A stretch of DNA of 45,270 bases, taken from a virus. Each line of letters opens with the position of its first letter. Within the stretch, counting starts at the first letter, position 1. The notes under the pieces were generated by a model that was not told the DNA's origin, made no database searches, and saw only the letters and a list, made by a program, of their open reading frames with translations. The stretch is from positions 1 through 45,270 of the IMG/VR virus record IMGVR_UViG_3300033141_005166; one strand, given 5' to 3'. This document shows positions 1 through 45,270 of the stretch, piece by piece. The position numbers were made by a program, and so were the translations under genes.

Positions 1-16
1 TTATTTAAAGTAAAAT
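1..16 (+). promoter_or_regulatory. Repeated AT-rich promoter-like motif upstream of the first gene
   Basis: The motif TTATTTAAAGTAAAAT lies about 33 bases before the start codon at 49. It matches 15 of 16 bases of a second copy at 2942-2957, upstream of the prohead protease gene. Both sit before a head gene and a good Shine-Dalgarno sequence. It loosely resembles a phage late -10 element, but the function is inferred. Confidence 0.3.
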
Positions 17-48
17 ATTTTTATTATTTTTAATGAAGGAATGTAAAA

Positions 49-2727
49 ATGAGTGATTATAAGAAGTTTATAGAATCATTATTTAAAGAAGAGAGAGAGA
101 AGTTTGCTCCAAGGATCTTCATAGAAGGTCAAGAAGAAGTGAATAAAGAAACTCCTGAGGAAGAGGAAACACCTGAGGTAACTAAAGAGTATCTTGGAAA
201 GACTGAAGATACTCATTATTATTTGGTATTTGCTGAAGAGCCTGAAGATCTTCAGTTGGTTGATCAAGAAGGTACAGTGAAGTATTCTGCTAAAGATCAT
301 AATATTGAACTTTCTGATGTTGCTACATTTGTTATTCAAGCGATTCAAGATAGCGATATTGAAGAGATTGATCGAAATATTCTTTTGAAGTATATCTTTC
401 CTGAGCTCCTTGAGGAAGAGGAACCAGAAGAGGCTCCCAAAGCTCCCGAGGAAGAGGAGAAACCAGAAGAGGCTCCCAAAGCTCCTGAGGAAGAAGAGAA
501 ACCAGAAGAGGAAAGACCTGAAGCAAAATCTGAGGGCAAAGTTCCTAATGACAAAGATTCTGAACAGACTAAGATAAATAAACTTACAGAACAGGAAGGT
601 TTAATAACTCCAGAAGAGGAGAAAACTAGAGAGGAACTTCTTGCTAATTTTGAAAAGGAACTATCTGATCTTATTACTAGAACCCTGAAATCAATGAAAG
701 ATGCAGCAGGTGAGGCTGGATTCGGATTTCGTGGACCAGGTTTCAAAGAGCAACTTAGGCAGATTCTTAATCGAAGTCAAAGAGTAGTATCGACTTTTGA
801 AGGCAAAGTTCCTGATGATAAAGATTCTGAAGAGACAAAGATAAATGAGTTAGTTGAGGAGAAAGGAAGAGAGTTTAAGAGTGAAGCAGAGTTTAAGGAG
901 GCCGTAAAGAAGTTTGAAGATACTATTAATAAAAAGAGTAAAGTAGTTAAAGTTCGTGTCCGAAAGGATGATCTTAAGTTTGACGAGAGTGAAGGCTATC
1001 AGTCTGCTCATATGACATTTGATGTTCTTATGGAGATTCCTAGTGTAGATAAGTATCTAGATTCGAAGAAATATGAAGAAGGAACTGCTTATATTTATCC
1101 TTCTAATGAGTTTTATGAACTAGTTGATCAAGTAGCTGAGAAGTGTTTCGCTGAGAAGCCTAAATGGAATAATATGAAGTCTGTAGGTTGGATTTATGTA
1201 TATGGATCAAAAGGGGCTGAAGTAGAAGAGGAGAAACTTGCAGAAGAATCTGAGGAAGAAGCTCGCGAGATTATAAAAAAGCTTACAGGTAAGGCTCTAA
1301 AAGAATCTAAAGTTTCTGAATCTAAGAATCTTCTTGAGATGAAGGTAACAGATGATGAAGGAAATGAATTCGATGTTTATCTTGAAGATGATAGCACAAT
1401 TGACACTGTTATTTCTATCAATGGAAGAGAGTTTAGATTTACTCCCGAGTTTGCTGGTTTCTGGAGAGATGAAGAAGGGGTGCTCTCCGAAGAGGGTCTT
1501 AGAGAGTTAGCTCTTGAAGCTCTCGTTAATCTTGATGATGAGGAGTATCAGGAGTTATTAACTAAAGAAGAGGAAGAGTCTGCTCCTAAGGAATCTCCTT
1601 CTGAACCTGAGGAAGAGGAGAAACCAGAAGAGGCTCCCAAAGCTCCTGAGGAAGAAGAGAAACCAGAAGAGGAAAGACCTGAAGCAAAATCTGAGGGCAA
1701 AGTTCCTGATGACAAAGATTCTGAGCAAACTAAGATAAATAAGTTAACTGAGAGAGATATAAAGGATATGAGTATAGAAGAGCTTACTAAGATATTAAGT
1801 TATTTGGAGAAAGCTGCGCATATTGGGGGTTTTAACGTAAAGGATGAAATAGAGAAGATTAAAACTGAATTTAATAGGCGAAAGGAAACTACAGAATCTA
1901 CAACTGATGAAATTTCTCAATCTGAATCAGATAGTGAAGTAAAAGATATGATAGATGAAGAAGCTAAAAAGAAATGTGCTCAGAGAGGAGATGTTGTTCT
2001 CCCAGCTGAATCGTCAAAAGTAACTGATGGGTGTGATCATTTTCCAATAAATATTGCAAAAAATGAAAGGGTAAATAGTATGAATGAACAAAACGAGATA
2101 ACTCAAGAAGATATTATAGAGTGGCTTCTTGAAGGTCCTCTTTTTGATGTTAAAAAAGGAATGAAAACTACAATAAAAGATCAGCCTGTAGAAATAACTA
2201 AAGTGAAAGAAGTAGCTGATCCTCTTGGGACAGTTGGATTAGATTTACTTTATTATGTAGTTGGTAAAGCTGGAGATAAGTGGTTTGCTACAATGTATGG
2301 TACTGCTGATGGGCTTGATGAAGGTCCGTATGAATTTGCATTTGCTTCTAGTGAAGAGGAGTTGCCAAAGTTAAGTAAATGGATTTCTCTTAAGGAGACT
2401 AAGAAAAAATGTGCTCAGAGAGGAGATGTTGTTTTTCCAGCAGAATCATCTAAAGTAACTGATGGATGTGATCATTTTCCAATAAATTCTGAGAACCAAG
2501 CACGTAATGCACTGGCTCGTGTTAATCAGTATAGTTCTGCTCCTAAGTGGTATAAAGGTAGTCTGGGAGAACTTGTGAAGAAAGTAGTAAATGCTGTTCA
2601 TAAGAAGTATCCGAGTATAAAGATTTCCAAAGCTGCAAAAACTCCTGGTAAGGAATCAAAGGAATCAAAGTTGAGTAGTGATGAGGTAAAGGAATCAAAA
2701 ATTCTAAAAAATTTGTTTGATCTGTAA
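49..2727 (+). CDS. Acidic, repeat-rich head-associated (core or scaffold-like) protein
   Basis: This is an 892-residue, Glu/Lys-rich protein directly upstream of the protease and capsid genes, a position that suggests a prohead core or internal head protein. AAGGA at 36-40 sets the start at 49. The N-terminus (MSDYKKFIESLF) resembles the capsid-targeting leaders of T4 internal proteins. Low-complexity 14-residue repeats of the EEEEKPEEAPKAPE type begin near residue 120. A 99-base segment recurs exactly, at about residues 134-166 and 521-553. A Cys-containing module (KCAQRGDVV, then TDGCDHFPIN) occurs at about residues 643-667 and again from residue 788. Only the second copy continues into the longer form (ARNALARVNQY, then a WYKGSL motif), which resembles the DUF6582-type module I recall from phage head proteins. 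The middle (about residues 680-780) looks like an inserted, separately evolved domain. Function is inferred from position. Confidence 0.5.
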   Translation: MSDYKKFIESLFKEEREKFAPRIFIEGQEEVNKETPEEEETPEVTKEYLGKTEDTHYYLVFAEEPEDLQLVDQEGTVKYSAKDHNIELSDVATFVIQAIQDSDIEEIDRNILLKYIFPELLEEEEPEEAPKAPEEEEKPEEAPKAPEEEEKPEEERPEAKSEGKVPNDKDSEQTKINKLTEQEGLITPEEEKTREELLANFEKELSDLITRTLKSMKDAAGEAGFGFRGPGFKEQLRQILNRSQRVVSTFEGKVPDDKDSEETKINELVEEKGREFKSEAEFKEAVKKFEDTINKKSKVVKVRVRKDDLKFDESEGYQSAHMTFDVLMEIPSVDKYLDSKKYEEGTAYIYPSNEFYELVDQVAEKCFAEKPKWNNMKSVGWIYVYGSKGAEVEEEKLAEESEEEAREIIKKLTGKALKESKVSESKNLLEMKVTDDEGNEFDVYLEDDSTIDTVISINGREFRFTPEFAGFWRDEEGVLSEEGLRELALEALVNLDDEEYQELLTKEEEESAPKESPSEPEEEEKPEEAPKAPEEEEKPEEERPEAKSEGKVPDDKDSEQTKINKLTERDIKDMSIEELTKILSYLEKAAHIGGFNVKDEIEKIKTEFNRRKETTESTTDEISQSESDSEVKDMIDEEAKKKCAQRGDVVLPAESSKVTDGCDHFPINIAKNERVNSMNEQNEITQEDIIEWLLEGPLFDVKKGMKTTIKDQPVEITKVKEVADPLGTVGLDLLYYVVGKAGDKWFATMYGTADGLDEGPYEFAFASSEEELPKLSKWISLKETKKKCAQRGDVVFPAESSKVTDGCDHFPINSENQARNALARVNQYSSAPKWYKGSLGELVKKVVNAVHKKYPSIKISKAAKTPGKESKESKLSSDEVKESKILKNLFDL
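448..546 (+). repeat. 99-base perfect direct repeat, copy 1 (copy 2 at 1609-1707)
   Basis: Bases 448-546 and 1609-1707 are identical over 99 bases. Similarity continues to about 585 and 1746 with a few substitutions. A shorter, more diverged copy of the downstream half is at about 802-848. The repeat encodes the acidic Pro/Glu linker followed by a GKVP-DKDSE-TKIN motif. Internally it contains 42-base tandem units. Confidence 0.9.
1609..1707 (+). repeat. 99-base perfect direct repeat, copy 2
   Basis: Identical to 448-546 and in the same reading frame of the same gene. It probably arose by intragenic duplication, since the near-perfect identity at synonymous positions implies a recent event or continuing gene conversion. 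Confidence 0.9.
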
Positions 2728-2743
2728 CTAAAGGAGGTCAGAA

Positions 2744-2854
2744 ATGCATTTGTTATTGATTGGTTTGTTGATTGGTTTCGTTATGTATCCAGTAGGGAGA
2801 GTTCTTCTTGGGAAACTTAAGGATAAAGTAGAGAATATTGATGTTGATGATTAA
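2744..2854 (+). CDS. Small membrane peptide (36 aa)
   Basis: A 36-residue ORF with a strong Shine-Dalgarno sequence (AAAGGAGGT, 2730-2738) six bases before ATG. Residues 2-15 are hydrophobic (HLLLIGLLIGFVMY), followed by a basic stretch (GRVLLGKLKDK) and an acidic tail (ENIDVDD), so it is predicted to be a single-span membrane peptide. It lies between the acidic head protein and the tRNA gene, upstream of the prohead protease. T4 has small genes (67, 68) in the equivalent place, but no sequence similarity is claimed. Function unknown. Confidence 0.6.
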   Translation: MHLLLIGLLIGFVMYPVGRVLLGKLKDKVENIDVDD

Positions 2855-2868
2855 TAATTTAGTTACTA

Positions 2869-2940
2869 GGTTCTGTAGTACAATAGGTAGAATGTCAACT
2901 TTAGAAGTTGACAAAGGGGGTTCAAATCCCCCCAGAACCT
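2869..2940 (+). tRNA. tRNA with UAG anticodon (Leu by anticodon; class I body)
   Basis: A 72-base cloverleaf. The acceptor is GGTTCTG/CAGAACC (7 bp). The D arm is GTAC-AATAGGTA-GAAT with GG at positions 18-19 and one A-A mismatch. The anticodon stem TCAAC/GTTGA has loop TTTAGAA, giving anticodon UAG, which reads CUA. The T arm is GGGGG-TTCAAAT-CCCCC. The variable loop is only CAAA, base 73 is U, and CCA is not encoded. By anticodon it would be leucine, but Leu tRNAs normally have a long variable arm and A73, so the charged amino acid is uncertain. It sits between the small membrane peptide and the protease gene. Confidence 0.85.
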
Positions 2941-2941
2941 A

Positions 2942-2957
2942 TTATATAAAGTAAAAT
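2942..2957 (+). promoter_or_regulatory. Promoter-like motif upstream of prohead protease
   Basis: TTATATAAAGTAAAAT is one mismatch from the motif at 1-16 and precedes the protease gene by about 33 bases, just after the tRNA. The copies share spacing to their start codons, which supports a regulatory role, possibly as a late promoter. This is an inference. Confidence 0.35.
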
Positions 2958-2989
2958 TATTAAATAAATTAATTTCAAAGGAATAAAAA

Positions 2990-4855
2990 ATGCAAAAACT
3001 TAATGAAATTATATTACAGAAACCAATACTTGAGGAGACTTCAAGAGAAAACCTCCCTGAAGGAGTTCTCTGTAGAGTTACATATCCTGTTTGTAATATT
3101 GGTCAAAAAAATGCTAATCACAGGGTTTATGAGAAGGCTGTTTGGGAGAGAGTGCTCGAGTCTTCTGAACTTCAGGAGAAGCTGAAAAACAGAGCATTGT
3201 TCGGACAAGCAGAACATCCTGAACAAACTCAATCTGATCTTCAACTTACATCTCATGTGATATTTGAGATGTGGATAGATGAGGAACAGGGGAAAGTTTT
3301 TCAGAAGATGGACGTTCTTGATACGCCAACTGGTAGAGTTATTGATACTCTGTTGCGAGCTGGTTGTAATGTTGGTGTGAGTACGCGAGCTGAAGGAGAT
3401 CTTGAAGAGGCTGAGGATGAAGAAGGTCCTTATTCTCGTGTTGTTCCTGAAAAGTACAGATATACTACTACAGATTTTACAGCAGATCCTTCTACATTCA
3501 ATGTTGTTCCAGTGGAAGTAAAGAGGAACTTGGTTTCGGAGATTAAGAAAGGGTTTGATATACAAGATTTAAGAACGGATGAAAAGAAGTTCATGTGTTT
3601 AATACTTGAATCTATTCAACATGATAAGGAGAAATCTGTTGAAGTAAGTGAAAATGAAGAGAGTATAGAAGTTGGTGATACGATTCAAATACTCGATAAG
3701 GAAGATAACGCTACTATAGTTCCTGAAGCTACTGTGAAACAGAAAGATGAAGTTCTTGGATCTGATGGCAATATGTATCCTACTTATGAGGTGACTGGCT
3801 CCGAAGATGAAGATGAACAACAGTGGTACAGTGAGGAACAATATCAGGTTGTTCTTCTTAAGAAAGCTACTAAAGAGAGTGATGGTGTTGAGGAAGCTCC
3901 TGAAGAGGGAGCTGAAGAAAGGAAAGAATTAGAAGAGACAAAAGAAATCAAGCAGATGTACAAAAAAGCAGGTCTTCCTGCTCCTGATGGAAAAGGTGTT
4001 CATACTAAACAATTTCATGAGCTTGCTATAGAAATAGCAAAAGGTTATGTGGAGAAAGGAGATAGTCCAAAAGAAGCTCTTGCTAAGGCTTACCCTACTG
4101 CAATGAAGCAACTTGGTAAGGGGAAGGCTGTGAAGAAAGCTCATAGAAAAACTAAAGAATCTGAAGAGTTCGTTACTCAGTTTGATTCTTTAATTGATAA
4201 AATAGTGGATCTTAAGATTAAAGAAGCTAGTACTAGGGCTGAACGAGATGAAGCTCTTGATATGATAAGTGCTCTTAGAAACAACGAAACACATCTTCTC
4301 CGACAGAAATCTAGTAAAACATTAGAAACGAAGATACTTGCATCTAAGTTGAGGAAACTTATTAATGAAAGCAGTGATATAACTTCTGTTTTTAGGAAGA
4401 AACTTGAAGAGAAAACTGCTCTAGCAAAGAAATTGTTTGAGAAGAATGAAAAGATAAAAACAGGACTTATTAAGGAGTTGAAAGAGATAAAAGAATCTTT
4501 TAAAGCAGTAGAGAAGAAATATCAGAAGGAATTAGAAAAAGTTAAGCGGGAGACAGCTAAAGATATTTGTAAGGAGTTTATTGCTCAGTTTGTTAAACTC
4601 AGGGTCGCAGAGTCCGGTATGAAAGTAGACGCAAATTCTCAAGCACTTCTTGAGAAATGCAGTTCATTTGAGGAGGTTGATGCTACTATTGACGAGATTC
4701 GTAATATCAAGAGAAGGAATGCACTTCATTCTAAATCTATTAAAGAGATAAACGTAGTAGCTCCTCAAGATGCTGAACAGAGTGACCTTAAGAGATGTAT
4801 AGGTTCTCTTTTTGAAGGTTTTGGTTTAGTTAGAAAAGGTGATAAAAATGAATAA
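2990..4855 (+). CDS. Prohead core protease (T4 gp21-like, S80) fused to scaffold-like C-terminus
   Basis: The N-terminal ~190 residues fit the T4 gp21/peptidase S80 family, the serine protease that matures the prohead. Residues 70-78 (LFGQAEHPE) contain candidate catalytic His76, H89 follows in TSHVIFEMW, and NVGVSTRAEG provides candidate nucleophile Ser131. T4 gp21 is about 212 residues. This protein has 621 and continues through an acidic linker. A small module at about residues 323-385 runs from YKKAGLPAPDGKGVHTKQFH to KAVKKAHRK, and a long Lys/Glu-rich predicted coiled coil covers about 395-560, typical of scaffold/core proteins such as T4 gp22. I infer a fused protease-scaffold. AAAGGA at 2977-2982 supports ATG at 2990. 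The stop overlaps the capsid start by 8 bases. The leader contains ILE15, a possible self-cleavage site. Confidence 0.8.
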   Translation: MQKLNEIILQKPILEETSRENLPEGVLCRVTYPVCNIGQKNANHRVYEKAVWERVLESSELQEKLKNRALFGQAEHPEQTQSDLQLTSHVIFEMWIDEEQGKVFQKMDVLDTPTGRVIDTLLRAGCNVGVSTRAEGDLEEAEDEEGPYSRVVPEKYRYTTTDFTADPSTFNVVPVEVKRNLVSEIKKGFDIQDLRTDEKKFMCLILESIQHDKEKSVEVSENEESIEVGDTIQILDKEDNATIVPEATVKQKDEVLGSDGNMYPTYEVTGSEDEDEQQWYSEEQYQVVLLKKATKESDGVEEAPEEGAEERKELEETKEIKQMYKKAGLPAPDGKGVHTKQFHELAIEIAKGYVEKGDSPKEALAKAYPTAMKQLGKGKAVKKAHRKTKESEEFVTQFDSLIDKIVDLKIKEASTRAERDEALDMISALRNNETHLLRQKSSKTLETKILASKLRKLINESSDITSVFRKKLEEKTALAKKLFEKNEKIKTGLIKELKEIKESFKAVEKKYQKELEKVKRETAKDICKEFIAQFVKLRVAESGMKVDANSQALLEKCSSFEEVDATIDEIRNIKRRNALHSKSIKEINVVAPQDAEQSDLKRCIGSLFEGFGLVRKGDKNE

Positions 4856-6350
4856 TGTTGAGTTAGTTAAGGCTGAACTTGAAGCACTGCAGGCTCGACA
4901 GGAAGCTATGTTGAGAAATCCTCGGGTCGCTAAGATTGTTGAGACTGTAGAGGGTTATACTAAGAATATGCGCGGTAGTGAGTTGTCAATTCATGAGAAG
5001 AGAAATATTGCTCAGTGCCTTCATAACGCTATTCTTGATACAGGTATGAAATCTGGTACGAAGCTGTTTGAGGCTACTACTGAGGATTCAATTTCGTTCT
5101 TAGGTATTCAGCTTCCTGTTATTGCTGCTTTGCTTCCTTCGCTTGCTCTGAATGAGCTGGCTGTTGTGCAGGCACTTGATCGTAGGGTTGGTGCAGTGTT
5201 CTATCTCGATGTTACATATGGTTCGGACAAGGGTGCTGTGTCTTCTGGTGATACGATGATCGGAGCAAGGACTGGTCATGCTGTTGGCAAGAGTGCTCGT
5301 CGATATGCAATGGCCCGTGTGGTTGATGAATCCGTTGGGACCGCTCCCGACATTTCGACGACTGTTGCTTACGCTCCTGGTCTGATTAACCTGGAGAATG
5401 TTGTTCTCTACACCGCATCGAATCTTGGTACTGCAAGCGAGGCTAGAACAGTTATTGCAACTTGTGATGAGAGTGGTACTTTTACTGCTGAGAGTGGTTA
5501 CACTGTTTCTGGTACGATTACTGCTGCTGGTGTCCTGAGTGTGTCGACTGATCTTGATAGTGGTACTTCTATCTACATTCAGTATGACTATCAGTATGAT
5601 CTGCCTACGGATGCTAACAGTAATAGGGATGGAGTTCCTGAGGTGGACGTCGCAGTTACTCAATCTAGTATTGAGGCGATCGATTTTCCGCTGAGGGCAA
5701 AATACTCCATCGGAGCACACATTGATTTGCAGAAGGCTCATGGTATCGATCTGGAGAATGAGCTGGTCAAGTATCTTGGCAATGAGGTCAAGTTTACTAT
5801 CGACCAGGTCGGTCTTGATATGATTGATGATGCAGCTGATTCTGCAAACGGTGGTGCTGATGCTTGCACTGATTGGAATGCTAAGATTAATACTGGTCAA
5901 GAGTGGCTCTGGAAGAAGCACGAGCTCCTCGACAGGTTTGAGGAAGGCTCGAATAACATCTTCAAAAAGACTAAAAGAGGTATTGCGACGTTTATTTACT
6001 GCGGTAATAATGTTGCTCGAGTTATCCGTCAGCTTCCGGACTTCAAGCCCGTTGCTGGTCTGTGGAAGACTCCTCCGACTGGTCCAATGAAGATTGGTGA
6101 TCTACTAGGCCGGGCCGTGGTGCAGAATCCTTTCAAATCAGATAATGAATATACTCTTGGTTTCAAGGGTGATCAGTATCTGTATGCTGGGTTCATCTAT
6201 GCACCTTATATCCCGCTCTTCACGACTCCGACACTGGTGACTAGTGACCTCATGGCTCAGAAAGGCTTCCTGAGCTCTGCAGGTTTCAAAGTTATCAATG
6301 CTGGTCTGTTCTGTAAGGGCGAGATTAAGAATCTTGGCACAGCTGCTTAA
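4848..6350 (+). CDS. Major capsid protein (T4 gp23-like)
   Basis: A 500-residue capsid subunit, close to the 521 of T4 gp23. Start chosen: ATG at 4848, with AAAGGTG at 4835-4841, in preference to the in-frame GTG at 4839. Residues 1-75 are a Glu/Lys-rich propeptide. LFE75-A76 matches the gp21 cleavage rule (L/I-x-E), and the hydrophobic stretch that follows (FLGIQLPVIAALLPSLALNEL) mirrors the region after the gp23 cut. Residues around 265-305 (FPLRAKYSIGAHIDLQKAHG, then DLENELVKYL) are the gp23-type spine-helix region. The middle Ser/Thr/Gly-rich part (about 175-245) looks like an inserted beta domain. The gene is visibly richer in G/C third positions than its neighbours, as expected for the most expressed virion gene. 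Confidence 0.9.
   Translation: MNNVELVKAELEALQARQEAMLRNPRVAKIVETVEGYTKNMRGSELSIHEKRNIAQCLHNAILDTGMKSGTKLFEATTEDSISFLGIQLPVIAALLPSLALNELAVVQALDRRVGAVFYLDVTYGSDKGAVSSGDTMIGARTGHAVGKSARRYAMARVVDESVGTAPDISTTVAYAPGLINLENVVLYTASNLGTASEARTVIATCDESGTFTAESGYTVSGTITAAGVLSVSTDLDSGTSIYIQYDYQYDLPTDANSNRDGVPEVDVAVTQSSIEAIDFPLRAKYSIGAHIDLQKAHGIDLENELVKYLGNEVKFTIDQVGLDMIDDAADSANGGADACTDWNAKINTGQEWLWKKHELLDRFEEGSNNIFKKTKRGIATFIYCGNNVARVIRQLPDFKPVAGLWKTPPTGPMKIGDLLGRAVVQNPFKSDNEYTLGFKGDQYLYAGFIYAPYIPLFTTPTLVTSDLMAQKGFLSSAGFKVINAGLFCKGEIKNLGTAA
5064..5075 (+). other. Predicted prohead-protease cleavage site in the capsid protein
   Basis: These codons encode Leu73-Phe74-Glu75-Ala76. T4 gp21 cuts after Glu in (L/I)-x-E, and mature gp23 starts after its own site at about residue 65. 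The position and context here are equivalent. The same kind of tripeptide recurs near the N-termini of many proteins in this window. Confidence 0.6.
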
Positions 6351-6364
6351 TAGATTGTAGTCAA

Positions 6365-6408
6365 GTATGGGGAGCTGGCTTATTGTTGGCTCTCCATACA
6401 TTCTTTTG
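6365..6408 (+). terminator. Intrinsic terminator after the major capsid gene
   Basis: GTATGGGGAGCTGGC at 6365-6379 pairs, with a few G-T wobbles, with GTTGGCTCTCCATAC at 6385-6399 around a short TTATT loop. ATTCTTTTG follows. It lies 15 bases after the capsid stop codon and would separate the highly expressed head genes from the next gene. Confidence 0.7.
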
Positions 6409-6423
6409 AAAGTAAGTAGAATC

Positions 6424-6609
6424 ATGAACGCTGAAGATCTAAGAAGGATCTTAAATGATCTTGATAGAAAACTCTTTCTACTAAAAGGTGAAAAGAGCAT
6501 AAGGAAGAGAGATGAAATTATAGATTCAATTTTAAGTAAAGAAGATGGTGAAATAGCTCAGTTAGAAATTTTTTTAAAGAGGTTAAGAAGAAAAAATGAT
6601 TCTAGTTAA
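6424..6609 (+). CDS. Small charged helical protein, unknown function
   Basis: 61 residues if begun at ATG 6424. An upstream in-frame ATG at 6367 lies inside the terminator hairpin and is therefore unlikely. The product is Lys/Arg/Glu/Leu-rich (MNAEDLRRILNDLDRK, ending LKRLRRKNDSS) and is predicted to be two amphipathic helices. It overlaps the next gene by 14 bases, so the two are probably translated together. No family recognised. Confidence 0.55.
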   Translation: MNAEDLRRILNDLDRKLFLLKGEKSIRKRDEIIDSILSKEDGEIAQLEIFLKRLRRKNDSS

Positions 6610-6799
6610 ACCTCCTGTTTTAGTTAATTCTAATACATTTAAGATATATAATGGAGAAGATGCTTCAAAACAGATAGCATTTAATTTGTCTAATATTTCT
6701 CCAGATAATATAGTAACTTTGACTATTAAGGATATAAGCGGAGAAGTAGTTATAGGAGAATATGATCTAAACTTACGAGCATTTATATTGAAGGAATGA
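6596..6799 (+). CDS. Small beta-rich protein, possible Ig-like domain
   Basis: 67 residues. The sequence alternates hydrophobic and polar residues (TLTIKDISGEVVIGEYDLN), as in a small beta sandwich of the kind seen in phage fibre accessory proteins. It starts inside the end of the previous gene and ends 15 bases before the glycosyltransferase, so it belongs to the same operon. Function not recognised. Confidence 0.5.
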   Translation: MILVKPPVLVNSNTFKIYNGEDASKQIAFNLSNISPDNIVTLTIKDISGEVVIGEYDLNLRAFILKE

Positions 6800-6814
6800 G
6801 AAAGAAGGTGGGAG

Positions 6815-7861
6815 ATGAAAGTTGCGCATTTCGGAAATTTTGCTCCTTTTAGATGTGGAATGTTTCATTCAATTTGTGATTTAATAAAAGCTGAGCGTTC
6901 AGTTGGTATAGATGCGCAATTTATTGATTGGACTTTAGAGAATCCTGTAAGAAATCAATTTTATAGTAGAGTAGGTCTTAGTTATGAAGATATTACAACT
7001 ATTACTCCTGAGTGGGCTAAAGATTGTGATATACTAGTTCGTCATTCAGCTATTCCTCAAGATGTTCAAGCTACAGGTATCCCAATTGTAATGGTAGTGC
7101 ATGGCCGTCCTGAGTATAGTTTTATGCTAGAACATACAGGACATGGTCCTATATTCAGTCATATGCAGAAGTATGCTTCGAATCCTCAATACAAAGCTTT
7201 TCTAGTACTGGGTGAGGAATATGTTGATGTTTGGAGATATCTTCTCGAGACTAATGCAAGAATTGAAAATCTTCCTCTTATGGTTGATCTTGAGAAGTTT
7301 AATCCTTGGGGCCCTAAACATCCATTAGGAGAGATGAGTGGCAGTCCTAATATTATAATAGCAGATAGATGGAGACAAGATACTACCCCCTTTTATCTGT
7401 TATTAGCAGCAGCAAAGTTTAAGGAAGAAGTTTCTACTGCAAAACTTCATTGTTTTGGACTTCCTGATCCAAATAAAGCTCATATAAGTGCTTTAGTTAA
7501 ACCTCTTATGAGAAAAGGTACTATTGGAAGAGCATTTACAGCAGTAGAAAATATGGATAAACTTTATCGGACTGCTGATTTTCTACTTTCTCCTAATAAT
7601 GTTTCTAATAGAGTAATTAGAGAAGCACTAGCTTCTGGTTGTCCAGTTATTGCAGCACCAGGGTGTAAATATACAAAGTATACTGCATTTCCTGGTGATA
7701 TTAATGGTTGTGTTGATATGATGAAGCAGCTTTGGAATGATATTCAAGCTGATCCTGTTGGTATAAGAGAGAAAACTTGTAAGATAGCTGAAGAACATTT
7801 TTCTCTTATGAGAACAGGAGAAGTTGTTCTTAAGATATTTGAAGAGATTTTTACAAAATGA
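6815..7861 (+). CDS. GT-B fold glycosyltransferase (GT4-like)
   Basis: A 348-residue predicted nucleotide-sugar glycosyltransferase. The N-terminus (MKVAHFGNFAPFRCGMFHSI) is typical of the first Rossmann half of GT4 enzymes. The C-terminal half carries the donor-binding signature VIREALASGCPVIAAPG with Glu270, followed by a short terminal helix. No signal peptide or membrane segment is seen, so it should act in the host cytoplasm. GGTGGGAG just before ATG is a strong ribosome site. It lies between the capsid and fibre genes, so modification of a virion protein or of host glycans is possible. The acceptor cannot be deduced. Confidence 0.75.
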   Translation: MKVAHFGNFAPFRCGMFHSICDLIKAERSVGIDAQFIDWTLENPVRNQFYSRVGLSYEDITTITPEWAKDCDILVRHSAIPQDVQATGIPIVMVVHGRPEYSFMLEHTGHGPIFSHMQKYASNPQYKAFLVLGEEYVDVWRYLLETNARIENLPLMVDLEKFNPWGPKHPLGEMSGSPNIIIADRWRQDTTPFYLLLAAAKFKEEVSTAKLHCFGLPDPNKAHISALVKPLMRKGTIGRAFTAVENMDKLYRTADFLLSPNNVSNRVIREALASGCPVIAAPGCKYTKYTAFPGDINGCVDMMKQLWNDIQADPVGIREKTCKIAEEHFSLMRTGEVVLKIFEEIFTK

Positions 7862-7870
7862 GGTGTGATA

Positions 7871-8416
7871 ATGGCAACATATCGTGTACCAGTTTTAGGA
7901 GATTTTTCATGGCAGCCATCTGTTAAAGATAAGGATTTAGCTGATGCTCCTGGTGCACCTTCTAAAGGAGATCGTTATATAGTAGCATCAGGTACTACTT
8001 CAGGAGATGATTGGTTTGGTCATACTAATGATATTGCTTGGTATGATGGTTCTACTTGGCAGTTTGATGCTCCTTCAGAAGGTTGGCAGTGCTGGGTAGA
8101 TGATGAAGATCAGTTTTATTATTATAATGGTACTTCTTGGCAAACATATGCTGCTGGTGAAATGGATGCTATTAGTGCAGAAGCAGATCTTGCATCAAGT
8201 CAAGCAGTTATTGCTAATGCTAAAGCTACTCAGGCTTCAAGTCAGATTGTTCTGAATGATGCAGATATAGCATCTCTTCAAAGTGATACTTCTTCACAAG
8301 CTGTACAAATAACATCTCTTGAAAACAGCACTTCTTCACAAGCTGTACAGTTAGCTTCAGCTCAGAAGGAAGGTGTTTATGTTCCTGAGTACGGTGCAAT
8401 AGAGTTTACAATTTAG
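7871..8416 (+). CDS. DUF2793-type tail fibre protein (short paralogue)
   Basis: 181 residues from ATG 7871 (GAGGTG at 7860-7865); an in-frame GTG at 7865 overlaps that site. Residues 10-95 match the DUF2793 fibre-head pattern: W-x-P-x-V-K-D-K-D-L, then a GAPSKGDRYIV motif, NDIAWYDGSTWQF, and GW-x-CWV-D-x-D. It is a clear paralogue of the N-terminus of the next gene. A Ser/Gln/Ala-rich predicted trimeric coiled coil follows (TSSQAVQITSLE repeated), then a short end, YVPEYGAIEFTI. It is probably a short fibre or connector. Confidence 0.7.
   Translation: MATYRVPVLGDFSWQPSVKDKDLADAPGAPSKGDRYIVASGTTSGDDWFGHTNDIAWYDGSTWQFDAPSEGWQCWVDDEDQFYYYNGTSWQTYAAGEMDAISAEADLASSQAVIANAKATQASSQIVLNDADIASLQSDTSSQAVQITSLENSTSSQAVQLASAQKEGVYVPEYGAIEFTI
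8288..8349 (+). repeat. 20-base direct repeats in the fibre coiled coil
   Basis: ACTTCTTCACAAGCTGTACA occurs at 8288-8307 and again at 8330-8349, a 42-base period equal to 14 codons. It encodes TSSQAVQ heptad units, so the fibre stalk probably lengthens and shortens by slippage or unequal recombination. Confidence 0.85.
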
Positions 8417-8438
8417 TATTTAAAAGGAATTTGTTAGT

Positions 8439-8912
8439 ATGGCAAGTTATCTTCTTCCAGTAATAACAAAGATATCCTGGCAGCAACCAGTAAAAGATAA
8501 AGATCTTACCAGCCCTCCGGGAAGTCCGAACAAAGGAGATAGATATATTATTGGAACGCCTGCGGATACTGGTGATTGGTATGGTCATGAAAACGATATA
8601 GTAACTTATGATGGTTCTTCTTGGATGTATGCAACTCCTTCAGAAGGTTGGATGGTATGGGTAGAGGATGAAAATTTATACTATCAATATAGTGGAACTA
8701 GTTGGGTAAAACTTGATTCTATATTAGATCATGGAAATCTTTCAGGACTTTCTGATGATGATCATCCTCAGTATATTCTTGCAGATGGAAGTAGAGCTTT
8801 TACTAATCCTGTATCTGGTGTTACTCCAACTAGTGATGATCATTTAGCGACTTTTTCTGGTCTGATGAAGCTTCTGATGTTAGTGGTTATAATTGTGCGT
8901 GTGAACATATAA
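8439..8912 (+). CDS. Tail fibre/tailspike N-terminal part (DUF2793), frameshifted
   Basis: Residues 1-90 are a DUF2793 domain (SWQQPVKDKDL, PPGSPNKGDRYII, NDIVTYDGSSWMY, GWMVWVED) paralogous to the preceding gene. A fibre linker follows (LDHGNLSGLSDDDHPQY). After SDDHLATF the frame gives a short non-fibre tail (SGLMKLLMLVVIIVRVNI). In the -1 frame the fibre sequence continues without interruption for 1,300 residues. The real product is therefore probably the whole of 8439-12772 through a -1 shift at or near the T5 run 8852-8856, unless a base was lost. Confidence 0.7.
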   Translation: MASYLLPVITKISWQQPVKDKDLTSPPGSPNKGDRYIIGTPADTGDWYGHENDIVTYDGSSWMYATPSEGWMVWVEDENLYYQYSGTSWVKLDSILDHGNLSGLSDDDHPQYILADGSRAFTNPVSGVTPTSDDHLATFSGLMKLLMLVVIIVRVNI

Positions 8913-11900
8913 CTGGAGAAGCAGAATCTACTCTAGTTTCAAGTCCTCTTGGACAAGGTGATGGTCAATTTCTAGAAGGATTTATTACTCCTATCGGACT
9001 TCCAGGTATTACATCACTGCCTGAAGGCATAATTGTATTTCGATTTAATGCTAAGAAAGGGGGTGCTAATCAGAAATCTGTCCATTTATATTGTACTCTT
9101 GTTCGTTATGAGCAAGATGCAACTGAAACAGTTTTAGTTACTTCGCAGCTTAGTGAAGAGTTAATTGATACAGAAACTCATCATCGTTTAGAAGCTGTTT
9201 TAACTGACCCTGTAGTACTAAATACAACTGATAGACTTATTTGTAAAGTATATGCTAATGTAGGTACTGGTGCTCAAGATGCTGTAGTAACTCTCTATGT
9301 GAAGGGTAATACTAATTCTAATTTTAGTACTGTTGCATATACAGCTCTGTGGCAAATTCATGGAGATGTTCTTGATGATTTGAATGATCTTGGTCCGGTA
9401 ACTCAAGATGGAGAATTCCTTGTTGGGACTGGAGCAGGAACTTTTGCTTGGGAATCAGGAGATACTGCAAGGACGTCATTAGGTCTTGGATCTGGGGATT
9501 CACCCACATTTGCCGAACTCCACGTAGATGGAGATTTTATAACCAAAGGTCCTTGGATAGATGTTAGAGCTTACGGAGCAAAAGGTGATGGCGTAACTGA
9601 TGATACGGCGGCAGTACAGGCAGCTTATGATGCTGCCAGTGCTGCTGGAGGTGCTGTGTATTTCCCTACAGGTACTTATCTGTTAAACGGTGCTATTCAG
9701 GCTGATTCTGCTTATGTAGGTATAGAGGTAACTGCTGGTAATGTAGCTTTTTATGGCAATGGTATAGGCAAAAGCATCCTCAAAAAAGGCACGTCTGGTG
9801 AAGCAAACGGCAACCTTCACCTGATAAGACTGCATGGCTCGGCAGGTTCTATTATTACTAATGTAGAACTAATCGGTCTCACGCTTGATGGTGATAATAA
9901 AGGTCAACCTTCCTCTATTGGGACTCCTTGGAGCTACGAGAACAACCTCATTGATATGGAGTTTGCGGAGCATATCAGAATTACTGGCTGCGAAGTTAAA
10001 AATTGCAAGAATGCTGGTATTTACGCGGAGGAATCCGCTTATGTTGAGATAAGCAACTGCTTTTTCGATAGCAACTTTAATATGCATATCTTTGGTCGTC
10101 AGAGCACAACTAACCAGACGGAACACTGGAATGTGCATCATAATATGTTCACTGGTGGTAGCAACACAGCAGTATCAATTACTGAAGGCCAGAACTGCTC
10201 AATAGCCGACAATATCTTCCACGACGAGGACGCTAATGCAATATTGTGTACCGTTGATGGTCTCATTCTGAGTGGAAACGTTTGCAGGGATTGCGTCAAG
10301 AATCCTCTGGTCACTGAACCTGTTATTGGCATTACTAAGGGAAGCAAATACACGATAATAACGAATAATTTGATTTATGGAGATTCGATGGATGCTACGA
10401 TTTCTCACGGCATTTTTGTTTATACTGGCACTGGTTCCGGTGACACCGGGCCTGAGGATATAATAATTAAAGGCAATCTTATCGAGAATGTTGCTAAGGC
10501 CGGTATCTGGGTGAAGGGTAATACGGCTTATGACCGGGTTGGCCTCAACGCTGTTGTCAGCGACAATGTTATACGCAGTACTGGAGCCTCTGGTAATTTC
10601 AATTACGGCATAATGGTATCAGATATTCATCAAGCTGTAGTATCAAACAATGTTCTCCGCGATGCAGGTGAGCGTGCAATTGGTATTATCGCAGACGAGT
10701 CCATTATTTACGATTGTATTGTTACCGGAAATACTATCGAGTTTCATACTGACAATGGTCGACCTTATAGAGGGATTTACATAAATGATGGTAATGTTAT
10801 TGGAACTGTTGTAGCAGAGAATGCAATACGTAACTCAGGAGAAGTAGCTAATTACATTGCTTTAGTTGATAATGGTACTGATACAGTACTTTTCAGCTGT
10901 AGTGGAGGCAACGTCGGCATCGGGACCACCGATCCCCAAGCCAAGCTTCATGTAGATGGGAGCGCAAGAATTGAAGGCTCAATTTTTATTAAAGAACAAG
11001 CCTCAGCTTTATCTGATGTAGAAGAGTTTGGACAACTTTGGGTTAAAGATACTACTCCTTGTGAACTTTGGTTTACCGATGACACAGGAAATAGTGTTCA
11101 GTTAGGTATTGGAGATGGTGGAGGGGGTGGTGTTGAGTCTGATTCTAGGATTAGTGTATATCTAAGTACTAATCAAACTATAACTAAATCAGTAGAGACG
11201 AAAGTTGAGTTTGATACTGAAAATTACGATGGTGAAGACGAATTCGATTCAATAACTAATTATAGATTCAGTCCTAATACAACTGGTTATTATCATGTAA
11301 ATGCAGTAACTCATTTTTCAGGCCTTAATGAAGGAGTTTCAATATCAATAACTGTAAAGAAGAATGGTTCAGATACTATTCTTTATGGCGCTAAAAAGTC
11401 TGCTCAAGGTGCTGGATATCAGAAAGTAAGTGCAGAAGGTGATGTGTATCTTACGAGTTCAGATTATATCGAAGTTTATGTTAAACATACTGATACTTTA
11501 GACCGTAATATACTAGGTGGAGAGCACCTTACGTATCTACATATACATAGAATAGACTATGCTGGAGATCCTCCTTGGATAGATGTTAGAGCTTACGGAG
11601 CAAAGGGCGACGGTGTAACTGATGATACAACAGCGATTCAGAATGCTTTGGACTTAGGGGGATACATCTTAATTCCTGCTGGAACTTATAAGATTACAAG
11701 TACGATAGATGTTCCGTCTGGTACTACAGTTGTGTTTCAGGGAGATGCTAAACTACAGTATACAGGTTCCAGTGCAGCTCTTACTATTGCGAATGAAAAA
11801 CATGTAACTCTTGTTGACGCTTATATTGATATAGATGACTCCAGTGCTATTGGCATTCATATAAAAGGACTCTGGTACGGTTGGTTGGAGCGACCACGTA

Positions 11901-12772
11901 TTACAGGTACTGGTGCTATAGGTATAAAAATAGAGACAAGTGAATCAGGGGGAGATAACTGGGGCAGCTTTATTATAAGAATACTGAGTCCTGATACGAA
12001 ACAGTTTTCTGCAAATACAGCGCATATTTATACTGCTCAAACATCAGGTGATACGGCGAAGTGTACACATCTTCTTGTAGATGGAGGATGGTTAGGGGGA
12101 GGTACGGGTGATGTATTCTACTTGCGGGATACAGGTCATTCAGATTTTAGAAACATAGCAATGGAGGGGGGAAATGATGGTGATGGATTCGATGTAGCCG
12201 ATTGCAACAAATGTACTTTTGCTCCGGGCGAAGTTATCGTGGACGGCTACGTATTTAACTGGGGAACAAATCTGAACGAAATGGAAATACGATGGCAGAA
12301 AAGCGTCGTAGGGAGCCTCGGAATAGAAAATACGACTAATTACACCGCGCCTCATATTAAGCGGTCCGGGATTCGACGTTATGGTTCGCCTACTGAGCAA
12401 GATTATTACTATGAGTTAAGGTCAAGATTTTATTATCCTTCGGCTGTGGAACTACTTGGTAAGGGAGGCAATAATGAACAAATGATATTTAGGTGGGCAG
12501 CTGCAGGCTTGTTTCTGCTGGACAATTATGCCCAAGACCTGACGATTAACCAGCAGCATATTTTCAAGTCTTCAGGCAAAGTAGGTATTAACGAAACTGA
12601 CCCGGATTACAAATTAGATGTCAATGGTACTTTCGGTTTTACACCAGGTAGTTCTGTAACGCCCGCCGATAATGGTGATGTAGTAATAGAAGCTACAAAT
12701 AATACAACTTTAACATTTAAGTTAAAAGGCTCAGATGGGACAGTTAGAACCGCGACTTTAACATTATCATAG
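8855..12772 (+). CDS. Tailspike/fibre C-terminal part with two pectate-lyase-like beta-helices
   Basis: The frame is open from 8840 to 12772, but the first ATG, GTG or TTG codon is GTG at 9299. Upstream of it the sequence is still clearly fibre-like (for example LPEGIIVFRFNAKKGG). It is best read as the continuation of the 8439 gene. In order: a structural segment; a first beta-helix starting IDVRAYGAKGDGVTDD at about 9557; a GNVGIGTTDPQAKLHVDG connector at about 10907; a C1q/TNF-like trimer domain at about 11150-11560; a second beta-helix opening with the same motif at about 11579; and a short knob with GINETDPDYKLDVNG near the end. The beta-helices suggest polysaccharide binding or depolymerisation. 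Catalytic residues were not assigned. Confidence 0.75.
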   Translation, partial: FWSDEASDVSGYNCACEHITGEAESTLVSSPLGQGDGQFLEGFITPIGLPGITSLPEGIIVFRFNAKKGGANQKSVHLYCTLVRYEQDATETVLVTSQLSEELIDTETHHRLEAVLTDPVVLNTTDRLICKVYANVGTGAQDAVVTLYVKGNTNSNFSTVAYTALWQIHGDVLDDLNDLGPVTQDGEFLVGTGAGTFAWESGDTARTSLGLGSGDSPTFAELHVDGDFITKGPWIDVRAYGAKGDGVTDDTAAVQAAYDAASAAGGAVYFPTGTYLLNGAIQADSAYVGIEVTAGNVAFYGNGIGKSILKKGTSGEANGNLHLIRLHGSAGSIITNVELIGLTLDGDNKGQPSSIGTPWSYENNLIDMEFAEHIRITGCEVKNCKNAGIYAEESAYVEISNCFFDSNFNMHIFGRQSTTNQTEHWNVHHNMFTGGSNTAVSITEGQNCSIADNIFHDEDANAILCTVDGLILSGNVCRDCVKNPLVTEPVIGITKGSKYTIITNNLIYGDSMDATISHGIFVYTGTGSGDTGPEDIIIKGNLIENVAKAGIWVKGNTAYDRVGLNAVVSDNVIRSTGASGNFNYGIMVSDIHQAVVSNNVLRDAGERAIGIIADESIIYDCIVTGNTIEFHTDNGRPYRGIYINDGNVIGTVVAENAIRNSGEVANYIALVDNGTDTVLFSCSGGNVGIGTTDPQAKLHVDGSARIEGSIFIKEQASALSDVEEFGQLWVKDTTPCELWFTDDTGNSVQLGIGDGGGGGVESDSRISVYLSTNQTITKSVETKVEFDTENYDGEDEFDSITNYRFSPNTTGYYHVNAVTHFSGLNEGVSISITVKKNGSDTILYGAKKSAQGAGYQKVSAEGDVYLTSSDYIEVYVKHTDTLDRNILGGEHLTYLHIHRIDYAGDPPWIDVRAYGAKGDGVTDDTTAIQNALDLGGYILIPAGTYKITSTIDVPSGTTVVFQGDAKLQYTGSSAALTIANEKHVTLVDAYIDIDDSSAIGIHIKGLWYGWLERPRITGTGAIGIKIETSESGGDNWGSFIIRILSPDTKQFSANTAHIYTAQTSGDTAKCTHLLVDGGWLGGGTGDVFYLRDTGHSDFRNIAMEGGNDGDGFDVADCNKCTFAPGEVIVDGYVFNWGTNLNEMEIRWQKSVVGSLGIENTTNYTAPHIKRSGIRRYGSPTEQDYYYELRSRFYYPSAVELLGKGGNNEQMIFRWAAAGLFLLDNYAQDLTINQQHIFKSSGKVGINETDPDYKLDVNGTFGFTPGSSVTPADNGDVVIEATNNTTLTFKLKGSDGTVRTATLTLS
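9551..9606 (+). repeat. 56-base direct repeat at the start of beta-helix 1 (copy at 11573-11628)
   Basis: Bases 9551-9606 and 11573-11628 differ at four positions, three of them silent third-position transitions (the fourth also silent by codon, AAA/AAG). Both encode PWIDVRAYGAKGDGVTDDT. The downstream helices are otherwise unlike, so this looks like a conserved junction used for domain swapping. Confidence 0.85.
11573..11628 (+). repeat. 56-base direct repeat at the start of beta-helix 2
   Basis: Second copy of the 9551-9606 repeat (52 of 56 bases identical), placed exactly where the second beta-helix begins after the C1q-like domain. Confidence 0.85.
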
Positions 12773-12796
12773 GGAATAGTATATTAGGAAAGACTT

Positions 12797-13297
12797 ATGT
12801 TGAATCAAGTTCATATATCTTATCCTGAAATATCTAATACTATCTACGTGATAGTAAGAGATAAAGATGGAAACGTTTGGAATACGCAATCGGAGGCTCT
12901 TGAAGCTTGGAATGATGCTAATTATTCTAAGTACATTATAAATTCTACTTACAAAGGAGGAAATCTGTATATTGCTGAGTTTCCTACTGCAGTTTCAAGA
13001 GGTTATTACACAATACAGATAGTTATTCAGGAAGGAGGATCTCCTGCAATTAGTGATCTGAAAATGTTATTAGATAGTGTTGTAGGTTACTGGGATGCAG
13101 ATGCAAAGAATCTTCTCCCTGTAAGAGTTGATACGTTGATTGAATATGACGAAACGAATGGTGAGAGGTTTACTGAGAAAGCACTTTCAGCTGAACCTGA
13201 TAAGATTATAAGTGTTGATCATTATAATGAAAAAACTATAATAGAAGTACAGGGTGGCAGTAATCCATCTTTGACAGCAGAAGGGAGCTATAGTTAA
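12797..13297 (+). CDS. Ig-like virion-associated protein, unknown function
   Basis: 166 residues. The N-terminal ~95 residues read as a beta sandwich (TIYVIVRDKDGNVWN, GGNLYIAEFP, GYYTIQIVIQEGG), a type common in phage neck and fibre accessory proteins. The rest is mixed and charged (VRVDTLIEYDETNGERFTEKAL). It directly abuts the next gene, which starts one base after this stop, and both share the beta-sandwich style, so they probably act in the same structure (neck or fibre attachment). Confidence 0.5.
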   Translation: MLNQVHISYPEISNTIYVIVRDKDGNVWNTQSEALEAWNDANYSKYIINSTYKGGNLYIAEFPTAVSRGYYTIQIVIQEGGSPAISDLKMLLDSVVGYWDADAKNLLPVRVDTLIEYDETNGERFTEKALSAEPDKIISVDHYNEKTIIEVQGGSNPSLTAEGSYS

Positions 13298-14293
13298 ATG
13301 GCTGAACTAACGCTTACAGAAACATTTAAAAAGAATGGGGCGTTGATAGAAGTTGAATCTTGTATACTTAGTGATCCTACTGATACTTTTGGTGTTAAAA
13401 GAGATGATACTGATGAAGTGATTGTAGTAAATAATACACCAATGACTAAAGTAGGAACAGGAATATATACTTATTCATTCGATGAGCCGACAGGAGAAAC
13501 AGGTCTTACTTATACTTATTGGGTTGAATGGGTATATGAAGGTAGGACTTATCATACTCAACATTCTGCTACCGGAGCAGTTGAGGATGATCTTGCTTTA
13601 ACAAGACCTTTTGTTAAGTATCTTACTTGGATACAGAATGAATTCAAACCTTTAACTCTTGTTACTCCGGAAGAAACACTAGAGCAGTTATTTGAAAATG
13701 CAGTAAGATATTGGAATACTCACTCAGGATACAAAGTTTCTTCAATGGTTCAGTATGCTCCGGGAACAAAGAGAGTTCAGCTCTCTCCAGAGTTTAAGAC
13801 AGCAGTAAATGTATTTCCTAACAAAACTACTACGTGGATCTGGAATGATCATCCTCTTTGGACGTTGTTAGGAATAACTGTTCTTGATAATGTTACTACT
13901 GATCTTATTATGATGTCAGAAGCTTTTAGAAATTATCGAATATATGTTGGTACGGATTTTAGATGGGTGTATGAGAAATCAGATGATCCTACAGTAGGAG
14001 GATACTTGTATTGTATAAATGTTCCTACAGGAGTAACTGGGTTATATGTGCTCGGAACTAAAAGAATAACTAAGAATGAAAATATTAAGAATGAATATAT
14101 ACTGAATTGGTTACTCTATTATTGGAAAGCTCTAGTAAAGCAAACTGAAGGCAATACGTTAAGAAAATCAGGAATTATTGATATAAAGAACGATGGCCAG
14201 CAGCTCGTGGACGAAGGAAAAGAGGAAATGAAAGAACTACAAGAGAGTTTAGCTCGAGATTCACGATGGGTTGTTCTTGCCAAAAGATACTAA
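13298..14293 (+). CDS. Putative neck/head-completion protein with Ig-like N-terminus
   Basis: 331 residues. Residues 1-95 form a second Ig-like beta sandwich (GTGIYTYSFDEPTGETGLTY). Residues ~105-200 resemble neck/adaptor proteins of the T4 gp13 type: a helical segment (TPEETLEQLFENAVRYWNTH) followed by LSPEFKTAVNVFPNKTT. The C-terminus is helical and charged (LLYYWKALVKQTEGN, EEMKELQESLARD). The assignment rests on pattern and position, not on a clear signature; a generic virion structural protein is the alternative. Confidence 0.45.
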   Translation: MAELTLTETFKKNGALIEVESCILSDPTDTFGVKRDDTDEVIVVNNTPMTKVGTGIYTYSFDEPTGETGLTYTYWVEWVYEGRTYHTQHSATGAVEDDLALTRPFVKYLTWIQNEFKPLTLVTPEETLEQLFENAVRYWNTHSGYKVSSMVQYAPGTKRVQLSPEFKTAVNVFPNKTTTWIWNDHPLWTLLGITVLDNVTTDLIMMSEAFRNYRIYVGTDFRWVYEKSDDPTVGGYLYCINVPTGVTGLYVLGTKRITKNENIKNEYILNWLLYYWKALVKQTEGNTLRKSGIIDIKNDGQQLVDEGKEEMKELQESLARDSRWVVLAKRY

Positions 14294-14316
14294 TAAGTAG
14301 TATAAGGGAGTAAGAG

Positions 14317-15393
14317 ATGAAGAAGAATCAGATAAAACTTTTGGAGAATTTAGTAAGAACTCCTTCTCCAAGCGGATTCGAAGAAGATATTGCTGAAGTT
14401 ATTCAAAAAGAATTATTAGAAGTTCTTCCTAGAACAAGAGTAAAAGTAGATTTTCAAAACAATGTAGCTGCAGTTATTAAAGGATCTTCTAAGAAAACTA
14501 TAATGATAGATGCTCATCTTGATCAGATAGGTTTTATTGTTACGAATATTGATCGAAAAGGTTTCATTACATTACAATATATAGGAGGAGGTGATACTTC
14601 AATCCTTAGCGCGAGGAACTTGATTATACTTACTGATAAAGGAAAGATAAATGGTGTTGTAAACAGAAGACATACTCACCTAGTAGATGATGAAAGTGAT
14701 ATTCAAATAACTAGTATGTCCGAAGCCATCGTTGATATCGGCCCTCGTAGTAGAAGGAAGGTTCAATCGATCGTAAAAGTTGGAGATCCGGTCGTATACA
14801 GTCCTTCAATTCAACCTCTTAGAGAAAGTTACTATGTTGGTTATGGTTTTGATGATAAGAGCGGTTGTTTCATTCTGATAGAAACAATTAAAGAAATATT
14901 ACGTACAAAAAAGAAACCTTTGCCTACTCTTGTTTTCACTTTTTCTTCTCAAGAGGAAACAGGAGGAGCAATGTGCAAACCTCTTGTTAGGAGATATAAA
15001 CCTGATTTGTTTATGGAACTAGATGTTACTTTTGCAACTGATTGGGAAGATGATGAGGATCTTGAACGAGAGGTAGGAAAGTGTGAACTAGGAAAAGGAA
15101 TTGTTCTTTATAAAGGAGTGAATATTGATAAGAGTTGTTTTAAGTTGTTGAACTCTACTGCAAGAAATAATAAGATAAAAGTACAGTATCAAGCGGCTAC
15201 AGGGTATACAGGTTATACAACTGATTATGTTTCTTCTCAAGAAAAAGGGGTGAAAACACTTACGTTAGGAATACCACTCAGGAATATGCATAGTCCTGTT
15301 GAGATAATAAATCTTAGAGATTTGAATTATGGAGTTCAGTTACTTACTCATTTTTTGCTCCATCGACGAATAGAAAAGGTGTTGGAAAGATGA
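14317..15393 (+). CDS. M42-family metallo-aminopeptidase (TET/endoglucanase M type)
   Basis: A full-length 358-residue M42 peptidase, a family that builds large tetrahedral dinuclear-metal aminopeptidase particles trimming peptides. All expected active-site residues can be placed: His67 (IDAHLDQIGF), bridging Asp179 (GFDDKSG), catalytic Glu213 and metal-binding Glu214 (SQEETGG), Asp236 (ELDVTFATD) and His325 (NMHSPVE). The conserved opening LLENLVRTPSPSGFEED is present. GGGAG precedes ATG, and the stop overlaps the next gene's start. It lies inside a virion-gene operon, which is unusual for this enzyme. It could trim peptides released during prohead maturation or act on host peptides after infection; neither is shown. 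Confidence 0.85.
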   Translation: MKKNQIKLLENLVRTPSPSGFEEDIAEVIQKELLEVLPRTRVKVDFQNNVAAVIKGSSKKTIMIDAHLDQIGFIVTNIDRKGFITLQYIGGGDTSILSARNLIILTDKGKINGVVNRRHTHLVDDESDIQITSMSEAIVDIGPRSRRKVQSIVKVGDPVVYSPSIQPLRESYYVGYGFDDKSGCFILIETIKEILRTKKKPLPTLVFTFSSQEETGGAMCKPLVRRYKPDLFMELDVTFATDWEDDEDLEREVGKCELGKGIVLYKGVNIDKSCFKLLNSTARNNKIKVQYQAATGYTGYTTDYVSSQEKGVKTLTLGIPLRNMHSPVEIINLRDLNYGVQLLTHFLLHRRIEKVLER

Positions 15394-16067
15394 TGTTTAA
15401 TTTGTTTGAGAAACTAATTGAAGCTACTGTTTCTGACCTTTTGAGAAAACAGCGATCTATTACTCAATTGTTTCCTGAATTTCCAGGTAGAGTGAAAGAA
15501 ATAGGTGCTAAAGGAGGTGTTAAACTTGCTAGAACTGCTGTAGATAGTTGGATCTTTAAGGTACATTCTGGTACAAAGGATGATGTTTGGTATACAGATG
15601 TTTTGCATTTTATAAATATCGTTCCAGAACTTGATAGGTTGATAAGAAATAGAAAATTATGGGTTACTGATAGATCAAGAGTTAATTTAGTAAAATTAGC
15701 AAGTGAGTTTGTAAATAGAATAAATATTCAAATTTTTTGTAATTGTCCCGCAGCTCAATATTGGGGACCTAATTACATACTGAGTTTAGGGAAGTATAAT
15801 GCAAAGTATGGACGTAAAGAGCTTAGAGCTCCTAAAATTCGAAATCCAAAGCAATACGGAGCTTATTGTAAACATGTAGCTGCTGTTATGAAAGTACTTC
15901 CTTTTTATAGAACAACTGTTAGTAGATGGCTTGAAGAATTTTATAAGGATGATATTAAGAAGTTTGAAGAGGAAACGAAAAAGAGATATGGTTGGGTGAA
16001 GAAAGTTGCTGCTGAACTTGGAAAGAAAAAGGAGGAAATTAAACCTGAGAAAGTATCGGAAGAGTAA
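15390..16067 (+). CDS. SWIM zinc-finger protein, putative packaged head protein
   Basis: 225 residues. A SWIM-type zinc site, C-x-C-x(n)-C-x-H, is visible as FCNCPAA (Cys117, Cys119) and YCKHVAAVM (Cys160, His162), with a long insert between the pairs. SWIM domains bind DNA or protein. The N-terminus (MMFNLFEKLIEATV) contains LIE11 before Ala12, matching the predicted prohead-protease site, so packaging in the capsid is plausible. The C-terminus is a Lys/Glu-rich helix. It overlaps the M42 gene by four bases (ATGA). Specific function unknown. Confidence 0.6.
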   Translation: MMFNLFEKLIEATVSDLLRKQRSITQLFPEFPGRVKEIGAKGGVKLARTAVDSWIFKVHSGTKDDVWYTDVLHFINIVPELDRLIRNRKLWVTDRSRVNLVKLASEFVNRINIQIFCNCPAAQYWGPNYILSLGKYNAKYGRKELRAPKIRNPKQYGAYCKHVAAVMKVLPFYRTTVSRWLEEFYKDDIKKFEEETKKRYGWVKKVAAELGKKKEEIKPEKVSEE

Positions 16068-16151
16068 AGTTACCTGTTTTTTCTTAACTACCTGAGATCA
16101 ATTGTATATTTATAAGAACAAAGTACTACAAGTAGGGACAAGAGGAATATC

Positions 16152-17042
16152 ATGACGTATTACAGATTAGTAGATTATTTAAGAAATGTTAGAAAAGAAC
16201 AAAAGAATCAATTTTTATTTGAAACTACTACGATAGGAGATATTACATATCTTCCTTCTCAAATAGGTGTAGTAAAAACTAAAATTTTGGATTTAGCAAA
16301 AGAAAAACCTGAGTGGGGTATTAAAGTACTTGAAAAAGGAAATAATAAAATAGTTCAGATTGAAGATCGTCTTCAGATTACTGTTTCTAATGAATATTGG
16401 GAGAGTTTTCTTAAGATATTTACTGAACAGGATTTAAATGGAAAAACATTGGTGTTAGATTTTATTTTACAAGAGGCTGCAGAAGATGATACAAAAGATC
16501 TTAGGAGAAGATTGAAAACTGCACTAGTTGAAATGTTTAATAAACAACAATTTCGGTCTCTTGATAAAATTATAAGTGTTTGGATAGCTGAATTTGGTGT
16601 AACTAAATATAAAACGAGAGGGAATAAGGGTCCAGTAGTTTCATATGAAAGAAAACAAAAGGATATACAAAAGCTTTATGGTGATCTTTTGAGAGTATAT
16701 GGAAATGATAAAGGTTATCTTGAGATGCTTTTAGATGATATTAAGAATACTAGATTTCTTAATTCATATGATGTGTTTAGGAATTATGATTTTTTATATG
16801 GTACAAGAATATTAAGTTACCAGGATAAAGTTTCTTTAATTTTTGAAGCTTTAGTAGATATGACTTCAACTTCAATACAGTCTATTTATATTAATAATGA
16901 AGAGGTCCTTGATGAAGTTGAGGAGAAGCTAAAGGGTGTTAAGCGTGTAAAGAAAGTTTTGTATCCTAAAGGGATAGGTTTTTCTTCTAGATTTCTTAGA
17001 TCACTTAAAGATATAATAGAAGATGTAGTGACAGAAGATTAA
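16152..17042 (+). CDS. Unknown protein with leader-like N-terminus (putative head cargo)
   Basis: 296 residues, mixed alpha/beta and charged, no recognised family. The first 24 residues are basic and amphipathic and end FLFE24 before TTTIGD, closely resembling the LFE-ATTED capsid cleavage context. I therefore infer processing and packaging. AGAGG precedes ATG. The 84-base gap upstream holds an AT-rich stretch with TATAAGAA (16111-16118) but no clear terminator. It begins a series of leader-bearing genes ending at 23343. Confidence 0.5.
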   Translation: MTYYRLVDYLRNVRKEQKNQFLFETTTIGDITYLPSQIGVVKTKILDLAKEKPEWGIKVLEKGNNKIVQIEDRLQITVSNEYWESFLKIFTEQDLNGKTLVLDFILQEAAEDDTKDLRRRLKTALVEMFNKQQFRSLDKIISVWIAEFGVTKYKTRGNKGPVVSYERKQKDIQKLYGDLLRVYGNDKGYLEMLLDDIKNTRFLNSYDVFRNYDFLYGTRILSYQDKVSLIFEALVDMTSTSIQSIYINNEEVLDEVEEKLKGVKRVKKVLYPKGIGFSSRFLRSLKDIIEDVVTED

Positions 17043-17058
17043 TAGGAAGGTAGATAAA

Positions 17059-17496
17059 ATGATTAGGGAAGTATTCGAAGCAAAAGGTGTTCAGATATAT
17101 AAAAAACTTCTTAGAGTTCTTGGTGATTATAGCAGGAAGGCTCCTGCTACAGGAGTAGATAAACTTTTTGATACTGTTGTAGATCTTGGGAAGAAAATTC
17201 TTCCTAAAAACAAAACCGCTCTTACTATTTTAGATTGTGTACTGAGTAATCCTGTTCCTGTTGCAGTTCAAAGATTACTCAATATGAGATTTAGTGATCT
17301 TCCTAAAACAGAGAACAGACCTATATACAAGAAGGGAAATAGATATCTGGTTGCTTGGTGGTCTGTTGATGGTCAGATTTCTGACAAAGTCCAGAGTCTT
17401 ATAGATTTTAAAGGAACAGGAAAAACAGGTCGATGGACAGATCTTGAAGGTGACGATGTGACTCTGATTGATTTGAGCAAAAAGGAGAAAAAATAA
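17059..17496 (+). CDS. Unknown small protein (putative head cargo)
   Basis: 145 residues with no recognised domain. The N-terminus MIREVFEAKG has VFE7-A8, a near-match to the inferred cleavage rule (Val instead of Leu/Ile). The rest contains a basic central helix and a C-terminal segment with repeated Gly/Lys (DFKGTGKTGRW), which is not a Walker motif in context. It is one base overlapped with the next gene (TAATG), implying coupled translation. Confidence 0.5.
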   Translation: MIREVFEAKGVQIYKKLLRVLGDYSRKAPATGVDKLFDTVVDLGKKILPKNKTALTILDCVLSNPVPVAVQRLLNMRFSDLPKTENRPIYKKGNRYLVAWWSVDGQISDKVQSLIDFKGTGKTGRWTDLEGDDVTLIDLSKKEKK

Positions 17497-18995
17497 TGAA
17501 TACTGATCTTACTAAGCTGTTAGAAACAGTAATAGAAGTTAATGAATCTGAAACTAATGAAGCAGAAGGGATTAAAATAGTTTCTAAAGAAGGAATAGCT
17601 AAAGAGCTTTATAATAAATCTTTTGCTGAGTTAACTGATGAGGAGAAAGCAAAAGTTAATCAAACATGGAAGGATAGACTTTTAGGAAGAAAGCCTAAAA
17701 CTAATGAAGCAGAAGTAGTTCCTCAGACTATGAAACCTCAAGAGAAGCCAGATATTGATGCTAAAGATTTCCGTATGGAAGATTATTCTGAAGAGGACTT
17801 AGAAAAAGCTAAGAGCAAATCTGCTGAAACAGGTGATGCAATTAGGCAAGTGAAAGATGATGAATTGAAGATTGAGCCAACTGAATCAAAACACAGAGAG
17901 AAGAAACAGAAATCTTTATGGCTTTGTACTGAGTGTTGTAAAACTTTTGAGTCAAAGGAAGGATACTGTGAGATCTGTAAGAGTGATAAACATGTTGAAA
18001 TAATTATTGAGGATGCTAGTGGATTAGTCGGATTTACTAAACATGTTTATCAAGTTGATTATAAAACTAAAGATGGACAAGAAGAGTCAACTCGAGTTAT
18101 GGCTTTTGATCATGATGATGCTGAACATATGATATTAAAGGACCCTGATGTAGATAAAGTGCTTAAGGTTGAATTGATTAAAGAGGGGAAGAATTGGCCA
18201 GGTAAAAGAGATGGTACAGGTCCTTATAAGCATTCATATCAGAGAATAAAGCATGGTAAGGGGAAACGGAAGCAAGCTGGTAAAAAGTGTCTTGCAAAAG
18301 AATCCAAACTAGAAGAAACAGTTGAAGAGCTTATTGGTGAGGTTCCTGGAGTTGATATTGAGGATCAACAAGTTCTTCGTTGGGCATTGAAGAAAGATAT
18401 TATACCTGTACGGTTTCCTTCTTATGAAGAGATGATTGATGGACTCAGTGTTGCTAAAGAAAAAGGTTTGATAGAAGAAGAACCCGAAGATCTTGATCTT
18501 GGTGAAATAGATGCTGTTTATCTTAGATACGTGTTGCTTCCGAAAGCTAAAGAAGCTGCAGTTAAGGCAGGTTTGAAGTTTGAATCTAAAGAAGACAAAG
18601 TGGATGAAGAACTTACAGCTAAACAGATTGAGGATATGAAAGCTCCAAAACTTGTTTTTAAGTATGATACAGTACAGCCTCATAAGAAAATGATGGAAGA
18701 TCTTGCTACTACGAATTTTTTTAAGTCTGCGATGGTAGGTACTCAGATAACGCTTATTAACGTTGCAGATATTCCTGTAAAGTATGCGAAAGATGAAGAT
18801 CTTAAATGGAAACCTTACACTTCTTTTGGATTTGTTGAGGAATCTGAACTTCATGAGGCTGAGGATAATTATGTTACTGTAGGAAAAGGGCTTGAAAAAG
18901 AAGATGCAGAGAAATTAGCTGTAGAAAAAGAAGGTGTAGTTATCCCGGATGAGGAGAATAAAGATAAGTTTTCTGTTGTTGTAAAGAAAACGTAA
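17496..18995 (+). CDS. Acidic multi-domain protein with zinc ribbon (putative head cargo)
   Basis: 499 residues. The leader MNTDLTKLLETVIEV contains LLE10 and VIE14. A treble-clef or zinc-ribbon site is formed by Cys144, Cys147, Cys158 and Cys161 (LCTEC, then YCEICK). Residues ~230-265 form a basic module (GKRDGTGPYKHSYQR, then GKRKQAGKKC) of a kind I recall from phage head proteins, comparable to modules in the 49 and 2990 genes. The rest is acidic and low complexity. AAAGGAG at 17481-17487 and the TAATG overlap set the start. Likely internal head protein; biochemical role unknown. Confidence 0.5.
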   Translation: MNTDLTKLLETVIEVNESETNEAEGIKIVSKEGIAKELYNKSFAELTDEEKAKVNQTWKDRLLGRKPKTNEAEVVPQTMKPQEKPDIDAKDFRMEDYSEEDLEKAKSKSAETGDAIRQVKDDELKIEPTESKHREKKQKSLWLCTECCKTFESKEGYCEICKSDKHVEIIIEDASGLVGFTKHVYQVDYKTKDGQEESTRVMAFDHDDAEHMILKDPDVDKVLKVELIKEGKNWPGKRDGTGPYKHSYQRIKHGKGKRKQAGKKCLAKESKLEETVEELIGEVPGVDIEDQQVLRWALKKDIIPVRFPSYEEMIDGLSVAKEKGLIEEEPEDLDLGEIDAVYLRYVLLPKAKEAAVKAGLKFESKEDKVDEELTAKQIEDMKAPKLVFKYDTVQPHKKMMEDLATTNFFKSAMVGTQITLINVADIPVKYAKDEDLKWKPYTSFGFVEESELHEAEDNYVTVGKGLEKEDAEKLAVEKEGVVIPDEENKDKFSVVVKKT

Positions 18996-19000
18996 AGAAA

Positions 19001-19141
19001 ATGTTTGATCTCGAAATACCTGAAGATGAAATAGATATTCCTGATGATTGGCTAGATATGACCTCAGAGTTAGATAGCTGGAGTCGTCTAGAAAAATTTC
19101 TTATTAAACAATTAGGATTAGAAGAAGATGAGAATATTTGA
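19001..19141 (+). CDS. Small acidic protein (46 aa)
   Basis: A 46-residue ORF filling the gap between two genes: MFDLEIPEDEIDIPDDW, then an amphipathic helix SRLEKFLIKQLGLEEDE. It starts five bases after the previous stop and overlaps the next gene by 14 bases. It fits the tight packing here and its acidic style resembles its neighbours, but no family is recognised and the Shine-Dalgarno sequence is weak. Confidence 0.45.
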   Translation: MFDLEIPEDEIDIPDDWLDMTSELDSWSRLEKFLIKQLGLEEDENI

Positions 19142-19502
19142 GGATATTTTAGATAACAATTCTTCAAAAGCAGATTATTTAGCTAAAATTCCTGTGATGC
19201 TTGAGTGTGAAGCAAGAGAACATGATATCGAACTCCTTTCTCATAATGTTATAATAAATTACGATATTAATATTGAATATCGTAGTTGGGGAATTAAAGA
19301 TATTGATGCTGTTCCAAGAGGACAAGTTGAGTTAGATATTCAGGTCGATAATAAGTCAGAAGTTATTACTGTTAATTTAGATGATGTTAAAGTGTACTGG
19401 GTTGCAGGAGGGGCATACGCTCCTCTGAATCTTCTTGTTTTTTTAGATGAAGATTTTGGTGTAAAAGAAGTTTCGTTAAAGTTTATGTTTATTTCAAAGT
19501 AA
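19128..19502 (+). CDS. Unknown beta-rich protein (putative head cargo)
   Basis: 124 residues. The N-terminus MRIFEDILDN contains IFE5, matching the inferred protease site. The remainder alternates strands (NVIINYDINIEYRSWGIKD, VKVYWVAGGAYAPLNLLVFL), suggesting one compact beta domain. It starts within the preceding small gene and ends two bases before the transglycosylase gene. Function not recognised. Confidence 0.45.
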   Translation: MRIFEDILDNNSSKADYLAKIPVMLECEAREHDIELLSHNVIINYDINIEYRSWGIKDIDAVPRGQVELDIQVDNKSEVITVNLDDVKVYWVAGGAYAPLNLLVFLDEDFGVKEVSLKFMFISK

Positions 19503-19503
19503 A

Positions 19504-20088
19504 ATGAATGAGTTACTTGAACAACTTCTTCAAGAAACCGATTCAAGAGTTAACGAATTGGATCTTAAGAAAGGACTAAAAACTGCTCTTGCTACAGGTT
19601 TGATAGGAGGAGCAGCTTTTGGTTTGGGCTACAAGAAGGGATTAGTTCAGAAAGATCGTGAAGAACCTGTAGCAACTACTAAAGTTCAACAACCTGTTGA
19701 GAAACTTAGTATAAATGTTAATAAGATTGCTCAGATTGAATCTAATAATAATCCTAGAGCAATAAATAGAAAGAGCGGAGCAAGAGGCCTGTGCCAAATT
19801 ATAAAACCTACATGGGAAGAATGTGTTAGATTAATGGGAGAAGACTGGTTGTGGTCTGATGCTTTTGATCCTGTAAAAAATAGGAAAGTAGCTGATTTTT
19901 ATCTGAATGTAAGAATTCCGCAGATGTTAAGATTTTATAGTATTCCCGATACAAGTGAAATAAGATTGGCCTGCTATAATTGGGGAGTAGGAAATGTAAA
20001 AAGAGCTGCTGATAAACACGGAGTTGATTTTCTAGTAGTGGCTCCTGAAGAGACAAAGAATTATATTAGAAAATATATGAGTTTATAA
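19504..20088 (+). CDS. Lytic transglycosylase (SLT domain), putative virion-packaged
   Basis: 194 residues. Residues ~70-185 form a goose-type/SLT lysozyme-like domain: KIAQIESNNNP with catalytic Glu79, SGARGLCQI, and a C-terminal CYNWGVGNVKRA. Such enzymes cleave the peptidoglycan glycan strand. Residues 26-42 (LKTALATGLIGGAAFGLGY) form a Gly/Ala-rich hydrophobic segment that could insert in a membrane. The leader MNELLEQLLQETD has LQE11 before T12, so capsid packaging and cleavage are plausible. The tail spike gene here lacks a lysozyme domain, so this enzyme is a good candidate for wall penetration during DNA entry. A lysis role is the alternative, but no holin is seen nearby. Confidence 0.75.
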   Translation: MNELLEQLLQETDSRVNELDLKKGLKTALATGLIGGAAFGLGYKKGLVQKDREEPVATTKVQQPVEKLSINVNKIAQIESNNNPRAINRKSGARGLCQIIKPTWEECVRLMGEDWLWSDAFDPVKNRKVADFYLNVRIPQMLRFYSIPDTSEIRLACYNWGVGNVKRAADKHGVDFLVVAPEETKNYIRKYMSL

Positions 20089-21050
20089 TGAAAGAATTAC
20101 TAGAAAAGCTAGTAAGAAGATTTTCTATTAAAGAATCATCTATTGATTTCCCTCAGAGAGACCTTGATCCTTTTGTATGGATGAAAGAAGATGATACTTA
20201 TAAGATTAGACCAGGAGTTAAGAGAAAAATACTAGATACTTTAGCTAAGTTTCCCGACCTGGTTGATATGGCAGTAAAGAACGAGTTAAACCTCCCTACT
20301 ATTCATATAGTAGGAAGTATAGCAACAAATCAATGGAAAGAAGATTCTGATATAGATGTTCATGTTGTTATAGGAAAAGATTCTGATTATTACAGCGATG
20401 AAGATTTCCAAGATGAAGTTGCTAATTGGTTTAATGAACATAGAGATGAAATAAAAGGTTATATTAAAAAACATCCTATTGAAGTTTATATTCAGTATGA
20501 TCCAAATCAAGATCTTCTTAGCGCAGGCTGTTACGATTTGATGTCTGATAAATGGCTTTCTGGGCCTAGAATTGTTCCACCTGATTATGACCCATATGAA
20601 GATTTCTCTCATATCGCAGATGATTTAAGAGCTACAGTAGAAGATGCTGATAAACTGCTTGGAGAGTTAAAGAGAGATGTAATAGATTATGATGTTATAA
20701 AATCAGCAATGAAGCAACTTGAACCTGAACAGAAAGAGACATTCTTGAAAAAACTAAAGAATAAGCTAGAAGAAATTGAAAAAGATATTAGTGTTCTTTA
20801 TAAGAAACGCAAGGAGTGGGTGGATGCTAGAAGAAAAGCATCTAAGCCTTCTACTCCTGAAGAAGCTCTAGAGGATATTGAATTAGCTAAGCGCTGGGAA
20901 GATCAGAATGCTTTATTTAAGTTTATTAATAGATATCATTATCTTAGAACTATTAAAGATTTAGAAGCCTTGTTAAGTGATGATAATGAAATTACTCCTG
21001 ACGAAGTTGATGTTATTAAAAACCTTATCGGTATTAGGAGGAGTGGTTAA
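20088..21050 (+). CDS. Nucleotidyltransferase-fold protein, putative packaged effector
   Basis: 320 residues. Residues ~70-150 match the Pol beta-type nucleotidyltransferase core: HIVGSIATNQW with Gly76-Ser77, then DSDIDVHVVI giving the metal-binding pair Asp88 and Asp90. A later acidic strand (IEVYIQYD) may supply the third carboxylate. The C-terminal half is helical and charged. The leader MKELLEKLVRRFSIKESS has IKE16 before S17, a possible head-protease site, so it may be delivered into the host with the DNA, in the manner of T4 Alt. The substrate is unknown. It overlaps both neighbours by one base. Confidence 0.7.
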   Translation: MKELLEKLVRRFSIKESSIDFPQRDLDPFVWMKEDDTYKIRPGVKRKILDTLAKFPDLVDMAVKNELNLPTIHIVGSIATNQWKEDSDIDVHVVIGKDSDYYSDEDFQDEVANWFNEHRDEIKGYIKKHPIEVYIQYDPNQDLLSAGCYDLMSDKWLSGPRIVPPDYDPYEDFSHIADDLRATVEDADKLLGELKRDVIDYDVIKSAMKQLEPEQKETFLKKLKNKLEEIEKDISVLYKKRKEWVDARRKASKPSTPEEALEDIELAKRWEDQNALFKFINRYHYLRTIKDLEALLSDDNEITPDEVDVIKNLIGIRRSG

Positions 21051-21535
21051 TGTCGCGAATGATTCCAAGAGAGAGCATTGATGTTCTCCGTGATTTTATA
21101 GATGTAACTCTACTTTCTTATGGAATAGAGTGTGTTTTATATATTCCAACTAATGCATCTTACAATGAAGCAGAAAAGTTAGATGTGTTTGCTACACCCG
21201 ATAATTATGAATATGAATCTTATTCTGCCAAAGTGTTCATAGATTGGAGTCCAAATATCTGGAGATTAAAGAAGCTAGGGTTGTATACAGAAGATCAGAC
21301 TCCTATTATTGCAAATTTTGGAAATAAAGTTACGGTTCTAGAAGGTTCAAACGCAGGAGACAAAGTTGAAGTAGATATTCCTTTGCATAGTTATATTAGA
21401 ATAAATCCTGAGTTTATACCAGATAACCAGGAAGATATAGAAGAGTTTGAGATTGTAAATATTGGAACTCCTAATATGCAAGATGCTGTAATTTATAAAG
21501 TTTATAGTTTAGCCCCAAGAAAAGTAAAACAGTAA
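21050..21535 (+). CDS. Putative head-tail connector or tail structural protein
   Basis: 161 residues, beta-rich, without a cleavage-type leader. The sequence IPRESIDVLRDFIDVTLLSYG starts with a helix, followed by a barrel-like pattern (DVFATPDNYEYESYSAKVFIDWSP) and DKVEVDIPLHSYIRINPE. Its position just before sheath-stabiliser-like genes suggests a neck or tail-completion role. No family recognised with confidence. Confidence 0.45.
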   Translation: MSRMIPRESIDVLRDFIDVTLLSYGIECVLYIPTNASYNEAEKLDVFATPDNYEYESYSAKVFIDWSPNIWRLKKLGLYTEDQTPIIANFGNKVTVLEGSNAGDKVEVDIPLHSYIRINPEFIPDNQEDIEEFEIVNIGTPNMQDAVIYKVYSLAPRKVKQ

Positions 21536-21546
21536 GGAAGAAGAAA

Positions 21547-21750
21547 GTGAGAGTTAAAAAGTTAAAAAATGTTTCAAGTGAGAGAATTACAGTTGTTCTT
21601 AAGAATGGTACCACTGTTTTTTTACCATCAGGAGTCGAAATAACTGATGTAGAAATTACTAATGAAAAGGAACTTCGAGGAAGGACTATTATTACTGCTG
21701 ATTTAACTGAAATTGTTGAAAAAGATCGGAGAACAACACTTAATGATTAA
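21547..21750 (+). CDS. Small virion-associated protein
   Basis: 67 residues from a GTG start, with AAGGAAGAA just upstream. The pattern ITVVLKNGTTVFLPSGVEITDVEI is a small beta barrel-like segment seen in short head-tail joining proteins, but I cannot assign it. The stop overlaps the ATG of the next gene by eight bases. Confidence 0.5.
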   Translation: MRVKKLKNVSSERITVVLKNGTTVFLPSGVEITDVEITNEKELRGRTIITADLTEIVEKDRRTTLND

Positions 21751-21973
21751 TCAGATTAATTATTTTTATAGGTTTCAAGCTATTCTACTCGTTGTGAACC
21801 GAATGCTTCTTGATTATTTTGTAGCGTGTAGAAATTGTTCTGGAGTAGAGCCAGAGAAGTTTGCTGAAAGTTGGATTCGTATGTTTATTTTATGTGATGA
21901 TTCATCATTTAATGAAGATATTTTTAAAGCATTTATAAGCGAATTGCAAAAAGCAGGTAAGAAGATAAAATAA
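21743..21973 (+). CDS. Small helical protein, unknown
   Basis: 76 residues from ATG 21743; the longer form from TTG 21713 would overlap the previous gene more and is less likely. It is mainly helical with aromatic residues (INQINYFYRFQAILLVVNRMLLDYF) and three cysteines. It ends one base before the next gene. No family recognised; a role in neck assembly is suggested only by position. Confidence 0.45.
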   Translation: MINQINYFYRFQAILLVVNRMLLDYFVACRNCSGVEPEKFAESWIRMFILCDDSSFNEDIFKAFISELQKAGKKIK

Positions 21974-22912
21974 ATGGCCAGTTTTACTCGTTCAGTTGAT
22001 TTAGTTTTTAAGACACTTATTTTTAATAAGTTTGCTGATGTTTTAGGCATAGATAAGAGCGGAACTACAGAAGAGAATATAAACAAAGGTGTTGTTCAGT
22101 GCCCGTCAGAGATTGCTTTACGTACAATAGCTGAGAAGAGAGGCGAAACTTTTTTGGAGTTTATAAATTTTTGGAGGATGAGTACTAGTCCAAGTTGGAA
22201 GAGACAGAGAACTCCAGTAGCACGCCGCGGAATATATACAAATATATCAGATGATAAAGTAAATACAGTACATATAAAGGCGATGCCTATTGATTTGAAT
22301 TACAATATGTGGTTCTGGAGCAAAGATTTAGATAAGATTTACCAATGTATTGAAAAGTATATTCTTTGGCAACAAGATAATCCTAATTTAACTATTAAGT
22401 ATGATGATATGTATACACTAGAGCTTGACCTTCATTTTGGTGATGTAGTTGATGAATCTCCTATAAGTGATTTATATACTCGAGGGATGCTTTTTGCATA
22501 TAAATTTCCTATTAAAGTTGATGCATGGGTATTTGAAGGTATTGATTACAAGACTATAAAGAAAATTTCACTTGTATGTTATGATGGAACTGATGTATCA
22601 GATTATTCAGAAATAATTGTTGAAGATTCAAACCAAGATGAAGAACTTGAAAAAACACTCCGGATGTTTAGAAAGAACTTATACGGGGTTGTTGAATATA
22701 ATTTAGTTTCAAATGCAATTGTTATTTCAGGAGATTTTACTGATGATTTCAGTCTTGATGATGTAATATTTGTAGAAAATTCAACAAGTTCTAACGGATC
22801 GTATACAATAGAATCTGTTTCTCTTGTGAATGGAGATACTCAATTAGTTGTAAAAGAGGTGTTAGTAGATAGTGTTGTAAAGGGTAATATTTACAAGAAT
22901 GAGGAAGATTAA
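21974..22912 (+). CDS. Putative tail terminator/sheath stabiliser (T4 gp15-like)
   Basis: 312 residues. The core (MPIDLNYNMWFWSKDLDKIYQCIEKYILW, then YTLELDLHFGDVVDESP and FKFPIKVDAWVF-like strands) shows the layout of T4 gp15-type proteins: a central sheet, a helix used for ring formation, and a beta W-V motif. T4 gp15 caps the sheath at the neck, and this gene lies shortly before the sheath gene, as expected. The C-terminal ~100 residues are an extra beta domain. Assignment is by pattern. Confidence 0.45.
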   Translation: MASFTRSVDLVFKTLIFNKFADVLGIDKSGTTEENINKGVVQCPSEIALRTIAEKRGETFLEFINFWRMSTSPSWKRQRTPVARRGIYTNISDDKVNTVHIKAMPIDLNYNMWFWSKDLDKIYQCIEKYILWQQDNPNLTIKYDDMYTLELDLHFGDVVDESPISDLYTRGMLFAYKFPIKVDAWVFEGIDYKTIKKISLVCYDGTDVSDYSEIIVEDSNQDEELEKTLRMFRKNLYGVVEYNLVSNAIVISGDFTDDFSLDDVIFVENSTSSNGSYTIESVSLVNGDTQLVVKEVLVDSVVKGNIYKNEED

Positions 22913-23343
22913 TGTTTAGTAATTTATTTGATAGAATTATAGAGGTTCGTAAGGCTCAGAAGAATCTAGTTGAGGCTCTTACTAAAAAACAGCTAGATCA
23001 GATTCGTAAAGAGTTAGCTACTCCGGAGATTCTTCCTTGTGATTTTGATGTATCAATTCCTGGCTGGTTAGAAAGAATAAAACTTTGGGGAAAGATTATA
23101 ATTTATCACAAAGATCCTGAATATTTTAAAGGTAAAAGAAAAGTAAGTCCCCAACAGTTTATCGATAAACTTTCAGATGATGACCTTAAAAAGATGTTAT
23201 CTGCTTGGTATTTTGAAAAGAAGGGATTAACAAAAGTAAGATTTTATAAGGATTATATAGGTAAAGATGGTAAGGTATATACTGAAGAATTTTTTATAAC
23301 AGTGAAATTACGTAAAGAACTTAAGGGTTTTAAGTTGTGGTGA
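22912..23343 (+). CDS. Unknown basic protein (putative head cargo)
   Basis: 143 residues, strongly basic, no recognised domain. The leader MFSNLFDRIIEVRKAQKNLVEALT contains IIE11 and LVE21-A22, either of which fits the head-protease rule. The body has helical (KQLDQIRKELATPE) and strand (GWLERIKLWGKIIIYH) parts. The 62-base gap after it is AT-rich and contains a weak A/T hairpin, which I do not call a terminator. Confidence 0.45.
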   Translation: MFSNLFDRIIEVRKAQKNLVEALTKKQLDQIRKELATPEILPCDFDVSIPGWLERIKLWGKIIIYHKDPEYFKGKRKVSPQQFIDKLSDDDLKKMLSAWYFEKKGLTKVRFYKDYIGKDGKVYTEEFFITVKLRKELKGFKLW

Positions 23344-23405
23344 AATGCAATAATCTGACCAAATTTTTTGATAATAAGAAAATTTTAGTATAAAGGAGAT
23401 TAATT

Positions 23406-25019
23406 ATGTCGATTCATCTCAGTCCCGGTGTATATGTACAAGAAAAAGATATTTCTGACATTGCTCCGAATATTGCAACTGCTTCTGCAGCACTAGTAGG
23501 GTATTCTGCTAAAGGAAGTACCAATGACATCGTTCTTATAACTACTGACCAGCAGTTTATTCAAGAATATGGAGAACCTGTTCCTGGACAGTATTTTCAT
23601 TATACTGCTCTTGCGTATCTTTCTAGAGGGAATTCATTGTACTGTTTGCGGGTCGTGAATAACGCTTTGTACGGCGGTGTGAATATAATGAAATCAGATT
23701 CAAGTGAAGACAACGCCCAGTTTACTGCAGGTTCTTCTAGTGCAGAATTTTCTGCTGACTCAGGTTTGGAGGATGATATAGTATTTCAGATTTTTGGAGC
23801 AAATCCTGGAGTTTGGAACGATAGAATAGGAGTTAAGATCTCAGATGTTAAGGATGGAAGTGATCCAACTCCTACTGAACAGTATACGTTCAAGATTTCT
23901 GTTTATTATCAAAATGATGATGGAAACTATGAGTTTGTAGAATCGTTCAAGGTTTCTCGAAAAGAGAAGAAGGACGGTTATGGAAAGAACTTATATCTTG
24001 AGGATAAGATAAATGGAGTGAGTCGATATATTGTTGTTGCAGATAGTTCTCTTGCAGATACTGTTCTTCCGAAAGAGCAGAGTACAAGGCTTGATCTTTC
24101 AGGAGGTTCAGATGGTAGTGAAATCTCATCTTCACAACTGGTTGAAGGATGGGATTATTTCGTTAATCCTGCAGAGATTGATGTTCGATTACTTCTGAAT
24201 GGTGGTGAAACTGCTGTTGAAGTACAGAGTAAGATGAATTCTGTTGCAGAAGCAAGGGCTGATTGTATTGCAATTCTTGATCTGCCTTCCGGTGTTCTTG
24301 ATAGTGTAACAGATATAATAACTTTTAGAGAAGTTACGCAGAATATTAACTCTAGCTATTGTGCATTATATGCTCCTTGGGTGAAAATCTACGATGCATA
24401 TAATGATAGATTAGTTGAAGTTCCTCCTTCAGGGTATGTTGCTGCTCAGATGGCTTATAATGATTATATCGGGAATGCTTGGGATGCTCCTGCTGGATTT
24501 ACTCGGGGGATGCTTGATATAATAAATACTACTAAGATTTTTACTGAAGGTGAGAGAGATCAACTTTACGAGGCTCAGATTAATCCTCTTCAAACATTTA
24601 GAGGAGAAGGCAGTGTTATCTGGGGCCAGAAGACTTTGCAAGTTAAATCATCTGCTCTTGACCGTGTGAATGTTAGGAGATTGCTTATTGTTATTGAAAA
24701 AGCAATAGCAATTTCACTTCGGTCTTTCTTGTTCGAACCTAATAATGAAGTAACGAGGTTCCGAGTTGAAGCTCTACTGAATGAGTATCTTGGTAAGTTG
24801 TCAGCTCAAGGAGCTTTTCAGACTGAAGGAGGGGATCAAGGATTTCATACTGTTTGTGATGAGACAAATAATACTCCCGCAGTGATTGATTCTAATGAAC
24901 TTCATGTGGATGTATTCGTTAAACCAATAAGGTCAGCAGAGTTTATTCAATTACAGACTATTGTAACTCCAACTGGAGCGTCTTTCAACGAACTGATTGC
25001 TCGAGGAGTTATGTTCTAA
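23406..25019 (+). CDS. Tail sheath protein (T4 gp18-like)
   Basis: 537 residues. The hallmark opening HLSPGVYVQEKDISD, the strand-helix pattern VGYSAKGSTNDIVLITTDQQFIQEYG, and the C-terminal sheath core (WGQKTLQVKSSALDRVNVRRLLIVIEKAI, then RFRVEALLNEYL) identify the contractile sheath. It encloses the tube and drives ejection. T4 gp18 has 659 residues, so the variable outer domains are smaller here. AAAGGAG sits seven bases before ATG. Tube genes follow immediately. Confidence 0.92.
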   Translation: MSIHLSPGVYVQEKDISDIAPNIATASAALVGYSAKGSTNDIVLITTDQQFIQEYGEPVPGQYFHYTALAYLSRGNSLYCLRVVNNALYGGVNIMKSDSSEDNAQFTAGSSSAEFSADSGLEDDIVFQIFGANPGVWNDRIGVKISDVKDGSDPTPTEQYTFKISVYYQNDDGNYEFVESFKVSRKEKKDGYGKNLYLEDKINGVSRYIVVADSSLADTVLPKEQSTRLDLSGGSDGSEISSSQLVEGWDYFVNPAEIDVRLLLNGGETAVEVQSKMNSVAEARADCIAILDLPSGVLDSVTDIITFREVTQNINSSYCALYAPWVKIYDAYNDRLVEVPPSGYVAAQMAYNDYIGNAWDAPAGFTRGMLDIINTTKIFTEGERDQLYEAQINPLQTFRGEGSVIWGQKTLQVKSSALDRVNVRRLLIVIEKAIAISLRSFLFEPNNEVTRFRVEALLNEYLGKLSAQGAFQTEGGDQGFHTVCDETNNTPAVIDSNELHVDVFVKPIRSAEFIQLQTIVTPTGASFNELIARGVMF

Positions 25020-25051
25020 TAGTAAATACTTAGAATAGAAGTTTAAGTTGT

Positions 25052-25059
25052 TATAAATA
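25052..25059 (+). promoter_or_regulatory. T4-type late promoter (TATAAATA)
   Basis: An exact match to the T4 late -10 element TATAAATA lies 26 bases before the tail-tube ATG, in one of the few true intergenic gaps (25020-25077). It fits the need for high tube-protein expression. Whether this phage encodes a gp55-like late sigma factor cannot be judged from the window. Confidence 0.45.
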
Positions 25060-25077
25060 GATAGAAAGGATAAGGTC

Positions 25078-25590
25078 ATGGCAAACATGGGAGCTGATAG
25101 TTTAAGAACTAATCTGACTAATCCTGCACGAACTTATCTTTGGGAAGTAATGTTCGCGAATCCTATTGGTGAAGGTGATGCAGATGTTCTTATGCTCAGA
25201 TGTCAAACTACTAATATTCCAGGAAGCAGTGTGGGGGAAATTCTCGTTCCTTATAAGCAGAGTGCGGGGATCAAGTTTCCTGGAAAATTGACAATGTCTC
25301 ATACTTGGACTTGTACATTTGTTGAAAGTTCTGATAAGAAAGTATTTGATGCTTTACATAGTTGGCGTCAAGCTATTGTTCATAGCCGATTGAACGTTGG
25401 TGGTCCAGATATAGCTATTAAATCTGATATATATCTTCGATTACTTGATACAAAAGGACAGGTTTATCAAACTATTCGACTTGTTGGTTGTTATATTCAA
25501 GCTGTTGATGATACACCGCTTGCATATGAGGACGAAGATGTAGTTAGATATAGTGCAACATTCTCATATGATTACTGGGAAGAGGTATAA
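25078..25590 (+). CDS. Tail tube protein (T4 gp19-like)
   Basis: 170 residues, close to the 163 of T4 gp19, directly after the sheath gene. The pattern TNLTNPARTYLWEVMFANP, TNIPGSSVGEILVPYKQSAGIKFPG, and the C-terminal strand VVRYSATFSYDYWEEV are typical of contractile tube subunits, which stack as hexameric rings. The ribosome site AAGGATAAGG precedes ATG. Confidence 0.85.
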   Translation: MANMGADSLRTNLTNPARTYLWEVMFANPIGEGDADVLMLRCQTTNIPGSSVGEILVPYKQSAGIKFPGKLTMSHTWTCTFVESSDKKVFDALHSWRQAIVHSRLNVGGPDIAIKSDIYLRLLDTKGQVYQTIRLVGCYIQAVDDTPLAYEDEDVVRYSATFSYDYWEEV

Positions 25591-25593
25591 AGA

Positions 25594-26154
25594 ATGCAGT
25601 CTATTGGCTTGGATTTACATGGATTTGGGGCGAGTATAATTACTAAGACTTGGCGGCTTCAAAGAAGCTATAATTGGCAACTTATGATGCCTCACAATAT
25701 TAATGGAATAGCAGGTTATCTTGTTTCACAGTATTGTCAAGAGGTTAGATTTGGTGATTATACTATGAGTGATGTTGCTTCTATGAGATATGGTCCTGAG
25801 CAAAGATTCTATGCAGGATTACAAACAATAGATACTGTATCATTAAGTTTTTTAAAACCTGTTGATAATTCAGTTCTCACTTATTTTTATGGTTGGTATG
25901 AACTGACAGTTGATCAAAATGGGTATTACTATCCTAAAAATCATTATAAGAAAGATATTTTTGTTATTTTGTATAATAAGATGGGTACTGAATCGACAAA
26001 GTTTAAGTTGAAAGGAACTTGGCTAAAACGTCGTCCTTCTTATACTTTATCTTATGCTAGTGAAGATATTTTGAGAGTAGAAGTGGAATTGTGTGTTGAT
26101 TTTATAGAAATAAAGAAAGGATTATTTAATAAGTTAGTTGAAACAATATTCTAA
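25594..26154 (+). CDS. Second tube-like protein
   Basis: 186 residues, three bases after the tube gene. It shares the tube layout: a WRLQRSYNWQLMMP strand, then QYCQEVRFGDYTMSDVASMRYGPEQRFYAG matching the IPGS and RFPG region of tubes, and a closing strand ILRVEVELCVDFIE. Large phages often carry a second tube-fold gene that starts or ends the tube. It could be a baseplate-side tube ring rather than the main tube. Confidence 0.65.
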   Translation: MQSIGLDLHGFGASIITKTWRLQRSYNWQLMMPHNINGIAGYLVSQYCQEVRFGDYTMSDVASMRYGPEQRFYAGLQTIDTVSLSFLKPVDNSVLTYFYGWYELTVDQNGYYYPKNHYKKDIFVILYNKMGTESTKFKLKGTWLKRRPSYTLSYASEDILRVEVELCVDFIEIKKGLFNKLVETIF

Positions 26155-26170
26155 CTGAAAGGAGAAAGTA

Positions 26171-26890
26171 ATGGATAATTACGTACCTATTAAGCTTCCT
26201 TCAAAGTGTTTAACTTATGAAGAAGTAAATTTATCCGATGTTAAGATTAGAGCATATCAAGGTCGAGATGAGGTATTTTTAGCTGAGATTACTCCTGTTA
26301 ATATTGAACAGAAGTTTCTACAAGTGCTCAATAATATATTTAAGGGTGTAGATCCTGAACAATTAACGCTTGGAGATAGATTGTATATTATTGTTTGGGA
26401 GTGTATTAATTCTTATACTGAACTTGTTAAAGTAAAAACTCTATGTAGTCATTGTCTTAGAGAAGTTGAAGTTTCTGTTGATTTGAGAGAATTGAAAGTA
26501 ATTGAACTTCCTGATGATTATAAACAGCCTTATGAAGTGGAACTTCCAAGTGGGAAAGTTATTAATCTTAGATTACTTACTATAAAGGATGAAATAGAAA
26601 TACAGAATTTTGAGAAGAATAATGATTCTAGTTTTTTGTATAGACTCGCTCGTTCTATAGTAAGTGATAAGAATGTTATACAGAGGATGATAGAACTCGA
26701 AGGAATGAGTGCAAAAGATATAATGGTTATTAGAGCTTTTCATGAAAAGTTCTATCATGGTCCTGATATGAACACAACTTTTAAGTGTCCTTTATGCGAA
26801 GAGGAGGACGAAGTTGTTGTTCCCTTTCGACTTGATTTCATTTTTCCGGATGGCGAAGCCCTTGGAGACGCTTTTGGAAAGGGAGTTTAA
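26171..26890 (+). CDS. Tail assembly chaperone / gp26-like baseplate protein with zinc sites
   Basis: 239 residues between tube and tape-measure genes, the usual place for tail assembly chaperones. It contains two Cys pairs (LCSHC at about 93-97 and KCPLC at about 205-209) suited to zinc binding, and the segment ELPSGKVINLRLLTIKDEIEIQNF, which recalls the T4 gp26-like family. Its last 41 bases overlap a second frame that holds the next gene, the arrangement seen in G/GT chaperone pairs. AAAGGAG precedes ATG. Confidence 0.65.
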   Translation: MDNYVPIKLPSKCLTYEEVNLSDVKIRAYQGRDEVFLAEITPVNIEQKFLQVLNNIFKGVDPEQLTLGDRLYIIVWECINSYTELVKVKTLCSHCLREVEVSVDLRELKVIELPDDYKQPYEVELPSGKVINLRLLTIKDEIEIQNFEKNNDSSFLYRLARSIVSDKNVIQRMIELEGMSAKDIMVIRAFHEKFYHGPDMNTTFKCPLCEEEDEVVVPFRLDFIFPDGEALGDAFGKGV

Positions 26891-27035
26891 TCTTTGCTAT
26901 TTCACTCCTGGATTCACTCATCAAGATCTAAGATTAATGGAAACTCGAGAACTTGATTGGTTCTACGGGCGACTTATAAAACAATTAAAAGATGAGAACT
27001 CTCAGAATTCAGATGATAAAATTTTGAGGAAATAA
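26850..27035 (+). CDS. Overlapping small chaperone partner (G-T like)
   Basis: 61 residues from ATG 26850; the frame is open upstream to at least 26814. The sequence FTPGFTHQDLRLMETRELDWFYGRLIKQL carries the aromatic (E)WFY-x-R-L signature seen in second parts of tail assembly chaperones and in gp51-like partners. It overlaps the previous gene by 41 bases in the +1 frame and ends one base into the tape-measure start. It is made either by internal initiation or by frameshifting; no strong Shine-Dalgarno sequence is seen. Confidence 0.6.
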   Translation: MAKPLETLLEREFNLCYFTPGFTHQDLRLMETRELDWFYGRLIKQLKDENSQNSDDKILRK

Positions 27036-28591
27036 TGATTAGAAAACGTGTATATCATTTTGAACCTGTTCTTGGTATAGATTCATATGATCAACGTACA
27101 CTTCGAGCATTGAAAATTAAGTTATCTCGAGATTATTTGGGTTTCTTTAAGAGTTTATCTAATTTATATCGTAAGAGTGTACAGAAGAAAGAGATTGAAG
27201 CTACAATTTTAAAAATTAATCGAATGATATCTTTGCTTGAGAGTGTAGTTTTAACCGGTGTTATTGATAAAAAAGATATTGATAAGTTAGTAACTCAAGT
27301 TAACGAGATAAACGAAGATAGAGATTATTATCTTCATAAAGTAACAGAAGTAAAAGCATTTAGTGAGAAAATTAGTAGAGTTACTGCAAAAACAGGAATA
27401 TCTCCTGAAGACTTGAATATAACAGAAGAGATAGTTAAAGGTGTTACAAGACAAGCAGTTCGAGCACAGAAAGGAAGAGTGGATTCATTTTTTAGAGGAA
27501 CAATGCCCGGGGTATCCGGACTCGTTGCAGAGGTAGGTAGAGGTGCTCTTGCAGCAGTAGCAGGACCATTTGCACCTATTATTAGTCCTATAGTAGGGGA
27601 TATTTTTAGGTTAGGTCGAGGTGCTATTCGAAGGACTTATCAAAGAAGAAAAAGGAGATTAGCTGGACAATTACGTCCTGTAGCAAGAGTTTCTCCCGTA
27701 GCAGCAGAAGAGATGTTTAGAGCTCGAGGAAGAGCTCCTATTCTGGAAGGATTAGGAAGAAGAATTAGTATAAAAAGGGCTGCAGATCCGTTAACATATT
27801 TCTTTAATAGAAAAGCATATAGAACTAAGTGGACTAAGGAACTTCTACAACGTATAAAGAGATTAGGAGGACGAGGTCCAAGTAGTTTATTTGGTAATCT
27901 TACGAAGAAAATCAAACAGTTCCTTCCTGCTATAGGAGCTGCAACTCTTGCGCTTGGTAAAACAGGACTTGCAGGAGCAATTACTGTTTTTACCACAGTA
28001 GAGTTGTATAAACTTATAAAACTTACGAAAGAATATTATGGTACTCTTAAGAATGTAAAAGAGTTTAAGGAGAAACAACAAGAAGTTCTTGCTCGTCAGC
28101 AAGAGAAAGCTGCTGGCAGAGTAATATTTGCTAAAACTGAAAAGGAACGTCAGGCTGCTAAAAGAGCAAGAACAGTATATCAGAAAGCAGAAGAAGAACG
28201 TTTAAGAAGAGAAGTAAAAGAATTTACTATTGAAAATATTACAACTTGGGGTAGATATGGTCTTGCTGGAATGAAAACTGAGTTAGGTTTAGCAGGAAGA
28301 ACTAATTTTAAGCCATCTGGAACTATAGTTACACCACTTCAACCTGAAATAATTCCTAGAATAACTGAAAGAAGAGGTTATACAAGAACAGATTTAGAAT
28401 CTATAATAAGAACAACTGAAGAAGCAAATCAAAAGTTAGTAAAATCAATAGAAAAGCTTTCTAGATCGATAGATAAAGAGAAAGCACCATTTCCTTTTAA
28501 GGCTGGAAATGTTGGAAATCCCTATGATTCTGCAGATATACTTCTTGATAAACATATATCTGTAGGTCTTGAATTAGGAGGAGTTGATTAG
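27035..28591 (+). CDS. Tape measure-like protein
   Basis: 518 residues immediately after the chaperone pair, the canonical tape-measure position. Residues 1-120 are helical and charged. Two Gly/Ala-rich hydrophobic stretches follow (about 165-190, ALAAVAGPFAPIISPIVGDIF; about 290-335, FLPAIGAATLALGKTGLAGAI), typical of tape measures that cross membranes at ejection. Arg/Lys-rich linkers and long helices make up the rest (EKQQEVLARQQEKAAG). T4 gp29 is 590 residues, so the predicted tail is of similar or slightly shorter length. Confidence 0.65.
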   Translation: MIRKRVYHFEPVLGIDSYDQRTLRALKIKLSRDYLGFFKSLSNLYRKSVQKKEIEATILKINRMISLLESVVLTGVIDKKDIDKLVTQVNEINEDRDYYLHKVTEVKAFSEKISRVTAKTGISPEDLNITEEIVKGVTRQAVRAQKGRVDSFFRGTMPGVSGLVAEVGRGALAAVAGPFAPIISPIVGDIFRLGRGAIRRTYQRRKRRLAGQLRPVARVSPVAAEEMFRARGRAPILEGLGRRISIKRAADPLTYFFNRKAYRTKWTKELLQRIKRLGGRGPSSLFGNLTKKIKQFLPAIGAATLALGKTGLAGAITVFTTVELYKLIKLTKEYYGTLKNVKEFKEKQQEVLARQQEKAAGRVIFAKTEKERQAAKRARTVYQKAEEERLRREVKEFTIENITTWGRYGLAGMKTELGLAGRTNFKPSGTIVTPLQPEIIPRITERRGYTRTDLESIIRTTEEANQKLVKSIEKLSRSIDKEKAPFPFKAGNVGNPYDSADILLDKHISVGLELGGVD

Positions 28592-29466
28592 TGGCTCAAA
28601 AAACAGTAAAATCTGCAAGGGTTACAAGTAAAAAATCTAGATCTGCAGGTTTCAAAAGATTTGGTTATGTTCCAGATAGTAAACCTGTTGCTCCTGAGTA
28701 TTTAGTTAGGATAACTAGTTATAGAAATAGAACTACCGTTGTTGGAGTTTTACAAGAAGATATCGCAATGAGGGTAGAATCTAGGTGGGAGTATTTAGTA
28801 CCTAGTGCTCTGTTAGATAATGCTAATAGATTAATACAAGCAGTATCTGGAGGTAGATTTTCTATAATTACAAAAGCTACAAGTCGAAGAGTTTGGCAGG
28901 GTTCTTCTCCATTGCAATTATCATTGAATTTGAAATTTGAAGCAGTAAATAATGCTTTTGATGAAGTAGTTCAGCCTTGTAAAGTACTACAAGCGATAAC
29001 TCTTCCAAGTAATAGAGAATATGAAGGAGCTTGGAGTTGGGAAGCATCAGTTCCTCAAGTATTTAATAAAGAAAAAGATATTGCAAAAAAGGTACTAGGA
29101 GCCTTACTCTCGCCTCCAGGACCTACACCGTTTACCACGAAAGGTTTATTTACAAGAGATGATACACGAAGTATAGATGAGATAGTTGGTGATTTAAAAG
29201 GAGGTGATATAATAAAAGTAGATCTTGGAAGATTTTTAAGTTTTTGGAATGTTATAGTTAAAGAAGTTTCTCCTGTTTTTCATTCTAGATTTACAACCTC
29301 AGGAGATCCTATAAGCGCTGATGTTAACATTGTATTTGAATCTTATGAAATGATGACAGTAGAAAGTTTGGAGAACGCTTATAGTAAATCTTCTTTTTCT
29401 TCTAAAACGTCAGAAGAGATTACAAAAGGAAAGATTGTAAAATCTGCTGTAAAGAAGGTAATATAG
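28591..29466 (+). CDS. Baseplate tube initiator/cap (T4 gp48/gp54-like)
   Basis: 291 residues from GTG 28591, which overlaps the previous stop by one base. The N-terminus is basic (KTVKSARVTSKKSRSAGFKRF). The core has tube-like strands (IITKATSRRVWQGSSPLQLSLNLKFEAVNNAF and PISADVNIVFESYEMMTVE) found in proteins that join the baseplate to the tube. The position between tape measure and gp53-like genes agrees. I cannot tell gp48 from gp54. Confidence 0.55.
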   Translation: MAQKTVKSARVTSKKSRSAGFKRFGYVPDSKPVAPEYLVRITSYRNRTTVVGVLQEDIAMRVESRWEYLVPSALLDNANRLIQAVSGGRFSIITKATSRRVWQGSSPLQLSLNLKFEAVNNAFDEVVQPCKVLQAITLPSNREYEGAWSWEASVPQVFNKEKDIAKKVLGALLSPPGPTPFTTKGLFTRDDTRSIDEIVGDLKGGDIIKVDLGRFLSFWNVIVKEVSPVFHSRFTTSGDPISADVNIVFESYEMMTVESLENAYSKSSFSSKTSEEITKGKIVKSAVKKVI

Positions 29467-29467
29467 T

Positions 29468-29770
29468 ATGGATAGAACTGAATTTTACCAATGCGTAAAA
29501 GTAGAAAATATTTCAGAACTTGAGTTCTTATGGAATACATTGTCTGAATTTCCTATGAGGTATACTCCTAGTTACTATAGAGTAGCAGCTTCTGATCTTT
29601 TACGACCTGATCTTATTAGTTATAAAGTATACGGAACAGCGAGTTTTTGGTGGATAATACTTCTTGTTAATGAAATTAGTAATCCTTTTACTGATTTAGA
29701 AGAAGGAAAAATATTGAAGATTCCAAATAAACTTGATATTTATGAATTTAGGAAGAGATATAAAGTATGA
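29468..29770 (+). CDS. LysM-like baseplate wedge protein (gp53-like)
   Basis: 100 residues. The segment VYGTASFWWIILLVNEISNPF followed by DLEEGKILKIPN is the LysM-like signature of gp53-type proteins, which bind wedge to hub in contractile baseplates. T4 gp53 is about 196 residues, so this is a compact version. It overlaps the hub gene by four bases (ATGA). Confidence 0.75.
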   Translation: MDRTEFYQCVKVENISELEFLWNTLSEFPMRYTPSYYRVAASDLLRPDLISYKVYGTASFWWIILLVNEISNPFTDLEEGKILKIPNKLDIYEFRKRYKV

Positions 29771-30942
29771 TAGTTTCTGGTAATTATATTCTAAATATAA
29801 AGATTAATGATGTTAATGTTCCAATTGAACCACAGAAGATTGAAGAACTTACCATTACACAAGATATTGATAGATTTCTTCCTGTTTTTAGATTACGAAT
29901 AGTAGATCCAACAAATACTTTAGTTCATATTGTTCCTTTTGATAAAGATTTAAATACTATAAGTATTGAAGTGGCAAGAGGGACTAATTATGATAATTTA
30001 AATGAATTTTGCTTTTTTGTAAAGAGAAGAATATGTGATGATGAAGGGAAGTATGAAATTTCAGGGATGTTAGATATAGATAATTTAGTTTCATCTCCAA
30101 AATCAAGGAGTTTGACAGGAAGTATAAAAACTAATTTAGAGAATATAGCTTTAAATGAATTAGAAGTTAATGAAACAGAAGTAGGGAAATCTTTAGATTA
30201 CAATAAAGTAATAATTCAACCAAGATGGACGAATGGAAAATTACTAAGATATCTGAAGAACAATCTTGGTGGTTCTAATAGTGAATCTGGATACTGTTGT
30301 TTTATAAAAAATGTGAGGGGGAAATCTATTTTTGTATTTAAGAGTTTAAATGAATTACATTTAAAACCAGTTGAGTATAAGTTTATAGTCGGGCCGGATA
30401 TATTTTCAAATTACTATTCTGTTTCTAAATATAGAATTTTTGATAACTCTTCTTTTATAGCAGATTTTGCTGCAAGGTCACAACCTTATAAGTATTTTAA
30501 TTATGATACAGGTGAATATGCAAATTCTAATATTTCTATAGAGGATTTTCCTTCTTTAACTCAGTATTTTTTAATTAATGAAGATGACATTTCTTATGAT
30601 GAGATTTCTCCTAGATTAGGACGTAATAATGATTTTACTGATGATTTTAATGAAAAAGTGAGAAATAGTTATTATAATAGAATAAAACAACTAGTTAGTA
30701 TGTGGATTTCAACTAGTGGATTGGAGAATATTGCTCCAGGAGATATAATACAGGTAATTTTTGGTGAAATGTTTTCCAGAAGACAACTATTTATGTATCA
30801 ACATGCAGGTTTATGGATGGTGAAACGTGTTGTTCATATAATTGGTCAGACATTTTTAACAAATCTTTTGTTAGTACGAAGTGGAATTGATACAGATGAA
30901 CCAAATTCTTTATTGAAAACAACTAAACAAAGGAAATTATAA
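29767..30942 (+). CDS. Baseplate hub protein (gp27/gpD-like)
   Basis: 391 residues, the same length as T4 gp27. The N-terminal domain (NYILNIKINDVNVPIEPQKIEELTITQDID) and the C-terminal tube-like barrel (GLENIAPGDIIQVIF, then HAGLWMVKRVVHII) fit the hub that links the tube to the spike. It lies directly before the spike and PAAR genes. Interior sequence is poorly conserved in this family, so the call rests mainly on both ends and position. Confidence 0.75.
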   Translation: MIVSGNYILNIKINDVNVPIEPQKIEELTITQDIDRFLPVFRLRIVDPTNTLVHIVPFDKDLNTISIEVARGTNYDNLNEFCFFVKRRICDDEGKYEISGMLDIDNLVSSPKSRSLTGSIKTNLENIALNELEVNETEVGKSLDYNKVIIQPRWTNGKLLRYLKNNLGGSNSESGYCCFIKNVRGKSIFVFKSLNELHLKPVEYKFIVGPDIFSNYYSVSKYRIFDNSSFIADFAARSQPYKYFNYDTGEYANSNISIEDFPSLTQYFLINEDDISYDEISPRLGRNNDFTDDFNEKVRNSYYNRIKQLVSMWISTSGLENIAPGDIIQVIFGEMFSRRQLFMYQHAGLWMVKRVVHIIGQTFLTNLLLVRSGIDTDEPNSLLKTTKQRKL

Positions 30943-31400
30943 TGTTTAGTAAAAGTAAAACAACTTTTGATGGTTTTTATCGAGGGAAAGTTCTTGATAA
31001 CTCCGATTCTTCTAAGCAAGGAAGAATAAAAGTTCAGATTTTTAGAGTTTTCGATGATATCGATGTTGATGATCTTCCCTGGGCAGTTCCAGCGATGCCG
31101 CTATTCTCAGGTTCTGGAGATGATTATGGTTATTTTAGTGTTCCTGAAGTAGATTCTTATGTTTTTTGTTTTTTTGAGGGGGGAGATTTATATTCTCCAG
31201 TTTATTTTGCAGAAGCTCCAACAGCTGTTCATGGTATTCCTTCTGAAGCTGAAACTAATTATCCTAGTCGAAAAGTACTTAAAACTAAGTCAGGAGTAGT
31301 TATCTCTGTTGATGATTCAACAGGAGAAGTCGTGTTAGATGCTACAGGAGCTTCTGGTAATATAGTAATTAAAGGAAGTTCTGTTGATATTAATCCTTAG
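30942..31400 (+). CDS. Central spike OB-fold protein (gp5/gpV-like)
   Basis: 152 residues. Residues 8-95 form the spike OB domain (FYRGKVLDNSDSSKQGRIKVQIF, DDLPWAVPAMP, GYFSVPEVDSYVFCFFEGGD). The C-terminal ~45 residues are beta-helix-like (SGVVISVDDSTGEVVLDATG). T4 gp5 is 575 residues with an internal lysozyme. Here the lysozyme domain is absent, so the spike only punctures. It overlaps the hub stop by one base. Confidence 0.85.
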   Translation: MFSKSKTTFDGFYRGKVLDNSDSSKQGRIKVQIFRVFDDIDVDDLPWAVPAMPLFSGSGDDYGYFSVPEVDSYVFCFFEGGDLYSPVYFAEAPTAVHGIPSEAETNYPSRKVLKTKSGVVISVDDSTGEVVLDATGASGNIVIKGSSVDINP

Positions 31401-31411
31401 TGAGTAGTAAG

Positions 31412-31690
31412 ATGAGTAAGCGAGCTGTAGCACGAATTGGAGATAGTAGTACTCATGGAGGAAGTATAATTACTAGTAACCAAGATGGTTCAGTTAAGGC
31501 AGAAGGTAAAGAAATTGCTGTTGAAGGGGCACTGTTCAGTTGTCCAATTGAGGGTCATGATGTAACATCAATTACAAGTAATTTAGATAATGATTGGACT
31601 GTTAATGGTAAGAAAGTTGTTCTTGACGGCAGTGTTGCAGGATGTGGTGCTAGGATAATTGCAACAGCAACTAAAACTTTTGGGAAGTAA
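31412..31690 (+). CDS. PAAR spike-tip protein
   Basis: 92 residues from ATG 31412, with an alternative GTG at 31400. The PAAR hallmark is clear: KRAVARIGDSSTHGG at the start, then FSCPIEGH and AGCGARI. Probable metal ligands are His15, Cys44, His49 and Cys78. It caps the spike with a sharp zinc- or iron-bound tip. It follows the spike gene, as usual. Confidence 0.9.
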   Translation: MSKRAVARIGDSSTHGGSIITSNQDGSVKAEGKEIAVEGALFSCPIEGHDVTSITSNLDNDWTVNGKKVVLDGSVAGCGARIIATATKTFGK

Positions 31691-31698
31691 TTAAAATT

Positions 31699-32094
31699 AT
31701 GGCAGAGCAAATAAGTGTAGTTTGGTCTGATATAGATCATCGTATAGTAAAAGATGCTATAGGTGAAATTAAGTTAGCTATCAACGTACAAGCGGTGATG
31801 AGTTCTATTGATAATATTTTAAGGACGAATAGAGGAGAGCGAGTAATGCTTCCTGAGTTTGGAAGTAATCTTCAGAATCTTATATTTGAATCAATGGATG
31901 ATGATATGATTGATTTCATTGCTCGAGATATAAAGGATGTCATTGAAACATGGGATGATAGAGTTGAAGTTAATCAACTTTCATTTCTTTCAGATCCAGA
32001 TGGGAACTCAGTATCATTACAGTTGTTGTTTTCAATACGTGGTTATGATCAAGTTTTTAGTTATGCTACACCAATGTATGGAGAGATTGCATAA
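31699..32094 (+). CDS. Baseplate wedge protein gp25-like
   Basis: 131 residues, matching T4 gp25 (132). The conserved core is seen in NVQAVMSSIDNILRTNRGERVMLPEFGSNL with the expected E-P-F-G-like turn, then AIRDIK-style helix IARDIKDVIETWDDRV. The protein joins wedges around the hub and triggers sheath contraction. It overlaps the next gene by one base. Confidence 0.92.
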   Translation: MAEQISVVWSDIDHRIVKDAIGEIKLAINVQAVMSSIDNILRTNRGERVMLPEFGSNLQNLIFESMDDDMIDFIARDIKDVIETWDDRVEVNQLSFLSDPDGNSVSLQLLFSIRGYDQVFSYATPMYGEIA

Positions 32095-33818
32095 TGGCAA
32101 ACGAACTGAATTATTGTAATTATGATTTTGATGATCTGGTTACACAACTACAAGAAAGATTGAGTTCGAGAGAATCTTGGAAGGATGTTTATAGATCATC
32201 AACTGGACAGATGTTAATTGAACTCCTTGCATATGTTCTTAATCTTGCTTTATATTATACTGAGAGAAGAGCGGAAGAATCATATTTGCTAACTGCTAAG
32301 AATCGCTCTAGTGTAATTAATCTTGTTGCCCTTCTTAATTATCAACCGAAGAGAAGAACATCTGCATTGGGAACTTTAACTTTTACACTTAGTAGTCCTC
32401 ATACGGAGAATGTTTACATACCGAAGTATACAAGATGTACATCTGTTGATGGAGTTAAGTTTCTTACGAATGAAGACGCAGTAATAGAAAAAGGGCAAAC
32501 TTCTGCTTCTGTTAACAGCATACAAGGGGAACTAGTAACTGTTGAAATTACATCAACAGGACTAACAGATCAAGAGTATAATATTGCAGAAACAACTGTT
32601 GAGAATTCAGCAGATAGTAATAACCCGACTTTGAGAGTTATTATAGATGGTGAAGAGTGGACGAAAGTAGATTCATTTATAAATAGTGCAAATACTTCAA
32701 AGCATTTCAGAGTTATAAATGAGTTCGATGATACAGTAACAATTCTGTTTGGTGATGATATAAACGGAAAAGTGCCTGATGAAGGAAGTATAATTACTAT
32801 ACAGTATGTTAAGTCAGATGGTCTTGATGGGAATGTTACATCTACAGACAAGATTACTACAATAGAAGATTCTATTTACGATGGAAAAGGAACTCTTATA
32901 TCAAACATTTCCGTAACTAATAATGGATTGTTCCTAGGAGGAGATGAAAGGGAAGATACTGAAGAGATTAGATACGAGGCTCCTAGAGTATTTAAGACAG
33001 GAGATAGAGCTGTTACTAAGGATGATTTTATTTCTATTCTTGAGAATTACCCGGGTGTTGCTAATGCGAATGTTTGGGGAGAAAATGAAGAAGCTGCTGC
33101 TGAAGGAGTTTCTGCTGATTATGAAATGCTAAATAAAGTTAAGATGTGTATAATTCTTCAAGATTGGGAACTGCCCGGAGAGAATTTCAAAACAACTTTA
33201 TCAGAATATGTTTATGATAACTCAATGTTAACAGTTAAGTATGAGTTTGTGAATCCCGTTATTCTTCTTGCAGTTCCAAGATTAACAGTAAAGGTGACTA
33301 CAGGATATTCGATGACACAAACTCAAAGTGATATATATGATGCTATTTCTTCGAAATTTGTCTTAGGTGATACTGCTAAATTAGGGACAGTTGTTAAGTA
33401 TAGTGAAGTGATTTCTGCTGTTCATGATTTAGCTGGTGTTGCATATACAACAATGATTCTTGAAATTAAGAAGGAATTGAGTGATACTTATAGTTCTTTT
33501 TATGATTATGGAGTAACATTAGATGTTACGGACATAAAACCTGAATCAGTTCGTTTGTTTGTTGATGGGACTTATCTTACTACAGATGTAGATAATGGAG
33601 ATGGTACTGGAACATTTTCGACTGATAGTAGTGAGAGTCATGTAGTTAACGGAACAGTGAACTATTCAACAGGTGTGCTGACTTTGGATATTGATCCTGC
33701 TCCTACATCGAGCATTTATGTTAGATATCAACAAGAAGGAGATGGAAATATTGTTCCGACCTTTCGTCAAATTGCTAAACTTGAAGATGTAGATATAGAA
33801 TCTATAAGTATGGAGTAG
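32094..33818 (+). CDS. Baseplate wedge protein gp6/gpJ-like
   Basis: 574 residues. The N-terminus (WKDVYRSSTGQMLIELLAYVLNLALYYTERRAEESY) is the standard opening of Baseplate_J/gp6 proteins, with the central KRRTSALGTLTFTLS segment and a C-terminal helix/sheet region (RVFKTGDRAVTKDDFISILENYPGVANANVWG). gp6 builds the inner ring of the baseplate. The last ~110 residues (from about 465) appear to be an added beta domain. Confidence 0.9.
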   Translation: MANELNYCNYDFDDLVTQLQERLSSRESWKDVYRSSTGQMLIELLAYVLNLALYYTERRAEESYLLTAKNRSSVINLVALLNYQPKRRTSALGTLTFTLSSPHTENVYIPKYTRCTSVDGVKFLTNEDAVIEKGQTSASVNSIQGELVTVEITSTGLTDQEYNIAETTVENSADSNNPTLRVIIDGEEWTKVDSFINSANTSKHFRVINEFDDTVTILFGDDINGKVPDEGSIITIQYVKSDGLDGNVTSTDKITTIEDSIYDGKGTLISNISVTNNGLFLGGDEREDTEEIRYEAPRVFKTGDRAVTKDDFISILENYPGVANANVWGENEEAAAEGVSADYEMLNKVKMCIILQDWELPGENFKTTLSEYVYDNSMLTVKYEFVNPVILLAVPRLTVKVTTGYSMTQTQSDIYDAISSKFVLGDTAKLGTVVKYSEVISAVHDLAGVAYTTMILEIKKELSDTYSSFYDYGVTLDVTDIKPESVRLFVDGTYLTTDVDNGDGTGTFSTDSSESHVVNGTVNYSTGVLTLDIDPAPTSSIYVRYQQEGDGNIVPTFRQIAKLEDVDIESISME

Positions 33819-33825
33819 ATAATAC

Positions 33826-35121
33826 ATGTCTGATGTTTATTTCTATGTAGGTGGTTACACCTCTGATGATAAGAATTTCTGGATGATAAAAGATGATGGA
33901 TCTGGCTTAACAGTTGTTAATAGTTTGAAAGTGCCAGGAACTATTGTAAGATGCATAGCTGTTGATGTAAGTGATAATATTTATATCGGAGGTAGTGCCG
34001 GGAAAGTTTATAAATATAATAGTAATTTTGAATTAGATACAAGTTGGGCAACGAATGGTGTTTACACAGTAGGAAGTGTTAATGTTAGAGGATTATCCGT
34101 AGATCTAGATAGAAAACTTGCAGTTGTTTATGATAATACTGGAGGACAAAATACAACTTTATTAGATTCTAATGGAGCTGAAATTTGGTCAGTTGAAGTT
34201 AGGGGAAGTACTCGTCATGGATACTCTGTTAGATTTTTAGATGAAACTTATCTTTTGGTCGGAATTAAATCACTTATAAATGGTGATATACTAGCATCAA
34301 GAATAAAAATTTCTGATGGTTCTGAAGTAAATCGATACACTATTTCGCCTCAGGATGGATTTGTTGGTGGATTGAGTTACGATAGTGAAAATGGCAAGGT
34401 GTACTTTGCTAGAACACGTAATGAGTATTCATATACTGGAAGTGTTTTTAAGTATCCGGAAAACGGGATTTTTGAACCTAACTATGACTGGTATCATTGG
34501 GATCTTGGGGGGATGCGTGACATTCTTTATCATACTAATGGTTATGTTTATACCGGGGGACAGACATCGGGAGGGAAACCTTCTCTACTTAAATTAGATG
34601 ATTCTGATGGAAGTACTGTAGCAACTTATTCTACTGGTCAAATAATTTATTGCGTAAAAGAAGATGATGATGGTAATATTGTTGTTGGAGGAAATCAGTA
34701 TTTAGATTTTGAAGGAGAAAATTATGATATTGCTGTATTAGATACAGATCTTGTCTTTCTCCGAGGAATTCAACTTAATAGTGATATTTATGCTGTATAT
34801 GCTAAGGATATTCTAGGTACTCCTCCTTCAATAGTTGATCAATCTGGTGATGTGCAAGTTCCCTTGGGACAACAAACTACTCTAATAGTAACAGCTGTAG
34901 GAAGTCCCGTGCCGACATATCAATGGTATAAAAATGATCAAATAATACCTGGTGAAACAAGTTCTTTTTTAAGTTTTTACGTAGCTGAAACAGCTACTTA
35001 TCGATGTAGAGTTAGTAATGATTTAGAGACCGTATGGTCAAGTCCTATCGTAGTTACTGCTACTGCTAATTTTTATAATTACAGTCTTTTTAATCTTCAA
35101 CTTGATGCTAGTAGAAATTAA
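33826..35121 (+). CDS. Putative beta-propeller plus Ig-domain baseplate/receptor protein
   Basis: 431 residues. Residues ~1-330 show repeats of a strand pattern (CIAVDVSDNIYIGGSAGKVYKYN, YTGGQTSGGKPSLLKLDDSDGS) that suggest a WD/PQQ-like beta-propeller. Residues ~345-415 are an Ig domain (TYQWYKNDQIIPGETSSFLSF, then ATYRCRVSND). A short C-terminal tail (FYNYSLFNLQLDASRN) resembles the tail of the 35669 gene, suggesting a shared docking peptide. Receptor or glycan binding is plausible. Confidence 0.6.
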   Translation: MSDVYFYVGGYTSDDKNFWMIKDDGSGLTVVNSLKVPGTIVRCIAVDVSDNIYIGGSAGKVYKYNSNFELDTSWATNGVYTVGSVNVRGLSVDLDRKLAVVYDNTGGQNTTLLDSNGAEIWSVEVRGSTRHGYSVRFLDETYLLVGIKSLINGDILASRIKISDGSEVNRYTISPQDGFVGGLSYDSENGKVYFARTRNEYSYTGSVFKYPENGIFEPNYDWYHWDLGGMRDILYHTNGYVYTGGQTSGGKPSLLKLDDSDGSTVATYSTGQIIYCVKEDDDGNIVVGGNQYLDFEGENYDIAVLDTDLVFLRGIQLNSDIYAVYAKDILGTPPSIVDQSGDVQVPLGQQTTLIVTAVGSPVPTYQWYKNDQIIPGETSSFLSFYVAETATYRCRVSNDLETVWSSPIVVTATANFYNYSLFNLQLDASRN

Positions 35122-35147
35122 TTGATGATTTATAAGAGGGTATAGTA

Positions 35148-35654
35148 ATGTCAAAGAAACAGTGGTATGAATGTATCTGGAATATCAAGTGCTATGACAA
35201 GAATGGAGTCTTGTGTTGGGAAGAAGAGCGTCCAAATATTCTAACGGATGAAGGTGAGAAAGCTATTGTTGATACTTTTTTTAGAGCTAGAGATAGTTTA
35301 TATTTTGGTGCTACGAATTTCTATGTAGGTCTGTATAATGGTACGATTTCTGAATCTACTATTCTAGCAACTATTCCTGGTGAGCCTTCAGGTAATGGTT
35401 ATTCTAGACTAGTGTGTGAGAGATCAACAACAGGTTTTCCTGAACTTGAACAGGATGAAGGTGATTGGAGAGTGGTTTCAAAAGAGTTTTCTCTTGTAGC
35501 ATCTGGAGGGAGTATTGGACCTATTAGCGGAGCATTTTTGGCGACTTCGTCTGATGATTCCGGTGCTCTGATTGGTGCAGTAGCTACAGCAGTAGAAAGA
35601 ACAGTTCTTGCCGGAGATACAGTTACTTTTCAGTTAAGAGTTAAGATTAAGTAA
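35148..35654 (+). CDS. Virion-associated baseplate/fibre protein, unknown
   Basis: 168 residues. WNIKCYDKNGVLCWEEERPNILTDEGEKAIVDTFFR, then FYVGLYN and GYSRLVCERS, is a pattern I recognise from small structural proteins in phage fibre regions, but I cannot name a function. The closing strand TVLAGDTVTFQLRVKIK is typical for this group. It lies between two Ig-domain genes. Confidence 0.55.
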   Translation: MSKKQWYECIWNIKCYDKNGVLCWEEERPNILTDEGEKAIVDTFFRARDSLYFGATNFYVGLYNGTISESTILATIPGEPSGNGYSRLVCERSTTGFPELEQDEGDWRVVSKEFSLVASGGSIGPISGAFLATSSDDSGALIGAVATAVERTVLAGDTVTFQLRVKIK

Positions 35655-35668
35655 GAAGGATTTTCTGA

Positions 35669-37228
35669 ATGTCATATCTGTTTGAACATTACGAAGGTAC
35701 TAGCAGTTCTGTATACCCAATTAATGGAAATACTTGGATAGTACAAACTTTTACTTCACCTATTACTCAAACACTTGATAAGGTCAGTTTACCAATAGGA
35801 AGAGATTGGCAGTCTACAGGTTCAGAAACAGTTTATATAGTTATTGAACCTGTTGATGATGATGGACATCCTACCGGTGAAGAACTTGCTTCAGAAAGTT
35901 TTGCTTCTTCTTCACTTTCTGCATATCCAAATTATAGTTGGTATGCTTGTGCATTTAGTTCACCTCCCACTTTAGTTGAAGGTTTTAAATATGCTATTCT
36001 AGTTAAAGTTCCTAGTGCGGCGGTGAATTATGGTGTTCGATGGAACATGGAGCCTGCAGGAATATATTCTGGAGGTAATGTTGAAAGATCTACAGATGGA
36101 GGGACAAGTTGGTCTGCTGAGTCTAGTGATTGCTTCTTTCGACAGTATGGAACTCCTGGTGGCTCAGTTCTTATTGCTCATACTCCTACAGTTGGTGGTA
36201 GAGTAGCTTATCTCAGTACTGGTACTTGGCGTGGTTCTACTTTTAGTGTAGTAAATTCTTGTTCTCTTGAAGGTGTAAATGTTTATGTTAAAAAAGAAGG
36301 ATCTCCAGGTAATTTATACATTAGAGTATATGCTGCAGATGGTTCTGGACTTCCTACTGGTTCACCTATAGCGACTATTACTATATCAGAATCAGATATA
36401 GGAACTGATTTTGATTGGTATTTGTATAAGTTTTCTTCTCCTGTGCCTGTAACAGGAGGAAATGACTATGTAATAACATATGAATCCGGAGCAGGAGGTG
36501 GTTCTAATTGGCATATTGGTTATGAAGACAGTTATTCTCCATCAAAAGGAGTTATTAGTTACGATGAAGGAAGTTCTTGGTCTGTTTCGTCTTATCAGCC
36601 AAACTTAGTATTGTGGAGTACAGTTGCTCCTCCTGCTCCAGTTAATCCTGATCCAGCTGATGAAGCAACAGATGTTGATTTTTCTGATTATACTCTTAGT
36701 TGGGAAGATGGTGGTGAAGGCGGAAATACTTACGATGTTTATATAGGAGAATCAGAAGAATCACTGACACAAATTGCTTCAGATTTAGCAGAAACTTCAC
36801 TAGTAGTACCAGAAGAAGATAGATTGAGTAAGAATGTAACTACATGGTACTGGAGAGTTGATGCTAAGAATGAATCTGGAACTACTACAGGAAATGTATG
36901 GAGTTTCTCACCAGCTTGGGCACCTGAAATAGTAAATCAACCGACTGATCAAACTGCTGCTGAAGGACAACTTGTTACTTTTACAGTTGTAGCAGAAGGA
37001 ACTCCTCCGTTATCATATCAGTGGTATAAATGTGATACTTTATTAGAAGGAGTAACAGGCAGTTCATTACAATTTTATGCTTCTGAATCTGATGAAGGAC
37101 CTTACAAATGTGGAGTTAGTAATTCTCAGGGTTCAGTTATGTCAAATAGTGCTGAACTTACTATTAATCCAAATCTGTATGTTTATAATTTATTTGGTTT
37201 AAGCTTAGATATAAGTAGAGGGTTATAA
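35669..37228 (+). CDS. Multi-module adhesin: two binding modules, FN3-like and Ig-like domains
   Basis: 519 residues in four or more modules. Two related beta modules occur at about residues 10-170 and 185-325; each has a D-[VL]-Y-I and V-P or E-S-G style core and a Y-[DE]-x-G-x-SW terminal strand. A fibronectin III-like domain follows at about 330-425 (NPDPADEATDVDFSDYTLSW, TWYWRVDAKNESG). An Ig domain is at about 425-500 (LSYQWYKCDTLLEG, then GPYKCGVSN). The ending NLYVYNLFGLSLDISRGL echoes the 33826 protein. It is probably a host-surface adhesin on the baseplate. Confidence 0.65.
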   Translation: MSYLFEHYEGTSSSVYPINGNTWIVQTFTSPITQTLDKVSLPIGRDWQSTGSETVYIVIEPVDDDGHPTGEELASESFASSSLSAYPNYSWYACAFSSPPTLVEGFKYAILVKVPSAAVNYGVRWNMEPAGIYSGGNVERSTDGGTSWSAESSDCFFRQYGTPGGSVLIAHTPTVGGRVAYLSTGTWRGSTFSVVNSCSLEGVNVYVKKEGSPGNLYIRVYAADGSGLPTGSPIATITISESDIGTDFDWYLYKFSSPVPVTGGNDYVITYESGAGGGSNWHIGYEDSYSPSKGVISYDEGSSWSVSSYQPNLVLWSTVAPPAPVNPDPADEATDVDFSDYTLSWEDGGEGGNTYDVYIGESEESLTQIASDLAETSLVVPEEDRLSKNVTTWYWRVDAKNESGTTTGNVWSFSPAWAPEIVNQPTDQTAAEGQLVTFTVVAEGTPPLSYQWYKCDTLLEGVTGSSLQFYASESDEGPYKCGVSNSQGSVMSNSAELTINPNLYVYNLFGLSLDISRGL

Positions 37229-38496
37229 TGGCAACATGGCATCTTGATGAAAGTTATTACTTAGATTACGATTCTAAATCAGAGATACAAGCGGAAGCTG
37301 AGTTTCAAGTCGAAGATCAGTATACTCATAATCTCTTTCTGTCCGAAGAGTTAGTAATAAAAACTGAGTTTTCTCTTGATGTTGAAGCCGCAGTAGCACT
37401 AGATTTGTTGCCGCTTGTTCCTGAGAAGTTTCATGACTCTCAGATACTTCGTGATTTTATAGATGTTGTAGGCGTAGAAATAGGTACTCAACTTACTTTA
37501 GTTAGAGAGATTACAAAACTTCTTAATTTAAGAACTATAGGTTCTGTAGAATATTTAAGACACTTAGGAGCATTGATTGGAGTAATATTTCCTCCCGAAG
37601 ATGAAACTAGTGAAGAGGAGATGAGGAAAACTTTGATTCAAGCAGTAGATTGGTATAAAGTAAAAGGAACATATCAATCAATACAAATACTTGCTCTTAT
37701 TCAGCAATTAACTATCAATGTTTGGGATTTGTATACTAATGATTATAATACATTCTATGAGCAAGAGTGGTTTGTTGGTGATGAAGATGAAAATCCTTCA
37801 GGATTTGGTAGTTCATATTATAAAAGTCCGCATTTCGGAATTGAAATAGTACTTGATAAAGTATATGAGTTATCGTTAAAATATTTGTGGAAAGTTAGTT
37901 ATCTTAATAATTTAGTTTTGAAAGTTGAAGAAACAAGGCCTGTTCATACTATTCCACACTATGCGTTGTTACTTAATCCAAAAACAGATGAGTTTGGTAA
38001 TATAGTAGAGGTTGACGGAGAAATAGTAGCAAGAACATTAGGAACTTGGCAGTATACAGCTAAATACTTTGATATGGTAGGAAGTGGAGAAGAATGGAGT
38101 TTTGACGAGGGAGTTTATTTTGATCAATCTTCAGAATCTTTTGCTAAGAGTGTAGTTAAATGGGTTCTAGGAACAGGTAACTACCCCTGTGGATATCTTG
38201 GTGAATCAGGGGCTTCAGGTAGTGACAGTAGTGATTCCTCTGGAGTTCTTGGTGTAGAGACTCCAGTTTTATCTGGTTCTATAGATCCTAATGATATAAT
38301 AGTTGAAGATGATAGAATAATTTATCAATTTGTTGTTGGCAGAGTAGTAGAACAAGAAAGTATTTCAGAACTAGGTTTGTATATTCCTGGCAGTTCTGAT
38401 CAACTTGTAGTATTTTCATGTTTTCCCAGAATAGATAAGGATTCACGAGTTGAGTTAAAAGTTAAGGTTGAAGTATTCAGGGAAAGTTTAGCATAG
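37228..38496 (+). CDS. Tail protein I-like baseplate protein
   Basis: 422 residues. LRDFIDVVGVEIGTQLTLVREITKLLNLRTIGSVEYLRHLGALIG and the following helix RKTLIQAVDWYKVKGTYQSIQIL match the P2 gpI/T4 gp7-like tail protein family, which links wedge and fibres. A Ser/Gly/Asp-rich spacer at about 325-345 (SGASGSDSSDSSG) and a C-terminal beta domain follow. It overlaps the previous stop by one base. Confidence 0.8.
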   Translation: MATWHLDESYYLDYDSKSEIQAEAEFQVEDQYTHNLFLSEELVIKTEFSLDVEAAVALDLLPLVPEKFHDSQILRDFIDVVGVEIGTQLTLVREITKLLNLRTIGSVEYLRHLGALIGVIFPPEDETSEEEMRKTLIQAVDWYKVKGTYQSIQILALIQQLTINVWDLYTNDYNTFYEQEWFVGDEDENPSGFGSSYYKSPHFGIEIVLDKVYELSLKYLWKVSYLNNLVLKVEETRPVHTIPHYALLLNPKTDEFGNIVEVDGEIVARTLGTWQYTAKYFDMVGSGEEWSFDEGVYFDQSSESFAKSVVKWVLGTGNYPCGYLGESGASGSDSSDSSGVLGVETPVLSGSIDPNDIIVEDDRIIYQFVVGRVVEQESISELGLYIPGSSDQLVVFSCFPRIDKDSRVELKVKVEVFRESLA

Positions 38497-38509
38497 AAAG
38501 GGGAATAGA

Positions 38510-39805
38510 ATGCCCGCGAATGTAGGTAATCAAACAGTTACAATCTTATATCGTTCACTTGCAAGTTCTTCTGTGGTGAATAAAAGATTTCAAGATATCC
38601 GACAAACAGGAATTTATAAGGGAGGATATCTTTCTAAGGTTGACGATTCTCACGCTAAGTTATCTCCTTTGGTTTGTGAGATATCTGATGGTACATATCA
38701 AGTGAGGGTCGAAACAGCTTCTGAAGTTAGTAGTATAGCAGTAGGGACGGCTACTCCTTATGTTATTTTGCGGTGGAAGTATACTGGTAATGTTACTGAT
38801 TATATGGAAGTTCTTGCTGTTGCAACACCAAGTACTAATGATCTAGTTGTAGGCAAGTGCACGTTTGATGGAGGAGGAAATCTTACCGGCTTTGATTATC
38901 AAGATAGTGATTATCCTCGTACAACTCCGAATATACATGATCTTTTCTTAAAAGTTGAATCTACTGATGAAACAGAACTTCGAGTTAGAATTAGGGCAGG
39001 CAGAATTCAAACTAACAGTGGAGTAGTTGATATACCTGATCAGAAAAGTGATTTGTTTACTCCTCCTGCTAGTAATAGTAGAGTTGATCTTATATACGTA
39101 ACTGATGCAGGAGTAATTGCTATTGATAATTCAGGTACTCCCGCAGCTGAGCCTTCTCCTCCTTCGTATGAGGGAAGATTAGTTCTTGCTGAAATTACTC
39201 TGGATGCAGGTGATACAGATATTACATCTGATAAAATAAAAGATGTTCGGAGTTTTATAAATCCTTCTAACCCTGCAGGGGATGGATCTTATATAACGGA
39301 GGATGCAAGTAATAAATTAACACTTGTTAATTATAGTGTAGATAAAACCAAGGTTTCAAGATATCTTCCTGGACAAATTCTTCCAGGTTGGTATGTTAAA
39401 TATCATGCTTCAAATAATAAGACGAAACCAGGAGATTTTACATATGGTGATCCTTCAGGTAGATTTATTTCTTTAGGACAAATAATATGTCATGAAGGGC
39501 ATAATGTTGGATCGTATTTGTTTGAGATGAAAGTTTATAATGCATCAGGGGGAGTAAAATCTATTACTCAGAAGTTGCGATATCTTGATGATAATATTTA
39601 TTTCTACTTTAATGATTCAGGAACTGCATTCAAATCTGTAACAGGTACAGGCGGAAAGAATGAAGATATTACTTGGAACCTTTCTCCTGGTGAAAATACA
39701 TTACAGATTGTTCATAATAACACCGGTAGTGATCAATCTCATTTTACTCTTCTTGGCGATATTATAAATGATACTGATGTATATTTTGTAGGTCCTGCTA
39801 GTTAA
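38510..39805 (+). CDS. Fibre/baseplate-attached protein A (paralogue of next gene)
   Basis: 431 residues. Residues 1-245 are shared with the next gene: GNQTVTILYRSLASSSVVNKRFQDIR, GIYKGGYL, FLKVESTDETELRVRIRAGRIQTNSG and a closing SDKIKDVRSFI. The C-terminal part is different and beta-rich (WYVKYHASNNKTKPGDF, then NTGSDQSHFTLLGDI), a likely tip. AAAGGGGAA precedes ATG. The pair probably forms related short fibres sharing an attachment domain. Confidence 0.65.
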   Translation: MPANVGNQTVTILYRSLASSSVVNKRFQDIRQTGIYKGGYLSKVDDSHAKLSPLVCEISDGTYQVRVETASEVSSIAVGTATPYVILRWKYTGNVTDYMEVLAVATPSTNDLVVGKCTFDGGGNLTGFDYQDSDYPRTTPNIHDLFLKVESTDETELRVRIRAGRIQTNSGVVDIPDQKSDLFTPPASNSRVDLIYVTDAGVIAIDNSGTPAAEPSPPSYEGRLVLAEITLDAGDTDITSDKIKDVRSFINPSNPAGDGSYITEDASNKLTLVNYSVDKTKVSRYLPGQILPGWYVKYHASNNKTKPGDFTYGDPSGRFISLGQIICHEGHNVGSYLFEMKVYNASGGVKSITQKLRYLDDNIYFYFNDSGTAFKSVTGTGGKNEDITWNLSPGENTLQIVHNNTGSDQSHFTLLGDIINDTDVYFVGPAS

Positions 39806-39821
39806 TAACGGGAGATAAACT

Positions 39822-41054
39822 ATGGGAGCAACAAATCACGGAAATCAAGATATTACATACAACTATTTTGAAGAAGCTACAGCTGAGAATTTTAATAAGA
39901 GACACGTTGACATAAGGCCTCAAGGAATCTATAAAGGTGGTTACTTGAAGAAGGTTACTGATTCTGAGATTCTGTTAACACCATTTACTGTTGAGATTGG
40001 TGATGATAATACACAGATATGTTCAAAATCTACTTCTAATGCTACTCTTAATTCAGGTACGCTAGATTCTGGAAGCATTTCAAGTGCTACTTCTTATATA
40101 GTTCTTCGTTGGTCTTTTTCTGAACAAGTTGATAACTTCGTAGAAGTGCATGCAATTAGTTCTGCTGAAAATGCTCAATCAAATGATATTATTATTGGTA
40201 AGTGTGTATTTTCTGAAGCTACTTTAACAGGTTTTGATTACAGTGAAAGAACATTCTTGAATGTACAAGATTTGTTTTTAAAAGTAGAAGCTACAGAAGT
40301 TGAAGAGTTGTATGTTAGAGTTAGGGCGGGCAGAATTCAAACTTCTAGTACAACTATAGTTATACCTGAACAGAAAGTGGGGCCTTTTGAAGTTCCTAGC
40401 TCTCCTAATTCAAGGATAGATCTTGTCTATGTAACAAGTACTGGGACTGTTTCTATACAGAAAGGAAGCGCTGCACCAAGTCCTGCTGCTCCTGATTATG
40501 CTGGGAAGTTAGTTATAGCAGAAGTTAGAGTAGTAAACGGTGACACAAATATTACAGCTGATAGGATAACTGATACTAGAGCTTTTATTACTATTAGAGG
40601 TTATTTAGGAGGAGATTATACTAAAGTTTCTGATCAAGTAACAAGTGGTTCAGGGCCTCAAGCGAATGAATCTAACAAGTGGACAACAAGAAGGTTAACT
40701 ACTATAAATAATGATGATGGAGGACACTGTACACTTAATAACAATCAGATTACTTTAGATGCAGGAACATATCGTTGTCATATAAGTTGTCCTGTTTATT
40801 ATCAGGCCAGAGATCACAAAGCTCGTCTTAGGAATGTGACTGATGGTGTAACTGTTCTGGTTGGAACTAGTGAGTACTTACATGATGACTACGGGCGAAA
40901 TACAAGTAGATCATTTATAGTAGGACAGTTTACTATAACTTCGTCGAAAACTTTCGAGATTCAACATTATAAGAAAGGAGGATATTGGGGAAATCCTGCA
41001 AGTGTTGGAGAAGTAGAGATTTATACTGTTGGTGAATTCTGGAAAGTTGCATAG
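39822..41054 (+). CDS. Fibre/baseplate-attached protein B with C1q-like tip
   Basis: 410 residues. The N-terminal ~255 residues parallel the previous protein (GIYKGGYLKKV, LFLKVEATEVEELYVRVRAGRIQ, ITADRITDTRAFI). The tip is different: GHCTLNNNQITLDAGTYRCHISCPVYYQARDHKARLRN, then EYLHDDYGRNTSRSFIVGQFTI, resembling C1q/TNF-like trimeric domains. It is therefore a domain-swapped paralogue, separated from the first by only 16 bases. Confidence 0.65.
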   Translation: MGATNHGNQDITYNYFEEATAENFNKRHVDIRPQGIYKGGYLKKVTDSEILLTPFTVEIGDDNTQICSKSTSNATLNSGTLDSGSISSATSYIVLRWSFSEQVDNFVEVHAISSAENAQSNDIIIGKCVFSEATLTGFDYSERTFLNVQDLFLKVEATEVEELYVRVRAGRIQTSSTTIVIPEQKVGPFEVPSSPNSRIDLVYVTSTGTVSIQKGSAAPSPAAPDYAGKLVIAEVRVVNGDTNITADRITDTRAFITIRGYLGGDYTKVSDQVTSGSGPQANESNKWTTRRLTTINNDDGGHCTLNNNQITLDAGTYRCHISCPVYYQARDHKARLRNVTDGVTVLVGTSEYLHDDYGRNTSRSFIVGQFTITSSKTFEIQHYKKGGYWGNPASVGEVEIYTVGEFWKVA

Positions 41055-41061
41055 TTAGAAG

Positions 41062-41799
41062 ATGGGTTTTGTTATTAAGCATAATAAATCACCTGCGATA
41101 ATCCCAGCTAGGAAGGTTAAGTGTTTGGCGAAACCTATTACAGAAGTGCTATCTTCTACATCTTGGAAAGATTGTAGATGTCTTATAATAGGTGGAGGTC
41201 CTTCCTTAGCTGGTTTTGATTTTCGTCGTATCAAGGATGAGTTAACTATTGGAATTAACAAGAGTTTTACTCGGTTTCCAACCACTCTTAACTATGCAAT
41301 GGACATAGGATTTTATAATCAAGTTGCTTATCCTGTTGAGAAACCTGAGTTGCTACAGTTACATCAACAGTGGAAGGTTTATCGAGGTATTAAAGTATTT
41401 TTAGAACGACCGAAGTTTAAACTTGATTCTAGTGTTTATGTAGTTAAAGATATTAAAGATAAGGTTCTAAGTTTTGATTTAGAAAAAGGAATTCATGGGG
41501 CGAATAACTCAGGATTTGGTGCATTGATGCTCGCGATTGCTCTTGGAGCTACAAGAATTGGGCTGCTTGGTTATGATATGAAAGTTGATAACGTAGTAAA
41601 GCGGACTCACTGGCACGAAGGTTATCCTAATCAACAGTTCAAATCAATGCAATCAAAGTTGAATAAGTTTAAAGTTCCTTTCGAAGAACTTGCTCCTGCT
41701 ATTGTTGATGCGGGGATTACTGTTGTAAATCTGAATGTAAATTCTGGTCTTAGTTGTTTTCTTAAAGATTCCATAGAGAATTTTTTACAAAACTACTAA
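41062..41799 (+). CDS. DUF115-like sugar-associated protein A
   Basis: 245 residues. CLIIGGGPSLAGFDFRRIKDELTIGINKSF is a Rossmann-like opening with a GGGPSL nucleotide-binding loop, followed by AMDIGFYNQ, NNSGFGALMLAIALGATRIGLLGYDM and WHEGYP. This agrees with phage DUF115/MptE-like proteins often found beside glycosyltransferases; some are thought to act on nucleotide-activated sugars. The substrate is unknown. It is a paralogue of the next gene. Confidence 0.65.
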   Translation: MGFVIKHNKSPAIIPARKVKCLAKPITEVLSSTSWKDCRCLIIGGGPSLAGFDFRRIKDELTIGINKSFTRFPTTLNYAMDIGFYNQVAYPVEKPELLQLHQQWKVYRGIKVFLERPKFKLDSSVYVVKDIKDKVLSFDLEKGIHGANNSGFGALMLAIALGATRIGLLGYDMKVDNVVKRTHWHEGYPNQQFKSMQSKLNKFKVPFEELAPAIVDAGITVVNLNVNSGLSCFLKDSIENFLQNY

Positions 41800-41815
41800 A
41801 GTTAGGATATAGTAG

Positions 41816-42472
41816 ATGAAAGAAAGAAAAGAGAGTAAGAGAGTTTTTGTGGTGTGCGGAGGGCCAAGTCTTGAAGGATTTAGATTTTCTAGGCTCACTG
41901 AAGAAGATACAATTGTTGTAAACAAATCAATTCTTGACGTTCCACTTCCTAATTATTTTATTACAATAGATTATACCTTTTTAAAGAAAATTGGTGTAAA
42001 CTGTTTTAAGCGAATTAATACTACAAAGTTATTTGTAGCTAACTTTGGTTGTTCTTTCCTTAAAGAAAAGAATGGACAAATTGTTGATACAAGATTTGAT
42101 CTAAAATATCATTTAGAAAGTTTTGATAAAGTCGTCAGAAGTTATAGATCTGATGGAATTGGATTTTCATTTGATGATTTTAGAAGTGGAGCAAATTCAG
42201 GATACTGTGCTTTGCAGCTTGCAGTTATTTTAGGATATAAGGAAATCTATCTTCTTGGAGTAGATTTGAATACAACTGATAAAACTCACTATCATGGAGG
42301 GTATGGACAAGCATATGAAGTATTTAATAAAAAGTTAGAAAAATATTTTCGATTGTTTAAAACTGGTTTGTTAGAACTGCAATCTCATAGCAGCATAAAA
42401 GTATTTTCTTGTTCATCTAGTAGTCGATTGAATGAAATTATTCCTTTTCGTGTTATTGATGAAGTAATTTAA
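41816..42472 (+). CDS. DUF115-like sugar-associated protein B
   Basis: 218 residues, paralogous to the previous protein in motif order: VFVVCGGPSLEGFRFSRL, VNKSILDVPLPNYFITIDY, GANSGYCALQLAVILGYKEIYLLGVDLN, and THYHGGYGQAYEVF. The two proteins have clearly diverged, suggesting different substrates in one pathway. It leads into the GT2 gene with ten bases between them. Confidence 0.65.
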   Translation: MKERKESKRVFVVCGGPSLEGFRFSRLTEEDTIVVNKSILDVPLPNYFITIDYTFLKKIGVNCFKRINTTKLFVANFGCSFLKEKNGQIVDTRFDLKYHLESFDKVVRSYRSDGIGFSFDDFRSGANSGYCALQLAVILGYKEIYLLGVDLNTTDKTHYHGGYGQAYEVFNKKLEKYFRLFKTGLLELQSHSSIKVFSCSSSSRLNEIIPFRVIDEVI

Positions 42473-42482
42473 GAGGAGAAAG

Positions 42483-43748
42483 ATGAAACATATTACTATT
42501 GTAATTCCAACAAGAGGTCGATGTGAAAGTCTTTTAAGAACTTTGGACAATATCCCTCGAGAAGACTATATCGATATACAGATAGCTTGTGATGGCGATC
42601 AGAACACTTATGATCATGTTCTTGAAAGACAGAAGACAGATCCTGTAATTACAAGAGTAGAACTTCTTCCTGGACATAATGGTTCTGTTTTCTGTCGAAA
42701 TTATTTGATAAAAGATGTGTCTGATGGTCTTTTATATGCAACAGATGATATTCTTTTCGAAAAAGGTGCTATACAGAGGGCTTTTGAATTTTTCAATCAA
42801 GAGTTCCTAGATGATGATGGGGTAGTAGGATTTAATGAAAACTTGCCTAAATATTCTAAGACAGCAGCTGGCCTTGTAGGACAGCAGTTCTTATTAAGGT
42901 ATCCAGATAAGAAACTATTCTGTCCAAGATATTTTCATTTTGCTTGTCAAGAAATAGAAAGATTGGTTGATGTTGTTGAATCGCAAAAACATGTTTTTGC
43001 TACAAGAGACGATTTAAGATTAGATCATGCTCATCCGTCTATTGATAGAAAATACTTAGATCAGACACACAAGGATGCAAGGAAGTATGCTAAGGAAGAC
43101 CGTAATCTTTCAAGGGAACGTCGAGCGGAAGGAATAATATGGGGTTATAACGATATGGATACCACAGAGAATTCTTTTAATTCTTCTAAGTATTGGGAGA
43201 TTCGATATAAAAATAATGGAACTTCAGGAAAAGGTTCTTATGGGAAATTAGCTATTTACAAAAGTGAAGTTATTAATGATTTTATAAAGAAATATAATAT
43301 TCATTCTATGATAGATTTTGGTTGTGGAGATGGCAATCAAACTTCTCTTATAAATTGTGATAATTATGTAGGATATGATGTTTCAAAAACTGCTATTGAG
43401 AAGTGCAGAGAAAAATTCAAAAGTGATAAATCAAAAACTTTTACAGATTCTGTGAAAGGCTTAGAGAAGGCAGATCTAACTTTATCCTGTGAAGTTATAT
43501 TTCATTTAGTTGAGTTTAGTAAGTTTGCGGAGCATCTTCGACAATTATTTACTTTTTCAAAGAGATATGCGATAATATTTTCCAGTGATGAGTATACTAG
43601 AATACCTCAACCTAAACATGTGAAACATAGAAAGTTTACATCTTATGTATCAAAACATTTTCCTGAGTGGAAACTTACCAGGAAGATCTTGAATAAGTAT
43701 CCTAAAGAGTCCTTTTCAGACTTCTTTATATATGAGAAGAAACAATGA
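42483..43748 (+). CDS. Fused GT2 glycosyltransferase and SAM methyltransferase
   Basis: 421 residues. Residues 1-225 are a GT-A enzyme (ITIVIPTRGRCESLLRTLDNIP; ATDDILFEKGA carries the metal-binding acidic pair). Residues ~228-420 are a class I methyltransferase: KYWEIRYKNNGTSGKGSYG, then IHSMIDFGCGDGNQTSLI as SAM motif I, and VGYDVSKTAIEKC. The fusion suggests that a sugar is transferred and methylated in the same pathway. GAGGAG precedes ATG. The stop overlaps the next gene by four bases. Confidence 0.8.
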   Translation: MKHITIVIPTRGRCESLLRTLDNIPREDYIDIQIACDGDQNTYDHVLERQKTDPVITRVELLPGHNGSVFCRNYLIKDVSDGLLYATDDILFEKGAIQRAFEFFNQEFLDDDGVVGFNENLPKYSKTAAGLVGQQFLLRYPDKKLFCPRYFHFACQEIERLVDVVESQKHVFATRDDLRLDHAHPSIDRKYLDQTHKDARKYAKEDRNLSRERRAEGIIWGYNDMDTTENSFNSSKYWEIRYKNNGTSGKGSYGKLAIYKSEVINDFIKKYNIHSMIDFGCGDGNQTSLINCDNYVGYDVSKTAIEKCREKFKSDKSKTFTDSVKGLEKADLTLSCEVIFHLVEFSKFAEHLRQLFTFSKRYAIIFSSDEYTRIPQPKHVKHRKFTSYVSKHFPEWKLTRKILNKYPKESFSDFFIYEKKQ

Positions 43749-44374
43749 AGTATAAAATTGCAATAAATCTTGCAAAGAGGTATGATTCTTATCTTGTTCC
43801 GATATATCAAGCATTGAAGCTTGTAGAGAGGAAGTTTGATTTTGAAGTTAGTGAATCAACAGATATTCCTGATTTTAGTATAGCAGTGAATAATGAGATT
43901 GTTGCGTATATAGCTCATCAAGATGGACTTAAGTTCAGCAGATTGGATTGGCTGAATCTGAATAAGTTTGATTATAGAAGAGTATTCAAATTTCATTATA
44001 GTCCAAATGTGATTGATTATACTAGATATGGAAAGTATAAAGATAGGATACTTCCTTGTGGTTTGTATAGATGGTGGAATGATATTAAGTTCGATGCTCA
44101 AGATTTGTTTATTCGAGAAAGGCCTATTGATGTAGTTGCACTAATGAGATGGTATAATAAAGGTACTCCTTCAAATTCAAGAAAAACTTGGGCAGTTGCT
44201 AGGAGAACTTTAATATCAGAGGCTAAAAATTTAGAAGCAAAAGGATATAATGTCAGAGCAGGACAAAAGATTCCTTCTAACGAGTATAAGAATCTGTTAC
44301 TAGAGGCGAAACATTGTGGACAAGATAACTGCTATAATGACTACGATTCCTTCAAGAGAAAAAGCTCTTCTTAA
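43745..44374 (+). CDS. Truncated glycosyltransferase-like protein
   Basis: 209 residues, all expected features up to about residue 190 (LPCGLYRWWNDIKFDAQDLFIRERP, RKTWAVARRTLISEA, GQKIPSNEYKNLLLEAKHC). This order resembles exostosin-like/GT-B proteins of phages whose sequence would continue with an acceptor-donor motif. Here the reading frame instead runs 20 residues through the start of the next gene and stops. The overlap is 59 bases. I interpret it as a gene with its 3' end lost, though a short functional form is possible. Confidence 0.55.
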   Translation: MKYKIAINLAKRYDSYLVPIYQALKLVERKFDFEVSESTDIPDFSIAVNNEIVAYIAHQDGLKFSRLDWLNLNKFDYRRVFKFHYSPNVIDYTRYGKYKDRILPCGLYRWWNDIKFDAQDLFIRERPIDVVALMRWYNKGTPSNSRKTWAVARRTLISEAKNLEAKGYNVRAGQKIPSNEYKNLLLEAKHCGQDNCYNDYDSFKRKSSS

Positions 44375-45017
44375 AGTTATTGATTCAATATATGATCAGG
44401 TCAATTCTATCAGAATAGTGTTTAATGGATATGCACAAACTCCTGATTGGGTAAAGGGTATGCCAAAGGTCATATCATGTGTTGACCCCTCTAACAAATA
44501 TTCAGATTGTGCTAAGTGGAGAATAGCTCCGGATGAAGGGTATGTGTTCTCTATTGATGATGATATTTATTATCCTGAAGATTATGTGTCTGTTTTGATA
44601 AAAAAGATTGAGGAGTATGATAGAAGGAAAGTAGTTACAGTACATGGAAGTTATTTTAAGCTTCCTTTTCTTGATTTTAGAAAAAGTAAGAGATGTTCTC
44701 TTTTTTCTTCTGAGCTTGATAGAGATGTGCAGGTTAACATGGTAGGAAGCGGCACTTTAGGGTATCATACTGATACGATAAAACCAAGGTTTAGTGATTT
44801 TATTAGTCCAGGTAGAAGTGATATCTGGTTTTCTGCGTTGTGTTATAAGAAATGCATACCTATAGTATGCATCGCACGTAAGGAAGGGTGGCTAAGAGCC
44901 ATTCCAACAGAGGGACTTAGCATATGGGATAGAACTAGAACAGATAGAGATTTCTTGAATAAGAATACAGAATATGTAGCAAGATACATAATTCCATATA
45001 TTGAGAAAAAGAAGTGA
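44316..45017 (+). CDS. GT2-like glycosyltransferase
   Basis: 233 residues from GTG 44316 (AGAGG about nine bases before). The opening KITAIMTTIPSREKALLKVIDSIY and the acidic cluster VFSIDDDIYYPEDYVSVLI (DDD as metal site) match GT-A enzymes, with the catalytic C-terminal part DIWFSALCYKKCIPIVCI. It starts inside the preceding truncated gene. Substrate unknown. Confidence 0.75.
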   Translation: MDKITAIMTTIPSREKALLKVIDSIYDQVNSIRIVFNGYAQTPDWVKGMPKVISCVDPSNKYSDCAKWRIAPDEGYVFSIDDDIYYPEDYVSVLIKKIEEYDRRKVVTVHGSYFKLPFLDFRKSKRCSLFSSELDRDVQVNMVGSGTLGYHTDTIKPRFSDFISPGRSDIWFSALCYKKCIPIVCIARKEGWLRAIPTEGLSIWDRTRTDRDFLNKNTEYVARYIIPYIEKKK

Positions 45018-45018
45018 G

Positions 45019-45270
45019 ATGTTAGTTTCTGTTATAATGCCCGTATTTAACAGTGTTAAGTTCTTGAAAGAGTCTATTGATAGTATACTGAACCAGACGT
45101 TTGAAGATCTTGAGTTTATCATACTCGATGATGGTTCTACTGAGCCTGTGTGGGATCTAATACAATCTTACGATGATCCGAGGATTGTAAGTATTAGGAA
45201 TCCTGAAAATGTTGGTTTGACTATGTCTTTGAATATCTGTTTGGATAAAGTTCATGGGGATTTCGTAGTA
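45019..45270 (+). CDS. GT2 glycosyltransferase, 3' end outside the window
   Basis: The first 84 residues of a gene cut by the window edge. MLVSVIMPVFNSVKFLKESIDSILNQTF, then FIILDDGSTEP and NVGLTMSLNICL are textbook GT2 motifs, with DDGS as part of the nucleotide-binding site. It starts one base after the previous stop's TGA ends, so it is in the same operon. Confidence 0.85.
   Translation, partial: MLVSVIMPVFNSVKFLKESIDSILNQTFEDLEFIILDDGSTEPVWDLIQSYDDPRIVSIRNPENVGLTMSLNICLDKVHGDFVV

Follow-up and report, generated by a model that had tools for sequence, protein, structure and literature searches.

Maf/sialyltransferase-like genes behind the fibre genes of an uncultured tailed phage: a possible virion-glycosylation island

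Do the sugar-modification genes that follow the tail fibre genes of an uncultured phage act on the virion itself or on the surface of its host? The question is raised by the 3' end of IMG/VR record IMGVR_UViG_3300033141_005166, which was analysed over its whole length of 45,270 bases (hereafter the window). PHROG matches to a head-maturation protease, a major head protein, a contractile sheath, and a baseplate wedge protein mark the record as the structural section of a myovirus genome; a megablast search of isolate phages with 25 kb of the record gave no match. From position 41062 to the record end, six co-directional ORFs on the plus strand were found (Table 1), the first of which starts 7 nt past the stop codon of the second of two fibre-like genes. 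The sugar-modification cluster that an earlier note on this DNA had placed beside the fibre genes was thereby recovered, directly behind the fibre-like genes at 38510 and 39822. The head-to-tail order with overlaps described there holds for orientation and for the junctions ORF3/ORF4 (overlap of 4 nt) and ORF4/ORF5 (59 nt), whereas ORF1/ORF2 and ORF2/ORF3 are separated by spacers of 16 and 10 nt; an ATG just behind ORF5 is a possible start of ORF6. The island is cut by the record end at 45270, i.e., only its 5' part is present. Long ORFs, domain matches, and a gene order conserved among relatives rule out chance, and the gene cluster is real.

Table 1. Features of the window that are discussed in the text.
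Feature	Coordinates	Strand	Basis
Isolated weak GT-B gene	6815..7861	+	Glyco_trans_1_4 2.8e-5, just below cut-off
First of two fibre-like paralogues, candidate acceptor	38510..39805	+	cluster 20
Fibre-like gene, second paralogue, directly upstream of the island, likeliest candidate acceptor	39822..41054	+	tail fibre phrog_24210 5e-14
ORF1, 245 aa, Maf/GT42-like transferase, paralogue 1	41062..41799	+	phrog_4603 4e-27, AF2 model and Foldseek
ORF2, 218 aa, Maf/GT42-like transferase, paralogue 2	41816..42472	+	phrog_4603 2e-17, PDB matches
ORF3, 421 aa, GT-A/GT2-like (residues 1-222) and class I SAM methyltransferase (~240-420)	42483..43748	+	alignment, Foldseek, Pfam
ORF4, 209 aa, orphan	43745..44374	+	weak likeness in profile to the transferase-like cluster 34 only
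ORF5, 233 aa, divergent GT2-like, GTG start 44316 or ATG 44337	44316..45017	+	Glycos_transf_2 0.0041, below cut-off
ORF6, GT2 domain, 3'-open at record end	45001..45270	+	Glycos_transf_2 1.7e-21

Both ORF1 and ORF2 matched phrog_4603, which PHROG annotates as alpha-2,3-sialyltransferase. They had previously been described as two DUF115-like paralogues; the paralogy stands, but PF01973 (DUF115/MptE-like) gave 19.1 and 25.7 bits for ORF1 and ORF2, below the 34.6 bits needed in Pfam, and Maf/GT42-like is the better name. Searched alone against PDB with E-values up to 1, ORF2 matched solely the Maf structure 5mu5 of Magnetospirillum (0.0011) and CstI/CstII, while a ten-sequence profile of ORF1 and its relatives matched CstII of Campylobacter (6.5e-4). 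The AlphaFold (AF2) model of ORF1 (pLDDT 86) retrieved in Foldseek 5mu5 first (E 4e-5, probability 1.00, TM 0.51 by query length) and human sialyltransferases next. As the TM-scores of the Foldseek matches are moderate (0.36-0.51 by query length, with 11-14% identity to characterised enzymes), ORF1 has its fold in common with Maf and the sialyltransferases but is only remotely akin to them. CST-I (GT42) in Pfam did not match either ORF, the PDB profile match to Cst being remote, and neither ORF has the extra N- and C-terminal domains, the length of ~650 aa, or the linkage to flagellin genes of Maf, since phage genes alone lie around them. Because of the Pfam scores and the domain layout, we did not file ORF1 and ORF2 as members of Maf or GT42, and the missed cut-off and the lack of other Maf domains count against the reading preferred below. 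A near-invariant T-H-x-H motif lies behind an LLGxD strand, with T182, H183, and H185 conserved to 90% or more across the alignment, and is a plausible, putative catalytic site. Maf, Cst, and WaaZ-type enzymes transfer CMP-activated ulosonic acids. By sequence and predicted fold, ORF1 and ORF2 fall within the fold group of Maf and the sialyltransferases, an indication that the donor is a CMP-ulosonate.

The GT2-methyltransferase fusion reported earlier corresponds to ORF3 and is borne out. Its first 222 residues align over their full length with stand-alone proteins from eight phage loci, carry the invariant motifs DD (D88 D89) and YFHFACQE, and show a GT-A fold with a DxD-type motif and GT2-type Foldseek matches (best 7.5e-7), and Methyltransf_12 was found at 3.1e-7, above the Pfam cut-off. 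Among nine aligned sequences, the fusion of the methyltransferase to the GT-A domain occurs in ORF3 alone; the methyltransferase half, which was poorly modelled, has its closest relatives in methyltransferase-type ORFs of other islands. The domain itself is real, and from it we infer methylation of a glycan. Two GT2 genes had been claimed further downstream: ORF6 is a clear one, with relatives in the islands of loci L002, L014, L105, and L027, while ORF5 is a weak candidate with profile resemblance to glycosyltransferase clusters 26 and 0. ORF4 had been taken for a truncated glycosyltransferase, a claim that finds no support, as searches of Pfam, PDB, phage, and viral-contig sequences returned no relatives from which a family or a truncation could be shown; tblastn, viral-contig scans, and profile comparison likewise yielded no useful relatives of ORF4 or ORF5. 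The GT-B gene at 6815, previously said to lie by the other fibre genes, has a weak match below the cut-off, with the gene of the major head protein (4839-6350) on one side of it and DUF2793/spike genes on the other, and no homologue of it was present in any fetched relative locus. The two fibre paralogues (38510-41054) have ~250 N-terminal amino acids in common with each other and with relatives and differ in their C-termini, which, as expected from sequence, would fit exchangeable receptor-binding tips.

We then compared the surroundings of the island among relatives. A viral-contig scan with ORF1 as a single sequence gave no matches; the alignment-based scan did find relatives, and the IMG/VR profile scans listed 80 loci with ORF1 relatives, of which there are at least 308, and 32 loci with the GT-A domain; the ORFs of all these loci were clustered. 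The myophage layout, to which the lineage of the window belongs, runs from a baseplate gene through two fibre genes to an ORF1-like gene, an ORF2-like gene, often a GT-A gene, and more transferases; the succession of ORF1, ORF2, and the GT-A gene after fibre genes was found in L002, L003, L027, L105, and L117, and the fibre gene directly upstream is a conserved neighbour of the island within this lineage. The siphophage layout consists of portal, protease, decoration protein, presumed capsid, ORF1-like gene, cupin, transferases, and methyltransferases, sometimes followed by a TagD-like cytidylyltransferase, and then of head-tail connectors and tape measure. Among the matches listed, 79 of 89 non-redundant loci have an ORF1/2-like gene no more than three genes behind a gene for a presumed capsid, connector, or fibre: it follows the presumed capsid gene immediately in 31 loci, a head-tail adaptor in 20, and a fibre gene immediately in 10, and is at most three genes away in 18 others. 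The gaps between fibre and ORF1-like genes are mostly -7 to +12 nt. The match of the capsid cluster 15 to Phage_capsid is weak and that to a virion-structural PHROG strong; for cluster 8 as major capsid, PDB and PHROG gave no confirmation and the assignment is positional. Homologues in the isolate phages D3, PAJU2, S20, and CcrBL9 are located inside head or tail modules. The remaining 10 of the 89 listed loci and the homologues away from head and tail genes in phiNP (between lysis and terminase genes) and in XacN1 and RAS14 (beside ribonucleotide reductase genes) count against a virion reading.

Several other genes were noticed in these loci. The siphophage islands L004, L006, L008, L034, L077, L095, and L104 carry a TagD-like cytidylyltransferase, some with a possible LicD-like protein, hinting at decoration with a CDP-alditol or a phospho-substituent as an alternative to nonulosonates. 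Radical SAM proteins occur within islands (L124:10163-10981 on the minus strand, L014, L016, L034, L037, L038, and L090), and genes with a CxCGCGGRI motif, possibly homing endonucleases, stand among the structural genes of the lineage of the window (L002:153-827, L002:4817-5998, and the contig of L123-L131). This contig, JAHQJS010000001.1 (L117 and L123-L131; 179096 bases), was deposited in a Ca. Borrarchaeum weybense MAG and is a tailed-virus genome throughout, collinear with the window (head protein 65% and sheath 66% identical). An Asgard archaeal host is less likely for it, as the whole contig looks viral and encodes lipobox-like proteins, which favour a bacterial host; it is likelier a mis-binned phage than an Asgard virus.

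Predicted membrane proteins were rare in the islands: only 6 of 674 genes had two or more membrane segments (as counted by a hydropathy scan rather than a trained predictor), all of them short and none glycosyltransferase-like, and no gene among the 674 resembled a flippase or a polymerase. The transferase genes are, in other words, tied to virion genes and free of membrane export parts. Owing to this near-absence of membrane proteins and to the position behind virion genes, a virion protein is favoured as a cytoplasmic acceptor, proximity to virion genes being no proof by itself. The preference of the earlier note for a virion-protein target thus gains partial support, from gene position, the scarcity of membrane proteins, and the Maf fold. 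A literature search found no virion analysis for phages of this family.

On balance, we lean towards the reading that the window ends in the 5' section of an island which is expressed late and glycosylates the virion in the cytoplasm. The island would place a nonulosonate or Kdo on a virion protein, probably the fibre, and subsequently extend and methylate it. The fibre would be translated first and ORF1 and ORF2 next, probably from the same late transcript, as the spacing and orientation of the genes suggest. One or both of the two enzymes would then move an ulosonic acid, either a sialic-acid-like nonulosonate or Kdo of the host, from its CMP-activated form to a Ser/Thr of the virion protein or to a sugar already there, in the cytoplasm before assembly. 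The likeliest acceptor would be the upstream fibre in the lineage of the window and the capsid in siphophage lineages, and each of the two paralogues may have an acceptor or a linkage of its own. ORF3, ORF5, ORF6, and the missing downstream genes would lengthen the glycan, which the methyltransferase of ORF3 would cap; the likely benefit would be altered receptor binding (tuning) or shielding of the particle.

Modification of the host surface instead, i.e., a change of LPS, capsule, or another envelope glycan for seroconversion or superinfection exclusion in which ORF1 and ORF2 act as WaaZ- or Cst-like enzymes on lipid-linked acceptors, appears unlikely to us. Characterised Cst and WaaZ enzymes do act on lipooligosaccharide, ORF2 weakly matches the NCBIfam model of the WaaZ Kdo-transferase (3e-6, below cut-off), and the GT2 matches of ORF6 include PHROG O-antigen conversion families. 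Yet an island without flippase, polymerase, or membrane-anchored transferase, found amid virion genes in two unrelated phage layouts, is hard to bring in line with such a role, and late expression, if it holds, would come too late for superinfection exclusion.

The donor proposed in the virion-glycosylation reading can be followed through genes for sugar supply. In three of the nearest relatives, namely L002, L027/L098, and the 179-kb contig behind L117, more transferases as well as NeuA and NeuB (nonulosonic-acid synthesis) follow in the island; NeuB is also present in the siphophage locus L090. The NeuB proteins of relatives do not reach the equivalog thresholds for Neu5Ac synthase and pseudaminate synthase. 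A reverse viral-contig scan with NeuB gave the best 80 loci (L132-L211) of at least 490 relatives; NeuA was found in the fetched stretch of 59 of these 80 and an ORF1/2-like gene in 36. After removal of redundancy, the family lay near NeuB in 28 of 68 loci among the matches listed, a fraction without a random-contig baseline; the control scan for the background density of the family, on phage contigs at a distance from NeuB, yielded two loci only. The distance between transferase and NeuB was within 1.75 kb in 21 of 48 cases, where an even spread over 10 kb would give ~8 (redundancy left in), and all three ORF1/2-like matches on the 179-kb contig fall in the island. Neither NeuA nor NeuB lies within the present record, which ends inside the island, or in most siphophage islands, which counts against the preferred reading.

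The last observation also bears on the suggestion that virion proteins are glycosylated with ordinary sugars, in which case ORF1 and ORF2 would use another nucleotide sugar, their likeness to sialyltransferases would be one of fold only, and the NeuA/NeuB of relatives would serve other transferases. Such a reading draws on the very low identity to characterised enzymes and on the eight loci with a TagD-like cytidylyltransferase in place of NeuA/NeuB, but we hold it to be decidedly improbable: the top PDB relatives of ORF2 all use CMP-ulosonates, NeuB loci among the matches listed often carry the family, frequently less than 2 kb from NeuB, and phages without genes of their own could draw on host CMP-Kdo. 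In favour of a further reading, in which ORF1 and ORF2 would bind nucleotides as enzymes akin to MptE (a pterin diphosphokinase) and would not be transferases, PF01973, matched by ORF2 at 1e-5 (below cut-off), is named after MptE. We find this reading very hard to credit, for the fold search gives Maf and sialyltransferases, and ORF1/2-like genes have glycosyltransferases around them in all lineages encountered and occur close to NeuB in an independent set of loci.

Virion glycosylation is documented in few phages. As a wider proposal, which we put forward tentatively, many mostly uncultured tailed phages may make sialic-acid-like sugars (NeuB, NeuA) during infection and attach them to capsid or fibre via minimal Maf-type transferases, a phage counterpart of flagellin glycosylation. 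If true, a Maf-type route, partly with phage-made nonulosonic acids, would be common among environmental phages, an explanation would be at hand for the unassigned 'sialyltransferase' genes that laboratory phages, D3 among them, carry in their head modules, compact protein O-glycosyltransferases would become available for glyco-engineering, and adsorption and immune recognition of such phages would become testable questions. Uncultured phage contigs often encode NeuB-type synthases (at least 490 relatives), isolate phage records hardly ever: NeuB matched 3 of the 50,697 records of the annotated phage collection, and the two of these three that were examined had no ORF1/2-like gene within 10 kb.

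Among known systems, the Pseudomonas phages D3 and PAJU2 carry, among their head genes, an ORF1 homologue annotated as 'alpha-2,3-sialyltransferase' and, a few genes later, a methyltransferase gene; in contrast to the window, they are siphophages with a minimal gene set, and the homologues are 24-27% identical. A literature search found no functional study of these sialyltransferase-type genes. According to work cited in PMC11256854, Che8 and related mycobacteriophages encode glycosyltransferases for which a role in glycosylation of capsid or tail proteins has been proposed or shown; these transferases, however, lie near the 3' end of the genome, and the literature consulted gave no link to Maf/sialyltransferase-type enzymes or nonulosonate genes. 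CstI/CstII of Campylobacter (GT42) are remote profile matches with GGPSL and LGYKEIYLxGxD-type motifs in common with ORF1 and ORF2, but their natural acceptors are lipooligosaccharides and the identity is too low to derive donor or linkage. The closest parallel is Maf (5mu5; CbMaf of C. botulinum), which attaches nonulosonates, Neu5Ac, or Kdo to flagellin in O-linkage (PMC11339370). It is the best fold match of ORF1 and the best PDB match of ORF2, and is a cytosolic type of enzyme with partner genes for nonulosonate synthesis and a self-assembling surface protein as acceptor. Maf is, however, of ~650 aa and linked to flagellin, whereas ORF1 and ORF2 are single domains of 218-245 aa with ~11% identity to it, their neighbours are phage fibre and head genes, and their activity is a prediction from sequence and fold. 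By analogy, the island is predicted to act on the virion as Maf acts in flagellin glycosylation.
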